The notes under the pieces were generated by a model. The model had not been told where the DNA came from, made no database searches, and worked only from the letters and a program-made list of their open reading frames with translations. A DNA stretch of 64,000 nt. Source: Microvirga puerhi (GTDB lineage: Bacteria > Pseudomonadota > Alphaproteobacteria > Rhizobiales > Beijerinckiaceae). Positions 1 through 64,000 of this stretch are shown piece after piece. The translations under genes were made by a program, and so were the position numbers. Where the stretch lies: the NCBI RefSeq assembly GCF_020089865.1, contig NZ_JAIRBM010000002.1, positions 124,001-188,000 on the forward strand, written 5' to 3'. Position 1 is the first letter of the stretch; each line of letters opens with the position of its first letter.

Positions 1-2
1 TT

Positions 3-146
3 GAGCAGCGCTTCCAGCGCTCCGAGCAGCAATATCAGTTCAACAACAACCAGTTGCAGCAGAGCATCGACCGACAGCGCGTTTTCTCCAACCCGTCGCC
101 TCCGGCGCGGATCGGGACGTGCCCGGCAGGCTCGGTCGGCTGCTAG
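3..146 (+). CDS. C-terminal end of a Gln-rich protein (5' truncated)
   Basis: The frame starting at base 3 is open from the window edge to a TAG at 144-146 and gives 47 residues rich in Gln, Asn, Arg and Ser (begins EQRFQRSEQQYQFNNNQLQQ). This looks like the low-complexity, possibly coiled-coil tail of a longer protein whose body lies upstream of the window. No domain can be named. It converges on the thioesterase gene, whose stop is 14 bases further on. Another frame is also open here but gives a Ser/Arg-rich shadow. Confidence 0.5.
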   Translation, partial: EQRFQRSEQQYQFNNNQLQQSIDRQRVFSNPSPPARIGTCPAGSVGC

Positions 147-159
147 GCCGTTTGCGCAG

Positions 160-714
160 CTAGTGGCAGGTTCCCGAGGCTCGCAGAGGTTCGCGCAGCG
201 GGCTTGATGCCTCGGACCTGCCGGGAATTCCCATGATGCGGCCGAGCGCCTGGGGCGTGGCGAGGCGGGAATGGGTCGCCTTCATGATGGCGAGATTGGC
301 CAGAATGTCATCCGGGAAGGGGGCGACCTTGCGGGTCTTCATGTCCACGTGAAGGCTCAGGCCCTCGGCCGTGGCCGAAAGCCAGCCCTCCGTCGCATGA
401 CGGATTTCCATATAGAAATGAAGGCGCTTCTCATCGAAATCGATGAGCTGGAGTGTCACGCGGACGGTGTCCCTCATGCGCAGTTCGCGCTTGTAGAGCG
501 TATGTGTTTCCGCCGCAAAGAACGATGCGTTCCGCTCCTCCAGATATTCCTGTCCGAGGCCGACGAGTCCGAAAGCCTCCTCGACCGCACGGTCGAAGAG
601 CACATGGTAATAGGCCATGTTCATATGGCCGTTGTAGTCGATCCAGCTCGGCTGGACGCGCATCGTCGACGATACGAACGGAGCAAAGAAGAAAACGGGC
701 GCGCGCTCGTCCAT
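160..714 (-). CDS. Hot-dog fold acyl-CoA thioesterase
   Basis: A 184-residue protein of the 4-hydroxybenzoyl-CoA thioesterase (4HBT) hot-dog superfamily, expected to hydrolyse acyl-CoA or aryl-CoA thioesters in the cytoplasm. The signature is near the N-terminus: RVQPSWIDYNGHMNMAYY, where the Asp before YNGH is the usual catalytic acid and the residues after it start the long helix. The following beta strands (TLYKRELRMRDTVRV, LHFYMEIRHA) fit the family. The start ATG at 714 has a strong GGAGGAGAAGG upstream. The C-terminal 30 residues extend past the fold. The gene diverges from the D-lactate dehydrogenase gene, and whether the two cooperate is not evident. The natural substrate cannot be deduced. 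Confidence 0.8.
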   Translation of the reverse strand: MDERAPVFFFAPFVSSTMRVQPSWIDYNGHMNMAYYHVLFDRAVEEAFGLVGLGQEYLEERNASFFAAETHTLYKRELRMRDTVRVTLQLIDFDEKRLHFYMEIRHATEGWLSATAEGLSLHVDMKTRKVAPFPDDILANLAIMKATHSRLATPQALGRIMGIPGRSEASSPLREPLRASGTCH

Positions 715-851
715 GATCAGCCTTCTCCTCCGACCTCGATCATGACCCGCGCCTCCTCACTGCGCAACACTAACACATTTCCCGCGACGATCCAGAGGCT
801 TACGGCGTCATTCTCACGCAGAGTGTTGCCTTTGCAACGGTTCTGGTAGTC

Positions 852-2306
852 ATGAGACAAGTCAGCATCGCAACCGGACCTGAAGCACCGATGAACGCTC
901 TCCAATCGTCCCGCCGCACCAAGCCCCCTGAAGCCGCCGTGGCTTCTCTTCTGGACACGCTCCTGAAGCGGTTCGGCAATCAGGTTGCGACGTCCGAGGC
1001 GGTCCGTGAGCAGCATGGCCATACCCTGACCTGGACCAAGAACCAGCCGCCGGATGCCGTCGTCTATCCACGCACAACCGAGGAAGTGTCCGACATCGTC
1101 AAGCTCTGCCTGAAGCACGACGTTCCGGTCATCCCCTTCGGAACCGGCACATCGCTGGAGGGACACGTCAACGCGCCCTATGGCGGCGTCTGCGTGGATA
1201 TGAGCCTGATGAAACGCATCATCGTGGTGCACGACGAGGATCTCGACTGTGTCGTCGAGGCTGGGGTCACGCGCAAGGAGCTGAACGAGCATCTGCGCGA
1301 CAAGGGCCTGTTCTTTCCCATCGACCCCGGCGCGGATGCCTCCATCGGAGGCATGGTGGCGACGCGCGCCTCCGGCACCAATGCGGTCCGCTACGGCACC
1401 ATGAAGGACGCTGTTCTTTCTCTGACGGTGGTAATGCCGGACGGGGAGATCGTGAAGACCGCGAGCCGCGCGAAGAAGAGTTCAGCCGGCTACGACCTGA
1501 CGCGCCTGTTCGTCGGCTCCGAGGGAACCCTCGGGATCATCACTGAAATCACCCTGAAGCTTCACGGCATTCCCGAGGCGATCTCTGCCGGTATCTGTCC
1601 TTTCCCTAGCGTTAAGGCAGCCTGTGACGCGGTCATCATGACGATCCAGTCGGGAATTCCGGTTGCGCGGATCGAGCTTCTCGACGAGCTGCAGGTGAGG
1701 GCGGTCAACGCCCATGCCAAGCTCACGTTGCCGGAAAGCCCGCTGCTCTTGCTCGAATTTCATGGCTCCGAGGCGGGGGTAAAGGAGCAAGCGGAGCGGT
1801 TCGGCGAGATTGCCACGGAGTTCTCTGGCGGCCCGTTCGAATGGGCGACGAAGCCCGAGGAGCGCTCGCGTCTCTGGCAGGCGCGCCACGATGCCTATTG
1901 GGCGGCTCGCGGCCTGCGGCCGGGCGCGCAATCGGTTGCGACGGACGTGTGCGTTCCGATCTCGCGGCTTGCCGAATGCGTCGACGAAACGAAGCGCGAC
2001 ATCGTCGAGAGTGGTCTGATCGCCCCCATCGTCGGCCATGTGGGCGATGGAAACTTCCATGTTCAACCGCTTGTGAATATGGACGATCCGGCGGAAGTGG
2101 CGGCTTGCGAGGCTTTCGTGGATCGGCTCGTGCGGCGGGCGCTCGCCATGGAAGGCACCTGCACGGGCGAGCATGGGGTCGGCCAGAAGAAGATGAAATA
2201 TCTCGAAATCGAGCATGGACCGGCGGCACTGGCCCTCATGCGTACCTTGAAACAGGCTGTGGACCCGAGCAACATACTGAATCCAGGCAAGATTATTGCG
2301 TTTTGA
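852..2306 (+). CDS. FAD-linked D-lactate dehydrogenase (cytochrome) / GlcD-type oxidase
   Basis: A 484-residue flavoprotein of the FAD-binding PCMH / VAO family, closest in layout to D-lactate dehydrogenase (cytochrome) and glycolate oxidase subunit D. The FAD-binding half covers about residues 60-240, with PRTTEEVSDIVKLC, PFGTGTSLEGHV, the IDPGADASIGGMVATRASG loop and GSEGTLGIITEITLK. The C-terminal catalytic half contains the metal/substrate His motif HVGDGNFHV and ends with the typical GEHGVGQKKMKYLEIEHG and DPSNILNPGK. It should oxidise D-lactate or a related 2-hydroxy acid and pass electrons to the respiratory chain. An in-frame ATG at 891 is an equally possible start because the first 13 residues are poorly family-like. 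Substrate is inferred from family only. Confidence 0.85.
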   Translation: MRQVSIATGPEAPMNALQSSRRTKPPEAAVASLLDTLLKRFGNQVATSEAVREQHGHTLTWTKNQPPDAVVYPRTTEEVSDIVKLCLKHDVPVIPFGTGTSLEGHVNAPYGGVCVDMSLMKRIIVVHDEDLDCVVEAGVTRKELNEHLRDKGLFFPIDPGADASIGGMVATRASGTNAVRYGTMKDAVLSLTVVMPDGEIVKTASRAKKSSAGYDLTRLFVGSEGTLGIITEITLKLHGIPEAISAGICPFPSVKAACDAVIMTIQSGIPVARIELLDELQVRAVNAHAKLTLPESPLLLLEFHGSEAGVKEQAERFGEIATEFSGGPFEWATKPEERSRLWQARHDAYWAARGLRPGAQSVATDVCVPISRLAECVDETKRDIVESGLIAPIVGHVGDGNFHVQPLVNMDDPAEVAACEAFVDRLVRRALAMEGTCTGEHGVGQKKMKYLEIEHGPAALALMRTLKQAVDPSNILNPGKIIAF

Positions 2307-2390
2307 CGGTGGATGGAAAGGCTGATCCGCTCCCGCTATTTTTGCCGGTGAGATAAAGAACTTGAGACGACACGGAGAAAAGGCCGCCTC

Positions 2391-5300
2391 TTGCGCGACA
2401 TCCTGACGATTATCGCATCCATCGTGATCCTGATCCTGGCGGTCGCCGTGGCAGCGCCTCCCTTCGTCGACTGGGAAGCCCATCGCGGCTCCATCGATCA
2501 CCTGATCTCGCGCGCGTCCGGGACCGAAGCCCATACGGAGGGCCGGATCGCCGTGCGCATCCTGCCGTCGCCGCGGCTGCGCTTCGACCGGCTGAGGCTC
2601 GGCGGCAAGACGCCGGATTCTCCCTCCCTTACCGCCGACTTCGTCTGGGCGGAGCTGGCGCTGACGCCACTGATGCGGGGCGAGGTGCGCTTTACGGAGA
2701 CCCGGATCGGCCGCGCCGATATCCGCGTGCCGGTAGCACCGGACGGTAGCTGGCGCGTGCCGCAGGATCTTGCCGGAGGCAGCGCTCGGGCACGGGAATT
2801 CGCCATCGACAGTCTCAAGGTCGCTCAGCTCCTCGTGACGACCCAGACGCCGACGACGGGTCGTACCGATCAGGCCTATGCGGAAAACGTCTCCATCGAA
2901 GGTCAGAAGCTCATTGGCCCCTGGCGTGTCGAAGGGACGACAGCGGGCGTCCCGTTCCGGCTCGTGACCGGCGAGCTGGCACCGGACAAGACGGTCCTGC
3001 TCCGTTTGTCCGGGGGCGGCGATATCTTCCCGCGCTTCGACGTCGATGCAAAGCTTGCTCTCGAAGGCGACAATCCCGCTGCTCCGACGCCCAGCCTTGC
3101 CGGAAAGGCCAAGGTCCTCTTCGGTCCTCCGGCTCAGGTAGCGGCCGCCGGCATTCCCATTCCCATCGCCATTGAGACGGAGTTCAAGGCCGGTGGAGGA
3201 ACGGTGGCGCTCAATCCGGTTTCCCTCGAAGCCGGGGAGGGCGGAGCGAGCCTGAGGATGACCGGCGAGGGGAGCGTTCAGCTCAACGATCCCCGGATCT
3301 CCCTGAAGCTCGAAGGTCGACGCCTCGATGCGGACAGTTTCATCCTGTCTCAAAACGGCCAGGATTTCAAAAGCCGTCTGGCTGAATGGTCAGTCCCGCG
3401 CATCTCGATCCCGATCGATCTCGATCTGAGGCTCGACAGCATTGGGCTTGGCCAAGACGATCTGTCGAACGCGGTGCTGCGCGTATCCCTCGAAAAGGGA
3501 GAGGCGAAGGTCGACCGCATCGAGTTTCGGGCGCCCGGCGACACGCGCGTCGCGATGGAAGGCGTCGTGGGGCTGAGCACCAGGGGCGGAGCCGACGGCA
3601 AGGTCGCGCTGGCATCGAACGTGTCCGATCGCTTCGCACGCTATCTCGACCGCCTCGGGATCCGTTCGCCATTCCTCAAGATCCTCGATGGCCGGCCCCT
3701 CGAGGTGTCTTCCGATGTCGCGTTCTCGAATCCGTTGCTGTCCTTGAGCCGCATGCGCGTGAAGACAGGCGATGCGATCATGACAGGTAACCTGCGCTAC
3801 ACGGCTCCCGAGAACAACGGACGCGGCAAGCTTGAGGCGCAGGTCGGCATCCAGAACCTCAATCTCGATCAGCTGCCGCGTGTCTCCAGCGTCTTCGAGG
3901 CGACGCAGAATCTGGACGTCGGCTTCATTCTCGAAGCCCGCAATGTCCAGGCCGGAACGAGGCCCGGAGCGGGTCGCATTACGGCCCGGATTCTTTCCGA
4001 CGGCCCGGCCCTTCTGGTCGAATCTCTCGACATCGTCGATCTCGCCGGCGCCAATGCGCGCGTGAGCGGGCGGATTGCGCCTGACGGCTCAGGTCGCATC
4101 GCCGGCAAGGTCACGGCCCAACGCGCCTCGCCCCTGGTCGATCTCCTGGGCAGCGTCTGGATCGGCGGGATCTCGAAATTGGTGCCTTATTTCCTGCGCG
4201 AGGGTGACCTCAATCTCGACGTAGTGACCGAACGGGTGGCACCGGCGCCGAATTCCAACGAGTTGCGCCTGCGCACTACGGCCAAGGGGACCGCTGCCGG
4301 AGGCAGTTTCCTCGGCTCGGTCGATTCTCTCGACGGGCGGACCGAAAACCTCGACGTAACGCTCGCGACGGAGAATACGGGGCGCTGGGTCAACCGGCCG
4401 ACCGTTGCGTCCCTGAACCGCCCCTCCCAGGTCAATCTGCGCGGCACGCGCGTCAGTTCGGGCCAGTTCAACGTCACGCTCGCGGGCGATGTCGGCGGCG
4501 TCAAGGTCACGACGAAGCGGCCCTTCACGCTCAGCGCCGACGACGATGTGGTTGACAGCGGCGAAGCCGAAATCGCGACCGCCGACATTGCGCCGTTCCT
4601 GCTTCTTCTCGGAGACGGGTCCGGCATCGCCTCGCCGATTCCCGTGGAGGGACGGATCACCCTCGGGCGCGAGCGCGATGCGTCGCTTCTTTCGGTCTCC
4701 GGACAGGTGGCCAAAAGCAACCTTCAGGCGCGGCTCGCGGTGCGGTCCCGTTCGGATATCACAGGCGATGTATCCCTCGACCGGTTGTCGCTTCCCTGGC
4801 TCGTGACGACTCTCGCGCTCAATACGCCGCCTAGTCCGGATGCGAACGCCATCTGGTCAACGGCGCGGTTCGGCCAGAGTGCACGGCTTGTGACAGGTGG
4901 CCAGGTGGTGTTCAGGGCAGCCAATCTCGATCTCGGGCGCGGCCTGCTCGGAACGCGGGCCAGTTTCACCACCGAGGCAACGACGGACGGCGTGACGATC
5001 CGCGACTTCGAGGCGCTGATCGGCGGCGGGCGCGTCGCCGGATCGACGACCATCACGCGCCAAGGCGCTCTCGCTTCCGTTGTCGGCGAAGGATCCCTGA
5101 CGGATGTCCCCCTTGCCGCCCTCGGTGGCGCGACGCCGTTCGAGGCGCGTTTGTCCGGCTCACTCAAGTTCGGAGCTGCAGCCGACACGATGGCGGGCTT
5201 GGTGGCCAATCTTGGTGGCGCCGGTGAATGGCGCATCACGAACCTTCGCATTCCGGATACGGACCCGTCAGCGTTCGACAAGGCCCTGAAGCGATTGCTT

Positions 5301-5960
5301 GCAGAGGATGAGCCGTTGGTGGCGGGCAAGGCCGAAATGGCCCTCGGTGCGGAACTCAGTCGCGCACCCATGTCGGCGCCGAACGTCGCGACTTCGGCAG
5401 CCCTTGTTTCGGGCGCACTGCGCCTTTCTCCCTTTGCATTCCAGACCAACGCGGCCGCGTTTCAGGGCGCCGTCAGCTATGACCTGAAGTCACTGGCCTT
5501 CGAGGCGCGAGGTTCGCTCACCGCAAAGAATTCACCGCCCGGCTGGGTCGGGGCGCCGCCCGCCATCGGGCTGACTTGGCGCGGCTCCCTGGCTGCACCC
5601 GTGCGCGAGATCGATGCCGGTCCCTTCCGTAATGGACTTGCAGCCATCGTGCTGAAGCGGGAGCTTGAGAAGATCGAGGCCTTCGAAAAGGCTCAAGCGG
5701 AGCGGCAGCGTCAGATCCAGGCACAGCAGGAGGCCGAGCGCCGCGCCAAGGCCGCAGCCGAGGAGGCTGCGCGTCAGGCCAAGGCCAAGGAAGAAGCAGA
5801 GCGCGCCCGGATCGAGGCCGAGCGCATTCAGTCGCAGCAGCAGAACGATCCGAATGCGGCTCTGCCGCCTCCGGACGCCTCGCCCTTCGTGATGCCGCCC
5901 CTGACCCCGCCGCTCGAGATCAGTCCGCCGCCGGCGATCAATGTTCGTCCGGGCGGCTAA
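2391..5960 (+). CDS. AsmA family large envelope protein
   Basis: A 1189-residue protein starting with TTG (RDILTIIASIVILILAVAVAAPPFVDWEAHR). One N-terminal membrane segment (about 5-25) is followed by a very long beta-rich periplasmic region with the FDRLRLGG and ARVSGRIAPDGSGRIAGKV type repeats of AsmA/TamB-like proteins. The C-terminal 110 residues change character: a charged Ala/Glu/Lys/Arg coiled coil (EKAQAERQRQIQAQQEAERR) and a Pro-rich tail. Members of this family act in outer-membrane biogenesis and lipid transport between membranes. The start is set by GGAGAAAAGG upstream and by the membrane helix beginning at once. The 3' end overlaps the convergent ribbon-helix-helix gene by 23 bases. 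Confidence 0.85.
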   Translation: MRDILTIIASIVILILAVAVAAPPFVDWEAHRGSIDHLISRASGTEAHTEGRIAVRILPSPRLRFDRLRLGGKTPDSPSLTADFVWAELALTPLMRGEVRFTETRIGRADIRVPVAPDGSWRVPQDLAGGSARAREFAIDSLKVAQLLVTTQTPTTGRTDQAYAENVSIEGQKLIGPWRVEGTTAGVPFRLVTGELAPDKTVLLRLSGGGDIFPRFDVDAKLALEGDNPAAPTPSLAGKAKVLFGPPAQVAAAGIPIPIAIETEFKAGGGTVALNPVSLEAGEGGASLRMTGEGSVQLNDPRISLKLEGRRLDADSFILSQNGQDFKSRLAEWSVPRISIPIDLDLRLDSIGLGQDDLSNAVLRVSLEKGEAKVDRIEFRAPGDTRVAMEGVVGLSTRGGADGKVALASNVSDRFARYLDRLGIRSPFLKILDGRPLEVSSDVAFSNPLLSLSRMRVKTGDAIMTGNLRYTAPENNGRGKLEAQVGIQNLNLDQLPRVSSVFEATQNLDVGFILEARNVQAGTRPGAGRITARILSDGPALLVESLDIVDLAGANARVSGRIAPDGSGRIAGKVTAQRASPLVDLLGSVWIGGISKLVPYFLREGDLNLDVVTERVAPAPNSNELRLRTTAKGTAAGGSFLGSVDSLDGRTENLDVTLATENTGRWVNRPTVASLNRPSQVNLRGTRVSSGQFNVTLAGDVGGVKVTTKRPFTLSADDDVVDSGEAEIATADIAPFLLLLGDGSGIASPIPVEGRITLGRERDASLLSVSGQVAKSNLQARLAVRSRSDITGDVSLDRLSLPWLVTTLALNTPPSPDANAIWSTARFGQSARLVTGGQVVFRAANLDLGRGLLGTRASFTTEATTDGVTIRDFEALIGGGRVAGSTTITRQGALASVVGEGSLTDVPLAALGGATPFEARLSGSLKFGAAADTMAGLVANLGGAGEWRITNLRIPDTDPSAFDKALKRLLAEDEPLVAGKAEMALGAELSRAPMSAPNVATSAALVSGALRLSPFAFQTNAAAFQGAVSYDLKSLAFEARGSLTAKNSPPGWVGAPPAIGLTWRGSLAAPVREIDAGPFRNGLAAIVLKRELEKIEAFEKAQAERQRQIQAQQEAERRAKAAAEEAARQAKAKEEAERARIEAERIQSQQQNDPNAALPPPDASPFVMPPLTPPLEISPPPAINVRPGG

Positions 5961-6174
5961 TGCCGTTCCTGACGCTTTGGAGCACGAAGACGCGAATGGC
6001 GGAGGACAGGTTCTGCTCGCCGCGTTCGGCGTCGATGCGGCCGATCAGGGCTTGAACGGAAAGGGAGCGCCCCGCTGCGATCTCCCGCAGCGCGTCCCAA
6101 AAAGGCTCTTCCAACGAAATGCTGGTGCGATGCCCTGCGATCGACACGGAGCGCTTGAGGATTCCGGCGCCCAT
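5938..6174 (-). CDS. Ribbon-helix-helix domain protein
   Basis: A 78-residue protein. KRSVSIAGHRTSISLEEPFWDALREIA has the layout of a ribbon-helix-helix DNA-binding unit: a short basic strand, then a helix beginning SLEEPFWDAL. The second helix follows at SVQALIGRIDAER. This is the small RHH_4-type protein common next to fumC in Rhizobiales. It probably binds DNA as a dimer, with unknown target. It begins one base after the DUF4169 stop, so it is the last gene of a fumC-DUF4169-RHH unit, and its tail overlaps the end of the convergent AsmA gene. Confidence 0.75.
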   Translation of the reverse strand: MGAGILKRSVSIAGHRTSISLEEPFWDALREIAAGRSLSVQALIGRIDAERGEQNLSSAIRVFVLQSVRNGISRPDEH

Positions 6175-6175
6175 G

Positions 6176-6361
6176 TCAGGGCTTGTCCTCGTCGCGCTTA
6201 TGTCCGTCGAGCCGGCGTTCGCTTAAGGTCTTCTCGGCTTCCGTCCGGTCCCGGTCGGCCTTGGTCCGGCCGAACAGGATGCGATTTTCGGCGGCGCGGG
6301 CTTCCTTGTCGGCCCGCGCCTTGCGTTTGCGCGCCTGGCGCAGATTGACGATCTCCGCCAT
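6176..6361 (-). CDS. DUF4169 family small protein
   Basis: A 61-residue, strongly basic and helical protein beginning MAEIVNLRQARKRKARADKE. This start and the AAENRILFGRTKADRDR stretch are characteristic of DUF4169, a short alphaproteobacterial family of unknown role. Longer upstream extensions of the frame overlap fumC and look non-coding, so the ATG at 6361 is chosen. It lies 14 bases behind fumC and one base before the RHH gene, which suggests one transcript. Function is unknown. Confidence 0.75.
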   Translation of the reverse strand: MAEIVNLRQARKRKARADKEARAAENRILFGRTKADRDRTEAEKTLSERRLDGHKRDEDKP

Positions 6362-6375
6362 CGGCGCGTCTCCGG

Positions 6376-7767
6376 CTAGCCTGGGGCCAGCATGGTCTCG
6401 GCGCGCACGACCGCATCGAAATCGGCCTCGGACACGCCAGCCTTCAACGCCTCTTCCTTGAGGGTTGTGCCGTTCTTGTGCGCCGCCTTGGCGATGGCGG
6501 CCGCCTTGTCGTAGCCGATCGTCGGGGCCAGAGCGGTCACGAGCATCAGGGAGCGCTGCATCAGGTCGTTCAGGCGCTGATGATTCGGCTCGATGCCGAC
6601 CACGCAATTGTCCGTGAAGCTGACGGCGCCGTCCGCCAGGAGGCGGATCGATTGCAGCACGGCGTTGACGATCACCGGCTTGAACACGTTGAGCTCGAAA
6701 TGGCCCTGGCTGCCCGCGAAGGTCACCGTGGTCTGATTGCCTGCCACCTGGGCACAGAGCATCGTCAGCGCCTCGGCCTGGGTCGGGTTGACCTTGCCCG
6801 GCATGATCGACGAACCGGGCTCGTTCTCCGGCAGCGAGATCTCGCCGAGGCCCGAGCGCGGGCCGGAGCCCATGAGACGGATGTCGTTGGCGATCTTGAA
6901 CAGACCGGCAGCGAGGCTCGACAGCGCACCCTGGGTGAAGATGAGCGCATCGTGGGAGGCGAGCGCCTCGAACTTGTTCTCCGCCGAAGTGAAGGGCAGG
7001 GCGGTGAGGTCCTTCACCTTCGCGGCGAAGCGTTCGGCGAATTCCGGATGGGCGTTGAGGCCCGTGCCGACGGCCGTGCCGCCCTGGGCGAGGGCATAGA
7101 CGCCTGGCAGAGTCGCTTCGATGCGGGCGATTCCGAGTTCGACCTGCTTCGCGTAGCCCGAGAATTCCTGGCCCAGAGTGACCGGGGTTGCATCCTGAAG
7201 ATGGGTGCGGCCGATCTTGACGATGTCCTTGTAGGCCTTCGCCTTGTCGTCCAGGGCCTTGTGCAGGTGCTTGAGGGCGGGCAGGAGGCGGTCGTTGATC
7301 TCGCGCGCCACGGCGATGTGCATGGCGGTCGGGAACGAGTCGTTGGAGGACTGGCCCATATTGACGTGGTCATTCGGATGCACGGGCTTTTTAGAGCCAC
7401 GCGTGCCGCCGAGACGCTCGATGGCGAGGTTCGACAGCACCTCGTTCATGTTCATGTTGGACTGCGTGCCCGAGCCCGTCTGCCACACCACGAGGGGAAA
7501 CTCGTCGTCATATTTGCCCTGGACCACGTCTGCGGCAGCGTTGGCGATCGCCTCGGCGAGCTTCGGATCGAGCTTGCCCAAGTCCTTGTTCACGAGCGCA
7601 GATGCCTGCTTCACGATGGCGAGAGCGTGGACGAGGGGAATCGGCAAGCGCTCGCCGCCGATGCGGAAGTTCTGGATCGAGCGCTGGGTCTGAGCACCCC
7701 AGAACTTGTCGGCGGGAACTTCGATGGGGCCGAAGGTATCTGTTTCCGTGCGGGTTGAGGGCGACAT
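6376..7767 (-). CDS. fumC: Fumarate hydratase, class II
   Basis: A 463-residue enzyme of the aspartase/fumarase superfamily, interconverting fumarate and L-malate in the TCA cycle without an iron-sulfur cluster. It carries the superfamily signature [15 protein letters not shown] at about residues 318-332, the substrate-binding [12 protein letters not shown] and the [13 protein letters not shown] region, and the TGLNAHPEF motif. Length and N-terminus ([26 protein letters not shown]) match FumC. AGAGGTTAGG precedes the ATG. It heads a unit with the DUF4169 and RHH genes and diverges from the P450 gene. Confidence 0.96.
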
Positions 7768-7842
7768 CCTAACCTCTTTAGATGGGGGATCGTGTTCTTA
7801 TCTCAAGTTTTCCAGCCCGCAACAGCGAACGAGCATGACGGC

Positions 7843-9279
7843 ATGGCAAATTCTGTCACGAACACCCCGGAGACGCCGCTCTTCTACCCTCCTGCTCCGC
7901 GGCCACGGACCGAGCCGATGGGATTGCTGTCCTTTCTGCTCGCCGTTCGCCGCAATCCCCTCACGACCTGGATGGACAAGCATTTCGAGGAGCCGGTTAT
8001 CACCGGAGACGGGGTGCTCGGGCGCATGACCGTCGTCAATGACCCCGTCATCATCCGGCATGTCCTCGTCGACAATGCTGCGAATTACCGCAAGGACGAC
8101 CTGCAGATCCGCGTCCTGGCCCCCGGCCTGGGGCGGGGCCTTCTGACGGCCGAAGGGGAGGATTGGAGGCTGCAGCGGCGAACCCTGGCACCGCTTTTCA
8201 CGCCGCGCACGGTGGCCAGCTTCCTTCCTGCCATGGTGGAGGCGGCGGATCGTCTCGTCCGGCGCTGGCAGCGCCGCCCGAACGGTCGGATCGTTGATGC
8301 ATCCGTCGAGATGACCCGCATCACCCTCGACGTCCTGGAGCGCACGATCTTCACGAAAGGCGCCACTTGGGACCCGGATGCCCTCGCGGGCGCGATCAGC
8401 CGGTATTTCGAAGGGATCGGCCGGGTCGACCCCATCGACATCTTCGGATTTCCCGATTGGGTTCCGCGGATCGGCCGGCTCAGGGCAAGGCCCGCCATTC
8501 GGTTCTTCGAGCAGCTGGTCAACGAACTGATCGAGGCCCGCCGCGCCTTGCTGGCCCGGGGGGAACCGGCACCGCACGACCTTCTGACGCTCCTTTTGCA
8601 GGCCTCCGATCCCGAAACCGGGAGAGGACTGAGCGATGAGGATGTGCGGGCCAACATCGTCACTTTCATCGGGGCCGGGCATGAGACCACGGCGAACGCC
8701 CTGTCCTGGTCGCTCTATCTCCTGTCCCAGGATCCGAAGTCTCGCGCACGCATCGAAGAAGAGGTGGATCGGGTTCTTGGCGACGGACCGATCATGTTCG
8801 ACCATCTAGAGCGCCTGGTCTTCACCCGCGCCGTTCTCGACGAAACACTCCGGCTCTATCCGCCTGCGCCATATCTGAGCCGGGCGGCCATCGCGGAGGA
8901 CCGCATCGGTTCGCTGCCCATTCCTGCAGGATCGGTCGTGACGGTCGCGCCATACGTGCTTCACCGGCATCGAGGGCTCTGGGAGGCGCCCGATGCCTTC
9001 AATCCGGAGCGTTTCCTGCCGGAGAATCGGGACCGCATCGACCGCTTCGCCTATCTGCCGTTCGGAGCCGGCCCGCGTGTGTGCATCGGTGCGAGCTTCG
9101 CCCTCCAGGAGGCCACCATCGTCCTCGCCAGCGTGGTCCGGGCTGTCCGGCTCGATCTCATGCCTGGTCATGAGGTCCGGCCCGTGCATCGCGTCACCCT
9201 GCGGCCAGAGGGAGGCCTCCCGATGCGACTGACGCATCGAAAGACGCTGCCGTCACGATCCGCCGCCGCATCGGCCTGA
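7843..9279 (+). CDS. Cytochrome P450
   Basis: A soluble bacterial P450 of about 478 residues. All hallmark motifs are present: the I-helix oxygen-activation motif AGHETT, the K-helix ExxR (ETLRLYPPAP), the meander region NPERFLPEN, and the haem-thiolate loop FGAGPRVCIGASFAL whose Cys ligates the haem iron. It should hydroxylate or epoxidise an organic substrate using an external ferredoxin or reductase; none is encoded nearby. The ATG at 7843 is preferred because the first 17 residues of the longer frame from 7792 are unlike P450 N-termini. There is no membrane anchor. The substrate cannot be predicted, and the upstream fumC is divergent. Confidence 0.93.
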   Translation: MANSVTNTPETPLFYPPAPRPRTEPMGLLSFLLAVRRNPLTTWMDKHFEEPVITGDGVLGRMTVVNDPVIIRHVLVDNAANYRKDDLQIRVLAPGLGRGLLTAEGEDWRLQRRTLAPLFTPRTVASFLPAMVEAADRLVRRWQRRPNGRIVDASVEMTRITLDVLERTIFTKGATWDPDALAGAISRYFEGIGRVDPIDIFGFPDWVPRIGRLRARPAIRFFEQLVNELIEARRALLARGEPAPHDLLTLLLQASDPETGRGLSDEDVRANIVTFIGAGHETTANALSWSLYLLSQDPKSRARIEEEVDRVLGDGPIMFDHLERLVFTRAVLDETLRLYPPAPYLSRAAIAEDRIGSLPIPAGSVVTVAPYVLHRHRGLWEAPDAFNPERFLPENRDRIDRFAYLPFGAGPRVCIGASFALQEATIVLASVVRAVRLDLMPGHEVRPVHRVTLRPEGGLPMRLTHRKTLPSRSAAASA

Positions 9280-9446
9280 TCGCGCTTGGCATTCAAGGCC
9301 TCGTCCGGCAGGTTGGCGAGACATCGCCGCGCGTTTTTGCAAGCCGTTGAAATAATTTTGGGCAGGATGTCGAAATCGACCGGTCTCGTGCATCTATCCT
9401 GTGAAACGGCGCCATGCCCGGCGGCTGTGTGAAGGGGGACAGACCC

Positions 9447-9794
9447 ATGCAATACGCTTTGCTGCTCTATGAAGACGAAACGATCTACGGCTCTGACCGG
9501 TCGGGACCGGCCGTCAAGGATCTGCTCGCGAAACACGTGGCTCTGCGCAACGAACTCGGACCGCAGCGGCTCTTCAGCTCCGGCCTGAAGCCGACGGAGA
9601 TGACGACCACGGTCAAAATCGCCGAAGGCAACAGGACCGTGCACGATGGCCCGTTCGCGGAAGCGCGTGAGCAATTGGCGGGCCTCTACGTCGTTGACGT
9701 GCCGGATCTGGACGCTGCCATCGCCGTCGCGAAGAAGTTTCCGCTTCTCAAGAACGGCTCCATCGAGATCAGGCCGCTGCTCGGCGCCGCGTGA
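9447..9794 (+). CDS. YCII/DGPF-domain protein, partner of an ECF42 sigma factor
   Basis: A 115-residue single-domain YCII-related (DGPF) protein: MQYALLLYEDE at the start, the name-giving VHDGPFAEAREQLAGLYVVDV in the middle, and the NGSIEIRPL end. The ATG at 9447 has GGGGGA at a good distance; an upstream GTG-rich extension is ignored. The stop overlaps the start of the sigma-factor gene by four bases (ATGA), so the two are translationally coupled. DGPF genes are the standard neighbours of ECF42 sigma factors, usually as their targets. The biochemical role of the domain is not known. Confidence 0.88.
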   Translation: MQYALLLYEDETIYGSDRSGPAVKDLLAKHVALRNELGPQRLFSSGLKPTEMTTTVKIAEGNRTVHDGPFAEAREQLAGLYVVDVPDLDAAIAVAKKFPLLKNGSIEIRPLLGAA

Positions 9795-11020
9795 TGATGC
9801 GCGAGGCGCTGACGATCGCGGTCCGGACGGCGCAGCCAAGAATCGTTGCGGCATTGGCTGTACGCTTCCGCGATCTCGATCTTGCCGAAGAGGCCTTCGC
9901 CGATGCGTGTCTGCGCGCGGCGGAGGTCTGGGAGCGCGACGGATCGCCATCGGACAGCGCCGCGTGGCTCTATCGTGTCGCGGAGCGCTTCGCCCTGCAG
10001 ATCCTGCGCGCGCGGCGCATCCGCGGAGGACTGCTTCCGGACGCGCCCGATCCTGAACCCACGGTGGAGGCAGCCATGTGCGATGACGCGAGCCTGATTC
10101 CCGATGATCGGTTGCGCCTGATCTTCGTGTGCTGTCATCCGGCCGTGGCGGCCGAGAGCCGTGCTGCTCTCACGCTGCGCCTCATCTGCGGGTTGTCCAC
10201 CGGCGAGATCGCCCGCGCCTTCCTCGTTCCGGAGCCGACATTGGCGCAGCGGCTCGTGCGGGCGAAGCGCAAGATTGCCGAGGCTGGGATTCGTTTCGAA
10301 GTGCCGGAGCCGGCCGCGTGGCCGGAGCGTCTGGAAGCGGTTCTGAGCACGCTGGAGGTGGCTTATGCACGTGCGCATGAGGATGCAGCGGGGACCGGCT
10401 CCCATGCAGGTTTCGCATCCGAAATGCTCGGGCTGACCGCTCTGTTGTGCGAGCTACTGCCCCGCGATCCCGAGGTGGCGGCTTTTGCCGCGCTGGTCCG
10501 TTATGCCGAGGCGCGCCGACCGGCGCGAGTCGACGGGGAAGGAATCATGATTCCGCTTTCCGAGCAGAATCCTGCCCTCTGGGACCGCTCCCTGATTGGC
10601 GAGGCGGACGCCTATCTGGAACACGCCTTTTCCATCGGATCGGCGGGTGCTCGTGGCGTGCAGGCAGCCCTTCACGGGGCGTGGTGCTCTCGCCTTACAC
10701 ATGATGATCCGCCGCCTTGGCCCGAGATCTTGAAACTCTACGATCGCCTGCTGATGTTTCGCGACGATCCCTTCGTACGGCTCAATCGCGCCGTTGCGGT
10801 CGCGGAGGTATACGGCGCCGCGATGGCATTGGCGGATATCGAGGTGCTCGATGCGGCGCGGCTGGAAGGTTTTGCTCCCTATCACGCCGTGCGGGCCGAT
10901 TGTCTGCGGCGCCTCTCGCGCACGAAGGAAGCCATTGCTGCCTACGATACAGCGCTCGCGCTTGGTTCGTCGCAGGCGGAGAAATTATGGCTGCAGAGAC
11001 GGAGAGACGAGCTCCGCTGA
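9791..11020 (+). CDS. ECF42-type RNA polymerase sigma factor
   Basis: A 409-residue sigma factor with the long C-terminal extension typical of group ECF42. Residues 1-85 form the sigma-70 region 2 part (RFRDLDLAEEAFADACLRAAEVW), about 110-175 form region 4 (ALTLRLICGLSTGEIARAFLVPEPTLAQRLVRAKRKI), and about 180-409 are the helical, TPR-like domain (DUF6596), which ends TKEAIAAYDTALALGSSQAEKLWLQRRRDEL. There is no anti-sigma gene; in this group the C-terminal domain is thought to be needed for activity. It should direct transcription of the DGPF gene pair to which it is coupled. The stimulus is unknown. Confidence 0.9.
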   Translation: MMMREALTIAVRTAQPRIVAALAVRFRDLDLAEEAFADACLRAAEVWERDGSPSDSAAWLYRVAERFALQILRARRIRGGLLPDAPDPEPTVEAAMCDDASLIPDDRLRLIFVCCHPAVAAESRAALTLRLICGLSTGEIARAFLVPEPTLAQRLVRAKRKIAEAGIRFEVPEPAAWPERLEAVLSTLEVAYARAHEDAAGTGSHAGFASEMLGLTALLCELLPRDPEVAAFAALVRYAEARRPARVDGEGIMIPLSEQNPALWDRSLIGEADAYLEHAFSIGSAGARGVQAALHGAWCSRLTHDDPPPWPEILKLYDRLLMFRDDPFVRLNRAVAVAEVYGAAMALADIEVLDAARLEGFAPYHAVRADCLRRLSRTKEAIAAYDTALALGSSQAEKLWLQRRRDELR

Positions 11021-11056
11021 ACCGTGCTTACACGACAGGCGTCTGCGTCGGGAATC

Positions 11057-11665
11057 TCAGTTCTTCTTGCGGAATGAGTCGAGGCTGACCACCTGGGCTC
11101 CGCTGTCGCCGGCTTTCGATTCGTCGGGCTTGGCCGGCTCGGCAGCGTCCGGCGGTGATGTCTCACCCTTGGCGGCGGGTTTCTTCTCGTCCGCCTTTTT
11201 GCTGCCTGACGCGAAAGTGGCTTTCGGGCGCTTCAATTCGACGGGCTGCGCCTCGCCAGTGCGGACTGGCGCCGGCTGGGATGGCTCCTCTTCGATCTCC
11301 TCCTCGCCTTCGGCGGCGAACTTGAGGCCGAACTGAACCGAAGGGTCGAAGAAGCCCGTCAGCGCGTCGAAGGGAATCAGCAGCCGCTCCGGAACGCCGG
11401 AGAAAGACAGACCGATCTCGAAAGTATGTTCCGTGATGTTCAGGTCCCAGAACTGATGCTGGAGGACGATCGTCATCTCCTGCGGATATTTTTCACGCAG
11501 GCGGTTCGAGAGCCTTACGCCAGGAAAATCGGTCTGGAACGAGATGTAGAAATGGTGCTCACCCGGCAAACCGTCCTTGGCCGCATCGATCAAAACTTTG
11601 CGCACTACGCCTTTCAGCGCGTCCTGCACAAGAAGATCATAACGGATCAGGTCTTTACCGGCCAT
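11057..11665 (-). CDS. sspB: SspB-type adaptor for ClpXP
   Basis: A 202-residue protein of the alphaproteobacterial SspB family (ClpXP protease specificity-enhancing factor). Residues 1-150 form the substrate-binding fold: GKDLIRYDLLVQDALKGVVRKVL, the HHFYISFQTDFPGVRLS strand and the LQHQFWDLNI motif. The remaining 50 residues are an acidic, Pro/Ala-rich linker ending in a short basic tail where the ClpX-binding segment normally sits. It delivers ssrA-tagged proteins to ClpXP. The tmRNA gene that makes such tags lies directly upstream on the same strand, a functionally sensible pairing. Confidence 0.9.
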   Translation of the reverse strand: MAGKDLIRYDLLVQDALKGVVRKVLIDAAKDGLPGEHHFYISFQTDFPGVRLSNRLREKYPQEMTIVLQHQFWDLNITEHTFEIGLSFSGVPERLLIPFDALTGFFDPSVQFGLKFAAEGEEEIEEEPSQPAPVRTGEAQPVELKRPKATFASGSKKADEKKPAAKGETSPPDAAEPAKPDESKAGDSGAQVVSLDSFRKKN

Positions 11666-11689
11666 GAGGGAGCCCTTGAGGAATAAGAG

Positions 11690-12008
11690 AGTGGAGGCTT
11701 CTGTTGCCAGGTGCCTCCGAACCCCGCCTAACGGTGCTACCCGCTAGGGCTTTGAATCGGCTTTAGAAGCTGCTTACGCAGCCACCGCAACCGGAGCATA
11801 GTTGTCGTTGGCAACTATTGAATCGGCCCGATAACGGCGGAACCATGCCGAGCGAAAGTCTATCCTTTACGCCCTCGTCGATCCTATTTCGCCCCCGTCG
11901 AAACCCAGGCCGTGCCTGGGCTTTGGTGGAGGCGCCGGGTACCGCCCCCGGGTCCGATGGGTTTATTTCGATAGCCGTTTATCGCCATAGCCAACCTCGC
12001 GGCTGGCG
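11690..12008 (-). ncRNA. ssrA: Permuted two-piece tmRNA
   Basis: On the minus strand the gene runs acceptor piece first, coding piece second. The acceptor piece ends CGCCTCCACCA (A at 11924) after a T-arm like GGACCCGGGGGCGGTACCC. An intervening spacer follows. The coding piece then begins GGGGGCGAAATAGGATCGAC (first G at 11896). GGGGGCG and CGCCTCC pair as a 7-bp tRNA-like acceptor stem with one G-U. The tag frame is at 11812-11774, reads ANDNYAPVAVAA and stop, and follows ATAGTT with resume codon GCC. The gene ends near a GGAGGC/GCCTCC hairpin at 11693. It rescues stalled ribosomes and marks products for ClpXP. The outer ends are approximate. Confidence 0.93.
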
Positions 12009-12013
12009 CCCCC

Positions 12014-12042
12014 AATATAGGAAAGCCGAATGCATTTTGAAA
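12014..12042 (-). promoter_or_regulatory. Candidate tmRNA promoter
   Basis: On the minus strand TTTCAA is followed after 17 bases by TATATT (positions 12019-12014), about seven bases before the first G-rich bases of the tmRNA precursor. The -10 is good and the -35 weak. This is inferred from spacing only. Confidence 0.4.
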
Positions 12043-12126
12043 GAGCGGGGGACAAGTTCTAAGAGGACGAAATGCGCCCTCGGAACGATCGGTCGGCTTG
12101 GCGTATAGAAAGACGAGGAGCATTTC

Positions 12127-12921
12127 ATGCAGGCCTATCACGATCTTCTCCGGCGTGTCCTGGATGAGGGAGTCCGCAAGGACGACCGGACGGGAACCGG
12201 GACCCTTTCTGTCTTCGGGCACCAGATGCGTTTCGATCTCAGCCAGGGCTTTCCGCTGGTCACGACGAAGAAGCTGCACCTGCGCTCCATCGTGCATGAA
12301 CTGCTCTGGTTCCTGAAGGGTGACACCAATATCGGCTATCTGAAGGAGAACGGTGTCACGATCTGGGACGAATGGGCCGACGAGAACGGTGATCTCGGTC
12401 CAGTCTACGGCAAGCAATGGCGCTCCTGGGCGAAGCCTGGCGGCGGCACGGTCGACCAGATCCAATGGGTCCTGGATGAGATCCGCCGCAATCCCGATTC
12501 GCGCCGCCTGATCGTGTCTGCTTGGAATCCGGCAGATCTCGACAAGATGGCGCTGGCGCCGTGCCACTGCCTCTTCCAATTCTATGTGGCCGAAGGGCGG
12601 CTTTCGTGTCAGCTCTATCAGCGCTCGGCGGACGTCTTCCTCGGTGTGCCGTTCAATATCGCATCCTACGCGCTGCTGACGCATATGATGGCGCAGGCGA
12701 CAGGGCTGCAGCCCGGCGATTTCGTGCATTCCTTCGGGGATGCGCATCTCTATGTGAATCATCTCGAGCAGGCGCGTCTGCAGCTGTCGCGGGAGCCGAA
12801 ACCCCTGCCGAAATTGCGTCTCAACCCGGCGGTGCGCTCGCTCTTCGATTTCACTTTCGACGACATCGTCATCGAGGATTATGATCCTCATCCGGCCATC
12901 AAGGCCCCCGTCGCTGTGTAG
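12127..12921 (+). CDS. thyA: Thymidylate synthase
   Basis: A 264-residue ThyA, exactly the normal bacterial length. It methylates dUMP to dTMP with methylene-tetrahydrofolate, giving dihydrofolate. Visible motifs are [20 protein letters not shown] (phosphate-binding Arg), the active-site region [16 protein letters not shown] with the nucleophilic Cys, [22 protein letters not shown] and the C-terminal [20 protein letters not shown] lies seven bases before the ATG. DUF2293, GNAT and folA genes follow on the same strand. The thyA-folA association is functional: FolA regenerates the folate that ThyA oxidises. Confidence 0.97.
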
Positions 12922-12926
12922 CCTCC

Positions 12927-13232
12927 ATGAACAGGCGCGAATTCATCGAAAGCGCCGTCAGGATCCTCGCTCCGCGCATTCCGCGCCATGAATTCGAGGC
13001 GGTGACCGACCATGCCCTTGGCAGCCGCGGTCTCCATACGGCGACGCCGGAGACAGCGGCATGGCTGTCCATCGTCTCCTATATCCGCCATCGGCTGACC
13101 GAGTATGACGAGCTTCTCGACGACGGCTATGATGTCGACAGCGCGCGCTTTTTCGTGCTCGACGACATGAACGGTGTCCTGGAAGAGTGGGGCTCCCCGC
13201 GCCGTATCAAGCCCGAGGACGAGCCGGATTGA
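12927..13232 (+). CDS. DUF2293 family protein
   Basis: A 101-residue protein starting five bases after thyA. The conserved body (AVRILAPRIPRHEFEAVTDHALGSRGLHTATPETAAWLSIVSYIRHRLTEYDELLDDGYDVDSARFFV) matches the DUF2293 pattern found in Rhizobiales. It is soluble and mostly helical. Function is unknown; its position between thyA and folA gives no clear clue. Confidence 0.75.
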   Translation: MNRREFIESAVRILAPRIPRHEFEAVTDHALGSRGLHTATPETAAWLSIVSYIRHRLTEYDELLDDGYDVDSARFFVLDDMNGVLEEWGSPRRIKPEDEPD

Positions 13233-13271
13233 GGCTCGACAGGGCCTGCAAGCTTGGGCACAACCCTTCCC

Positions 13272-13778
13272 ATGACACTGACGATCCGCAAGGCCGAAGC
13301 GCCGGACGCTTCTCTGATTCTCACCTTCATCCGTGAGCTGGCCGCGTATGAGCGTCTCGCTCACGAGGTCGACGCCACGGAGGAGGATCTTTCCGCGGCT
13401 TTGTTCGGGCCGCAGCCGCGCGTCTTCGCCGATATCGCCGAGTGGGACGGGGAACCGGCAGGCTTTGCCCTATGGTTCTACAATTTTTCCACCTTCCGAG
13501 GGCGCCACGGGATCTATCTCGAGGACCTGTTCGTCAGGCCCGACTTCCGGTCCAAAGGCATCGGGAAAGCTCTGCTGCAACACTTGGCCCGGCGCTGTCT
13601 TGCGGAGAAGCTTCCGCGCCTCGAATGGTGGGTCCTCGACTGGAACGAGCCGGCCCTGCGCTTCTACCGTTCCATCGGTGCGGCTCCGATGGACGAATGG
13701 ACCGTGCAGCGCGTGACGGGCGAGGCGCTGGAGAGGTTGGCGGGTAGGGCTTTCGCACCTAGGACATCGATTGAATAG
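13272..13778 (+). CDS. GNAT family N-acetyltransferase
   Basis: A 168-residue GCN5-related acetyltransferase. The acetyl-CoA pyrophosphate-binding motif A is clear in LEDLFVRPDFRSKGIGKALLQHLARRCL (R-x-x-G-x-G/A type). Motif B follows in LEWWVLDWNEPALRFYRSIGA. The order and spacing (IRELAAYERLAHEVDATEEDL near the N-terminus, GIYLEDLFV) resemble the diamine/spermidine acetyltransferase (SSAT-like) subgroup, so a small amine substrate is plausible but unproven. The ATG at 13272 is chosen over an upstream TTG. It lies 12 bases before folA in the same direction. Confidence 0.88.
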   Translation: MTLTIRKAEAPDASLILTFIRELAAYERLAHEVDATEEDLSAALFGPQPRVFADIAEWDGEPAGFALWFYNFSTFRGRHGIYLEDLFVRPDFRSKGIGKALLQHLARRCLAEKLPRLEWWVLDWNEPALRFYRSIGAAPMDEWTVQRVTGEALERLAGRAFAPRTSIE

Positions 13779-13789
13779 GACAGAATGCC

Positions 13790-14317
13790 ATGACCCTTCC
13801 TCTCATTCTCGTGGTTGCCGTTGCCGACAACGGCGTGATCGGACGCGACAATCGCCTGCTCTGGCGCCTGCGGACCGACCTCCGCCGGTTCAAGGAGCTG
13901 ACCTGGGGCAAGCCGATGATCATGGGACGAAAGACGTTCCAGTCCATCGGCAAGCCGCTGCCGGGGCGGGAGACCATTGTTCTGACCCGGGACCCGGGCT
14001 TCGCCGTCGAGGGCGTGCATGTGGCAAGGACCTGGGACGAAGCCCTCGCGAAGGGTGAGGAAATTGCCGTGCGCATGGGAGCAGATGCGATCGCCGTGGC
14101 CGGCGGCGCGGAGATCTATGCTCTCGCCCTTCCGCTCGTGAAGCGAATCCATCTGACGGAAGTTCACACGGCTCCGGACGGGGACGCGACTTTTCCGGCT
14201 TTCGATCGTTCTGCATTTACGGAAATGCGGCGCAGCGACCACCCGAAAGCCGGGGACGACGAGCATCCGTTTACCTTTATCGATCTGGAACGCCGTTCAC
14301 GATCCTGCCAAGGTTGA
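13790..14317 (+). CDS. folA: Dihydrofolate reductase
   Basis: A 175-residue DHFR reducing dihydrofolate to tetrahydrofolate with NADPH. N-terminal LILVVAVADNGVIGRDNRLLWRL has the usual Met20-type loop. DLRRFKELTWGKPMIMGRKTFQSIGKPLPGRETIVLTRD carries the catalytic-acid helix (the Asp of TDLRRFK) and the NADPH-binding GRKTFQSIG. IAVAGGAEIYALALP is the second nucleotide motif. AGGA precedes the ATG. The gene sits downstream of thyA in one apparent transcription unit. Confidence 0.96.
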   Translation: MTLPLILVVAVADNGVIGRDNRLLWRLRTDLRRFKELTWGKPMIMGRKTFQSIGKPLPGRETIVLTRDPGFAVEGVHVARTWDEALAKGEEIAVRMGADAIAVAGGAEIYALALPLVKRIHLTEVHTAPDGDATFPAFDRSAFTEMRRSDHPKAGDDEHPFTFIDLERRSRSCQG

Positions 14318-14434
14318 CGAAAGCCGCCGCAATCCCCAAGTCGCAGCCTTGACAGGCGGGAGAAAGACCAACCACAACCGCCTGATGTCCATCGGCTTAG
14401 ACGGCCGGTCTTTTCAGAGTGAGGAAAGGCGACC

Positions 14435-15586
14435 ATGCCTTGGAGTAACCAAAGCGGCGGCGGGCCCTGGGGCCAGCGCGGAGGATCGGGAGGCGGCAAG
14501 AGCCCATGGGGTTCCGGCGGCCAACAGGGCAATGGAGCGCCCCCCGACCTTGAAGATATTCTGCGCCGCGGCCAGGACCGGCTGAAGGATTTCATGCCCG
14601 GCGGCTCGATAGGCGGCGGCAAGGGGCTGCTTGTCCTCATTCTCGGCGCCATCATCATCTGGCTGCTGACGGGAATCTATACGGTTCGGCCGAATGAGGT
14701 CGGAATCAACATGAGGCTGGGCCGGTTCACGGGCGCCTCAGGCGAAGGCTTGAACTACAACTGGCCCTATCCGATCGGCCGAGTGATCAAGCCGAATGTT
14801 ACGGAGCAGCAACGTATCGAGGTCGGCTACCGCTCGACCCCATCGGGTCAGGGGCGCGCTCGTGACATCCTGGAAGAGAGCCTGATGCTCACCGGGGACG
14901 AGAACATCATCGACATCGATTTCGACGTGGTCTGGCAGGTCAATCCGGCCCGTCCTCAGGACTTCGTCTTCAACCTTCAGAACCCCGAGGGGACGATCAA
15001 ATCCGTAGGCGAGAGCGCCATGCGCGAGGTCATCGGCCGCCGGAAGATCCAGAACGTCCTGACCACGGAGCAGGCCAGCGTCGCTCAGGAAGTGCGCCAG
15101 ATCATGCAGACGACCCTCGACGCCTATGGCGCCGGTGTCCTCGTCAACGTGGTGCAGCTCCAGGCCGCTCAGCCGCCAGCCGAGGTGCGCCAGGCCTTCT
15201 TCGATGTGAACGCCGCCCAGCAGGATGCCGTCCGCGTCCAGAACGAGGCCGAGACCTTTGCAAGTCGCGTCGTGCCCGAGGCCCGCGGTGACGCAGCTCG
15301 GACAGTGCAGCAGGCGGAAGCCTACCGCGAACAGGCGGTTGCAGACGCAACCGGTCAGGCCTCGCGCTTCAGCCAAATCTACGAAGCCTACAAACTGGCA
15401 CCTGCCGTCAGCCGGGAACGCATGTTCCTGGAGACTATGGAGCGGGTCATGAACGGGGTCGACAAGGTGATCATCGATCAGAACGGGCAGGGGATCGTTC
15501 CCTACCTGCCGCTCACGCAACTGCCGCGTCCGCCGCAGCCTCAGGGCCAAGGCGCCGCCACCGGTCAGCAGGGAGCCACGCGATGA
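14435..15586 (+). CDS. hflK: FtsH modulator, HflK subunit
   Basis: A 383-residue SPFH/band-7 membrane protein. Residues 1-50 are Gly/Pro/Gln-rich cytoplasmic sequence (PWSNQSGGGPWGQRGG), a single membrane helix is at about 65-87 (GLLVLILGAIIIWLLTGIYTV), and the periplasmic SPFH domain runs from PNEVGINMRLGRF to about 270. A helical region and Pro/Gln tail follow. With HflC it forms the cage around the FtsH protease that modulates membrane-protein turnover. The stop overlaps the hflC start by four bases, so the two are coupled. Confidence 0.94.
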   Translation: MPWSNQSGGGPWGQRGGSGGGKSPWGSGGQQGNGAPPDLEDILRRGQDRLKDFMPGGSIGGGKGLLVLILGAIIIWLLTGIYTVRPNEVGINMRLGRFTGASGEGLNYNWPYPIGRVIKPNVTEQQRIEVGYRSTPSGQGRARDILEESLMLTGDENIIDIDFDVVWQVNPARPQDFVFNLQNPEGTIKSVGESAMREVIGRRKIQNVLTTEQASVAQEVRQIMQTTLDAYGAGVLVNVVQLQAAQPPAEVRQAFFDVNAAQQDAVRVQNEAETFASRVVPEARGDAARTVQQAEAYREQAVADATGQASRFSQIYEAYKLAPAVSRERMFLETMERVMNGVDKVIIDQNGQGIVPYLPLTQLPRPPQPQGQGAATGQQGATR

Positions 15587-16503
15587 ACAGCCCAGCCCTC
15601 CGGACGGGTCTCATCATCCTCCTGGCGATCGCCGCGATCGCGCTCTACAGCTCGATCTTCATCGTGCAGCAGACCCAGTATGCTCTCGTGCTGCGCTTCG
15701 GCGCCGTGCAGTCGGCTCTGCGTGAGCCCGGACCTTACTTCAAGGTCCCGATGATCGACACGGTCACCTATTTCGACAAGCGTGTCCTCGATCTCGACCT
15801 GCCGGTCCAAACCATCCTGTCCGCAGACCGGCAGAACCTCGAGGTCGACGCCTTTACCCGCTATCGGATCGTCGATCCGCTCAAGTTCTATCAGGCGGTC
15901 GGCAGCATTCCGCTCGCCAATCAGCGCCTCGCCAGCTTCACCAATTCGGTGATGCGTAACGTGCTCGCCAGCGCCTCCCGCGACGCTATCGTCCGCACGG
16001 ATCGCAGCCAATTGATGCAGCGCATTCAAGAAGATGTGAACCGGCAGGCGCAGAGCCTCGGCATCGAGATGATCGATGTGCGGCTCACCCGGGTCGACCT
16101 TCCGGCCGCTAACAGTCAGGCCGTCTACCAGCGGATGCGCACCGAGCGCGAACGTGAGGCGGCGGATCTGCGGGCCAACGGCCAGCAGCAGGCGCAGACG
16201 ATCCGCGCCCGCGCCGAGCGCGATGCCACGGTCATTCGGGCTGAGGCCAATCGCCAATCGGAGGAATTGCGCGGTAAGGGCGATGCGGATAGGAATCGTA
16301 TTCTGGCTGACGCTTTCAGCCAGGATCCGGACTTCTTCGCCTTCTTCAGGTCGCTGCAGGCGTACGAGACCGGTCTCAAAGGAGAAACCCGCCTCGTGCT
16401 GAGCCCGAATTCCGATTTCTTCCGCTACTTCAACGATCCGGCAGGGCGCTCCAAGAGCGGTCAGGCTCCCGTTCCGCCGGCCCAGCCGGCGCCAGCACAA
16501 TAA
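15583..16503 (+). CDS. hflC: FtsH modulator, HflC subunit
   Basis: A 306-residue partner of HflK: N-terminal membrane anchor (TGLIILLAIAAIALYSSIFIV), then the SPFH domain starting QQTQYALVLRFGAVQSALREPGPYFKVP. DVRLTRVDLP, QRMRTEREREAADLRANG and ADAFSQDPDFFAFFRSLQAYE are hallmark HflC segments. The C-terminus is Pro/Ala-rich. It starts inside the hflK stop (ATGA) and is followed by a DUF2065 gene and degP, a stable alphaproteobacterial order. The protein faces the periplasm. Confidence 0.94.
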   Translation: MNSPALRTGLIILLAIAAIALYSSIFIVQQTQYALVLRFGAVQSALREPGPYFKVPMIDTVTYFDKRVLDLDLPVQTILSADRQNLEVDAFTRYRIVDPLKFYQAVGSIPLANQRLASFTNSVMRNVLASASRDAIVRTDRSQLMQRIQEDVNRQAQSLGIEMIDVRLTRVDLPAANSQAVYQRMRTEREREAADLRANGQQQAQTIRARAERDATVIRAEANRQSEELRGKGDADRNRILADAFSQDPDFFAFFRSLQAYETGLKGETRLVLSPNSDFFRYFNDPAGRSKSGQAPVPPAQPAPAQ

Positions 16504-16509
16504 GCTCTG

Positions 16510-16701
16510 ATGCTGGATCTCGTCGCAGCCCTCGGCCTCGCTCTCGTGGTCGAGGGCATTCTATTTGCGGCTTTCCCTGACGGTATGCGCCGCGCCATGT
16601 ATGAGGCTGCCCACAGCCCGAGCGACCGGATGCGCCTTGTCGGCATCGTCTCGGCGATTGTCGGACTCGGCATCATCTGGGTCATTCGGCAGTTTGGATG
16701 A
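16510..16701 (+). CDS. DUF2065 small inner-membrane protein
   Basis: A 63-residue protein of two predicted membrane helices: DLVAALGLALVVEGILFAAFP and VGIVSAIVGLGIIWVIRQFG, joined by a short polar loop containing MRRAMYEAAHSPSDRMR. This is the DUF2065 layout, and these genes are regularly found between hflC and degP. Its role in the HflKC/FtsH complex is unproven. It begins six bases after hflC. Confidence 0.85.
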   Translation: MLDLVAALGLALVVEGILFAAFPDGMRRAMYEAAHSPSDRMRLVGIVSAIVGLGIIWVIRQFG

Positions 16702-16792
16702 CGGATTCAGCCCCTCTTCCGCCGCAATCCGCGCTTGAATGGCGAAACAGAGGGACAATCTATAGCCACAGCTCTCCAAGAGAGGATTTTCA

Positions 16793-18313
16793 ATGACCCA
16801 AGCCATGAACGCACTGGCGCCCTCGCAGACCGTGCGTCCCACGCGCCTGTCGCGCAGGCTGGCCGCGTCCTGCTTTGCCGTCGTCACTTTCGTCGCAACC
16901 GCTCTTCCAATGGCGGCACAGGCCCGATCAGCGCCTGAATCCTTCGCAGACCTTGCGGACGAGGTGACGGGTGCCGTCGTCAACATTTCGGCTTCGACCA
17001 CAGTTGAGGCCAAGAACCGGACCCTGCCGCAGCTGCCGCCCGGCACTCCCTTCGAAGATCTGTTCGAAGAGTTTTTCAATCGCCGAGGGCAGGGCAACGG
17101 CAATGGCAATGGCGACAATCCGCTTCCGCGGCAGCGCCGGTCGAACTCCCTCGGCTCCGGCTTCGTCATCGACGCATCCGGCATCGTGGTGACCAACAAC
17201 CACGTCATCGGCGACGCCAACGAGATTACGGTGATCTTCTCCGACGGCACGCGCCTGAAGGCGGACATCATCGGCAAGGACAGCAAGGTCGATCTCGCCG
17301 TTCTCAAGGTGAAGTCGGACAAGCCTCTCAAGGCGGTGAAGTTTGGCGATTCCGATGCGCTCCGCCCTGGCGACTGGGTGATGGCGATCGGCAATCCCTT
17401 CGGCCTCGGCGGCTCCGTCACGGCCGGCATCGTTTCGGCCCGCGGCCGCAACATCGATTCCGGTCCCTATGACAACTACATCCAGACCGATGCGGCCATC
17501 AACAAGGGCAACTCGGGCGGGCCGCTGTTCAACATGAACGGCGAAGTGGTCGGCATCAACACGGCGATCCTGTCGCCTACGGGCGGATCGGTCGGCATTG
17601 GCTTCGCGGTGCCGGCGTCGACGGCGGCTCCGGTCATCGATCAGCTTCGCCAGTTCGGCGAGACGCGTCGCGGCTGGCTCGGCGTGCGCATCCAGAACGT
17701 GGATGACGCCACCGCAGAGGCCTTGAACCTTGGCTCGGCCAAGGGCGCTTTGATCGCCGGCATAGACGATAAGGGACCGGCAAAGCCCGCAGGACTCGAT
17801 GTCGGAGACGTGATCACCCGCTTCGACGGCAAGGATGTGAAGGATTCCCGCGATCTGCCGCGCATCGTTGCCTCGACCCCCGTTGGCAAGACGGTGGACG
17901 TGGTGGTCGTGCGCAAGGGCAAGGAAGAGACCAAGCAGGTCACCCTCGGCCGTCTTGAGGATGGCGAGAAGCAGGCGAACCTCCAGCAGCCCTCGACCGA
18001 CACACCGACAGTCACCAAGCAGGCCCTTGGCCTCGAGCTTTCGGGCATGACGGACGAATTGCGCCGCCGCTACGGCCTGAAGGATGGTCAGAAGGGCGTG
18101 GTCATCACCCGCGTCGATCCGAATTCCACGGCCGCCGATAAGCGGATCCAGCCGGGAGAAGTGATCGTCGAGGTCGGACAGGAGCCGGTCTCCACCCCCG
18201 CCGATGTGACAAAGCGGATCGACACCATCAAGTCCCAGGGGCGCAAGTCGGCGCTTCTCCTCGTCGCGAACACCCAAGGCGAAGTCCGCTTCGTGGCTCT
18301 GTCCATCGAGTGA
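16793..18313 (+). CDS. degP: Periplasmic serine endoprotease DegP/Do type
   Basis: A 506-residue HtrA-family protease/chaperone. An export signal occupies about the first 44 residues (basic start, hydrophobic core, cut near AQARS). The trypsin-like domain shows the triad: His in VTNNHVIGDA, Asp in KVDLAVLKV, Ser in NKGNSGGPLFNM. A Gly/Asn-rich loop (RGQGNGNGNGD) lies in the LA-loop position. Two PDZ domains follow (RGWLGVRIQNV and TKQALGLELSGM onwards). It degrades misfolded envelope proteins. As the last gene of the hflK-hflC cluster it is followed by a clear intrinsic terminator. Confidence 0.95.
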   Translation: MTQAMNALAPSQTVRPTRLSRRLAASCFAVVTFVATALPMAAQARSAPESFADLADEVTGAVVNISASTTVEAKNRTLPQLPPGTPFEDLFEEFFNRRGQGNGNGNGDNPLPRQRRSNSLGSGFVIDASGIVVTNNHVIGDANEITVIFSDGTRLKADIIGKDSKVDLAVLKVKSDKPLKAVKFGDSDALRPGDWVMAIGNPFGLGGSVTAGIVSARGRNIDSGPYDNYIQTDAAINKGNSGGPLFNMNGEVVGINTAILSPTGGSVGIGFAVPASTAAPVIDQLRQFGETRRGWLGVRIQNVDDATAEALNLGSAKGALIAGIDDKGPAKPAGLDVGDVITRFDGKDVKDSRDLPRIVASTPVGKTVDVVVVRKGKEETKQVTLGRLEDGEKQANLQQPSTDTPTVTKQALGLELSGMTDELRRRYGLKDGQKGVVITRVDPNSTAADKRIQPGEVIVEVGQEPVSTPADVTKRIDTIKSQGRKSALLLVANTQGEVRFVALSIE

Positions 18314-18336
18314 CGAAGAGGTTCATGATTATAAAG

Positions 18337-18362
18337 AAGGGCAGCTTTGGGCTGCCCTTTCC
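18337..18362 (+). terminator. Intrinsic terminator after degP
   Basis: AAGGGCAGC, loop TTTGG and GCTGCCCTT form a perfect 9-bp hairpin ending in a short T-run, 24 bases past the degP stop. Confidence 0.85.
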
Positions 18363-18437
18363 ACTTGTAGCACCGTCCCGTACCGCCGCTCTGGTGGTGT
18401 GCGAGCAGATCTCACGACAAGCGACAGAAGCGTTCCG

Positions 18438-19343
18438 TCAGTTCTCGACGAAGTCTTGGTCTCGATATCCCTGCGCGTAGAGGAGCGCGGTCAGATCACC
18501 ATAGTCGATCCGAGCATGGGCGGCTGCCGCAACGGCAGGTTTGGCGTGAAACGCGACGCCAAGACCTGCCTCGCCGAGCATGGCGAGATCGTTGGCGCCG
18601 TCGCCGACCGCCATGGTGTCGGCATGGGAGAGTCCGAAACGGTCGCGCAGCTCGATCAAGGTGGCGAGCTTCGCCTCTCGTCCGAGGATTGGTTCCTCCA
18701 CCTTCCCGGCGAGCATCTCGTCTGCGACGATCAGATGGTTGGAGCGGTGCTCGTTGAAGCCGATCTTGGCGGCAATCGGGCCCGTGAAAAGGGTGAAGCC
18801 GCCCGACACGAGACAAGTATAGGCTCCGTTCGCCCGCATGGTCTGGACCAGAGCAGGACCGCCAGGGGTCAGGCTGATGCGGCTCGCGATGATTTCGTCG
18901 ACCACCTTCACGGGAAGATTCTTGAGGAGCGCCACACGTTCACGGAGCGCCGGCTCGAAGGCGATCTCGCCGCGCATGGCACGCTCGGTGATCTCTGAGA
19001 CCTCCGTTTTCAGCCCGACGAAATCGGCCAGCTCGTCGATGCATTCCTGGCCGATCATGGTGGAATCCATGTCCGCGAGGAAGAGGAGCTTGCGCCGATT
19101 TGCGAGGGGTTGGACGATGATGTCGATAGGCGCATCGCCGAGGGCGTCGCGCAGGATCGCCTCGATCACTGTCCTCTCACGGCCTCCCGGAAGGATCAGG
19201 TCCGCCGCGATTCCGCTTGCCAGGACGGCCGGTTCCGTTTCTTGTCCCAGCGCCTTGGCCGCCGTCGCGAGGATCGTCCCGGTGAGGACGGGACGGTCGG
19301 GATTGGCGACGAGCGTCGCGACGAGATCGGAAGGAGCAGTCAT
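18438..19343 (-). CDS. serB: Phosphoserine phosphatase
   Basis: A 301-residue HAD-superfamily enzyme for the last step of serine synthesis, dephosphorylating L-3-phosphoserine. Motif I is [20 protein letters not shown] with the DxDxT nucleophile Asp, motif II is the SGG of [10 protein letters not shown], and motifs III/IV are [12 protein letters not shown] and [25 protein letters not shown]. The N-terminal 85 residues form an ACT-like extension, usual for SerB. It diverges from miaA with only 14 bases between the start codons, so the promoters must overlap the coding ends. Confidence 0.95.
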
Positions 19344-19357
19344 CGTGGAGACCGGGT

Positions 19358-20308
19358 GTGAGTGACGGTGGGATCGGCGCGGTTCTCATTGCAGGGCCGA
19401 CCGCATCAGGCAAGTCCGCTTTGGGCATCTGGTTGGCGGAAAGGCTCGGCGGCGTCGTCATCAACGCCGATTCCATGCAGGTCTATCGTGATCTGCGCAC
19501 CCTGACCGCCCGCCCGACCCCGGAGGAGGAGGCGGCCGTTCCGCATCGGCTCTATGGCCACGTGGATGCGGCGGTGAATTTTTCCGTCGGACGCTATGTC
19601 GCCGATGCCACAGACCTGCTCAAGGATTTGCAGGGCCGGAAAGTGCCGATTTTCGTCGGCGGGACCGGGCTCTATTTCAAGGCGCTCACGGAGGGGCTCT
19701 CGGATATGCCTCCGGTGCCCGAGGCAGTTCGGGAGGCTATCCGACAGGACAGCGAGGGGCTGGAAACACCAGAGCTTCACCGGCTTCTCATGGAACGCGA
19801 TCCCGAAACGGCCGAGACTCTGCGCCCATCGGATCGATTGCGGGTACAGCGGGCCCTCGAGATCTTCGCTGCGACCGGCAAGCCTCTGGTGTCGTTCCAC
19901 GGTGTTCGCCAGCCCGGGCCTCTGGCGGCAGGCTCCATCATTAAGCTGTTTCTCGCCCCGGATCGGGATGAATTGCGCCGGCGCATCGATGCGCGGTTCG
20001 TTACCATGATGGAGAGCGGCGCCCTTGAAGAGGTGAGGGCGCTTGGAGAGCGCCATCTCGATCCGATGCTCCCAGCGATGCGCGCCCACGGGGTGCCGGG
20101 CTTATTGGCCTATCTGCGCGGCGAGGTCTCGCGGGAGGAGGCGGTCGCGAAGGGGCAGGCCGATACGCGCCGCTATGCCAAGCGCCAGTTCACCTGGTTC
20201 CGTCACCAACTGCCGGATTGGCAGTGGGTCGCGCCCGAAGAGGCATTCGAAGTCGCGATGGCGGCCGTCAATGCCCCGGTGTGCCCGTCGCCATCTGGTA
20301 GAAAGTAA
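19358..20308 (+). CDS. miaA: tRNA dimethylallyltransferase
   Basis: A 316-residue MiaA, which adds a dimethylallyl group to A37 of tRNAs reading codons that begin with U. Seen are the P-loop [12 protein letters not shown], the [20 protein letters not shown] substrate segment, [16 protein letters not shown], and the C-terminal [17 protein letters not shown] start is used. The 3' end overlaps the convergent RMD1-like gene by 41 bases. A36-A37-containing tRNAs would be modified in the cytoplasm. Confidence 0.95.
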
Positions 20309-21095
20309 TGACGATCTCGAAGACGATCAGGATGACGATGATCAATTCGAGGCGTAAGGAGCGTTCCGTGTCGATCAGATCGGTCAGGGCCTGGGTCGTG
20401 TCGCCGATCACGTCGAGCTTGCGGTGAAGAGCAGTTGCGCGCTCCCTCAGTTCGTACTCGTCCTCCAGGCGAGCATAGAGGCGCTCCAGATCCGGCCGGT
20501 CCCAGAGAACATCAGGCTTTTCCTCGACGGCCACGCGGCCCGAGACCCGCTGCCGGACCAGCAGGGCGTTTCCCACAAGCTTGAGAATCTCGCGCCGTCC
20601 GCCAGGGCGCCTGCCTTTCTCGGCCAGAAAACGGGCGAAAGGCTCCATGACGTCGAACACCGCTGCCGCCTCCCGTTCGTCGCGAGAGAGGGCAGCGCTT
20701 TTGGCGAGGGCGTCGGTGATCACGATGAGGCGCTCCGTCGAGAGCTGCCGAACGTAGATGGGGCCACCGGGTGGGATCTGATCGTCCTTGTCGGATGAGA
20801 TCTCGATAACCGCCGTCTCCTCCTCGTGACGGGCGAATTCCCCGACGATCCGCTGGCGGAGACCCCGGATCACCTCGTCCTCCTCCAGGGGCGTGAGGCC
20901 GACCAGCACCGCGACGCCGAAGCGGAACAGGGCCACAAAACCCTCCTGGCCCGCCCGGAAGGCGAGGGGAGAGGTCGAGAGAACGTCACTGCGCTCGAGC
21001 CCGGCCACGTCCAGCCGGTCGCCCAGGAGAAGGGCGCGAGCCGTGATGCGGGGGCCGCGGATCGGATTTTCAGTTGAGGAAACGGTATCGGTCAT
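20268..21095 (-). CDS. RMD1 (DUF155) family protein
   Basis: A 275-residue protein of the RMD1/DUF155 family known from mitochondria and bacteria. The soluble body (about 15-245) includes [48 protein letters not shown] and [47 protein letters not shown]. The last 25 residues are a hydrophobic tail anchor ([23 protein letters not shown]). Bacterial function is unknown; mitochondrial relatives affect translation and meiosis. The gene ends inside miaA and faces away from the ilv leader. Confidence 0.85.
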
Positions 21096-21158
21096 GGCAA
21101 GCTACTGATAGGTCGTGCATCCTAAGAGCTAGACCTTGAACTGCCAAATGCGAGACGC

Positions 21159-21187
21159 TTGACCGAATGAAATGCATCGGCTAGCGT
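21159..21187 (+). promoter_or_regulatory. Candidate promoter of the ilvIH leader
   Basis: TTGACC at 21159-21164, a 17-base spacer and TAGCGT at 21182-21187, about 30 bases before the leader-peptide ATG. Spacing is ideal and the -10 imperfect. Confidence 0.5.
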
Positions 21188-21218
21188 CTGCGCAACTTTC
21201 GAACCGAAGGCTGCATTT

Positions 21219-21269
21219 ATGCGCAAGCTTATTCTCGTAGTACGAGCGCCATCGACGGAGCGGGGCTAA
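21219..21269 (+). CDS. ilv leader peptide (attenuation)
   Basis: A 16-residue frame MRKLILVVRAPSTERG that packs Leu-Ile-Leu-Val-Val, the end products of the branched-chain pathway, into five consecutive codons. It precedes a terminator hairpin and the acetolactate synthase genes. Ribosome stalling at these codons when charged Leu/Ile/Val tRNA is scarce should let the downstream antiterminator form. It resembles IlvB/IlvG leader peptides of other bacteria in logic. Confidence 0.88.
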   Translation: MRKLILVVRAPSTERG

Positions 21270-21318
21270 CACCCGCAGGTCCGGCGATGGCGCACAGGCC
21301 CCCTCAGGGGCCTTTTTT
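21246..21318 (+). terminator. ilvIH attenuator
   Basis: Two hairpins follow the Val codons of the leader. The first is GCGCCATCG (21246-21254) pairing with CGATGGCGC (21285-21293), overlapping the leader peptide end. The second is AGGCCCC (21296-21302), loop CTCA, GGGGCCT (21307-21313) running into TTTTTT, a classical intrinsic terminator 50 bases before ilvI. The arrangement fits a ribosome-controlled transcription attenuator. Confidence 0.88.
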
Positions 21319-21368
21319 ATTGCCCAGATTTCCACACGACATGAAAAAGTTCAGACGGAGCGAGTGAC

Positions 21369-23141
21369 ATGAGCGAGACGATGACGGGAGCCGAGATGGT
21401 GATCCGCGCTCTCCAGGATCAGGGGGTCGAACATATCTTCGGCTATCCCGGCGGCGCAGTCCTACCGATCTATGATGCGCTGTTCCACCAGGACAAGGTC
21501 CGCCATGTCCTCGTCCGGCACGAGCAGGGCGCCGTTCACGCGGCGGAGGGGTATGCACGCTCCTCCGGCAAGCCGGGTGTCGTCCTGGTGACTTCCGGAC
21601 CGGGCGCTACGAATGCCGTGACCGGCCTTGCAGACGCGATGATGGACTCGATCCCGCTGGTCTGCATCACCGGGCAGGTCCCGACGCACCTCATCGGCTC
21701 CGATGCCTTCCAGGAATGCGACACTGTCGGCATCACGCGCCATTGCACGAAGCACAACTATCTCGTGAAGTCGATCGAGGATCTGCCGCGCGTCCTGCAC
21801 GAGGCCTTCTATGTGGCGATGAACGGCCGGCCCGGCCCCGTCGTGATCGATCTGCCGAAGGATATCCAGTTCAAGGCGGGCACCTATGTCCGGCCGGCCA
21901 ACAACCAGCACAAGACATATCATCCGACAGTGAAGGGCGATGCGGAGCGCATCCGCGCCGCCATCGATCTGATCGCCAACGCCAAGCGGCCCGTCTTCTA
22001 TACCGGCGGCGGCGTCGTCAATTCAGGCCCGCATGCCGCGGCACTTCTGCGCGAGTTCGTGCACCTGACCGGTTTCCCGATCACCTCGACTCTGATGGGT
22101 CTGGGTGCTTATCCGGCCTCCGACCCGCAATTCCTCGGCATGGTCGGCATGCACGGCACCTACGAGTCGAACCTCGCGATGCATGAATGCGACGTGATGA
22201 TCAACATCGGAGCGCGCTTCGACGACCGCATTACGGGACGCCTCGATGCGTTCTCGCCGTATTCGAAGCGCATCCATGTGGACATCGATCCGTCCTCGAT
22301 CAACAAGAACGTCAAGGTCGATATCCCGATCGTCGGCGACTGTGCGCACGTGCTGGAAGATATGCTCCGCCTGTGGCGGCAGAAGGCACCGCAGGTCGAC
22401 AAGATCGCCCTCAAGGAATGGTGGGACAAGATCGAGGGTTGGCGGGCGCGCAAATGTCTCGCCTATCGTAACTCGACCGAGACCATCAAGCCGCAATACG
22501 CGATCGAGCGTCTCTACGAACTCACCAAGGGCCGCGAGACCTATGTCACCACGGAGGTCGGTCAGCACCAGATGTGGGCGGCGCAGTACTTCAAGTTCGA
22601 GGAGCCGAATCGCTGGATGACATCGGGCGGTCACGGCACGATGGGTTACGGCTTGCCGGCGGCGGTCGGTGCGCAGCTCGCCCATCCGGATGCCCTGGTG
22701 ATCGACATCGCAGGCGAAGCTTCGATCCAGATGATGTTGCAGGAAATGTCTACGGCGCTGCAGTACGATCTGCCGATCAAGGTGTTCATCCTCAATAACG
22801 AGTATATGGGCATGGTGCGTCAGTGGCAGGAGCTGCTGCATGGCGGCCGCTATTCGCACAGCTACTCGGAGTCGCTGCCTGATTTCGTGAAGCTCGCAGA
22901 GGCCTATGGCGGCGTCGGCATCCGCTGCGAAAAGCCTGCGGATCTCGATGAGGCGATCCTGAAGATGATCAACACGAACCGTCCGGTGATCTTCGACTGC
23001 ATCGTCGACAAGACGGAGAACTGCTTCCCGATGATCCCGTCCGGGAAGGCTCATAACGAGATGCTGCTCAACGACTATCTCGGCGAGGCGGGAACCGACA
23101 TCGGCTCCGTCATCGACGAGAAGGGCAAGATGCTGGTCTGA
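21369..23141 (+). CDS. ilvI: Acetolactate synthase large subunit
   Basis: A 590-residue ThDP enzyme catalysing the first common step of valine/leucine/isoleucine synthesis. The N-terminal domain has FGYPGGAVLPIYDAL and the catalytic Glu in LVRHEQGAVHAAEGYA. The middle FAD-binding domain includes YTGGGVVNSGPHAA and MVGMHGTYESN. The C-terminal ThDP domain has GTMGYGLPAAVGAQLAHP and IDIAGEASIQMMLQEM..NNEYMGMVRQWQ. The usual GD of the ThDP/Mg motif is GE here, as I recall for Rhizobiales homologues. Expression is under the upstream leader/attenuator. ilvH follows after 37 bases. Confidence 0.96.
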   Translation: MSETMTGAEMVIRALQDQGVEHIFGYPGGAVLPIYDALFHQDKVRHVLVRHEQGAVHAAEGYARSSGKPGVVLVTSGPGATNAVTGLADAMMDSIPLVCITGQVPTHLIGSDAFQECDTVGITRHCTKHNYLVKSIEDLPRVLHEAFYVAMNGRPGPVVIDLPKDIQFKAGTYVRPANNQHKTYHPTVKGDAERIRAAIDLIANAKRPVFYTGGGVVNSGPHAAALLREFVHLTGFPITSTLMGLGAYPASDPQFLGMVGMHGTYESNLAMHECDVMINIGARFDDRITGRLDAFSPYSKRIHVDIDPSSINKNVKVDIPIVGDCAHVLEDMLRLWRQKAPQVDKIALKEWWDKIEGWRARKCLAYRNSTETIKPQYAIERLYELTKGRETYVTTEVGQHQMWAAQYFKFEEPNRWMTSGGHGTMGYGLPAAVGAQLAHPDALVIDIAGEASIQMMLQEMSTALQYDLPIKVFILNNEYMGMVRQWQELLHGGRYSHSYSESLPDFVKLAEAYGGVGIRCEKPADLDEAILKMINTNRPVIFDCIVDKTENCFPMIPSGKAHNEMLLNDYLGEAGTDIGSVIDEKGKMLV

Positions 23142-23178
23142 TGAAAACCCTGTTTATCAAATCCGGAACGCAACAATC

Positions 23179-23721
23179 ATGAGTCAGATGAGCACCCACT
23201 ATCCTGGCGCCACCCGCGTCGAGCCCGTCAATCGTCATACGCTGGCGATCATCGTCGACAACGAGCCCGGTGTCCTTGCCCGGATCGCCGGTATGTTCTC
23301 AGGCCGCGGCTACAATATCGAAAGCCTGACGGTCACGGAAACCGAGCACGAGGCTCACATCTCGCGCATCACCATCGTGACGACGGGGACGGACAGCATT
23401 ATCGAGCAGATCAAGAGCCAGCTTTCCCGTCTCGTTCCCGTTCATCGGGTCGTCGATTTGACGATGACGGGTGATGCGGTGGAGCGCGAGCTCTGCCTCG
23501 TGAAGGTGGTCGGCAAGGGCGATCACCGGGTAGAGGCGATGCGGCTTGCGTCAGCGTTCGGAGCGCGCACCATGGACGCGACGCTGACATCCTTCATCTA
23601 CGAGCTCACCGGCACGACCGAGGAGGTCGAGCGCTTCATCAAGCTGATGACGGCCGTGGGTCTCGTGGAGGTCTCGCGCACCGGCGTTGCCGCCATGGCG
23701 CGCGGCCCTGGAAGCATGTGA
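23179..23721 (+). CDS. ilvH: Acetolactate synthase small (regulatory) subunit
   Basis: A 180-residue regulatory subunit giving acetolactate synthase full activity and valine feedback. The N-terminal ACT domain is clear: HTLAIIVDNEPGVLARIAGMFSGRGYNIESLTVTETE with the Gly residues that bind valine. The second ACT-like half starts near VERELCLVKVVGKGDHRVEAMRLASAFGARTMDAT. Length is normal. It is the second gene of the attenuator-controlled ilvIH unit and converges on the DUF924 gene with two bases between the stops. Confidence 0.95.
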   Translation: MSQMSTHYPGATRVEPVNRHTLAIIVDNEPGVLARIAGMFSGRGYNIESLTVTETEHEAHISRITIVTTGTDSIIEQIKSQLSRLVPVHRVVDLTMTGDAVERELCLVKVVGKGDHRVEAMRLASAFGARTMDATLTSFIYELTGTTEEVERFIKLMTAVGLVEVSRTGVAAMARGPGSM

Positions 23722-23723
23722 GG

Positions 23724-24272
23724 TCAGCCTCTGAACTCGCTGACCTTCAGAAACTCTTCCTCCTCAGGTGTCGTCTCACGCCCGAGGATGACGTTGCGAT
23801 GGGGAAAGCGGCCAAAGCGGGCGATGATGTCGTGATGGTGATGAGCATACTTGACCGAGTCCGGCTCGCCGAGAGTCTCGTTCAGCGCGACCGACCGCTC
23901 CTGATGCCGCAGGGACTCGGAATGCATGAAGGGCAGATAGAAGAAGCGACGGAACGCCGGCTCGACGCGCTTGTCGTAGCCCCGCTCGATTGCACGGTCC
24001 GCGACCATCACGGCGACCGGATCGGTCTTGTACGCATCGCGGGTGGCGCGAAACATGTTGCGCGGAAACTGATCGAGAAGGAGCACCACGGCGAGCGCGC
24101 CATCCGGCGTCAGTTCCCACTCGTTCAGGTCTCCCCGGGCAGCAGCCCGGTAGGTGGACATGAAGCGGTCGCGGCAGGCCTGGTCGAAAGCCTCGTCCTT
24201 CGTAAACCATTTATCGGGTCCGGCTTCGCGCCAGAAGTCGAGCACCGTGTCGGGAGAAATGAGCTGTTCCAT
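23724..24272 (-). CDS. DUF924 family protein
   Basis: A 182-residue soluble protein of the DUF924 family (TPR-like helical fold). Family marks are TVLDFWREAGPDKWF at the start, LLLDQFPRNMFRATRDAYKTDPVAVMVADRAI in the middle, FFYLPFMHSESLRHQERSVAL, and the final HHHHDIIARFGRFPHRNVILGRETTPEEEEFL. Start ATG at 24272 (MEQLIS) is chosen over one six codons upstream because family members begin near this point. No function is established. Confidence 0.88.
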   Translation of the reverse strand: MEQLISPDTVLDFWREAGPDKWFTKDEAFDQACRDRFMSTYRAAARGDLNEWELTPDGALAVVLLLDQFPRNMFRATRDAYKTDPVAVMVADRAIERGYDKRVEPAFRRFFYLPFMHSESLRHQERSVALNETLGEPDSVKYAHHHHDIIARFGRFPHRNVILGRETTPEEEEFLKVSEFRG

Positions 24273-24307
24273 GAGCCCATTTCTCCACAACGACGACGAG
24301 AATTCAA

Positions 24308-24715
24308 TCAGGCGATCGGCTGCGCAACGGCTGGCGCAGACGCAGAGGCGAAGAAGAAGGCCCGTACCAGATTGACAAAGAAGATCACGACGCCGGCCAG
24401 GGTGACGAAGGACATCACGATGGCAAGCCCGTGCTGCTCATGTGCGATGGAGTAGTAAATGCCCAGCGGAAAAGCGAAGGCTGCCGATCCGGACAGAAGC
24501 AGATGCGCCTTGGCGAGCCAGGAAGCCTGGAGGGTCGGATAAGCCCGATAGATCAGGCCGAACAGGGCGAGGGAGGCCCACCCCAGGAGGTTCAGATGGG
24601 CATGGACGGGCGCAAACTGGAAATCGTGCGCTGCAGCCATCCAGATACCGAGAAAGATTCCTATGATGAGGCATATGGCGGAGAGGAGGATGAAAGAGAT
24701 GTCAATCTTCGGCAT
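24308..24715 (-). CDS. Four-helix membrane protein resembling a haem-copper oxidase segment
   Basis: A 135-residue protein with four predicted membrane helices (about 5-27, 40-60, 68-88, 96-118). APVHAHLNLLGWASLALFGLIYRAYP strongly recalls the His-bearing helix of cbb3-oxidase/NorB subunits, and short proteins of this kind are often labelled cytochrome oxidase-like in Rhizobiales. Only a fraction of a catalytic subunit is present, so it cannot be an oxidase by itself. The His in VHAH could bind haem or metal. A perfect 24-bp palindrome lies 14 bases upstream of the start, so specific regulation is likely. Function is inferred weakly. Confidence 0.6.
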   Translation of the reverse strand: MPKIDISFILLSAICLIIGIFLGIWMAAAHDFQFAPVHAHLNLLGWASLALFGLIYRAYPTLQASWLAKAHLLLSGSAAFAFPLGIYYSIAHEQHGLAIVMSFVTLAGVVIFFVNLVRAFFFASASAPAVAQPIA

Positions 24716-24728
24716 GGTTCCCTCTGGA

Positions 24729-24752
24729 AACAGAATAATGTTTTATTCTGTT
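24729..24752. promoter_or_regulatory. Perfect 24-bp palindrome, probable operator
   Basis: AACAGAATAA, spacer TGTT, TTATTCTGTT: ten-base arms with no mismatch, 14 bases before the start of the small membrane protein gene at 24715. It is too AT-rich and too close to the start for a terminator of another gene, so a dimeric repressor site is the best reading. The regulator is unknown. Confidence 0.7.
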
Positions 24753-24910
24753 AGCGTAAGGGGAGGTGTGACGCAATCGCTATAACGGTTCTCTGAAACG
24801 AACGAAAAGAACGGCTTCGCAGCTTCCCTCTGCAACAAAAGGTCGCTAAGAAGCCGCATCCCGCAATGCCCCGATAAAAATGGGGCAAATTCAAGCATTA
24901 CGAACGTTGA

Positions 24911-25945
<1,035 letters not shown>

Positions 25946-25970
25946 TTTCTGCCTAACATCAGGCAAAAAG

Positions 25971-26001
25971 AAGGGGCGGTTGATCCGCCCCTTATTTTTT
26001 G
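25971..26001 (+). terminator. Intrinsic terminator after ilvC
   Basis: AAGGGGCGG, loop TTGAT, CCGCCCCTT, then ATTTTTTG: a perfect 9-bp GC-rich stem with a T-run, 26 bases after the ilvC stop. Confidence 0.92.
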
Positions 26002-26019
26002 ATGCCCCCAAAGAGACAG

Positions 26020-26376
26020 TCAGGCCACGTGCTGCAGGAGCAATACGATAGCGCTGATAATGCATAAGGCATGTCCCAGTTTGGGATACCGGGGCACGCA
26101 GAACTTGTAGATCCCATAGCAAATAGCCAGGGCGAGAAGGAGACCCCAAACGCTTTCGGCCAGCCGACCGATGCCCTCTCGTCCAATGGAGGACGGGGTC
26201 TTGCTCCAACTCTCGAAAACCCAGAGCGCCGCGAACGTAATGCCGCCGGTCCACCACCCGAGTTGCTGCCAGGAGGGCAGGAATCCAGGAAGTGCGCCCC
26301 CAGCTACTCCAGCCATGGGCTGAAGTGCGTCATCCTCGTCGTACCAATCGTACGTATCTGGCGGGCTCTGTTTCAT
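26020..26376 (-). CDS. Small inner-membrane protein, unrecognised
   Basis: A 118-residue protein starting MKQSPPDTYDWYDEDDALQP. An acidic N-terminal 20 residues is followed by three hydrophobic segments: WWTGGITFAALWVFES, LAESVWGLLLALAICYGIYKF and LGHALCIISAIVLLLQHV. I recognise no family. It is convergent with ilvC. An in-frame ATG 13 codons upstream exists but gives an unlikely extension. The function is unknown. Confidence 0.5.
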   Translation of the reverse strand: MKQSPPDTYDWYDEDDALQPMAGVAGGALPGFLPSWQQLGWWTGGITFAALWVFESWSKTPSSIGREGIGRLAESVWGLLLALAICYGIYKFCVPRYPKLGHALCIISAIVLLLQHVA

Positions 26377-26490
26377 AACATTGCTTTGACGTAAGGCAAT
26401 GCTGTTATGTATCACCCGCTGGCGCGGCTGCCACCTGCCGAAACGGAGGGGAAGCCAAAGAAAAATGACGTAACGGCCGATTTGGCGGAA

Positions 26491-26646
26491 TTATTGCGTG
26501 TTGCTTTTCGTATTGTTGGCCTTGTTATTGTCTTGCTTGCCCGGATCAAGGTGCTTCTTTGTCGTGCCGCCGGAGCCGCGCGTCATGTCGCCCGGATGAT
26601 TTTTGCTTTCGGCGGAATTGTCGCCGTGCATCTTGCCTTTCCTCAT
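26491..26646 (-). CDS. Small hydrophilic protein, 51 residues
   Basis: A minus-strand frame of 51 residues, MRKGKMHGDNSAESKNHPGD onward, rich in Lys, Asn, Gly, Asp and Thr with no hydrophobic stretch; probably disordered. A strong Shine-Dalgarno, GAGGAGG, lies about eight bases upstream of the ATG, which supports translation. The opposite strand is open as well but lacks such a signal. Small hydrophilic proteins of this kind are common in Rhizobiales and often stress-related, but nothing here proves a role. Confidence 0.6.
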   Translation of the reverse strand: MRKGKMHGDNSAESKNHPGDMTRGSGGTTKKHLDPGKQDNNKANNTKSNTQ

Positions 26647-26720
26647 GAGAGCCTCCTCGGACGATGAGGGGCAATGACATGCCAGACGGATGGTTCCGTT
26701 TCGAGAAGCGACCTATTTTC

Positions 26721-27236
26721 TTAGAAAAAGTAATGCGCCAGCCCGGCTCCCGGCGCGAGCAGCGCGAAGGCCCATACGAAGGCTGAAGCCAGGTTCGCGG
26801 CGTGAAACAGAATTGATGGCATGAGAAAGATGCCGGCGACTAGAGGCAGAACCGCCCGTGTAGGACCGAAGAACCTTCCGAAAAAGACCGCCCAAGGACC
26901 GAATCGCTGAAAGAAGCGTTCTCCTCGGACAATGAGATGCTGGTTCCGGGACAGAGGCCAGATTCCATAGGCTTCGGTCTTATAATGGCGTCCGATAGCG
27001 AAGGAGATCCAGTTGCCGAGGATCGCGCCGACGACAGCACCGGCCCAGGATTCCCAGAATGGGATCTGCGCAGCCGAAATCATGAAGCCGACGCTGACGA
27101 TGATCGTGGTCGCGGGGAGTATCAGCGATATGAAGGCGAGTGATTCGCCGAAGGTCAGCAAGGCAAGGATCAGCGGCGCATAGTCCCTGTGGGCGCGAAT
27201 GAAGTCGATCGTCGCATGAGTCAGGCCTTCCAGCAT
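26721..27236 (-). CDS. DedA family inner-membrane protein
   Basis: A 171-residue DedA/SNARE-associated (VTT) membrane protein. Hydrophobic segments lie at about 17-45, 52-75, 105-128 and 135-168. Family marks are LTFGESLAFISLILPATTIIV, the Gly-rich re-entrant AGAVVGAILGNWISFAIGRHY and the Arg-bearing FGPWAVFFGRFFGPTRAVLPLVAGI. DedA proteins support membrane potential and lipid-carrier recycling. The ATG at 27236 (MLEGLTHATIDF) fits family N-termini better than the upstream start. Confidence 0.88.
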   Translation of the reverse strand: MLEGLTHATIDFIRAHRDYAPLILALLTFGESLAFISLILPATTIIVSVGFMISAAQIPFWESWAGAVVGAILGNWISFAIGRHYKTEAYGIWPLSRNQHLIVRGERFFQRFGPWAVFFGRFFGPTRAVLPLVAGIFLMPSILFHAANLASAFVWAFALLAPGAGLAHYFF

Positions 27237-27388
27237 GGTACTCCTATAAGACGCAGCAAATTGGACGCGGGGAGAAGATCGCAGTCCATGCGGCGACATT
27301 GCACCGTTGTGATCGATTTCATCACGGCATGCAATTTGATGCGGCCGGGCCGATGCGCTAACCGAGGGCGGTCAGCGGGGCAGGTGCC

Positions 27389-28237
27389 ATGAACGTTCTC
27401 TCGATTCAATCCCACGTCGCCTACGGCCATGTCGGCAATGCGTCGGCCGTTTTTCCCATGCAGCGCCTCGGCGTCGAGGTCTGGCCGATCCATACGGTGC
27501 AGTTTTCCAATCACACCGGCTATGGCTCATGGAAGGGCCGCGTTTTCGACGGTCCTGCGATCGAGGAGCTTCTGGACGGAATTGCTGACAGAGGTGTGCT
27601 CGAACGCTGCGACGGCGTCCTCTCCGGCTATATGGGATCCGCGGATATCGGCAACGCGATTCTGTCCGCTGTTGCGCGCGTGCGGTCCTTAAATCCTAAT
27701 GCACTCTACTGTTGCGATCCGGTGATCGGTGATGTCGGGCGCGGGGTCTTCGTACGCCCCGGTATTCCAGAGTTCATGAAAGAACAGGCGGTTCCTGCCG
27801 CGGACATCATCACGCCCAACCAGTTCGAGCTGGACTACCTTTCAGGGATCGCGACCGAAACGCTCGCCTCGGTCAAGGAGGCAGTCGCTGCCGTGCATTT
27901 GCTCGGTCCCAAGGTCGTGCTCGTCACATCGGTCGTGTCCCGTGAGACTCCCGATGATTGCGTCGATCTGATTGCAGGCCAGGGCGGGCGCTTCTGGCGG
28001 GTCCGGACGCCGCGCCTCTCGCTCAGTGTCAACGGAGCAGGGGACGCCATCGCCGCCCTGTTCTTCGTCCATTATGCGCGGACACTGTCGGCCGCTAAGG
28101 CTCTCGAGGAGGCATCCGCCTCGGTCTTCGGGCTCCTGAAGCGGACCGAGGAGGCTGGATCGCGGGAAATTCTCACCATCGCGGCGCAGGACGAGTTCAT
28201 CGCGCCGACTTATCGTTACCCGGCCGAGGAGGTCTGA
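27389..28237 (+). CDS. pdxY: Pyridoxal kinase
   Basis: A 282-residue ribokinase-fold kinase phosphorylating pyridoxal in vitamin B6 salvage. The start [44 protein letters not shown] is diagnostic of Pdx[30 protein letters not shown] and the anion-hole [18 protein letters not shown] (catalytic Asp in GAGD) are present. A phzF-type gene follows after three bases and a NUDIX gene overlaps that, so the three probably form one transcript. Confidence 0.94.
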
Positions 28238-28240
28238 TCG

Positions 28241-29146
28241 ATGGCCCGCCGTTTCGTTACCCTCGACGTCTTCACGCATCGTTCGTTCGCAGGCAATCCG
28301 CTTGCCGTGGTTCTCGAGGCCGAGGGTCTCGACACGCCAGCCATGCAGGCGATTGCCCGCGAGTTCAACCTCTCCGAGACGGTTTTCGTCCTGCCTCCGG
28401 ACGATCCGCGCCAGCGGGCGGACATCCGCATCTTCACCCCGGCACGCGAGCTGCCCTTTGCGGGGCATCCGACCGTCGGAACCGCCGTGCTCCTGGCCCT
28501 GCTCGATCAGGACGGAGAGCCGGGAGCCGCAGCGTTCGGCTTGAAGGAGAATGTCGGCATCGTGCCGTGTGCCGTGGAGATCGCGAGCAAGAGCGAAGGG
28601 CGCGCCCGCTTCAAGCTGCCCCGGCTTCCGTTCGCATGGGGCGAGGGCAAGGAGACGAGCGACTGCGCCTGGGCGCTCGGCCTCGATCCGAAGGAGATCG
28701 GCTTCGAGCGCCACGTCCCGAGCCGCCATTCGGCTGGCGTGGCCTACGATCTGGTGCCGGTCGCCTCGCTCGAGATACTGGCACGCGCGAAGCCGCATGC
28801 GGAGGCCTTCAACAAGACCTTCGCCGACAGCGATCATCCGGCGGCCTATGTCTATACGCGGATATCAGGCGTTGAGGGGCTGCGCTTCCGGGCGCGGATG
28901 TTCGGCCCTGGCATGGGTGTCGCCGAGGACCCGGCGACCGGTTCGGCCGCCGCCGCCTTCGCCGGCGCGCTGATGCAATGCGAGCCTCTTGGCGATGGCG
29001 AGCATGACATCATGATCGAGCAGGGTGTCGAGATGGGGAGGCCGAGCGAGATTGCACTTCAGATGACGATCAAAGGGGGAGCGCTTGTCTCTGCCGAAAT
29101 CGGCGGTCACGCCGTCGTCGTGAGCCGCGGCGAGATCGTGGCATGA
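28241..29146 (+). CDS. PhzF family isomerase/epimerase
   Basis: A 301-residue PhzF-type protein with two similar halves. The start [28 protein letters not shown], the catalytic Glu in [14 protein letters not shown], and the [16 protein letters not shown] and [16 protein letters not shown] glycine loops that lie across the active site are all present. The substrate of most non-phenazine members is unknown, and no phenazine genes are here. It is translationally linked to the NUDIX gene by a 4-base overlap. A paralogue lies in the island at 41983. Confidence 0.9.
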
Positions 29147-29895
29147 GAAGGGAATTGGCAATTACGCATGTGAGGCGCGTCGAGGCGACCTGCGAGCCGT
29201 TCACCTGGCGCTGGGCCGAAGAGCACCGCGATGCCATCGCCGAGAACTGGCGGCGTCGCGTGTCAGCGAAGCCTAAGATGTTCAACGGCAAGGTTCTTCT
29301 CGTGAGCCAGATCTCGGTGACGCCGGATGTCTGCCGCAACGTCTATTTCGAGACCGACTACGCCAATCTCGTCGCCTGGATCGATATGGGGCACCCAGAT
29401 CCCACGGTCGCCAATGGATTCGCTATGGCGGCGTTGCGTGGCTCAGACGGCGCCTTCATCTGCGGCGTCATGAGCCATGATACCGTGAATGGCGGGCGGG
29501 TGTACTTTCCGGCAGGGACGCCGGACCGGTCGGATCTGCTCCCCGACGGCACGGTCGATCTCGCCTCAAGCCTCACCCGCGAGCTCGCTGAGGAAACCGG
29601 CCTCCTGGATGATGACTATCGGGTTTCAGATGAATGGGTGGTCGTGGAGCGCTGGCCGGCCCTTGCCGTCATGCGCTTTGCGACGATGAACGTGCCGGCT
29701 GCGGAAGGCGCGGAGATGATCCGCGCCAGAATCGCGACGCAGGAGCATCCGGAGCTCAGTGACGTTCGGGTCATCCGCGGCATGGATGACATCGATCCGA
29801 AAGCGATGCCGCTCTTTCTCCAGTCCTTTCTGCGGTGGAGCTTTTCAGCGGATCCGGCCGTCAGCGATAGCCATGCCGGGCTTTGGTCGCGTTGA
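29143..29895 (+). CDS. NUDIX hydrolase
   Basis: A 250-residue protein with a NUDIX domain at about 100-220. The helix of the Nudix box is LTRELAEETGLL (RExxEExG intact), but the upstream half (GTVDLASSLTREL) lacks the usual first Glu, so the box is partly degenerate. The N-terminal 100 residues (RRVEATCEPFTWRWAEEHRDAIAENWRRR) are an extension typical of this Rhizobiales subgroup. It probably cleaves a nucleotide-diphosphate compound; substrate unknown. Its 3' end overlaps the convergent lipoprotein gene by 35 bases. Confidence 0.82.
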   Translation: MRRELAITHVRRVEATCEPFTWRWAEEHRDAIAENWRRRVSAKPKMFNGKVLLVSQISVTPDVCRNVYFETDYANLVAWIDMGHPDPTVANGFAMAALRGSDGAFICGVMSHDTVNGGRVYFPAGTPDRSDLLPDGTVDLASSLTRELAEETGLLDDDYRVSDEWVVVERWPALAVMRFATMNVPAAEGAEMIRARIATQEHPELSDVRVIRGMDDIDPKAMPLFLQSFLRWSFSADPAVSDSHAGLWSR

Positions 29896-30193
29896 CCATC
29901 CGGATCGCTTCCGCGTCGCGGCCAGCGGCGCAGGCGCTATCCGCCTGAGCCAGGTCCTTCTCGACGCCGTTATAGACCGACTGGTTGACATGACCCATGG
30001 ACAGGTCGTTGTCCATGACGGCGCGATAACGGGCGATCTCTCCCTGGCAGCCCGTGCCTTCGGGCATCCGGAAGCTCGTCGGCGTCACCGTCAGGGTCGC
30101 GGCTGACGGGGCAGAGGCCGTTGTCTGGTTGCAGGCCGCCAGCGACAGTGCAGCCACACCGGCCAGGCAAAGGATACGGAAATCGATCGGCAT
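29861..30193 (-). CDS. Small outer-membrane/periplasmic lipoprotein
   Basis: A 110-residue protein with a lipoprotein signal peptide: MPIDFRILCLAGVAALSLAACNQ, where LAAC is the lipobox and Cys21 would be lipidated. The mature part (about 90 residues) is mostly helical, with Cys at GCQGEIARYRAV and ADSACAAGRD that might form a disulfide. No named family is recognised. It is expected at the outer membrane or periplasmic face. The ATG at 30193 places the signal correctly. Confidence 0.75.
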   Translation of the reverse strand: MPIDFRILCLAGVAALSLAACNQTTASAPSAATLTVTPTSFRMPEGTGCQGEIARYRAVMDNDLSMGHVNQSVYNGVEKDLAQADSACAAGRDAEAIRMVNATKARHGYR

Positions 30194-30533
30194 TGATATG
30201 AGCTCCCCTTGTGCTTCGCCCTTTCGGGCGTCGTATCCCACATAGAGCAAAGTTCACTGAAGGGGATGCAGGGGAGGAAAAGGTCCTGATACCCGCCTTT
30301 AGATCGCAGGCCGGTGCCTCTACAGAGCTTCGATTGTGAAAGTTATTTGAAGTTCTGATGACAGTATCGTTCTTCAATGGTGCGAGCTTACGGCAGAATA
30401 AGCATAGTATATACATTAAAAATATTTCTGTAAGTGCGGGTAAAATAAGTAATTCCTAGTCGGCTACGTTTAACCGACGAGTAGGGTATTGATACGCACA
30501 AGTGACCAGGGTAACGACACCTGGAAAAATCTG
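30194..30533. other. Intergenic region, AT-rich, no gene seen
   Basis: 340 bases between the divergent lipoprotein and chemoreceptor genes. The part around 30400-30460 is AT-rich and may hold promoters. I see no ORF with a start signal, repeat or terminator. Confidence 0.5.
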
Positions 30534-31376
30534 ATGAAATTTAGTCTGCGCACCAAGTTCGCTGCCGTGATTGGTTTGGTAGGGCTCGCCGCTCTCTGTC
30601 TCGCGGGATTCAGTCAGCTTCAGATGGATCGTGAGTATCAGCGGGCCGGTGCCGTCGAAGCGGCCTGGAACGGCGCCCTGCAGGCTCGGACACTGGCCTT
30701 TGCCATCGAGCATGCCGTAGTGATGGCCCATGCGGTCTACAGTGCCGAGGACAAGGATGACGCGCGGTCGAAGTTTCAGTCGCTTGCGACGGCGCTCGAG
30801 GCCATTGAACACCTCAGGCCGCCATTCCTGTCGTGGCTCGATGTGGCGGCGCGCTCCCTGACGGAGGCGACGCAGGAAATTGGCTCCGTCGTTGACCTCA
30901 TCACCGGCATCGCTGCCCAGACGAACCTTCTCGCCCTGAATGCCACGATTGAGGCTGCCCGGGCCGGCGCTGCCGGTCGCGGCTTCGCCATTGTCGCTCA
31001 CGAGGTGAAAGCACTCGCGACCCAGACCGGCCAGATTGCGGACCAGATCCGTGCGATCAGCGCAGCAGCGAATGCCACCATCCAGGCGATTGCCAAGACA
31101 GGAGAGACGATCAAGCGGATCAATGTCATCGCCACAGCGGTGGCGGCAGCGGCCGGCGAGCAGCAGGAAGCCACGCTGCAGATCGCCGAGAGCGTCGCCG
31201 GAGCTGTTTCCGCTACTCAGGAGATGGCCGATGGCCTCGCCTCGGTACGGGAAGTCGCCGCGTCGAATGACGCCATGGCTGGGAATGTTCTCACGGTATC
31301 GGCCCATCTGGCGGGGACCTCGCAGGAGCTAGGTCGTGAAATCACCGCTTTTCTGGCTCGCGTCAGGGCTGCGTAA
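30534..31376 (+). CDS. Internally deleted methyl-accepting chemotaxis protein
   Basis: A 280-residue chemoreceptor-like protein, roughly half the usual length. Residues 1-30 form a membrane segment ([20 protein letters not shown]), then about 65 residues of ligand-domain sequence run to LRPPFLSWL. From [70 protein letters not shown] onward it is the methyl-accepting signalling domain with the conserved hairpin tip. The rest of the sensor domain, the second membrane helix and the HAMP domain are missing. As built, the signalling domain would lie on the wrong side of the membrane, so it is likely non-functional. The frame remains open. Confidence 0.8.
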
Positions 31377-31561
31377 TCCGGGCGATGGGCGCATGGCGGC
31401 GGTTTCGGGTCCGGAACGATAGCGAATGCAGGGACGACGGATTCGTGCGCGGTCAAACCGCCCAAGCTTTCATTTGTTTCAACCGCTTGCCTTCGGAGAA
31501 AAGCGTCGGTACAACGGGTCCGGACTGCGACGGACGCGGTCTTCAGGAGGAATGGGACGCG

Positions 31562-31657
31562 ATGTTCATCGGCTCCCACAGCGCCAGGACGATCGGCACC
31601 GCTTCGGCGGCCGGTTCCGCGCGCCTCCTTGGTCTCCTTCTCCTTAGTCGCCCCTGA
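31562..31657 (+). CDS. leuA leader peptide
   Basis: A 31-residue frame ending in SARLLGLLLLSRP, so six of its last ten or so codons are Leu. It lies about 100 bases before leuA and has AGGAGG upstream, though 11 bases from the ATG. Such a Leu-run just before a leucine-biosynthetic gene is the pattern of a ribosome-mediated attenuator. The control structure is less clear than at ilvIH. Confidence 0.75.
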   Translation: MFIGSHSARTIGTASAAGSARLLGLLLLSRP

Positions 31658-31695
31658 GGGTCGGCTGGGCGCTGTCGCCTGGGCTCTCAGGGGTT
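31652..31695 (+). terminator. Candidate leuA attenuator structure
   Basis: CCCCTGAG (31651-31658), which contains the leader stop codon, can pair with CTCAGGGG (31686-31693) after an internal GC-rich segment. No convincing T-run follows, so it may work by pausing or translation instead of classical termination. Confidence 0.4.
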
Positions 31696-31753
31696 CGTGA
31701 AGAGAAACCAGCCTGGAGCGCCTATGCCGCTCACCCCGAGAAGGAAGAGATTG

Positions 31754-33316
31754 ATGACCGTTTCCCCCACTGCCGGCTCCTCCAAGGACCGCGTATTGAT
31801 CTTCGACACGACCCTGCGCGACGGCGAGCAATGCCCCGGCGCGACGATGACTCTGGAAGAGAAGCTGGAAGTGGCCGAGCTGCTCGACACCATGGGTGTC
31901 GATATCATCGAGGCTGGCTTTCCCATCGCTTCGAACGGCGATTTCGAAGCTGTGTCCCTCATTGCCAAGCAGGTGAAGCGGGCGACGGTTGCGGGTTTAG
32001 CTCGAGCTATCACGGCCGATATCGCACGGGCCGGTGAGGCGGTACGCGAAGCGCAGCGCCCGAGAATCCACACCTTCGTCTCCACATCGTCGATCCACTT
32101 GGCGCACCAGATGCGCAAGACCGAAGAAGAAGTGTTGGAGATCATCACCACCACGGTCGGCCAGGCGCGCAATCTGGTCGCGGACGTGGAATGGTCGGCC
32201 ATGGATGCCACGCGCACCGGAATTGAATATCTCTGCCGCTGCGTCGAGGCCGCCATCAAGGCCGGCGCCACGACGATCAATCTGCCCGACACGGTGGGCT
32301 ACGCGACGCCCGACGAGTACCGCGCCATGTTCCGCGCCGTCCGCGAGCGCGTCCCCAATGCCGACAGGGCGATCTTCTCCGCTCACTGCCACAACGATCT
32401 CGGTTTGGCCGTCGCCAATTCTCTTGCGGCACTGGAAGGCGGCGTGCGTCAGATCGAGTGCACGCTGAACGGCATCGGTGAGCGCGCCGGTAATGCCGCG
32501 CTGGAAGAGATCGTCATGGCGATCAAGACCCGCGGTGACGTGCTGCCCTACGAGACTGGCATCGAGTCCGCGATGCTGACCCGCGCCTCGAAGCTCGCAT
32601 CGGCTGCTACGTCCTTCCCGGTGCAGTACAACAAGGCCATCGTCGGCCGGAACGCCTTCGCGCACGAGAGCGGTATTCATCAGGACGGCATGCTCAAGCA
32701 TGCCCAGACCTATGAAATCATGACGCCGGAGAGCGTCGGCGTCACGAAGACCAGCCTCGTCATGGGCAAGCATTCGGGCCGCGCTGCCTTCCGCAACAAG
32801 CTGGACGAGCTGGGCTACAAGCTTTCCGACAACCAGTTCCAGGACGCCTTCGAGCGTTTCAAGGAACTCGCCGACCGCAAGAAGCACGTTTACGACGAGG
32901 ATATCGAGGCTCTGGTCGATCAGAACATTGCGATGGCTCATGATCGTATCAAGCTGGTCTCGCTCTCGATCGTCGCCGGCACGCGGGGCCCGCAGCGCGC
33001 CACCATGAAGCTCCAGGTCGATGACCGCATCATCACCGAAGAGCAGGAGGGCAACGGCCCGGTGGACGCCACGTTCAACGCCATCAAGGCACTGGTACCC
33101 CACGAGGCCGCGCTCGAACTCTATCAGGTTCACGCGGTGACCGAGGGAACCGACGCTCAGGCCGAGGTTTCGGTGCGCTTGTCCGCCGATGATCGCAGCG
33201 TGACGTCCCGCGCCGCCGATCCCGATACGCTGGTGGCCTCGGCCCAGGCTTATCTGGGCGCCCTCAACAAGCTCCTGAGCCGCGGCGCCCGTTTGCACGC
33301 GCAAGCTGCGGAATAG
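31754..33316 (+). CDS. leuA: 2-isopropylmalate synthase
   Basis: A 520-residue LeuA1-type enzyme condensing acetyl-CoA and 2-oxoisovalerate, the first committed step of leucine synthesis. The TIM barrel begins LIFDTTLRDGEQCPGATMTLEEKLEVAELLD and has the metal motif FSAHCHNDLGLAVANSLAALEGG; NAFAHESGIHQDGMLKH follows. The C-terminal 120 residues are the LeuA regulatory domain that senses leucine (SIVAGTRGPQRATMKLQVDD). The ATG at 31754 is preferred with AAGGAAGAG upstream. The 31-residue Leu-rich leader precedes it. Confidence 0.95.
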   Translation: MTVSPTAGSSKDRVLIFDTTLRDGEQCPGATMTLEEKLEVAELLDTMGVDIIEAGFPIASNGDFEAVSLIAKQVKRATVAGLARAITADIARAGEAVREAQRPRIHTFVSTSSIHLAHQMRKTEEEVLEIITTTVGQARNLVADVEWSAMDATRTGIEYLCRCVEAAIKAGATTINLPDTVGYATPDEYRAMFRAVRERVPNADRAIFSAHCHNDLGLAVANSLAALEGGVRQIECTLNGIGERAGNAALEEIVMAIKTRGDVLPYETGIESAMLTRASKLASAATSFPVQYNKAIVGRNAFAHESGIHQDGMLKHAQTYEIMTPESVGVTKTSLVMGKHSGRAAFRNKLDELGYKLSDNQFQDAFERFKELADRKKHVYDEDIEALVDQNIAMAHDRIKLVSLSIVAGTRGPQRATMKLQVDDRIITEEQEGNGPVDATFNAIKALVPHEAALELYQVHAVTEGTDAQAEVSVRLSADDRSVTSRAADPDTLVASAQAYLGALNKLLSRGARLHAQAAE

Positions 33317-33347
33317 CCGGGCCGCTGAGGCATCACTTTTTCAAATA

Positions 33348-33389
33348 CTCACATCTGGATCTCGGAATGCCCCGAGATCCAGATGTGAG
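33348..33389. repeat. 18-bp perfect inverted repeat between leuA and rcnA
   Basis: Arms 33348-33365 and 33372-33389 (CTCACATCTGGATCTCGG and its exact complement) are separated by six bases. It sits between the convergent ends of leuA and rcnA. No strong T-run is present on either side, so it is either an unusual bidirectional terminator or a repetitive palindromic element. Confidence 0.85.
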
Positions 33390-33406
33390 GCATGGGATCT
33401 CAACTC

Positions 33407-34513
33407 CTACGAGAGCATTGTCGCCGGAGCCGAAAGATCCACCACGCCCTGCACGAGCATGATCGTGCCGATTGCTGCAACGAGCCCGGCCGAGGCGAGC
33501 GGAAGGCGGCGGAGCACACGATCCGAGAAACTGATCCGTTTCGAGGCATGCTGCACGCCCCATGCGGCTGCGACGCCGACCGTCACCATGGTGATCGCCA
33601 GTCCGAGGCTGAAGGCGGCGACGGTGGCTGCGCCGAGTGTGACTTGTCCGAGCTGAAGGCAGATCAGCAGCACGGTGATCGAGGCCGGGCAGGGGATCAA
33701 TCCGCCGGTGATGCCGAAGAGTGCGATCTGCCAGGTCGTGACCTGATCGCCGTTGGTGGCGAGTTGGCGCGCGATCTGATCGGCATGTTCGCGTTCGTGA
33801 GCGTCTTCGTCAAAATGCGTATGGTGATGACCGTGCGCGTGCTCACTGAAGCTAAGCGCGTATGCATGGGCGTGATTGCCATGCGAAAGTCGCAGGCGAA
33901 CTGTGAACTCGTGCGGTTCCGGAATCTCCCTTAAGGATTCAAGATATCCTTCACGTTCGACGAAGCTGAACCGCTCACCCGAGCCATCTCCGCGATCGGT
34001 CTCGACGGCGACATCGGCGGTCTTCCATGTTTTGCCGCTCAGCGTACGCAGGCGCCAGCGGGGCGGCACGTTGTCCTCGAAGATCGAAAGCTCCACGGCG
34101 CCGTGGCCGGTATCGACGATCCGAGCCTCGTCGTGATGATGGTCGTGGGGACGTTGATGCCCAAACCAGCCGAGGCTGCGACCCGTGCGCCAGAGCATCC
34201 ACGCGGCGATGCTGAGGATGATCATTCCAGAGGCGATCAGCAACCACGCCTCGAAATGCGAATTCAGGATTTCGCGCCCAAGCGACAGGCCGAGCATGGC
34301 CACGATCCAGACGATCAGCGAATGGGAGAGAGCCGCGCAGATGCCGAGCAAAGTTGCTTGTGCGATGGTGCCGCGGATGGCGACGATGTAGGCCGCCATC
34401 ATCGTCTTTGAATGGCCGGGCTCCAGCCCATGCAGTGCGCCGAGGAGAACGGCAAGCGGCAGGTAGAGCCAACCGTTGCCGCCGGATTGGAGAATCTGGG
34501 CGATATCGGGCAT
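33407..34513 (-). CDS. rcnA: Nickel/cobalt efflux permease, RcnA type
   Basis: A 368-residue exporter of the NiCoT/RcnA family. N-terminal helices carry LLGALHGLEPGHSKTMMAAYIV, the His/Glu metal-entry motif of the family. A long, His-rich hydrophilic loop follows (HQRPHDHHHDEA and HAHGHHHTHFDEDAHEREHAD), then helices with GITGGLIPCPASITVLLICLQ. It exports Ni2+ and Co2+ across the inner membrane. An RcnR-type repressor gene lies seven bases upstream in the same direction, so the pair is autoregulated by metal. Confidence 0.92.
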   Translation of the reverse strand: MPDIAQILQSGGNGWLYLPLAVLLGALHGLEPGHSKTMMAAYIVAIRGTIAQATLLGICAALSHSLIVWIVAMLGLSLGREILNSHFEAWLLIASGMIILSIAAWMLWRTGRSLGWFGHQRPHDHHHDEARIVDTGHGAVELSIFEDNVPPRWRLRTLSGKTWKTADVAVETDRGDGSGERFSFVEREGYLESLREIPEPHEFTVRLRLSHGNHAHAYALSFSEHAHGHHHTHFDEDAHEREHADQIARQLATNGDQVTTWQIALFGITGGLIPCPASITVLLICLQLGQVTLGAATVAAFSLGLAITMVTVGVAAAWGVQHASKRISFSDRVLRRLPLASAGLVAAIGTIMLVQGVVDLSAPATMLS

Positions 34514-34520
34514 CGGGATC

Positions 34521-34787
34521 TCAAAGATACTTGGTCAGGGTCTTGAACTCTGCGAGAGCGGCTTTTGCCCCACGGCCGTTCTGGCCGGCGGCATCCTCTA
34601 GGCAATGGTCGATATGGTCCTGAATGAGCTCTCGCTTGGCGCCGGCGATCGCCTTTTCCACGGCATGAAGCTGCTGGGCGAGATCGGCACAGGGACGACC
34701 GGCCTCGATCATTTGAATGACGGAAGCGAGGTGGCCATGCGCCCGCTTGAGGCGCGCGATGATGTCGGGATGGCTTGCATGGATCAT
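34521..34787 (-). CDS. rcnR: CsoR/RcnR-family metal-sensing repressor
   Basis: An 88-residue all-helical repressor of the CsoR/RcnR family (RcnR or DmeR type). Likely metal ligands are His3 near the N-terminus, Cys33 in the EAGRPCADLAQQL segment, and His58, His61 and Cys62 in KRELIQDHIDHCLED. As a tetramer it binds GC-tract operators and leaves when Ni2+ or Co2+ binds. It is co-directional with rcnA and its start lies beside the palindrome at 34798. FrmR-like function is less likely given the exporter. Confidence 0.88.
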   Translation of the reverse strand: MIHASHPDIIARLKRAHGHLASVIQMIEAGRPCADLAQQLHAVEKAIAGAKRELIQDHIDHCLEDAAGQNGRGAKAALAEFKTLTKYL

Positions 34788-34797
34788 GTTGATGTCC

Positions 34798-34816
34798 TAT
34801 CCCCCCGGAGGGGATA
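34798..34816. promoter_or_regulatory. Operator of the rcnRA locus
   Basis: TATCCCC, spacer CCGGA, GGGGATA: perfect 7-base arms, 11 bases upstream of the rcnR start and between it and the divergent YqaA gene. RcnR/CsoR repressors bind G/C tracts flanked by inverted AT repeats, which this fits. Confidence 0.75.
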
Positions 34817-34875
34817 TTTCAAGGGAACGGGTGGAGGATGGCAATGATGGCGATTGTCGCGGTTCGGGTGAATTG

Positions 34876-35313
34876 ATGGAGCATGCGGCCGAATATGCCG
34901 GCCTGTTCGGTGTCGCCTTCCTGTCGGCGACGATTTTTCCATTTCAGTCCGAAGCGGTGCTGTTCGGCATGCTTCTCGCCGGGCGTTATCACGTAGGGAC
35001 ACTGCTCGTTGCGGCCAGCCTCGGCAATATCCTCGGCTCATGCCTCAATTGGCTCCTCGGGCGATTCATCTCTCGTTTCGAGGGACGACGCTGGTTTCCC
35101 GTCACCAAGGATCAAGTCGCCAGGGCAGAGCGCTGGTATCGCCGCTATGGGCGCTGGTCGCTGCTATTGTCATGGATGCCGGTCATCGGCGACCCGCTCA
35201 CCGTCGTCGCGGGCGTCCTGCGGGAGCCCTTCCTCGTCTTCGTCATCCTGATCGGAATAGCCAAGACTCTTCGATACTTGGCCGTCGCCGCGCTCGCACT
35301 CGGCTGGATGTAG
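34876..35313 (+). CDS. YqaA family membrane protein (DedA/VTT-like)
   Basis: A 145-residue membrane protein of the YqaA branch of the VTT/DedA superfamily: FLSATIFPFQSEAVLFGMLLAGRY, AASLGNILGSCLNWLLGRFISRFEGRRWFP, and RWYRRYGRWSLLLSWMPVIGDPLTVVAGVLREPFLVFVILIGIAKTLRY. Four hydrophobic segments are seen. It diverges from the rcnR-rcnA pair across the metal-operator palindrome, so it could be co-regulated by metal, although the family role is unknown. The ATG at 34876 fits the family N-terminus. Confidence 0.85.
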   Translation: MEHAAEYAGLFGVAFLSATIFPFQSEAVLFGMLLAGRYHVGTLLVAASLGNILGSCLNWLLGRFISRFEGRRWFPVTKDQVARAERWYRRYGRWSLLLSWMPVIGDPLTVVAGVLREPFLVFVILIGIAKTLRYLAVAALALGWM

Positions 35314-35454
35314 TTTCAGGTCTCTATGCGGCGGCAATTATCGGTGCGCAGCTGCAGATCACATCAGGGTTCGGGATTCCACGTGGCGCGTGTTGCGCCG
35401 ATCCCTCAAGCTCGCGCCGATCCTTCACCTTCGCGCGCCAGGCCCCGCCTGCCG

Positions 35455-35709
35455 TCAGCACCCGTTGCAAATGCCACGGTCGACGAGATTGTCGATCTCG
35501 CGGTTCATGCGGTCCATTTCGCCGTCGGCAACGGAATCGATCGACGAGAAGTCATTTCCAGGTTCGGTAAAGACCTCTCGTTCGAGTTGTCGCTGAGACG
35601 GGATCCGAATTTCTCCGGAGGCTGTGAACGGATCGGCGCCACGCTGCGCCGAGGTGGGTGCCGCAGCGATCATGACGCCGAGTATCGTCGCCAGAAACGC
35701 GAGCTTCAT
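35455..35709 (-). CDS. Small exported protein
   Basis: An 84-residue protein with a Sec signal peptide, MKLAFLATILGVMIAAAPTSAQ, cleaved probably after SAQ. The mature 62 residues are acidic and helical (SQRQLEREVFTEPGNDFSSIDSVADGEMDRMNREIDNLVDRGICNGC), ending in two Cys three residues apart. No family is recognised. It is likely periplasmic. The ATG at 35709 is preferred because it starts directly at the signal peptide. Confidence 0.7.
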   Translation of the reverse strand: MKLAFLATILGVMIAAAPTSAQRGADPFTASGEIRIPSQRQLEREVFTEPGNDFSSIDSVADGEMDRMNREIDNLVDRGICNGC

Positions 35710-35878
35710 GGTTCCTCTCCCTGGATAACGGAACATAGGATGCACCTCGGTTCATTTCCTGCATAGCGGCAGAGGCGTGCTTGATCGATGGGGACGAGGA
35801 CTGAACAAATTGCGACAGAGCGCCACTTTCTGCCCCGTGCGGGGCTCCTCTGGGTGAGCGGCGTATGTCAATGCGGGC

Positions 35879-36355
35879 TCACGAATGGTCGGGCACCGGG
35901 ATCGGCGCCATCGGCTTGATGTTCGACAGCACAAAGCTCGACCGCACGTCGGCCACGCCGGGAAGGGTGAGCAGGCGATTCATGGTGAACTCGCCGAAGC
36001 TCTCGATATCTCTTGCGACCGCATGGACGAGCAGATCGATCTCGCCTGCAAGGGCATGGCAGGCAATCACCTCTTCGTAGCCCTTCAGTCGTTCTACCAG
36101 CCGCGTGCGCCAGCCGGGCTCCGACTGTTCCAGCTTGATGAACACGAAGGCCTCGACGCCGAAGCCGAGGACCTTGCGGTTGACCATGGCACGGTAGCCC
36201 TCGATCACTCCGTCTTCCTCCAGAGCCTTCAGGCGCCGCAGGCACGGAGAAGCCGCGAGACCCACCTTTTCCGCGAGCGCGGAATTGGTGATGCGGCCAT
36301 CGCTCTGCAGGATGCGGAGAATACGACGGTCGGAAGGAGAGAGGGGGCGCTGCAT
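35879..36355 (-). CDS. Lrp/AsnC family transcriptional regulator
   Basis: A 158-residue leucine-responsive-regulator-type protein. The N-terminal winged helix is LSPSDRRILRILQSDGRITNSALAEKVGLAASPCLRRLKALEEDGVIEGYRA; the C-terminal RAM/ligand domain follows (LGFGVEAFVFIKLEQSEPGWRTRLVERLKGYEEVIACHALAGEIDLLVHAVARD). It is divergent from phhA, the usual arrangement in which the Lrp-type protein controls phenylalanine degradation. Start ATG at 36355 (MQRPLSPSD) has GAGG six bases before it; another ATG nine codons upstream is possible. Confidence 0.9.
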   Translation of the reverse strand: MQRPLSPSDRRILRILQSDGRITNSALAEKVGLAASPCLRRLKALEEDGVIEGYRAMVNRKVLGFGVEAFVFIKLEQSEPGWRTRLVERLKGYEEVIACHALAGEIDLLVHAVARDIESFGEFTMNRLLTLPGVADVRSSFVLSNIKPMAPIPVPDHS

Positions 36356-36369
36356 CGCTGCCTCATGTC

Positions 36370-36386
36370 GATTATGGGTCATTATC
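36370..36386. promoter_or_regulatory. Candidate operator between the Lrp gene and phhA
   Basis: GATTATGGGTCATTATC is an imperfect dyad (GATtAT/ATtATC arms) 15 bases upstream of the regulator start, in the intergenic region shared with phhA. It is a plausible Lrp-type site, inferred only. Confidence 0.35.
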
Positions 36387-36475
36387 TGACCTTAACGGGA
36401 CAAGAGTGGGAACAAAACGGCGAATCATGACGATAAGGGGGTGATATCCTCGGACCAGCACCAGAGGAGACGGCT

Positions 36476-37333
36476 ATGAATTCCGCGACCGGCAGCGATG
36501 ATCCCCGGGACTACTTGGTATCTCAAGGCTTCGAGAACTACACAGACACAGATCATGCCACCTGGAGAACCCTGGCGCGGCGTCAGCGGGAGATTCTCAA
36601 AGGGCGTATCGCAGACCAATTCCTGGAGGGCCTGGACCGTCTCGGTATAGGGGAAGAGGGAATTCCGGACTTCCGCGTCATGAACCAGCGTCTAAAGAAC
36701 GCGACAGGCTGGGAAGTAGTGGCGGTGCCGGGGCTAATCCCGGATCTCGCCTTCTTTCGGCTCCTGGCTGCCCGCAAATTTCCGGCAGGCTTCTGGATCC
36801 GCAAGCCGGAGCAGATCGACTACATCGAAGAGCCCGACATCTTTCATGACGTGTTTGGCCACGTCCCATTGATCATGCAGCCGATCTACGCGGACTACCT
36901 TGAAGCATACGGCAGAGCGGGTCTCGTGGCGGCCGAGCATGGAGCATTGAAGCGTCTGGCGCGGCTCTACTGGTATACTGTGGAGTTCGGCCTCGCTCAG
37001 ACGCCCGAGGGACTGCGGATCGTAGGCGCCGGAATCGCGTCCTCCCCTGGCGAGACAGTTTTTTCCCTCGACAGCCCCTCTCCGAACCGTGTGGCCTTCG
37101 ACCTCGGCCGCGTCATGCGGACCCTCTACCGGATCGACGACTACCAGGAGACCTATTTCGTCCTCGATGGCATCGAAGCTTGGCCGAGCCTCGACCTCGA
37201 CCGCCTGCTCCCCCTCTGGCGTGACCTGGAGGCGCAGGAGGACATCAAGCCGGGCGATCTCCAGCCGGAAGACCGGGTGCTGTCGCGCGGGGATGGGAGC
37301 TATCATCGCGCCAAGCCGAAATCGGCGGCATGA
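36476..37333 (+). CDS. phhA: Phenylalanine 4-monooxygenase
   Basis: A 285-residue bacterial aromatic amino-acid hydroxylase, converting Phe to Tyr with Fe2+ and a pterin. The catalytic iron ligands are the two His of PDIFHDVFGHVPLI and the Glu of WYTVEFGL. The pterin/substrate region VPGLIPDLAFFRLLAARKFPAGFWIR and GAGIASSPGETVFSLDSPSPNRVAFDL are also present. Its length matches single-domain bacterial enzymes. Divergent from an Lrp-type regulator that probably controls it. A tRNA-Lys gene follows. Confidence 0.95.
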   Translation: MNSATGSDDPRDYLVSQGFENYTDTDHATWRTLARRQREILKGRIADQFLEGLDRLGIGEEGIPDFRVMNQRLKNATGWEVVAVPGLIPDLAFFRLLAARKFPAGFWIRKPEQIDYIEEPDIFHDVFGHVPLIMQPIYADYLEAYGRAGLVAAEHGALKRLARLYWYTVEFGLAQTPEGLRIVGAGIASSPGETVFSLDSPSPNRVAFDLGRVMRTLYRIDDYQETYFVLDGIEAWPSLDLDRLLPLWRDLEAQEDIKPGDLQPEDRVLSRGDGSYHRAKPKSAA

Positions 37334-37435
37334 GTATGCAAAAACCTCTCTGAATGGGGTAGACAGCAGCCGTGCCGTTTGTTACACGCACGACCTCTTC
37401 GGCGGACAACGCATCGCCGAATTCGCTTCGGCGAC

Positions 37436-37511
<76 letters not shown>

Positions 37512-37608
37512 TTTCTTCCTTGAGAAATAAGGCTTTCAAAGAAGTCGGGGGCGTTGCCATTGGCGACGCATTGCCAAAATAGAGGCCCTGGTTGCCAAAC
37601 TGCGTTCG

Positions 37609-38020
37609 TCAGCTGTTCTTGACGAGGCGGTGCACCGTCCCGCCAAACAATTGCTTCCGCGTATCCTGCCAACCTGCCTCGAGCTTCTTCATAGCGTTGA
37701 CCGCCAGTCGGCGCTTGTTCACGTCCTTCGAGTAGTGCCGCATGGGGGGCCTTCTCCGCCTGGCTGAAATCATCGATCAGGGACTGGGCGTATTCGGTCT
37801 TGAAGTCGATGACACGCGCAAAGGTCCCCCTCAGGTGCGGATAGTTTTCGTCAAACCTTGAGGCGATGAACTGCGCGTGATCGTGGTTCTTGGCGAAGAC
37901 GATGGTTTTCCCGATGCGGTCGCCATTGGCCACCTTGAGGCTGTGGGTCATCAGGTGTTCAAGCACCTTGTCGACCGTGTCCTTGTTGAACAGCCACTTG
38001 TTAACGGCGGCAGCCTCCGC
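37609..38020 (-). pseudogene. hsdR: Type I restriction enzyme R subunit remnant
   Basis: On the minus strand, from about 38020, an unmistakable helicase segment of HsdR is read: VNKWLFNKDTVDKVLEHLM, GDRIGKTIVFAKNHDHAQFIA, FDENYPHLRGTFARVID and TEYAQSLIDDFSQAEKAPH. It has no start, and after APH the reading frame shifts. A second fragment in another frame (37743-37609, MRHYSKDVNKRRLAVNAM, then KKLEAGWQDTRKQLFGG) runs to a stop. The first part (nuclease and ATPase core) and the segment between the two pieces are missing. It cannot cut DNA. No hsdM or hsdS lies nearby. Confidence 0.8.
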
Positions 38021-38072
38021 AAACGCCCCTGGTTGAAGTGGAAGGCAAGCCGCCGGGAGTGGCTGCCTTGGG

Positions 38073-38885
38073 CTATCCCTTGACGGCTCCCATGGTGAGA
38101 CCGCTCACGACATAGCGTTGGAAAATCATCGTCAGGACAAGGGCAGGCGCCATGATCGCAACGGAGGCTGCCATGACGCCGCCCCAGTCGATATCGGCAT
38201 AGGAGAGGAAGTTGAACACGGCGATCGGAAGCGTTCTGGTCTTCTCCATGCTGAGCACCTGGGAAAAGAGGAAGTTGTTCCAGGAGAAGATGAAGGCCAG
38301 GGTCGTGGCCGTGATGATGCCGGGTCCAGACAGGGGAAGAATGATTCGGAGGAAGATGTAGTTGCGCGATGCGCCATCGACCATCGCCGATTCCTCGAGC
38401 TCCATGGGAATGGTCTCGAAGTAGCTCGACATGATCCAGACCACGATGGGAAGAGCGATCAGAACGTGGCTCAGCACCAGCGCGACGTAGGTGTCCATGA
38501 GGCCGAGGCGGGAGAAGATGATGTACCAGGGCATCAGGAAGGAGATGCCTGGCATCAGTCGCGCCAGCAAGATCGTCAGCGCGAGCCGCCGTTGCGAGAA
38601 GCGGGCGATGGAATAGGCCGCCGGAAGACCAAGCAAGAGCGACACGCCCACGGCGAAAACAGCCACGATGGTCGAATTGAAGAAGTACCGGATGAAATCC
38701 TGCTCTGCGAAAACCTTGTAATAGTTCTGGGTCGTCGGGCTGAAGACGAATTTGGGCGGCCAGGCGACGATGTCCACCTGGGTCTTCAGCGAGGAGATCA
38801 GCATCCAAAGGAAAGGCATCAGGACGATTGCCGCCAGCAGGACGACCGCGCCGTAAAACAGAATCTTGAATCCAACTTTTTTCAT
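38073..38885 (-). CDS. ABC sugar transporter permease (MalG type)
   Basis: A 270-residue inner-membrane permease of carbohydrate uptake transporter family 1. Six hydrophobic helices are visible, starting MKKVGFKILFYGAVVLLAAIVLMPFLWMLISSL, with the cytoplasmic coupling loop MELEESAMVDGASRNYIFLRIILPLSGPG (variant EAA motif). It pairs with the upstream permease (38918) and the binding protein (39875). In the usual operon an ATPase follows; here the next sequence is the hsdR remnant, so the ATPase gene is missing from this locus. Confidence 0.88.
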   Translation of the reverse strand: MKKVGFKILFYGAVVLLAAIVLMPFLWMLISSLKTQVDIVAWPPKFVFSPTTQNYYKVFAEQDFIRYFFNSTIVAVFAVGVSLLLGLPAAYSIARFSQRRLALTILLARLMPGISFLMPWYIIFSRLGLMDTYVALVLSHVLIALPIVVWIMSSYFETIPMELEESAMVDGASRNYIFLRIILPLSGPGIITATTLAFIFSWNNFLFSQVLSMEKTRTLPIAVFNFLSYADIDWGGVMAASVAIMAPALVLTMIFQRYVVSGLTMGAVKG

Positions 38886-38917
38886 GATCGATTCCTGCCT
38901 CGCGCTGGATCCGCCGT

Positions 38918-39796
38918 TCAGGCTGCCGTTCGCTTGCTCAGCCGTGTGATCGCCACGCTGCACGCAAGTACGATGAGAAAGAGCACCACCAGGATGACGG
39001 CGGCCTGCCCCATGCGGAAATACTCGAAGCTGTATTTGTAACCGATAAGGTTGAGCGTCTCCGAGGCGTAGCCCGGGCCTCCGCCTGTCATGGCGAAAAT
39101 GATGTCGAAGGTCTTGAGGGCATCGATCAGGCGCAGAATGACGGCCGTGACGATGACCGGCATCACCATCGGGATCGTAATGAGCCGGATAATCTGCCAT
39201 TCGCTTGCGCCGTCGATCCGCGCGGCCTCTGCCGGCTCGTCGGAAAGGGCCGCGAGGCCGGCGAGCACGATCAGCGTGATCATGGGCGTCCATTGCCACA
39301 CGTCCACGATCACGAGGGAAAACAGCACGGTGCGGGCATCGGAAATCCAGGAACTGGCCGGCAGCCCGAGCGATTCCAGAACATAATTAGCCAGCCCGAT
39401 CGTCGGATCGTAGAAAAGGTTGAACACGATTCCCACCGCGACCGGTGTCGCGACCAGAGGCAGGAGAAGCAGCAGTTTCACTAGGTTCCGACCCACGAAG
39501 ACGCGGTTCAGCAACAGAGCGGCCGCCACTCCTAGTACGGCCTCTACCGCCACGGCCGAGATGGTGAAAACCATCGTGCGCCACAGCGCCTGCAGAAAGC
39601 GCGGCTCGACCAACACCTGACCGTAATTGGCGAGGCCGACAAATGACGGCGCTGCGCCTGACGTCAGCGTCCAGTTCGTCAGGCTGATATAGGTGGTGTA
39701 GAGGACCGGGAAGACCATCAGCAGCGCGACGAACAGGATCGCCGGCAGGGGATAGATCCAACGGATATTGCTGTCCGCGTAGCTGTTATGGGTCAT
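38918..39796 (-). CDS. ABC sugar transporter permease (MalF/UgpA type)
   Basis: A 292-residue permease with six predicted helices, beginning WIYPLPAILFVALLMVFPVLYTTYISLTNWTLTSG. The coupling motif is EAARIDGASEWQIIRLITIPMVMPVIV, the standard EAA loop. It forms the heterodimeric channel with the 38073 gene. It sits 78 bases after the binding-protein gene and 32 before the second permease. Substrate cannot be assigned; the family transports sugars, polyols and glycerol-3-phosphate. Confidence 0.9.
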   Translation of the reverse strand: MTHNSYADSNIRWIYPLPAILFVALLMVFPVLYTTYISLTNWTLTSGAAPSFVGLANYGQVLVEPRFLQALWRTMVFTISAVAVEAVLGVAAALLLNRVFVGRNLVKLLLLLPLVATPVAVGIVFNLFYDPTIGLANYVLESLGLPASSWISDARTVLFSLVIVDVWQWTPMITLIVLAGLAALSDEPAEAARIDGASEWQIIRLITIPMVMPVIVTAVILRLIDALKTFDIIFAMTGGGPGYASETLNLIGYKYSFEYFRMGQAAVILVVLFLIVLACSVAITRLSKRTAA

Positions 39797-39874
39797 GAAT
39801 TCCAGACGGGTGCAAGCGCTAGGTATTTCGGATCAATGCCGCGCCGCTCTGGAGCGGCGCGGCACTTCGGGCTC

Positions 39875-41131
39875 TTATTGCCCATACTCGCCTGTGTCGC
39901 GCAGCAGCGTGTTGACCTTGGCGGCACGGTCCTTTGCCATCTCGTCGATTTGCGGCGACGCGCCCTTGGTGTTGATCGATTCAATAATGATCTCACCGAT
40001 CAGGTCGCGGGCCTCACCGACGGCACTCATGAAGGGCCTGTCGGTCGGAACGCCGTTCTTTGCCACGAACGCACGCGTCTCGACGAGGCCGGGATCGACC
40101 TTGGCCACGACAGCCGGATCCTCCCAAACGGAAGTCCGTGCCATCGTGATGTTGGCGACCATCGCCTTGGCCGCGAGTTCCTTGCTGGTGGCCCACTCGA
40201 GGAAGGTCTTCGCCAAGTCCTTCTTCTTCGACTGGCTCGCCATGGCGAGCCCCCAGGAGGTCGCGTAGAAGGGGGTATTGGTCTTTGGTCCGGCCGGGAA
40301 GTTGGCGATCCCGATCTTGTCTGCTCCGAGCGACGTCTTTGCCGGATCGGTCAGCTGGCCATAAAAGACGGAGGCATCCGTCCACATCGCGATACGACCG
40401 GCCTGGAACAGCGGCAGGATGTTTTCCCACGACATCGACGTCACACCGCGGGGACCGTAGCTCCCGACGACCTTGCCGTAAAAGCGGAAGCCGTCGACGG
40501 CCTCTTTCGAGTCGAAGACCGCTACGCCCTTGTCGAGATACTGACCGCCGAAATTATAGATGTAGCTGGAGAGCTGCGTCACGGCTGCCGCGCCCTTGCC
40601 GCGGGAAGCGAGGCCCGCAACACCGCCGGTATTGAGCTTCGCCGCAGCGGCCTCCAACTCGTCGAAATTCGCCGGGACCTTGATGCCAGCGGCGGCAAGA
40701 AGATCCTTGCGATAGAACAGAACCTGCCATTCGGTGACCAGCGGAACGATGTTCGGCTTGCCGTCGTATGTAACAATGCTCACCGTATTGGCCGGGTAAT
40801 CCGAGAAGTCATAACCGGCCAAGGGTTCATACCACTTGTTTTTTGCGAAGAGCTTTCCGTCCTGCAACGGTCGCGTCATGAACACATCGACCGACGACGA
40901 ATTCGTGGCGAACTCGGTGGTCAATTTGGTCGTGAGCTGGCTTTCCTGCAGGCTCTCCACATTGACCTTGATGCCGCTCTGCTTCTCGAATTGGGGAATC
41001 TCTGCCTTGAGGATGTCGCCATACGGATGATTGGCCAGAAGGACGCGTATTTCCTTCGTCTGGGCCTGCACCCCACCGCTTAGGCTCAGTCCGAGGGCCA
41101 GGGTCAGGCCGAATTTCAAAGTCGTTCTCAT
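39875..41131 (-). CDS. Extracellular solute-binding protein, family 1
   Basis: A 418-residue periplasmic binding protein for a carbohydrate-type ABC importer. Signal peptide MRTTLKFGLTLALGLSLSG and cleavage near VQAQT, then the two-lobed fold with EIRVLLANHPYGDILKAEIPQFEKQSGIKVNVES and PLVTEWQVLFYRKDLLAAAGIKVPANFDELEAAAAKL. The typical FPAGP..TSWGLAMASQSKKKDLAKTFLEWATS region follows. A perfect GGAGGAAAA lies before the ATG at 41131. It heads an SBP-permease-permease unit lacking its ATPase. Confidence 0.9.
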   Translation of the reverse strand: MRTTLKFGLTLALGLSLSGGVQAQTKEIRVLLANHPYGDILKAEIPQFEKQSGIKVNVESLQESQLTTKLTTEFATNSSSVDVFMTRPLQDGKLFAKNKWYEPLAGYDFSDYPANTVSIVTYDGKPNIVPLVTEWQVLFYRKDLLAAAGIKVPANFDELEAAAAKLNTGGVAGLASRGKGAAAVTQLSSYIYNFGGQYLDKGVAVFDSKEAVDGFRFYGKVVGSYGPRGVTSMSWENILPLFQAGRIAMWTDASVFYGQLTDPAKTSLGADKIGIANFPAGPKTNTPFYATSWGLAMASQSKKKDLAKTFLEWATSKELAAKAMVANITMARTSVWEDPAVVAKVDPGLVETRAFVAKNGVPTDRPFMSAVGEARDLIGEIIIESINTKGASPQIDEMAKDRAAKVNTLLRDTGEYGQ

Positions 41132-41206
41132 TTTTCCTCCCATTAAAGCGGTAAATCCGTACGCCTGCATGTCGCCGGATTCCGTAACAGACAGCCTGGC
41201 GGGCAA

Positions 41207-41629
41207 TCACTGCAGGTTTGCGTGCAGTTCATACTGCTGCATACCTGGAGCAGCAAGCTGCTGCTGCAAGCGTGCCATACCAGCGCCACCATGTCCTTCA
41301 AGCTTGTCGCCGGCGTAATGCGTCGGTCCGAGCGGCGTCTTGGCGCCCGCTTCGGCCATCTGGAGCTGACAACCGACGGTCTGTGCAAGATTGGCAGTAT
41401 TCTCGCTCGGATACCGGCCTAAGTGCCCGCTACGCTGAACAATGCACGAAGCTGGTTGGACGTTGATGGGGTTAGCCTCGACCTTCGCGATTAACCGCGC
41501 GGGGTCACCTCGGCCGAACGGAGCGGTTCCAGCGGTAGTGCGCCGCTGCCTGATTTGGAAATACATTTGATCGGGCCCACCCAAACGACGGGTCCGACTG
41601 AAAGGTTTCCTAGGATCACAAGCGGACAT
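41207..41629 (-). CDS. Uncertain frame, possible gene remnant
   Basis: A 140-codon frame whose C-terminal 55 residues (AEAGAKTPLGPTHYAGDKLE, then GHGGAGMARLQQQLAAPGMQ) look protein-like with GC-biased third codon positions, while the first part does not. No family is recognised and no Shine-Dalgarno is seen. It may be the tail of a decayed gene in the island. Listed so that the gap 41132-41982 is not left blank; the rest of that gap carries dispersed-repeat copy A. Confidence 0.25.
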   Translation of the reverse strand: MSACDPRKPFSRTRRLGGPDQMYFQIRQRRTTAGTAPFGRGDPARLIAKVEANPINVQPASCIVQRSGHLGRYPSENTANLAQTVGCQLQMAEAGAKTPLGPTHYAGDKLEGHGGAGMARLQQQLAAPGMQQYELHANLQ

Positions 41630-41659
41630 TGAGCAGAGGCAAGTCTAGGATGAGCCACA

Positions 41660-41835
41660 AGCTGTATATTCCGACAGTATCGCGGCTTTGTGATTGTGTT
41701 GCTTTATGCATGCGCGGAGCGTCATTGACGCTTACCCGACAGAGGTAGGGAGGAGATCCTGCATTGTCGCGGCGGGTGGGTGAAGCCCCCGGAGCAATTC
41801 AGCCCTGTGCCGGCCTTGGCCAGGCCGGCGCGCGC
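41660..41835. repeat. Dispersed island repeat, copy A
   Basis: About 175 bases resembling copy C at 46935 throughout (GCGCGGAGCGTCATTGACGC, then AGCCCTGTGCCGGCCTTGGC) and copy B at 43605 in the second half. Copies are diverged but collinear. Confidence 0.75.
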
Positions 41836-41982
41836 ATCAAACGGCTGAGAAATTGAAGGCCCCAAGAAGCAAGACCGGACTACAATTACCAAGGCTGATG
41901 GATCGCATTCCATCGCTTCATTGGCTTTCGGAAGACGTGGCTGGTAGGAACGGCCGAGCCTCATCCGCCTTCGGAGCCTGCT

Positions 41983-42870
41983 ATGCCCCGCTTCCCGTAC
42001 GAGACTGTCGATGTCTTCACTGACCGCCCCTTCGGCGGCAATCCGCTCGCTGTCTTCACCGATGCACGCGGACTTTCCGACGTGCAGATGCAGGCGCTAG
42101 CAGCGGAGATGAATTACAGCGAGACCACGTTCGTCCTGCCAGCGGATGATCCGGCCAATGACGCGCGTGTGCGCATCTTCCATCGCACAGCCGAAATGCC
42201 GTTTGCCGGCCATCCCAACGTTGGCACGGCCTGTGTACTGGCGCGCCATGGCCGCGACCGCGACGGCATACTGCGCTTCGAGCAGATGGCTGGCCTCGTC
42301 GAAATCGCAGTGGAGCGTGATGCGACCGGAGCGGTGACAGGCGCAGTGATCGCGGCGCCGCAGGCCTTGTCTTTCGGTATCGAATTGCCGGCCGATGAGA
42401 TCGCCGCCTGCGCCGGCCTTGCAGTCAACGATATCATTACAGCGGCCCACAATCCGGTACAGGCCTCGGTCGGTGTCAAGTTCGTGCTGTCGCAGGTCGC
42501 GCCCGAAGCTCTCGCCGGAGCCACGCCCGATCTCACGGTTTTCCGCAAGCTCGTGCGGCAGCGTAGCGAGCTGGCCGGGCGCTTGTCGCTGTTCTTATAT
42601 GCGCGTGATGGCCAGACCATCCGGGCACGGATGTTCGCACCTCTCGCCGGGACTTGGGAGGATCCGGCCACAGGTAGTGCAAGCGCCACGCTCGGCGCGC
42701 TGCTGCTCTCGCTCGACGGCGGAGACGAGGCGGCCTTCACCATTACACAGGGCGTCGAGATGGGACGGCCAAGCCTGCTCAAGGTGACGTCGCGGCGCTC
42801 CGAGGATGGCTTCCACTCCCGCGTCGGAGGCAGCTGCGCTCCGATGTTTAGGGGCGAAGCGCAGCTCTAG
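41983..42870 (+). CDS. PhzF family isomerase (island paralogue)
   Basis: A 295-residue PhzF-type protein, same family as the 28241 gene but clearly diverged. Motifs: YETVDVFTDRPFGGNPLAVFTDARGL, the catalytic Glu in AAEMNYSETTFVLPA, FHRTAEMPFAGHPNVGTACVLARHG and the [17 protein letters not shown] loop. Substrate unknown. It is the best-preserved enzyme gene in the island and stands alone, with no partner genes on either side. Confidence 0.88.
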   Translation: MPRFPYETVDVFTDRPFGGNPLAVFTDARGLSDVQMQALAAEMNYSETTFVLPADDPANDARVRIFHRTAEMPFAGHPNVGTACVLARHGRDRDGILRFEQMAGLVEIAVERDATGAVTGAVIAAPQALSFGIELPADEIAACAGLAVNDIITAAHNPVQASVGVKFVLSQVAPEALAGATPDLTVFRKLVRQRSELAGRLSLFLYARDGQTIRARMFAPLAGTWEDPATGSASATLGALLLSLDGGDEAAFTITQGVEMGRPSLLKVTSRRSEDGFHSRVGGSCAPMFRGEAQL

Positions 42871-43006
42871 GCGGTCTCAAAGTTGCGTGTTTGATCGTGT
42901 GGGAAATCTGGCTTGGAATATCCTAATGCAGGTCGTCAGCCCTCAACTTACTGGCGCTTCTCTAGGAGGGCGATCTGGAGCTTTTCCATCCAAGCCCGAA
43001 CGTTCG

Positions 43007-43536
43007 ATGCTTAGCTTCAGTCGCGTTGAGCGGGGCCGCATGGTTTCTCCTGGCTCCAGTCTAGGGACTGCTCTCCTCATTCTCGCATGCCTGACCGCAA
43101 GGGGAGCCCGCGCTCAGGATCTAGCCAGACAGGCAACCGTGATCGATGGCGACACGATCGAAATCCACGGGCAGCGCATCCGTCTGAACGGAATCGACGC
43201 TCCGGAAAGCCGTCAGGCATGCCCGGGCAGAAACCGGAAAGAGTACCGGTATGGTCAGAAGGCTGCCGTTGCTCTAGCGGATGAAATTGGAAGAGCAACG
43301 GTCACTTGCAGGCAAACAGATACTGACCGTTATGCGCGTATCGTGGCTACTTGCTTCAGGAGGCGGGCGGACTTGAATCAGTGGATGGTTCGGCAGGGGT
43401 AGGCGATCGCACATCGTCGCTTCTCGACAGAGAACATATCAGACGAGGAGGCTGGCCTCCGTAACAAGGTGGCATCCGGGAAGGTTCCTTCATCTCTCCG
43501 GATGAATGGAGGAAAGGCAGGCGAAGCCCCTCATGA
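43007..43536 (+). pseudogene. Thermonuclease (SNase) gene with stop and frameshift
   Basis: An exported staphylococcal-nuclease-type protein: signal peptide from GTALLILACLTARGARAQ, then ATVIDGDTIEIHGQRIRLNGIDAPES (Asp and Arg of the active site), YRYGQKAAVALAD and DRYARIVATCFRRRADLNQWMVRQG. A TAG at 43400-43402 falls where the family has Trp (WMVREGWA), i.e. TGG to TAG. The frame then continues AIAHRRFSTENISDEEAG. Later homology moves to another frame (GGIREGSFISPDEWRKGRR, ending 43536). Two lesions make it a pseudogene. Confidence 0.8.
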
Positions 43537-43604
43537 AAAGGGCGCGAAACTCTCTGGCAGTTGGAAGACCCATCACTCCCTCTGCATGTTGGTAGTGATC
43601 GCGA

Positions 43605-43695
43605 ACTGAGGTAGGTTGAATATCTCGAGTTGTCGCGCCATGCGGATGAAGCGTCCAGAGCGATTCAGCCCTTTGTCGGCCCCGGCCAAGACTCA
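43605..43695. repeat. Dispersed island repeat, copy B (partial)
   Basis: Ninety bases matching the second half of copies A and C (GGAGCGATTCAGCCC/AGAGCGATTCAGCCC core). The remainder of 43537-43991 shows no convincing gene. Confidence 0.65.
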
Positions 43696-43801
43696 TTATC
43701 GAGCTCACTGCGTTCCTCGATTATCATACCTGCTCGTCGCCTTAGGCCGCTCAGGTAGGTGAGTGATGCGGGATGTATGCTTTGCCATCCTTGCCAACCC
43801 A

Positions 43802-43930
43802 ATGAAGCTCCTGCGATCCGCGTGGAGATCCCGGTACTGTCCTTGCTATTGCTATCAGTGGCGTGCTTATTTTCCCGATCATTCGGATTGGTGGTTACTC
43901 AGTCCGGATGACGAAATCTGGCGCCGATAG
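43802..43930 (+). CDS. Possible Cys/Trp-rich small ORF
   Basis: A 42-codon frame reading MKLLRSAWRSRYCPCYCYQW followed by RAYFPDHSDWWLLSPDDEIW and two Arg. The composition (three Cys, several Trp, acidic end) is more protein-like than chance, but there is no Shine-Dalgarno and no family I know. It lies in a degraded part of the island and may be a fragment. Confidence 0.25.
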   Translation: MKLLRSAWRSRYCPCYCYQWRAYFPDHSDWWLLSPDDEIWRR

Positions 43931-43991
43931 CTGTCTGTCAGTCCGCAGAGATTGATCGGACGTAGCGGCAGATCGTTGGAGGAAATCGCGC

Positions 43992-44541
43992 GTGCTCAGG
44001 ATTGTATCGGTTTTGATGTTTGCCGCGGCTGCTGTTTCGAGCAAAGGAGCTGTAGCGCAACAGCCACCCGTTACCATCGTGTATCACGACACGGCCTTGG
44101 GAATATCGTTTCGCCATCCACAGGACTGGCGGGTTGAGAGGCTACAGTCACCAGCCGCGAATCACCTTGCGCTCCGAGCAGACGATGGATCAGGTGCTTC
44201 TTGCGTTGTATCGCTTGGTACGCGGGTCGGGAGCGCCCCGACTGGATGTACAGATCCGACAGGGCTTTCGTACGGACCATGACACCTTCGTGAGCGACGT
44301 GGTTGAGCACGGGTACAGACCGCACCGTATTGGTCCTTTCAAAGGGGGCGCGTCCGAGTACTCTGGTATGACCAGAGCGGGCCGCCTGCTGGTGAGGGGC
44401 ATAAGAGGCGCGTTTTACACCGCGGACCGGTGGATGATCGTCCATTGCTATCAGCCCATGCCTATACGCGACATGAAGCCGCCATCGGCCATGAGAATGT
44501 TCAACCTCATCGCCACGACCGCTCGCTTTGGGAGTGCGTAG
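43992..44541 (+). pseudogene. Secreted protein gene with frameshift
   Basis: A GTG-started frame with GGAGG nine bases upstream encodes a signal peptide (RIVSVLMFAAAAVSSKGAVAQ) and a domain start VTIVYHDTALGISFRHPQDWRVERLQSPAANHLALRADDGSGASC. Around 44220-44260 protein-like sequence switches to another frame (DVQIRQGFRTDHDTFVSDVV, GGASEYSGMTRAGRLLVRGI, MRMFNLIATTARFGSA). The two halves read as one secreted protein of about 180 residues broken by a frameshift. The HPQDW start recalls PsbP-like or DUF1795 folds. No firm assignment. Confidence 0.5.
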
Positions 44542-44900
44542 GCCTCGCCTCAAGAAACCTTCCACACCGGAGTGGCCGCCCGCCAATGACGCTTAGCGCG
44601 CCACTATTGCGCCGTTGATCCCAGTCCGAGTGTGGGCCCGCGTCCCACAAGCCATCGTGAAGGCTCTTGGAAGCGCGAAGCTCAAGGAAACGCTCGAGCC
44701 TCACATTCGGTCCACCTGTGCGCATGCGAGCGAAGCGTCCACCGATTTTCAAGACCGCTGCCCGCAGTTAGAGTTTGCGACAGAGCCGCATCTTGAGCTG
44801 TCCGACCTCAGCTGACACGATGGTAGACAAGGCCGTTGCGGCTCAGATAGATCTACCTCGCTAGGCCCAAGGATCGGGACCAACAATCTGGAGAGGTTTG
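44542..44900. other. Island spacer, nothing recognised
   Basis: 360 bases without a supported gene, repeat or RNA. A few short frames exist on both strands, none with a start signal or family likeness. Confidence 0.5.
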
Positions 44901-45410
44901 ATGACCCTGTCGATGTATCAAGCGTCAGTTCCCGTGTTCCTTCAAGGGCTCAAGAATCTGTCTGCGATCCTGGACAAGGCTGTTGCTCAGGCAACCGAAC
45001 GCAAGATCGATCCGACGGTACTCTTCAATGATCGTCTCGCTCCTGACATGTTCCCTCTTGTCCGTCAGGTGCAAATCGCCTCGGATCACGCCAAGGGTGC
45101 TCCGGCACGCCTTGCCGGGCTCGAGGTGCCAAAATTCGAGGACGTGGAGAAGAGCTTCGATGAATTGCAACAGCGGCTTGCCCGGGTGATCGAGTTCGTG
45201 AACAGTATCGAACCGGCCCGCATCGACGGCTCGGAGGAGCGGGAGATCACGCTGCCGCTCGGCGGGCAGACCAGGACCTTTAACGGCCAGACGTATCTGC
45301 TCTATTTCGCATTGCCGAACTTCTATTTCCATCTGACGACAGCCTACGCCATTCTGCGGCACAACGGGATTGCAATCGGGAAGCGCGACTTCATTGGCGT
45401 AGTCCCCTAA
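44901..45410 (+). CDS. DUF1993 family protein
   Basis: A 169-residue protein of the DUF1993 family (DinB-like helical bundle). Marks: SMYQASVPVFLQGLKNLSAILDKAVAQATERKIDPTVLFNDRLAPDMFPLVRQVQIASDHAKGAPARLAG at the start and the C-terminal GQTYLLYFALPNFYFHLTTAYAILRHNGIAIGKRDFIG. GGAGAGG precedes the ATG at 44901. Function is unknown; the four-helix fold may bind a metal or small molecule. It is intact despite its decayed surroundings. Confidence 0.88.
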   Translation: MTLSMYQASVPVFLQGLKNLSAILDKAVAQATERKIDPTVLFNDRLAPDMFPLVRQVQIASDHAKGAPARLAGLEVPKFEDVEKSFDELQQRLARVIEFVNSIEPARIDGSEEREITLPLGGQTRTFNGQTYLLYFALPNFYFHLTTAYAILRHNGIAIGKRDFIGVVP

Positions 45411-45549
45411 GCCTGGGCTGTGTGCCGGGGCGATACCCAAACGCCAAAAGCGCGGGTGAACTGGGGGCTTTTGATATCGTTCGCTCCGGCCCCCCGGTCA
45501 CCATTTTCGGCCAGCGTGCTTTGATATGCTTGAGGGCCGCTTTAGTTCG

Positions 45550-45663
45550 CTAGGCCGTAGACTCATATGCGCACAGCCACAGCCACAGCCACAGCGAGGC
45601 GCGCTGGACCATGGAGAGAAAATTGGTGGCAAGCTTCTCATAGCGTGTGGCAATGCTGCGGAA
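45550..45663 (-). pseudogene. IS5-family transposase C-terminal remnant
   Basis: The minus strand reads FRSIATRYEKLATNFLSMVQ, then RASLWLWLWLCAYES and a stop. The pattern (R-x-ATRYEKLA.NFL....LASIRLWLRAYES) is the tail of IS5-group transposases. The LWLWLW part has been expanded by CTGTGG/GCCACA triplet slippage (45573-45596). No inverted repeats or rest of the gene remain. Confidence 0.7.
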
Positions 45664-45877
45664 GCTCTAGGTTGCTCCGCTCCCACATGGATCGCGTGAC
45701 AAGCTCACCACCAACGATCTCATCGGCCGGATTGACGACATGGCCGAGCTCATCACCGGCGACCGGACCCATTTCTATTTGAAGGGTCATAGTGCGACTT
45801 CGCAGAGCGGCGGAAAGGGAAAACCTCACTAAGCGGTGGCGGCGTGAGATAAAGCGTCTCCCGTTAGGCTGGCTCCA

Positions 45878-46513
45878 TCAGCTGGCTGTGTTCTGTGGCC
45901 CGATGGGATGCAGGGCCAACACGGGCCCGACAGTCCCGCCTGGCCAAGGACCATTTTCGATATCGACGGAGAAGCATGCTTCAGTATACCGCCGAGCGGC
46001 AGAGAACACATCACTGTATTCGACCCTACTACAGACGAACAAGAACGCCTCTCCTCGTTGGACCCTTTGGAAATCCCGATCTCTCAGGGGAATCCTACCG
46101 GTATCGAAATCTCTGCCAGGACCAATAATGATGTCGCATGTGATATCGTCTTTCACCGAAAAGGTCGGGATGGGATCGCAAGCGTCCAAGATCTGAGAAG
46201 TAATCCACATACCGACCTTCATGGCAGGGCTGCGCCCATCGTTCTGCCAGCGCAATCCAATGGCCCAAACCCGTCCCGGTCGCCCTCCGTCAGGAATTCG
46301 AATATTGTCGGATGAGCCGACGGAACTTCCGAAATAGGTAATCCATGCCCGCTCGGAATGGACCGCGTCCTGCGCGGCTTTGGCGGCGAGAGCTGCTTCC
46401 TGCACGGCTCGGCGGGTGTGGTGAAGAGTGCCTGCGACGAATAACAGACCGACAAAGGTCAGTCCGGTTTGCCACCAAGCAGCATCGAGCGCCTTGAGAG
46501 CAGTCGTCGCCAT
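45878..46513 (-). CDS. Membrane-anchored protein, unrecognised
   Basis: A 211-residue protein. One hydrophobic segment near the N-terminus (WWQTGLTFVGLLFVAGTLH) is followed by a helical AVQEAALAAKAAQDAVHSERAW linker and a 140-residue soluble domain (IRIPDGGRPGRVWAIGLRWQNDGRSPAMKVGMWI..). This architecture of a short N-terminal helix, Ala-rich linker and ERAW start is common in uncharacterised alphaproteobacterial proteins. No Shine-Dalgarno is seen, so a truncated N-terminus is possible. Function unknown. Confidence 0.6.
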   Translation of the reverse strand: MATTALKALDAAWWQTGLTFVGLLFVAGTLHHTRRAVQEAALAAKAAQDAVHSERAWITYFGSSVGSSDNIRIPDGGRPGRVWAIGLRWQNDGRSPAMKVGMWITSQILDACDPIPTFSVKDDITCDIIIGPGRDFDTGRIPLRDRDFQRVQRGEAFLFVCSRVEYSDVFSAARRYTEACFSVDIENGPWPGGTVGPVLALHPIGPQNTAS

Positions 46514-46683
46514 ACTCTCTTGGGCGGCGAGATCTCGTTTTTCTATCTCGGTTGCCTTTTTTCAGCTTCAGTCCTGCCGGGTAGGGATTCTTGCTCGCCG
46601 AGTACAGCGTTAGCTGGCTGAGCAATCCATGTCGGCGGATAAGGAACTGTAATGTGGGAAGCGGATAGCGGCTCCTGGGGGCA

Positions 46684-46800
46684 CTATCGCCACTGGGGGA
46701 ATGAGCTAGGGATATGGGTTAGGGTGCTTCGATAGGCTGCGCTAAAGCCGATCGTTAGTCCTCCAACCGCAAGGAGGAGCAACCAATAGCAGCGAGCCAT
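46684..46800 (-). CDS. Possible 38-residue membrane peptide
   Basis: Frame MARCYWLLLLAVGGLTIGFS followed by AAYRSTLTHIPSSFPQWR: one hydrophobic helix and a short polar tail, upstream of and co-directional with the 45878 gene. No ribosome-binding site is evident. Confidence 0.3.
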   Translation of the reverse strand: MARCYWLLLLAVGGLTIGFSAAYRSTLTHIPSSFPQWR

Positions 46801-46934
46801 TGCAGAAAGGAGACCGCTGTGAACTTACCTCGCGCCAGCTTATTGCGGATGTACGGTTAAGTCTCCTTCACTCAAATAGCGGCTAGCGTCTGCTCAAGAG
46901 CGAAAACAGACATCGAAAACCGGAAGCTGTGGAT

Positions 46935-47105
46935 TCCTACTGTATTTTGATCTTGTGATTATATTGCAGCGTTCCTGCGCGGAGCGTCATTGACGCCTAT
47001 CCGGATTGAGGCAGGGTGGAGATCCCGCATCGCCGCGGCTTGCGGGTGGAGTGTCCGGAGCGATTCAGCCCTGTGCCGGCCTTGGCCAGGTCGGCCCGCG
47101 CTCGC
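46935..47105. repeat. Dispersed island repeat, copy C
   Basis: About 170 bases collinear with copy A (41660) and, in its second half, copy B (43605). It ends 70 bases before the 47173/47230 gene. It is one of three remnants of an unnamed element; the gap 46514-47229 otherwise holds only the weak ORF at 46684. Confidence 0.75.
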
Positions 47106-47229
47106 CCATGATGTGGCGCCTTGCAATGCTGGAGCAGCCACTGGCTCCGACCAATTTGAATCTCTATGATCATTGGGTAGGGCAGGGAAGGTGGCGGTGC
47201 CGTCGGTAGCGAAATCTGGTCGTCTGGTG

Positions 47230-47709
47230 ATGCGAGGCGTCGCCCTTGTCCTTTGGCAGATAAACTCTGCCATCAGTTTTATTTTCGCCGCCCTTTTAGC
47301 GAAGCTGGCCGGCGCAGGAGTTGGGCTCTTCTTTCTTGTGGCATTTTTGATCGTTGCCGCATTTGTCAGCCCTGACTTGGCGCTCATTTATGTAATCTTT
47401 GTCATCGCGGTCTTCCCGGCGCTCCTGCTTTCCATTCTTCAAACGGTCGTGCCAGCCACGCTCGTTGCACTTCCCGTTGTCGCGTTGATCATTCCAAAGC
47501 GCCGTTTCTATCGTTACCTGATCCTGCCTGTAGTAGGAGCTTCTACGGGCTCGCTGCTGTATACTGTAGCGGACCCTGACGAGAGAACAGGGGCGTTCTT
47601 CCTGCTGTACGGCATATTGGCTGGCGTGTCCGCAGGAGCCATGTTTGCCAATGCCCTCACAGACTGGGACACCCTGGGGCTAGAACCGTCTGCTGACACT
47701 GCTTCCTAA
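47230..47709 (+). CDS. Polytopic membrane protein, unrecognised
   Basis: A protein of about 159 residues (MRGVALVLWQINSAISF onward) with four to five hydrophobic stretches: FIFAALLAKLAGAGVGLFFLVAFLIVAAF, LALIYVIFVIAVFPALLLSIL, ATLVALPVVALII and YLILPVVGASTGSLLYTV. Its last part is AFFLLYGILAGVSAGAMFANAL. It ends polar. No family is recognised. The frame is open 19 codons further upstream (TTG at 47173), and no good Shine-Dalgarno marks either start. Confidence 0.55.
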   Translation: MRGVALVLWQINSAISFIFAALLAKLAGAGVGLFFLVAFLIVAAFVSPDLALIYVIFVIAVFPALLLSILQTVVPATLVALPVVALIIPKRRFYRYLILPVVGASTGSLLYTVADPDERTGAFFLLYGILAGVSAGAMFANALTDWDTLGLEPSADTAS

Positions 47710-47891
47710 CTGGTGAACGACCGACTTCGTAGTCGGGTCGCGCACCTTACTTCGTATCCCAAGGTCGCGCCAAGGATTGCAGCGATGACGACTGCGTAGT
47801 CTGCGATGCGGCCGCGCCGAGCCCGACGTTCGAGGATCGCCAGCATCGTGGGATCTTTGGAAAGGTCGTAATCGTCGTAGTCGCTGGTCAT
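47706..47891 (-). CDS. Small membrane protein, unrecognised
   Basis: A 61-residue protein: acidic N-terminus (MTSDYDDYDLSKDPTMLAIL), then ERRARRGRIADYAVVIAAILGATLGYEVR with one hydrophobic segment. GAAGAAG lies upstream. The tail (RCATRLRSRSFTS) may be read-through of a decayed end. It lies directly downstream of the 47921 gene on the same strand and converges on the 47230 gene. Confidence 0.4.
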   Translation of the reverse strand: MTSDYDDYDLSKDPTMLAILERRARRGRIADYAVVIAAILGATLGYEVRCATRLRSRSFTS

Positions 47892-47920
47892 TGGCGCTTC
47901 TTCAGGCGGGCGGGCTGGAG

Positions 47921-48145
47921 CTACTCCATCCAGGCCCGGATGTTCTCGGCTCCTTGTGGCCCGCGAACGGCAATCACCCCTCGTTGGCCATTCTCCTTAT
48001 CACCATTAAAGAAGGCATCCCGAGCTGAGGCGGACATAGCGAGGACAGATGCTGCCTCGCATTCGGCCCGCCATTCCTCTGACCAGGTGTTCACTGGCTC
48101 GCCAGTGATCTCAGAGATGGCAGTGGTGTCGCGGGAGTAGGTCAT
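47921..48145 (-). CDS. Phage-type small protein (DUF7696-like)
   Basis: A 74-residue soluble protein: MTYSRDTTAISEITGEPVNT, WSEEWRAECEAASVLAMSASARDAFF, GDKENGQRGVIAVRGPQGAENIRAWM. I recall near-identical openings (AISEITGEPVNTWSEEWR) in small Rhizobiales and phage-island proteins of DUF7696 type, with no known function. Its 5' 32 bases are duplicated at 48976-49007. Confidence 0.6.
   Translation of the reverse strand: MTYSRDTTAISEITGEPVNTWSEEWRAECEAASVLAMSASARDAFFNGDKENGQRGVIAVRGPQGAENIRAWME
48110..48141. repeat. 32-bp repeat, copy 1
   Basis: CTCAGAGATGGCAGTGGTGTCGC-type segment covering the start of the 47921 gene; the second copy at 48976-49007 differs at about three bases. Confidence 0.7.
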
Positions 48146-48296
48146 GCCCTACAAATGGCAGGGAAGGGTGAATACAGAGTTGATCGGCCCAGGCCCCAGC
48201 CCCTGTTAGGAGAAACGGCAGGTTGACTGGGAGGGTCAGGAAGATGGGAAAGGCCCCAGCTGATAAGCTAAGTCCGTCAATAAACTGGCTCGCCTC

Positions 48297-48827
48297 TTAT
48301 CCTGGTCCCAGGTGAGTTGAATTGTCAGGCTCCTCTTCGACGGTCCCTTGGCTTCCTAAGTGAGAGATCCAGACAAGCCGGAGGGATGCTGCGATGCATA
48401 GAATGGCGGCTGGCTTCATCAGCATCTGCCAGGAGACATGCGTCTCGACCTCCACCATATCCGTGGCAAAGTCTACGACTAAGTAGACTAGTATAACCTC
48501 CATCAGCGTGATCTTAAGTTCGCTGATCCCGCTCACCCGCATCCACTGGGGTAGTCTGCTCCGAGCAGTCTCGGGGAGATCGAAGGCAAAGCCGAACGTG
48601 ATCGCATAGGCGAAGACAATCAGCACAAGCCCGAACAGGAATGCGTCAGTGGCCTGCATAACCGAGGCGATGACCGTGAGGCCGCTGGTTTCACTCGGCA
48701 AAAAGGCAAACCCTAAGGCATAGGCCAGCTTGATTCCGCCAACCCCGAAGATCAGGAGCGCTCCGATGGCCGCGCCAGCGGCAGCAAGGAGCGTGATCCA
48801 GCGCAACGAAAGAATGAAATGGATCAT
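48297..48827 (-). CDS. YqhA family (UPF0114) membrane protein
   Basis: A 176-residue protein with four predicted helices in the layout of UPF0114/YqhA: LRWITLLAAAGAAIGALLIFGVGGIKLAYAL, SVMQATDAFLFGLVLIVFAYAITFGFAFDLPE, ELKITLMEVILVYLVVDFATDM and MLMKPAAILCIAASLRLVWIS. The E-K-Q-like charged residues within helices and the ATDAFLFG segment are typical. Function is unknown. It is intact in the island. Confidence 0.75.
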   Translation of the reverse strand: MIHFILSLRWITLLAAAGAAIGALLIFGVGGIKLAYALGFAFLPSETSGLTVIASVMQATDAFLFGLVLIVFAYAITFGFAFDLPETARSRLPQWMRVSGISELKITLMEVILVYLVVDFATDMVEVETHVSWQMLMKPAAILCIAASLRLVWISHLGSQGTVEEEPDNSTHLGPG

Positions 48828-48975
48828 CGAAACATACGGCCTGCCTGAGCTACAGGGTCTTCTGTCTTGGCCACAAGGACGACCCTAGCAGAAGATTGCT
48901 CTGACGGGAATTGATGCCCCTGGGCCGGAAGGTTCAAGAATTGTCGAAGGGTGCTCCTAGGAGGGCCGGGGCGTC

Positions 48976-49007
48976 CTCAGAGATGGCGGTGGTATCGCGG
49001 GAGTAGG
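48976..49007. repeat. 32-bp repeat, copy 2
   Basis: Near-copy of 48110-48141, here outside any gene, suggesting a local duplication with loss of the rest of the gene. Confidence 0.7.
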
Positions 49008-49074
49008 GTTGATTGCTCATTTATCTGCGTTGCCAGGAGGGCCGATATTCACGGGATTAAGCCTAGGCCGCCAT

Positions 49075-49887
49075 CTAGGGGGCTCCCGCGAATGTATCGG
49101 GTTTGGGAAAGAAGCTGTCTGCGTCAATCGTAAGCGCGGCCGACAATGCAGGATCACCCATCTTCCGCTGAGCACGGGCCGGCGAGTACTTTATGCCACT
49201 ATACAGTAAGTCAGATGCGCTTGATGCCACTTTCCGGATTTCATCGTATCTATGGGAGAAGCCAAACAAGCACTTCGCTATGGATTTCACGATGTCAGTA
49301 GCTATCTCGACAATCTCAGTAGTTTCTTCCCACGTAGGACGACCTATGGGAGCTTTCCCGCGCCGCTCTTCCCGAGTTGTAAGAATTGGGTGGGCCGCAG
49401 TATTTCTATAATTCTTGATTTTAAGGAGGGTTTGTCCCCCTTCAACCGATTTTGCTTTGTCGAAGGCGTTCACGAGAGTATCCACTACGGAGAACTCTGT
49501 TTTGGGCGGCCCCATTTCCCCAAATGGATTTGGTAGTTCGGGAGGGATTTCATAAGACTTGTCGATCAAGTCGAGCACGGCTGGGTGGTTTAGTGCCGTG
49601 CAAAAAGTAGGAATACTGAAGCCAGCTGCATCGAAGCTCTCCCAAATCGCGGCTATTTCTAGGATAACTGTGTTCCCAATTACTTCCGTAACAACGCGAC
49701 CAGATGTCAGTACCGAGCGGTTTTCAACAGTGGCTAATGGGTTATACTTATCTTGCGACCGCAGGTCTTCCTGAAGAATTATAACGCCCCATAGGTGTTC
49801 GTGGAGCCGCTGCATCCTCGACTTCGCGACAAATATACGTTCTGAAGGTGTCAGAAAGCTTAGGTCTTTTGGATCGTTGGCCGCCAT
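49075..49887 (-). CDS. HEPN-like protein, candidate toxin/defence ribonuclease
   Basis: A 270-residue helical protein of unknown family. Residues 157-167 read IKNYRNTAAHP, an R-N-x3-H arrangement matching the R-x4-H catalytic motif of HEPN ribonucleases; it lies in a helix as usual. The N-terminal part (TPSERIFVAKSRMQRLHEHLWGVII) and the VVTEVIGNTVILEIAAIWESFD helix resemble the four-helix AbiU2-like arrangement. HEPN proteins include abortive-infection and toxin nucleases. Its place at the island edge, GC lower than neighbours, supports a cargo-defence role. No partner antitoxin (such as a nucleotidyltransferase) is visible. Confidence 0.55.
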   Translation of the reverse strand: MAANDPKDLSFLTPSERIFVAKSRMQRLHEHLWGVIILQEDLRSQDKYNPLATVENRSVLTSGRVVTEVIGNTVILEIAAIWESFDAAGFSIPTFCTALNHPAVLDLIDKSYEIPPELPNPFGEMGPPKTEFSVVDTLVNAFDKAKSVEGGQTLLKIKNYRNTAAHPILTTREERRGKAPIGRPTWEETTEIVEIATDIVKSIAKCLFGFSHRYDEIRKVASSASDLLYSGIKYSPARAQRKMGDPALSAALTIDADSFFPKPDTFAGAP

Positions 49888-50000
49888 TCGCGACTCGCCT
49901 GCCCCGAGTTTGCTAGGATTTCTGCCACACCATTTGGGACAAAGTCCACTATATGGGCTCGTGCGTACTTTCTTAAGGAGTTAAGTGCGGCTCTATCCAT

Positions 50001-50384
50001 CTATTCCCCCTTCTGTTCTTTGGGGGAGAGGGAAGGGGATAGGGCGTCTCCTCTTTCAGAGGACCGCGCCGGAATGCCTCCGGCACTCGACCGCTCCGCG
50101 TTCTCGCCGTTCCGGTTCTCGTCGCTGACGCTGGCGGCGCGGTAGAGCGAAACTGCCTTGGCAATGAACGCAAGAGCCTCCCCGTCGGTCATCCACTCAG
50201 CAGCATACAGCCTGTCACCATAGGCTTCCTCGTGCTCCCACTCAGGATTGCCCACGGGCTCGCCACCGATCCCCATAGATCAACGCTGACCACGGGCGCG
50301 GAGATAGAACGCCTTGCCGTCCACCAAGCCTTCCGCTTGGGCGGGACAATTGCCGCCTAGATATTCGATCTCGATTCCGCTCAT
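50001..50384 (-). pseudogene. Phage-type small gene interrupted by TGG-to-TGA
   Basis: The minus strand starts with MSGIEIEYLGGNCPAQAEGL and continues VDGKAFYLRARGQR to a TGA at 50282-50280. The same frame then continues at once with SMGIGGEPVGNPEWEHEEAYGDRLYAAEWMTDGEALAFIAKAVSLYRA. I recall relatives with RARGxRWS at this point, so TGA replaces a Trp codon. Both sides read as one protein of about 125 residues. The tail after residue 90 is Ser/Glu-rich. Either it is a pseudogene or the second half is translated from its own ATG at 50276. Confidence 0.65.
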
Positions 50385-50459
50385 CCCCGTCTTCCCAGAA
50401 CAAGAAAGGGGGCGGAGAAGGCAGGTTCTCGGTTTACATTTCGACTGTAAGTCATTGAT

Positions 50460-50496
50460 CTTACGTGCCTCGATTTAGAGTCGATTCGCACGTAAG
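50460..50496. repeat. Inverted repeat beside the right island end
   Basis: CTTACGTGC (50460-50468) and GCACGTAAG (50488-50496), perfect 9-bp arms around a 19-base AT-rich centre, 30 bases from the direct repeat. Possibly an integrase arm or terminator relic. Confidence 0.6.
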
Positions 50497-50525
50497 TATT
50501 TGAAAAATCTTATAAATAATCGCAG

Positions 50526-50568
50526 CTTAATCAGCGGGTCCAAGGTTCGAGTCCTTGTACACCCACCA
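50526..50568 (+). repeat. Island direct repeat 2 (attR-type)
   Basis: An exact 43-base copy of the tRNA-Lys 3' half (37469-37511), including CCA. It has no 5' half, so it is not a tRNA gene. Confidence 0.95.
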
Positions 50569-51041
50569 ATTTAACCCTTGCAGCACAAAGGGTTCAGAAA
50601 TTTAAACTGCGGTGCGACGGAAATTCTCCGCCCATTTTGCGACTGAGAGCTTTCCTTTCAGTAACCTTATGGGACTTCCAAAGGCACCGTGATTGCTGGG
50701 GCTACTGCGCCGACGTTCGTGCGCAGGCCGCCTTGGAAACGGGGCGATATCGGCGCCAGCGCTTACCATCTGGTGATCTAGCCAACTCAGTTATCCGCAC
50801 TCAGAACCAGACCCCGAATCTTGACCGTATGGTGAGGAAGCTGAAGCGCCGTGCCACCAGAAGAACGCGTGTCCTCTTTTAACACGATAGCTGGATGATC
50901 CTCTCCTCCCTTGGAGTAGAATGGAGCGTCCCGAGCCGCCGCAATTGCCAGTCCGCACTCTGAGGTGAGGACGGCCACATCAGCTGGCAACTTGCGGGCG
51001 AGGCAGTATTATTCGGACTTCTTAGAGAAAGCGACATTCGC
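50569..51041. other. Chromosomal spacer after the island
   Basis: 470 bases. AACCCTT (50573-50579) and AAGGGTT (50588-50594) could form a weak hairpin, perhaps the original tRNA-Lys terminator now separated from its gene by the island. No supported gene; a + strand frame at 50637 has no start signal. Confidence 0.4.
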
Positions 51042-52670
51042 ATGATCAGCGTAGAGACCCTGCAGCAGCTCTTTCCAACAGAAGGCGAAATGCTCGCGGA
51101 GGTTCGTCCGCCAGCTCCGATCAATCAACGTGTCTATCTCATCGATGGTGAGCTCAAGTCCTGGAGCGGAGAGGTCGAGACGGTTCGGTCGCCTGTCTGC
51201 ATCCGTCATGCGGATGGTAAGCTGGAGCAGATCGAGCTCGGCAGTTATCCCGTTGGCGGGGAGCCGGAGGCAGAGAGTGCTCTCGCTGCGGCCGTAGCCG
51301 CCTATGATGAAGGGCGAGGGGTCTGGCCGACGATGACGGTCGGTGACCGTATTGCCTGCATGCAGTCCTTCACCAATCAGATGGTTGCCCGTCGCGAGGA
51401 TGTGGTCAATCTCATCATGTGGGAGATCGGCAAGAGTCGAGCCGATTCCGAGAAGGAGTTCGATCGGACCGTCGACTACATCCGAGCGACGATCGAAGCG
51501 CTCAAGGAACTGGACAACAATAATTCACGTTTTCAGATCGTCGAGGGCACCATTGGCCAGATTCGACGCACCCCGCTTGGCGTAGTGCTGTGCATGGGGC
51601 CATATAATTATCCGCTCAACGAGACTTTCGCCACGCTGATCCCCGCCCTCATCATGGGCAATACCGTCGTGTTCAAACCGCCGCGTTACGGCGCTCTCCT
51701 GTTCTATCCGCTTCTCGAGGCCTTCCGCAGTGCGTTTCCAAAGGGCGTGATCAATACCGTCTATGGACGAGGCGCTGTCGTCGTTCCGCGTCTTCTCGAT
51801 TCGGGGCGCGTGAATGTCTTGACCCTCATTGGTTCGAGCAAGGTCGCCGATCATCTGAAAAAGCTGCCCCCGAAAGCTCACCGTCTTCGGGCCATCCTCG
51901 GCCTCGACGCGAAGAATGCGGCCATTGTCCTGCCTGACGCCGACATCGATCTCGCGGTCAAGGAATGCCTTTTGGGCAGTCTGTCCTTCAACGGACAGCG
52001 TTGCACGGCTCTCAAGATGCTGATGGTGCATCAGTCGATCGTCGAGCCGTTCCTCAATCGTTTCACTGAAGAACTCGCCAAGCTGAAAGTCGGCATGCCC
52101 TGGGAGAAAGGGGTGAGCATCACGCCGCTCCCCGAACTCGGCAAGGTCGATTACATGACTCAACTTCTTGAGGACGCCAAAGCGAAAGGGGCCCGTGTCG
52201 TCAACGCCGGCGGAGGAGCCTCTTGCGGAACATTGTTCTATCCGGCTGTCGTCTATCCCGTTCAAGAGGGGATGAAGCTATACCGAGAGGAGCAGTTCGG
52301 CCCGATCGTCCCGGTGGCCTCGTTCGAGGATCTGGAGACCGCCCTGGAATACGTCATCTCCTCCGAGCATGGTCAGCAGGTCAGCATTTTCAGCTCAAGT
52401 CCAGATCAGATCGGCCGTCTCGTCGACCCGCTCGTCAATCAGGTCTGCCGCGTCAATATCAACTGTCAGTGCCAGCGTGGGCCGGATGTATTCCCGTTCA
52501 CCGGGCGAAAGGACTCGGCAGAGGGAACGCTGTCCGTTACCGATGCTCTGCGCTCGTTCTCGATCCGGTCGATGATCGCGACGAAGCAGACTGAATCCAA
52601 CAAACAGCTTCTCGATACGATCGTCACCGAGCACAAGTCGAATTTCATCAATACGCGCTTCATCTTCTAG
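51042..52670 (+). CDS. gapN: GapN-type NADP-dependent glyceraldehyde-3-phosphate dehydrogenase
   Basis: A 542-residue aldehyde dehydrogenase of the non-phosphorylating GAPDH type. CMGPYNYPLNETFATLIPALIMGNTVVFKPPRYG is the cofactor-binding region and FNGQRCTALK contains the catalytic Cys321. GPIVPVASFEDLETALEY and QRGPDVFPFTGRKDSAEGTLS follow. The position of the usual ALDH general-base Glu (LELGGK) reads LGLDAKNAAIV, with Gly in place of the Glu and Asp two residues on. It would oxidise glyceraldehyde-3-phosphate to 3-phosphoglycerate with NADP+. The N-terminal 60 residues are an extension. The start is inferred from family length. Confidence 0.82.
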   Translation: MISVETLQQLFPTEGEMLAEVRPPAPINQRVYLIDGELKSWSGEVETVRSPVCIRHADGKLEQIELGSYPVGGEPEAESALAAAVAAYDEGRGVWPTMTVGDRIACMQSFTNQMVARREDVVNLIMWEIGKSRADSEKEFDRTVDYIRATIEALKELDNNNSRFQIVEGTIGQIRRTPLGVVLCMGPYNYPLNETFATLIPALIMGNTVVFKPPRYGALLFYPLLEAFRSAFPKGVINTVYGRGAVVVPRLLDSGRVNVLTLIGSSKVADHLKKLPPKAHRLRAILGLDAKNAAIVLPDADIDLAVKECLLGSLSFNGQRCTALKMLMVHQSIVEPFLNRFTEELAKLKVGMPWEKGVSITPLPELGKVDYMTQLLEDAKAKGARVVNAGGGASCGTLFYPAVVYPVQEGMKLYREEQFGPIVPVASFEDLETALEYVISSEHGQQVSIFSSSPDQIGRLVDPLVNQVCRVNINCQCQRGPDVFPFTGRKDSAEGTLSVTDALRSFSIRSMIATKQTESNKQLLDTIVTEHKSNFINTRFIF

Positions 52671-52881
52671 CGGCTACGTATCTTGGAGGCGCCCGGCGAT
52701 CGGGCGTCCCTTCCCCTGCGAAGTCGCTCGCATCTTGGCTATGGCCGCACCATGCCGGCGTGTCGAATGCTCGCTGGATGACGCCAGATCGCCAGGTCCC
52801 TGACATTTTGTCCGATCCAAGACGCTCGTCCAGCATCTCTGCCCATGGCATAAGGCGGCCGCAACATCAGGCTCAGGACCC

Positions 52882-54504
52882 ATGATTCGCGTCGAGAACG
52901 TAAGCAAGCAAAACAGCCACCGACTTCTTTTCATCGAGGCATCGGCAACCCTCCAGAAGCAGGAGAAGGTCGGGTTGGTTGGCCCCAATGGTGCAGGAAA
53001 GACAACCCTGTTCCGTCTGCTCAACAAGGAAGAACAGCCGGATGAGGGCCAAATCGCCGTCGAACGCGGCATCACTATCGGCTATTTCAGCCAGGATGTC
53101 GGCGAAATGGCGGGCCGCAGCGCTGTAGCCGAAGTCATGGATGGCGCCGGGCCGGTGAGCTTGGTAGCAGCCGACTTGCGGGAGCTCGAAGCTGCGATGA
53201 CGGATCCTGAGCGGGCCGATGATCTCGACAGGATCCTCGATCGCTATGGCGAGGTGCAGGCGCGATATGAGGAACTGGACGGCTATTCGCTCGAAGGGCG
53301 CGCCCGAGAGGTCCTCGCAGGTTTGGGCTTTAGCCAGGAGATGATGGATAGCGACGTTGGAGTCCTATCCGGAGGCTGGAAGATGCGTGTCGCGCTTGCT
53401 CGCATTCTTTTGATGCGTCCGGACGTCATGTTGCTGGACGAGCCGAGCAACCATCTGGATCTTGAGAGCCTTATTTGGCTCGAACAATTCCTGAAGGGTT
53501 ACGACGGCGCGCTGCTCATGACCTCGCATGATCGCGCCTTCATGAATCGCATCATCAATAAGGTGATCGAGATCGACGGAGGGACGTTGACGACATACTC
53601 CGGTGATTACGAATTCTACGAGCAGCAGCGCGCGTTGAACGAGAAGCAACAACAAGCTCAATATGAGCGACAGCAAGCGATGCTTGCCAAGGAAATCAAG
53701 TTCATCGAGCGCTTCAAGGCTCGCGCCTCTCATGCGGCCCAGGTGCAGAGCCGTGTCAAGAAGCTTGAGAAGATTGATCGCGTGGAGCCTCCCAGACGGC
53801 GTCAAACGGTTGCATTCGAATTCCAACCAGCGCCACGATCTGGGGACGACGTGGTCAGCCTGAAAAATGTCCATAAGCGCTATGGCAGTCGAAGCATCTA
53901 CGAGGGATTTGACTTCGTAGTTCGACGAAAGGAGCGCTGGTGCGTCATGGGGGTCAACGGAGCCGGAAAATCGACGCTATTGAAGCTCGTGGCGGAGGCC
54001 GCGGCGCCTGACGAAGGAACGGTTGCGCTCGGCAGCAGCGTGAAGATGGGCTATTTTGCACAGCATGCCATGGAAGTTCTCGAGGGCGACCGCACCGTCT
54101 TCCAGTTCCTCGAGGATTCGTTCCCACAGGCGGGCCAAGGCTCACTGCGCACCCTAGCCGGCTGTTTCGGTTTCTCAGGCGATGACGCGGAAAAGAAATG
54201 CCGTGTGCTTTCGGGCGGAGAGAAGGCGCGGCTCGTGATGGCCAAGATGCTCTACGACCCGCCGAACTTCCTGGTGCTCGACGAACCGACAAACCATTTG
54301 GATATGGCTACGAAAGAGATGCTGATCGAAGCATTGTCGAGCTACGAGGGGACTATGCTTTTCGTCTCGCACGATCGCCATTTTCTGGCGGCCTTGTCCA
54401 ACCGTGTCCTCGAACTCACGCCCGACGGCATACATAAGTACGGTGGCGGCTATCTTGAGTATGTGGCGCGCACTGGCCATGAAGCCCCGGGGCTACGGAC
54501 CTGA
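52882..54504 (+). CDS. ABC-F family ATPase
   Basis: A 540-residue soluble ATPase with two tandem ABC domains and no membrane part. Walker A sequences are GPNGAGKTT and GVNGAGKST; signature motifs are LSGGWKMRVALA and LSGGEKARLVMA; Walker B are VMLLDEPSNHLD and FLVLDEPTNHLD. The linker between the domains (about 235-300) is a charged coiled coil, EQQRALNEKQQQAQYERQQAMLAKE. The layout is that of YbiT/Uup-type ABC-F proteins, which act on the ribosomal E site and in some cases protect it from antibiotics. No specific role can be assigned here. Confidence 0.93.
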   Translation: MIRVENVSKQNSHRLLFIEASATLQKQEKVGLVGPNGAGKTTLFRLLNKEEQPDEGQIAVERGITIGYFSQDVGEMAGRSAVAEVMDGAGPVSLVAADLRELEAAMTDPERADDLDRILDRYGEVQARYEELDGYSLEGRAREVLAGLGFSQEMMDSDVGVLSGGWKMRVALARILLMRPDVMLLDEPSNHLDLESLIWLEQFLKGYDGALLMTSHDRAFMNRIINKVIEIDGGTLTTYSGDYEFYEQQRALNEKQQQAQYERQQAMLAKEIKFIERFKARASHAAQVQSRVKKLEKIDRVEPPRRRQTVAFEFQPAPRSGDDVVSLKNVHKRYGSRSIYEGFDFVVRRKERWCVMGVNGAGKSTLLKLVAEAAAPDEGTVALGSSVKMGYFAQHAMEVLEGDRTVFQFLEDSFPQAGQGSLRTLAGCFGFSGDDAEKKCRVLSGGEKARLVMAKMLYDPPNFLVLDEPTNHLDMATKEMLIEALSSYEGTMLFVSHDRHFLAALSNRVLELTPDGIHKYGGGYLEYVARTGHEAPGLRT

Positions 54505-54598
54505 ACAGTCGATTGCGGGTCGGGGCCGACAGGTTAAGGAGATCGCTCCCAGGGCAGCCTCGTTTTGGCTGCGTTATGCCGAGCAGAATCATTCTTCC

Positions 54599-55648
54599 CT
54601 ACGAAGTAAAGCCTGGCATCCTGCCTTGAAGGAAATCTGCGACGGCCGAGAATGCTTCGTCGCCTTCTTTCAGCAGACCGGGGAAAAAATAGTATCCATG
54701 CGGCATACGCTCCCGGACAAAATGTTCAACATGTACATTGCTGGCCTCCCGTAGTTTGCGAACGAAAGCAAGGTTGTCGTCGACAATGGGATCCGCCGTG
54801 CCAGATACCACAAGCGCCGGCGGGTAGCCGCGAAGGTCTGCAAGTGCCGGACTGACGTGTGGGTGCGACCAGTTCCTGTGATGAACTGCATAGGCTCCGC
54901 GGATATAGCCGACGAACGCGGTGTCATAAATAATGCCGAGCGGTGCAAGGCGCTCGAACGAATCATGCCGTTCGACATGGAAGTCGGTGATCGGGCACAG
55001 GAGGACCGCTGCCTCCGGAGGAGCGACGTTTTCGTCGTGCGCCTTGAGCGGCAGAGCAGCGGCAATGTTGCCGCCCGCTGAATCTCCCGCGACGGCGATC
55101 CAGGATGCATCTCCTCCGATCTCATGGCCATGAGCTCTCAGCCAGCTGAGGACGGCACAGCAATCATTCAGGCCTGCTGGAAAGGGCCACTCTGGAGCGA
55201 GGCGGTAATTGACGCTGACCACCACCATTCTGTTTTCCCAGGCGACCCGGCTCGTGATGTAGGCGGTGTCCTCCGAGCTTCCCACTGTGAAGCCGCCTCC
55301 ATGGGCATAGAGCAACATGGGCCGGATATCGTGCCCTGGCGGGCGAAAGACTTGGCAGCGAATAGGTCCGCTCGGTGATGGAACATAAATGTTCGAGACA
55401 GTCACCTCTGGGTAGAGTTTGTCCGCACTGGGCGGCAGGTCATCTGGACCAAGGTCGTGGTTGATATACCCGCCACGAACTGGTCGGATCATGATGTCAC
55501 GAAGAGCAAGGGGTGAGCGCATCTTTGCCAGCAACTGATAGTATGCGACGGCCGGGTCCGATGGATCGATCCGCGAAACTCCAGGGCCGTCGGTCAGTTG
55601 ATCGACACAAGGAATGCTGGGTTTCACGCTCACCGATTGGTAGTCCAT
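54599..55648 (-). CDS. Alpha/beta hydrolase, HSL-type esterase
   Basis: A 349-residue esterase of the hormone-sensitive-lipase group. The oxyanion-hole HGGG is in YAHGGGFTVGS, the nucleophile Ser in VAGDSAGGNIAAAL, the acid in LVVSGTADPIVDD and the His in MPHGYYFFPG, all in the normal order. The N-terminal 85 residues form a cap region. It has no signal peptide and should be cytoplasmic, cleaving short-chain esters. It converges on the ABC-F gene. Confidence 0.93.
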   Translation of the reverse strand: MDYQSVSVKPSIPCVDQLTDGPGVSRIDPSDPAVAYYQLLAKMRSPLALRDIMIRPVRGGYINHDLGPDDLPPSADKLYPEVTVSNIYVPSPSGPIRCQVFRPPGHDIRPMLLYAHGGGFTVGSSEDTAYITSRVAWENRMVVVSVNYRLAPEWPFPAGLNDCCAVLSWLRAHGHEIGGDASWIAVAGDSAGGNIAAALPLKAHDENVAPPEAAVLLCPITDFHVERHDSFERLAPLGIIYDTAFVGYIRGAYAVHHRNWSHPHVSPALADLRGYPPALVVSGTADPIVDDNLAFVRKLREASNVHVEHFVRERMPHGYYFFPGLLKEGDEAFSAVADFLQGRMPGFTS

Positions 55649-56005
55649 GGATCAGCTCCAAAATACGCCAGAAGCGTAGCTTAACGAGCGTGAAGGAGCC
55701 TGACCATCACCTATTCTCAGAAGGGAAGGCTTCGCTGAGGTTTGAGGTGTAAAGGATGGATGTGCTGAGGCGCATGCCCTGACGCTATCTTTTCGCTCCA
55801 ACATCAGAATTCAGTGCGAGATGACCAGCGGTCGGGTTTCAGGATGCGAAGGAAGCAGTCCAATGCGCCTTATATGCAGTACCTATCCTCGTTCCGACAG
55901 TCGCCAGGAAGACACCGTCGTAGAAAGGCCGATAGTTTCCCGCGCTACAAGTAAGCGATGAAAGCGGGGTGGCACTGCTACCTGGCTAGACAAGTGGCCC
56001 GGCGC
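55649..56005. other. Intergenic region, no gene seen
   Basis: Between the divergently placed esterase start and the small membrane ORF. No supported gene, hairpin or repeat found in 357 bases. Confidence 0.5.
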
Positions 56006-56113
56006 TCACAATTTCAAACCCCATAATAAGAGTAATCCAGCAAGTGTGACCGCGACGATAAATCCGTATGCAGCCCAGCTGTGCCATCCAGGCTTGGGTA
56101 AATCACCAAACAT
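56006..56113 (-). CDS. 35-residue single-helix membrane protein
   Basis: MFGDLPKPGWHSWAAYGFIV, then AVTLAGLLLLWGLKL: a short polar start and one membrane helix. A very strong GGAGGTGA lies seven bases before the ATG, giving good support for translation. No family is recognised. Such small proteins often attach to respiratory or transport complexes; no partner is evident. Confidence 0.65.
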   Translation of the reverse strand: MFGDLPKPGWHSWAAYGFIVAVTLAGLLLLWGLKL

Positions 56114-56284
56114 AGCCGTCACCTCCAGCCCGAAAATTTACTCCGCCAATGTGCTTGGAGTAGGCCCGGAACATGGCGAATGCCTAAGCTTTCAGCTCCG
56201 TGAGCCGCCGTGCTTGAGAGCGGTACGTGCCAACGACACTCCGCCGATGATCCATCTGGATAGGAAATAGCACTGCTTCAAATT

Positions 56285-56310
56285 TGAAAGGGCTCCATGG
56301 AGCCCTTTCA
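56285..56310. terminator. Perfect 26-bp palindrome, probable terminator
   Basis: TGAAAGGGCTCC and its exact complement meet at ATGG/CCAT with no spacer, 14 bases after the 56325 stop on the minus strand, followed there by AAATTTG. Works in both directions if at all. Confidence 0.6.
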
Positions 56311-56324
56311 TGTCTGTACTCGAT

Positions 56325-56588
56325 TTAGCGCCGCACGACAGTGCACCGCTGGACACGTTCCTTGATAATTCTGCCACGGAAGCGCCGCTCTTCGACGACC
56401 CATCGGCAGACGCGCCGGGGATGACCAATGCGCCTTCCACGATCATAGTACTGTGCTTGAACAATATTCTCTTGTCTTACGACGTCAGCTGGCGGTGAGA
56501 ACGGAGCTGCCTGCACGCCTTTTCCGCTGAAACCAGCGAGTGCAGAAAACGCCACCGCGGCAAGAGCCATCGTACGCAACATTATCAT
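56325..56588 (-). CDS. Small exported basic protein
   Basis: An 87-residue protein beginning MIMLRTMALAAVAFSALAGF, a Sec signal peptide with cleavage near VQAAP. The mature 60 residues are very basic with two Cys (RRVCRWVVEERRFRGRIIKERVQRCTVVRR), probably a disulfide. No named family is recognised. An upstream extension of the frame lacks a start signal. It is likely periplasmic. Confidence 0.65.
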   Translation of the reverse strand: MIMLRTMALAAVAFSALAGFSGKGVQAAPFSPPADVVRQENIVQAQYYDRGRRIGHPRRVCRWVVEERRFRGRIIKERVQRCTVVRR

Positions 56589-57007
56589 CCATCCTTTGTC
56601 TTTACGCCCCCGCCGCGCAAAGACATCGACGCTAATGAACAACCGGTTAATAGCCAAGGTGATGAGCGTTACGCATCTAACTGTCGGCACAACCGATAGG
56701 GCCCGCAGCAGGCCGAGGTGCTCGAAGCAATTTTTCGCTCATGAGATCCTGGACGCGGAGTTAAGCCAAGCTTCAGGCGCGCCGAGATAGCTTCTCGAAA
56801 TAGATATCGCGTATTATTGTAACCCATCTGAGGGGCCACGTCGTACCGGACATTCCCGGAGCATTGGACCATTCGATGCTGACAGTCGCCGTCCAGCTCA
56901 GAATTATTCCGCCTGAAAGCGCAGGTTTGACACTGGAATTGACCGAAACTACCCTATTTTCCAAGGCTTGAAGTCAGTGCAGTGCAAAAGACCGAGGGAG
57001 GGTTACC
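56589..57007. other. Upstream region of the formate dehydrogenase operon
   Basis: 420 bases. TTGACA at 56927-56932 with TACCCT at 56950-56955 (17-base spacer) is a weak promoter candidate 50 bases before fdoG. No convincing regulator site is seen, and the minus-strand frames at 56669 and 56773 lack start signals. Confidence 0.35.
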
Positions 57008-60000
57008 ATGAATATGGAACTCTCACGGCGCGGCTTCCTTAAGGCAGCCGGCGTGGGTGTTGCAGGAACTACTTTGGGAGCTTTCGGGTTCGCAGACCTT
57101 GAGGCGGCGCAAGCCGCGGCCATCAGGCCTTTCAAGCTGACGAATACGATGGAGACACGCAATACGTGTCCCTATTGCTCGGTGGCCTGCGGCATCATCA
57201 TGTATTCAAAAGGGGATCTCCGGAAGGGCGAGATGGCCGAGATCATCCATATCGAGGGTGATGCCGACCATCCAACCAACCGGGGAACACTTTGTCCTAA
57301 GGGGGCTGCCCTCAAGGATTTCGTGAAGGCCGACACTCGGTTGAAATACCCGATGGTTCGCAAGCCTGGGTCAGACCGGTTCGAACGGGTTTCATGGGAT
57401 CAGGCACTTGATCGTATTGCCAGGCTGATGAAGGACGATCGCGATGCGAACTTCATCGCCACCAACAAGGCAGGCGTTCCTGTCAATCGCTGGACGACCG
57501 TAGGCTTCCTTGCCGCCTCGGCAACCACGAACGAGACTGCCTACCTGACTTACAAGGTTGTCCGCAGCACGGGAATCGTTGCATTCGATAATCAGGCGCG
57601 CGTTTGACACGGCCCCACGGTGTCCAGTCTGGGCCCAACTTTCGGTCGTGGCGCAATGACCAATTCGTGGACCGATATTCGGAACACGGATCTCGTCGTC
57701 ATCATGGGTGGCAACGCTGCCGAGGCACACCCGTGCGGATTCAAATGGGTGACGGAGGCAAAGGCTAATCGTGGCGCTAGGCTCATCGTAATCGATCCGC
57801 GCTTCACGCGTTCGGCTTCAGTGTCCGATTTCTATGCCCCCATTCGCCAGGGCACGGATATCGCGTTCCTTCTTGGTTTGATCAACTACTGTATGCAGAA
57901 CGACAAGGTGCAGTGGCCATACGTGAAATCTTTCACCAATGCGACGTACGTGGTGAAGGATGGGTTCGCCTATCAGGACGGTTTGTTCACAGGCTACGAC
58001 GAGAGCAAGCGCGACTATGACCGCTCGACCTGGGAATACGATATTGGGCCGGATGGCTTCGCCGTTGTCGATGAGACACTGCAAAATCCGCGCTGCGTCT
58101 GGAACATGCTCAAGTCCCACGTGGCATCCTATACGCCGGAGATGGTCGAGCGGATCTGTGGCACTCCGAGGGAGAAATTCCTGAAGGTCGCTCAGATGAT
58201 CTCCGAGTGCTCTGTACCGACGAAGACCATGACGTCGATGTATGCGCTTGGTTGGACGCAGCATTCCAAGGGTTCGCAGAACATTCGCGCCATGGCGATG
58301 CTGCAGCTCATTCTCGGCAATATCGGCGTGCGCGGCGGCGGAATGAACGCGTTGCGCGGGCACTCGAACATTCAGGGCCTCACCGATGTGGGTCTGATGT
58401 CCAATCTTCTCCCGGGCTATCTGAACATTCCGGTCGAAAAGGAGACTGATTTTACGACCTACATGTCGAGCCGTACCTTCAAGCCTCTGCGTCCCGATCA
58501 GACGAGCTACTGGCAGAACTACAAGAAGTTCTTCGTCAGTTTCCAGAAGGCCATGTGGGGATCCGCTGCAACGGCGGAGAACGACTTTGCCTATCAGTAC
58601 CTGCCCAAGCTTGATGTTCCGGCCTATGACGTGCTGCGCATCTTCGAGATGATGTATCGAGGGCAGGTGAACGGCTATGTTTGCCAGGGGTTCAACCCCC
58701 TTCTCGCTTTCCCGAACCGCAAGAAGATCACCGAGTCGCTCTCCAAGCTGAAATGGCTCGTGACCATAGATCCGCTCGATACGGAGACTTCGCGTTTCTG
58801 GGAGAACCACGGCGAATATAACGACGTGAATTCTGCCACCATCCAGACGGAAGTGATCCAGCTACCCTCCACCTGTTTTGCGGAGGATAACGGATCGCTC
58901 ACCAATTCGGGTCGATGGCTGCAATGGCATTGGGCTGGGGGCACGCCACCCGGTGAGGCGAAGCGCGACAACTGGATCATGGCGCAGATCTTCCGGCGTC
59001 TGCGAGCGCTTTATGAGAAAGAGGGTGGGCCCTTCCCGGATCCGATTCTCAATCTCACGTGGAATTACCAAAATCCGGACGAACCGACGGCGGATGAACT
59101 CGCGAAAGAAATCAACGGCTACGCTGTCGAAACACTCTACGATCCTGCCGACCCCACGAAGGTTCTCCTGGAAAAAGGAAAGCAGGTCGTCAATTTCTCG
59201 GTCCTGCGCGATGATGGCACTACAGCCAGCGGTTGCTGGATTTATTCCGGCTGTTATAACGAGGCCGGCAACAACATGGCTCGTCGGGACAATACAGATC
59301 CCGACGATACAGGCGCCTATCTCAACTGGACTTTCGCTTGGCCGCTTAATCGACGCATCCTCTATAACCGCGCATCTGCGGACCTTCAGGGCAACCCATG
59401 GGATCCCTCCCGTAAGCTGATTGCATGGGATGGCTCCAAATGGTCCGGCTACGATGTTCCGGATATTGCGCCGACCGCCAAGCCCGACGTGGTCGGTCCC
59501 TTCATCATGAACCAGGAAGGAACTGCGCGCCTCTTCGCCCGTGGACTGATGCGCGATGGACCCTTCCCGGTTCATTACGAGCCGTTCGAGGCACCGATTG
59601 CCAATGTCATTGCACCGAAGATACGCGGCAATCCTGTAGCACGGATCTTCCAGGACGATGTGGCGCAGTTCGCCACGTCGGAAGAGTTCCCTTACGCGGC
59701 GACGTCATATCGACTCACCGAGCACTTCCACTACTGGACGAAGCACAACCGGGTGAATGCGGTGCTCCAGCCGGAATTCTTCGTGGAAATCTCAGAGCAG
59801 CTCGCGGCCGAAAAAGGGATCACGCCCGGCTCATGGGTGCGGGTCTGGTCGAAACGCGGCGAGGTGAAAGCCAAAGCCGTGGTGACGAAGCGCATCAAGC
59901 CGCTCATGTGTGACGGCAAGAAGGTTCATGTGGTCGGTATCCCACTGCATTGGGGCTTCATGGGGCAGGCCCGAAAAGGGTGGGGACCCAACTCCCTTAC

Positions 60001-60091
60001 GCCTTTCGTGGGCGACGCCAACATCGAAACGCCCGAATACAAGGCGTTTCTGGTCAACATCGAGTCTACGACACCCCCGGCGACGGTTTAA
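57008..60091 (+). CDS. fdoG: Formate dehydrogenase alpha subunit, selenocysteine-containing
   Basis: A 1027-residue molybdopterin selenoprotein read through the in-frame TGA at 57605-57607 (Sec200). The twin-arginine signal is [20 protein letters not shown], for export as a folded complex. The 4Fe-4S site is [13 protein letters not shown] with the later [10 protein letters not shown]. The Sec context [27 protein letters not shown] is that of FdnG/FdoG, which has Sec exactly there. The molybdopterin domains follow, and the C-terminal [14 protein letters not shown] matches the family. It oxidises formate to CO2 at the periplasmic face and passes electrons to FdoH. A GGAGGG site precedes the start. 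Confidence 0.96.
57605..57642 (+). promoter_or_regulatory. SECIS-like hairpin after the Sec codon
   Basis: After TGA, GG-T-GTCC (57619-57625) pairs with GGGC-CC (57631-57636) around the loop AGTCT. The layout (short upper stem, single bulged T at 57621, a GU-containing loop) is that of the E. coli fdhF/fdnG SECIS bound by SelB. The distance of 11 bases from TGA fits. Confidence 0.82.
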
Positions 60092-60102
60092 GGAGGAATG
60101 GA

Positions 60103-61053
60103 ATGGAACCAAGTCCTCATACGGCGCAAAGCAACCCTCCCGTCGCGGCCACGACTTCTAACCTGACGGAGAAGGATCTCATTCGCCGCTCGGCTTCGAC
60201 TGTTCCGCCACCTGCGCGGCAGCTGGAGCCGGTCGCGAAACTGATCGATGTGTCCAAGTGTATCGGCTGCAAAGCGTGTCAATCTGCCTGCATCGAGTGG
60301 AATGACACTCAGCCGGCCATTGAGACCAATGTCGGCGTCTACGAGAACCCGCATGACCTGACGCCCGAAATGTTCACCCTGATGCGGTTCAACGAATGGG
60401 ACAATCCGCAGACTGGCAACCTCGAGTGGCTGATTCGCAAGGATGGCTGCATGCACTGCGCGGATCCGGGCTGCCTGAAGGCCTGCCCTGCGCCCGGTGC
60501 CATCGTTCAGTATTCAAATGGCATCGTCGATTTCGTCCATGAGAACTGCATCGGTTGCGGCTATTGCATCAAGGGGTGCCCCTTCAACATCCCGCGCATC
60601 TCGAAGGTCGATCACACAGCCTACAAGTGCACGCTCTGCTCGGACCGCGTCGCAGTCGGGCAGGGGCCCGCCTGCGCCAAGGCCTGCCCAACTCACTCCA
60701 TCTCCTTCGGTACAAAGGAGGATATGAAGGCGCTGGCCGACAGCAGAATCAAGGACCTGAAGTCGCGCGGCTATGAGAATGCCGGACTTTATGATCCTCC
60801 GGGTGTCGGCGGTACGCATGTGATGTACGTTCTTCATCATAACGATCAACCTGAGATCTATTCAGGTCTGCCGAAAAATCCGAGGATCAGTCCAGTGGTC
60901 AACGCCTGGAAGGGGATGACGAAGTACCTGGGCTTTGCCGCGATGGGGCTGGCAGCCGCGGCTGGAGTTCTCCATTCCACCCTCGTCGGACCGAACCGGG
61001 TGACCCGCGAGGACGAGGATGAAGCCGAAAAGCTCGTGAAGGAGTCGGTCTGA
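60103..61053 (+). CDS. fdoH: Formate dehydrogenase iron-sulfur beta subunit
   Basis: A 316-residue subunit with four 4Fe-4S clusters in ferredoxin-like Cys patterns: [41 protein letters not shown] and [23 protein letters not shown]-terminal membrane anchor at about 272-292 ([20 protein letters not shown]) ties it to FdoI. It relays electrons from FdoG to the cytochrome. The ATG at 60103 follows AGGAGG by six bases. Its last base overlaps the fdoI start. Confidence 0.96.
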
Positions 61054-61748
61054 TGCCTGTCAAAGACATCGAAGAAGGTGATGCTATCGAGCCGGGACCG
61101 CCGGTCGTCGTCGACCGGTATACAGGAGGCGCGCGGATCAATCACTGGGTCACGGCGATATGCCTTATTCTGCTCGCGCTGTCCGGACTGGCGTTATTCC
61201 ATCCTTGGCTATTCTTCCTCAGCGGCCTTTTCGGAGGTGGGCAGAATACGCGTGCCATTCATCCTTGGATTGGTGTCGTACTGTTCTTCAGTTTTGCAGG
61301 CCTTTTCATCCGGTTCTGGCGTGCCAATCTTCCGGCACAGGTCGACAAGGATTGGCTGACCCATGCGGACGATCTGCTCGCCGGGCGTGAAGAGAGAATG
61401 CCTGAAGTTGGAAAATACAATGCTGGCCAGAAAGCCATTTTCTGGAGCATGGCGACCCTGATCATTGTTCTCATCTTTTCCGGATTCGTGATCTGGGATC
61501 AGTACTTCGCCGATTGGACGACTATCCCACAAAAGCGCGTGGCCGTCCTCGTCCATTCGCTTGCCGCCGTTGTCATCATTTGCGTTTGGATCATCCATGT
61601 GTACGCAGCGATCTGGGTAAGAGGAACCATCCCGGCGATGACACACGGCTCCGTGACGGGAGGGTGGGCTTGGCGACATCATCGCCTCTGGTTGAAAGAA
61701 CTGGCCGAGCGACACAGATTCAAGAAGCCGGAGGCGCCTGCCGAGTAA
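61053..61748 (+). CDS. fdoI: Formate dehydrogenase cytochrome b556 gamma subunit
   Basis: A 231-residue di-haem membrane subunit with four helices: WVTAICLILLALSGLALFHPWLFFLSGLF, HPWIGVVLFFSFAGLFIRFW, AIFWSMATLIIVLIFSGFVIWDQYF and VAVLVHSLAAVVIICVWIIHVYAAIWV. His residues in helices (NHWVTAIC, IHPWIG, VHSLAAV, IIHVYAA) are candidate haem ligands. It passes electrons to quinone. A GARINHWVTA N-terminus is typical. The start overlaps the fdoH stop. Confidence 0.95.
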   Translation: MPVKDIEEGDAIEPGPPVVVDRYTGGARINHWVTAICLILLALSGLALFHPWLFFLSGLFGGGQNTRAIHPWIGVVLFFSFAGLFIRFWRANLPAQVDKDWLTHADDLLAGREERMPEVGKYNAGQKAIFWSMATLIIVLIFSGFVIWDQYFADWTTIPQKRVAVLVHSLAAVVIICVWIIHVYAAIWVRGTIPAMTHGSVTGGWAWRHHRLWLKELAERHRFKKPEAPAE

Positions 61749-61790
61749 GGAGTTCCCTTGGCACGTGACCCGTGTGGTTCGTGAGGCTGT

Positions 61791-62708
61791 ATGACAAGTC
61801 CAAATTTTCCTACGCCCAATGCCGCTTCGGAAGGCCGCGTTCCGGCCCCGCCCTTCGTCCGACTTCCCGATCCAGGCAGCCTTTTTGAGGGCCGTCGTCA
61901 GCGCCTCGAAACTCTGGCGCAGACAAGCGGGCTTGCTCCCTATCTGCACTTCGTGGCCGGTCTGGCGGAGGCTCAAAGGCGCATTCAGGATGGACTGCCT
62001 GAGCCGAAGCAGCCACTTCCGGAAGCACTCGCCCGTGCCCATGAGTTCGGAATGCCGCCGCTCGATCGGACTCGGATCGAGGTGGATGCTACTTTGAGCG
62101 AAACACTGACGCGCCTGTTCGATGCCGCCTTACCTCTTTCCAAACCGACAGAAGCGCAGGCCGCTCTTGAGCGGGTGAGGGGGATGACGGCGGAGGTTCT
62201 GGCTGAGATCGTGCGAAGCGTTCTCGCAGATTCAATTCCGGCTGACGCCATTGCCGAGCACGCTTACGTGGCCGCAGGGCTGCAGGTTCACTTCACGCGT
62301 CTTGTTGCCAAACTCGAGGCGGAGAAGCTGGTTCGGCTTGGGGATAGCATCTGTCCTAGCTGCGGTGGTCCGCCTACGTCGACGCTCGTTGTCGGCTGGA
62401 TCGGAGCCGAAGGTGCTCGTTATTGCTCCTGCTCTCTTTGCAGTACCCTGTGGAATGTCGTGCGTGTGAAATGCATTCTGTGCAGTTCTACAAAGGGTAT
62501 CGGATATAAGGAAATCGAGGGAGGCCCCGGAACTGTCAAAGCGGAATGCTGCGACAATTGCCGTGGATACGTGAAGATCCTGTATCAACACAAGGATGCT
62601 GCCCTGGATCCTGTGGCGGACGATATCGCAAGCCTCGGGCTCGACCTTCTTCTGCAGAAAACCGAGTACCGTCGCGGCAGCTTCAACCCATTCCTGCTCA
62701 GGGTCTAG
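61791..62708 (+). CDS. fdhE: Formate dehydrogenase accessory protein FdhE
   Basis: A 305-residue FdhE, needed for maturation and activity of respiratory formate dehydrogenases. The C-terminal half has the rubredoxin-like Cys pairs CPSCGGPP, CSLCSTLWNVVRVKCILC and CCDNCRGYVK that bind iron or zinc; the N-terminal half is helical (RLPDPGSLFEGRRQRLETLAQ). It lies 42 bases behind fdoI and three before selA, in the same operon as its target. Confidence 0.93.
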   Translation: MTSPNFPTPNAASEGRVPAPPFVRLPDPGSLFEGRRQRLETLAQTSGLAPYLHFVAGLAEAQRRIQDGLPEPKQPLPEALARAHEFGMPPLDRTRIEVDATLSETLTRLFDAALPLSKPTEAQAALERVRGMTAEVLAEIVRSVLADSIPADAIAEHAYVAAGLQVHFTRLVAKLEAEKLVRLGDSICPSCGGPPTSTLVVGWIGAEGARYCSCSLCSTLWNVVRVKCILCSSTKGIGYKEIEGGPGTVKAECCDNCRGYVKILYQHKDAALDPVADDIASLGLDLLLQKTEYRRGSFNPFLLRV

Positions 62709-62711
62709 TCG

Positions 62712-64000
62712 ATGATGGACGCTGCTCAGTCTCCTCTTCGCCGGCTTCCTTCCGTGAATCGCCTATTGCGCCATCCCATCATGATGACATTGGTCGAACG
62801 CCACGGTCATTCGGAGACGGCTGATGTCATCCGAGAAACTCTGTCGACCCTTCGTCAGGAGTTGCAGTCGAGCTGCGAGATCGATGAAACCAGCATTGTC
62901 GCTTCCGTTTTGTCGCGTGTCGAAGCGAGGGCGGCGACCCAATTAAAGCCACTCTTCAACCTCACCGGTACGGTGCTGCACACCAATTTTGGTCGCGCTG
63001 TCCTCGCTGAGGAGGCTATTGCGGCGGCGATCGCAGCGATGCGCAATCCGGTATCCCTGGAGTTCGGCCTTGATGATGGCAAGCGCGGCGAGCGCGACGA
63101 TCACATTCGGGCACTTGTCTGCGAGCTGACGGGGGCAGAGGATGCAACTCTCGTCAACAACAATGCCGCAGCGGTTCTTCTCGTCCTCAACACATTCTCG
63201 CAGAACCGTGAAGCCATTGTGTCCCGTGGCGAGCTCATTGAGATTGGCGGTGCATTCCGCATGCCTGAGATCATGGCACGGGCCGGTGCACGCCTGCGCG
63301 AGGTTGGCACCACGAACCGCACTCATCCGCGTGATTACGAGATGGCGATCGGAGAGGATACGGGCCTTATCCTCAAGGTTCACACATCCAACTACCGGAT
63401 TGAAGGCTTCACTGCGGCAGTCAGCGCCCGTGTTCTTGGCAAGATAGCGAAGGCGCATAACGTGCCGCTCGTCAATGATCTCGGCTCGGGAACGTTGATA
63501 GATCTTGCTCGGTTCGGGCTTTCGAAAGAGCCGACCGTGCGGGAGGCCGTGGAGGAGGGGGCGGATCTCGTAACCTTCTCCGGCGATAAACTCCTTGGAG
63601 GGCCACAAGCCGGATTCATCGTCGGCCGCAAGGAATTCATCGCTACGATCAATCGAAACCCCATGAAGCGTGCCCTGCGTGTGGACAAGATCCGGCTGGC
63701 TGGCTGCGAAGCGACCCTTAAGCTCTATCGCAATCCGGAGCGGCTCGCAGAGCGCCTGCCTATTCTCCGTTGCTTGACAAGGTCCGTGGAAGAGATCGCT
63801 GAGCAGGCGAGGCGCCTCGCCCCTTTCGTAGCGGATGCTATCGGGACTGATACCGCGATTGAAATCTTGCCCTGTCAAAGTCAGATCGGTTCTGGTGCGC
63901 TTCCGCTTGAAACTGTGCCGAGCGTCGGTCTCGCGTTGAAGCCGAGGGGAGGTGGGCGAGCTCTAGACGCTTTGGGCAACGCTTTCAGAAAATTGCCGCG
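62712..64000 (+). CDS. selA: L-seryl-tRNA(Sec) selenium transferase (3' end outside window)
   Basis: At least 429 residues, open to the window end. A PLP enzyme converting seryl-tRNA(Sec) to selenocysteinyl-tRNA(Sec). Motifs: LRRLPSVNRLLRHP at the start, LFNLTGTVLHTNFGRAVLAEEAI, YRIEGFTA and the PLP-lysine segment VTFSGDKLLGGPQAGFIVG. Two ATGs (62712, 62715) are possible starts. It follows fdhE within four bases. SelA supplies the Sec-tRNA needed to read the UGA of fdoG; selB probably follows outside the window. Confidence 0.96.
   Translation, partial: MMDAAQSPLRRLPSVNRLLRHPIMMTLVERHGHSETADVIRETLSTLRQELQSSCEIDETSIVASVLSRVEARAATQLKPLFNLTGTVLHTNFGRAVLAEEAIAAAIAAMRNPVSLEFGLDDGKRGERDDHIRALVCELTGAEDATLVNNNAAAVLLVLNTFSQNREAIVSRGELIEIGGAFRMPEIMARAGARLREVGTTNRTHPRDYEMAIGEDTGLILKVHTSNYRIEGFTAAVSARVLGKIAKAHNVPLVNDLGSGTLIDLARFGLSKEPTVREAVEEGADLVTFSGDKLLGGPQAGFIVGRKEFIATINRNPMKRALRVDKIRLAGCEATLKLYRNPERLAERLPILRCLTRSVEEIAEQARRLAPFVADAIGTDTAIEILPCQSQIGSGALPLETVPSVGLALKPRGGGRALDALGNAFRKLP

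Follow-up and report, generated by a model that had tools for sequence, protein, structure and literature searches.

The window analyzed here is a stretch of 64,000 nt (G000:C12:124001-188000) from a genome of 5.17 Mb in 47 contigs. On its plus strand lies fdnG/fdoG (57008-60091), which encodes the alpha subunit of formate dehydrogenase-N/O according to TIGR01553, Pfam and the structure of Escherichia coli FdnG (PDB 1kqf_A). When the frame was translated from the ATG at 57008 to the TAA at 60089-60091, the sole stop within it was a TGA at 57605-57607, and reading this TGA as U gives a protein of 1027 residues with the local context DNQARV-U-HGPTV. The read-through protein scored 1404 bits against TIGR01553 (formate dehydrogenase-N alpha; cut-off 814.2), and Pfam recognized a Tat signal and Fe4S4, molybdopterin and MGD-binding domains in it. 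The alignment with E. coli FdnG is nearly full length and places residue 200 opposite Sec196, which is shown as X in the 1kqf sequence. These results agree with an earlier reading of the sequence alone, which had noted that one TGA splits an otherwise continuous FdnG/FdoG frame at the active-site position. The same sequence-only reading held that automatic annotation often divides this gene in two, which holds only in part here: one record of a relative carries a single fdnG CDS of 3087 bp, and another lists no fdnG CDS (PLSDB table). The closest named relatives of fdoG are Microvirga records, at a protein identity of 90-91%. Upstream of the gene, the hexamers TTGACA-17-TACCCT (56927-56955, plus strand), picked out by eye in an alignment of the window with three Microvirga records and largely conserved across the four sequences, may tentatively be read as a sigma-70-type promoter; the consensus promoter scan did not detect them.

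Downstream of fdoG, on the same strand, lie fdnH/fdoH (60103-61053; TIGR01582, 493 bits, cut-off 335) for the beta (iron-sulfur) subunit, fdnI/fdoI (61053-61748; TIGR01583, 178 bits, cut-off 116) for the gamma (cytochrome b556) subunit, fdhE (61791-62708; TIGR01562, 284 bits, cut-off 188) for the formate dehydrogenase accessory protein, and selA (62712-64000; TIGR00474, 550 bits, cut-off 268) for L-seryl-tRNA(Sec) selenium transferase. The last gene runs past the window and encodes 467 aa when complete (L009:6213-7616). The full decoding set is present, with selA followed within about 4 kb by selB (C12:188112-190001; 423 bits, cut-off 242), the tRNA-Sec gene selC (C12:190056-190147; 77.8 bits) and, on the minus strand, selD (C12:190660-191586; 419 bits, cut-off 125), all three beyond the window. 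SelB has GTPase, beta-barrel and winged-helix domains, and the tRNA-Sec has the anticodon UCA (TCA in the gene) and, in its fold, the extended 8+5 acceptor branch, with an 8-bp acceptor and a 5-bp T stem. A second tRNA-Sec match above the cut-off (C45:220274, 52 bits) was rejected, as ARAGORN identified it as tRNA-Ser (TGA). The location of selA in the fdoG operon had been taken as support for active Sec decoding, and the absence of selB and selC from the genome as a sign against it; both genes were found, directly beside selA, and selD is present as well, which adds to that support.

The tRNA-Sec gene (L009:9557-9652; 96 nt with CCA) lies wholly inside the selB ORF (L009:7550-9685), on the same strand and in frame, such that in the selB frame its first codon, GGA, encodes Gly and its terminal CCA encodes Pro. 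selB ends 33 nt past the tRNA and is followed by a gene on the minus strand. The same nesting was found in 41 of the 55 loci in which ARAGORN called a tRNA-Sec, a count that comes from a simple frame test and in which a few cases, such as L086, may be spurious. The arrangement is not new, since tRNA-Sec inside selB in Alphaproteobacteria was published by Mukai 2021 together with the proposal that the selB message is destroyed when the tRNA is processed (PMC8124441). In many of the published nested cases, although not in all, the stop codon of selB overlaps the start of a downstream ORF (PMC8124441). The in-frame nesting is the same here, but an overlap of the selB stop with the start of a downstream ORF1 or ORF2 was absent at our locus. 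By eye, the selB stop codon lies within an apparent intrinsic terminator (AGTGC...GCACTTTTT).

At the TGA of fdoG, the Rfam model RF01989 (SECIS_3) matched positions 57602-57660 on the plus strand with 78.8 bits (gathering score 63, E 1.8e-18), covering model positions 1-59 of 59. This was the single match above threshold in the whole genome; a weak match on contig C34 (18.7 bits) fell below the cut-off. Based on the fold and the Rfam match, the predicted element has a lower stem (57608-57650), in which 57608-57614 pairs with 57644-57650, and an apical hairpin (57619-57636), which is probably the part that binds SelB. In the apical hairpin, the T at 57621 is bulged and the loop includes GTC (57627-57629). 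With the U of UGA as position 1, the bulged U is U17 and the loop bases G 57627 and U 57628 are G23 and U24. In the SECIS of E. coli fdhF, positions 17, 23 and 24 are conserved, and U17 and G23 contact SelB (review PMC8659212). The sequence-only reading had described a hairpin with a bulged T and a GU loop 11 bases past the TGA and had suggested comparing its fold with a SelB-bound SECIS; the hairpin is found at 57619-57636, and U17, G23 and U24 fall on the E. coli fdhF positions. The end that it gave for the element, 57642, has to be revised, as the lower stem has its 3′ arm at 57644-57650 and the Rfam match extends to 57660. Folded by itself, the sequence has an unremarkable energy (z -0.54), and a fold as good as the native one was reached by 134 of 1000 synonymous recodings chosen at random and by 499 of 1000 when codons were weighted by usage. 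Since the z score is unremarkable and recodings fold equally well, the energy is no evidence for the hairpin; the evidence for the SECIS element is the Rfam score and the covariation.

The codon and the hairpin were compared across 109 loci, which comprise 80 named relatives, 28 family genomes (our own gene is among these) and the locus of the window. The codon is TGA in 109 of 109 loci, including relatives down to 62% identity, and no homologue with Cys at the Sec site was found among the 108 relatives (at least 62% identity). Among 78 distinct SECIS sequences, 92% of the cells are paired, and changes on both sides occur at five pairs. The number of double-changed cells was 72, compared to 42 ± 2.7 expected when synonymous codons were permuted within each column, and 72 was reached in none of 1000 such shuffles. 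In a phylogeny of 105 FdoG proteins, pair 22-32 switches state nine times (U-G to G-C), with both sides changing together in 9 of 9 independent contrasts, and both sides of pair 24-30 agree in 5 of 5. The two-sided changes of pairs 21-33 and 24-30 involve third codon positions only; therefore, protein constraint cannot explain their covariation. Pair 22-32 couples Ser206/Gly209 with Ala206/Ala209, and the RNA and protein readings are inseparable there. Taken together, these alignments indicate that the hairpin is conserved through compensatory changes and is not degraded; the combination of Cys homologues and a degraded hairpin in relatives, which had been named as the observation that would speak against selenocysteine, was not found. 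In one family member (L118, G051:C1:325981-329043), fdoG has an in-frame TAA in addition to the Sec TGA and is possibly a decaying copy.

These data bear on the idea that the hairpin is conserved by protein-coding constraint only and that the true element lies elsewhere. The hairpin energy, which is ordinary given the encoded peptide and the codon usage, agrees with such an explanation. However, pairs 21-33 and 24-30 change on both sides at third codon positions that the protein does not constrain, and the RF01989 match lies at this very hairpin. We consider this explanation very unlikely, as it is already disfavoured by the synonymous covariation.

We surveyed 48 genomes of the genus for co-occurrence of the components. 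TGA-bearing FdoG, SECIS_3 above the cut-off and tRNA-Sec were each found in 17 genomes. FdoG and tRNA-Sec occur together in 16 of the 48 genomes, neither occurs in 30, and two genomes (G156 and G165) deviate; tRNA-Sec was found in none of the 30 genomes without any TGA-bearing FdnG. Fisher's test gave p 1e-11 for the co-occurrence of FdoG and tRNA-Sec, a value that overstates its strength because the genomes are related and not phylogenetically independent. The pattern is what would be expected of a module that is acquired or lost as a whole. In G156, a draft of 250 contigs, FdoG with TGA and SECIS is present at C208:17176-20256, but tRNA-Sec was not found at E 1e-12, which reflects either an incomplete assembly or a loss of decoding. 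G165 is without this FdoG but has tRNA-Sec and a different TGA-bearing formate dehydrogenase (L163, G165:C2:245284-248271, minus strand) that is 43% identical, with an N-terminal part closest to NF041513, an in-frame TGA of its own and a hairpin that resembles a SECIS (33.5 bits); this enzyme appears to be a second selenoprotein that was acquired independently. A SECIS_3 match on contig C26 of G182 (27.9 bits) was taken as chance, with no formate dehydrogenase-like frame there.

Limited UGA read-through is known in bacteria generally, and the codon could in principle be read as Cys, Ser or Trp by a near-cognate or altered tRNA without SelB. We regard this as extremely improbable: the only tRNA-Sec has the anticodon UCA, the full SelA/B/D set adjoins, the bases of the SECIS that contact SelB are kept, and fdoG and tRNA-Sec co-occur across the genus. 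The chance that the TGA is a true stop, leaving a pseudogene or a sequencing error from which two fragments or none are made, is close to nil: read mechanically, the sequence contains two ORFs (57008-57607 and 57620-60091), but relatives with identities as low as 62% share the TGA at this codon, the rest of the frame is without stops, the downstream genes are intact, and the hairpin after the TGA is conserved and covarying.

The in-frame UGA of fdoG is thus almost certainly read as selenocysteine, as judged from sequence comparison. With very high confidence, we assign the gene to a respiratory formate dehydrogenase of the FdnG/FdoG type that is membrane-bound and exported by the Tat pathway, its product being the alpha subunit, with Sec, encoded by UGA, as the active-site residue 200. 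Following established biochemistry, the SECIS hairpin right after the UGA would be bound by the C-terminal winged helices of SelB, which would bring Sec-tRNA(Sec) to the A site of the ribosome, competing there with release factor 2; SelA would convert Ser-tRNA(Sec) into Sec-tRNA(Sec), using selenophosphate supplied by SelD. Sec would in this way be inserted into FdoG to yield an active enzyme, and formate oxidation would presumably be coupled to the quinone pool. The genes fdoGHI-fdhE-selA-selB (with selC inside)-selD would form a self-contained module for Sec decoding and formate oxidation. These results indicate that UGA is decoded as Sec in this organism (closest named relatives, Microvirga) and that its respiratory formate dehydrogenase must be read through in annotation. 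The synonymous covariation and the patchy co-occurrence with tRNA-Sec provide clean comparative evidence for a SECIS that folding of a single sequence would not flag.

Compared to FdnG/FdoG of E. coli, for which SECIS_3 also scored above the cut-off as a control, the near full-length homology, the position of Sec196 opposite residue 200 and the alpha, beta and gamma subunits are the same, whereas here the sel genes adjoin the structural genes in one module. Plasmids of Sinorhizobium, Rhizobium, Ensifer and Phyllobacterium share about 73-74% nucleotide identity with fdoGHI over 99%, and in Phyllobacterium the gene order, including fdhE and selA, is the same as here. A fdoGHI-selABCD cluster is known from pSymA of Sinorhizobium meliloti (PMC8124441), and clusters of the type fdoGHI-fdhE-selAB(C) have been described (PMC8124441, PMC1794560). 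In S. meliloti a transposon lies between selAB and selCD (PMC8124441), whereas selB, selC and selD are contiguous here, with selD on the opposite strand. Sec-decoding Alphaproteobacteria, Betaproteobacteria and Pseudomonadales have been reported to carry comparable selA-selB-selC operons, with fdhA next to them as the sole selenoprotein gene (PMC1794560). No publication on selenocysteine and formate dehydrogenase in Microvirga was found in a literature search. Because the cluster is known from pSymA, from these operons and from rhizobial plasmids, the UGA and SECIS of fdoG are a correct reading of an already known system; the result is sound but ordinary, adding no new principle to an arrangement well known in these bacteria.

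A more speculative reading, which we consider possible but rather doubtful, is that the SECIS helix dictates enzyme residues beside the active site, with the toggle of pair 22-32 forcing the change from Ser206/Gly209 to Ala206/Ala209 about nine times, and that, with selC nested in selB, a single transcript would yield either SelB or tRNA-Sec.

Elsewhere in the genome (G000:C9:99602-101629, minus strand), a second formate dehydrogenase alpha subunit scored above the TIGR01591 cut-off. It is without an in-frame stop, and therefore formate oxidation need not rest on selenium alone.
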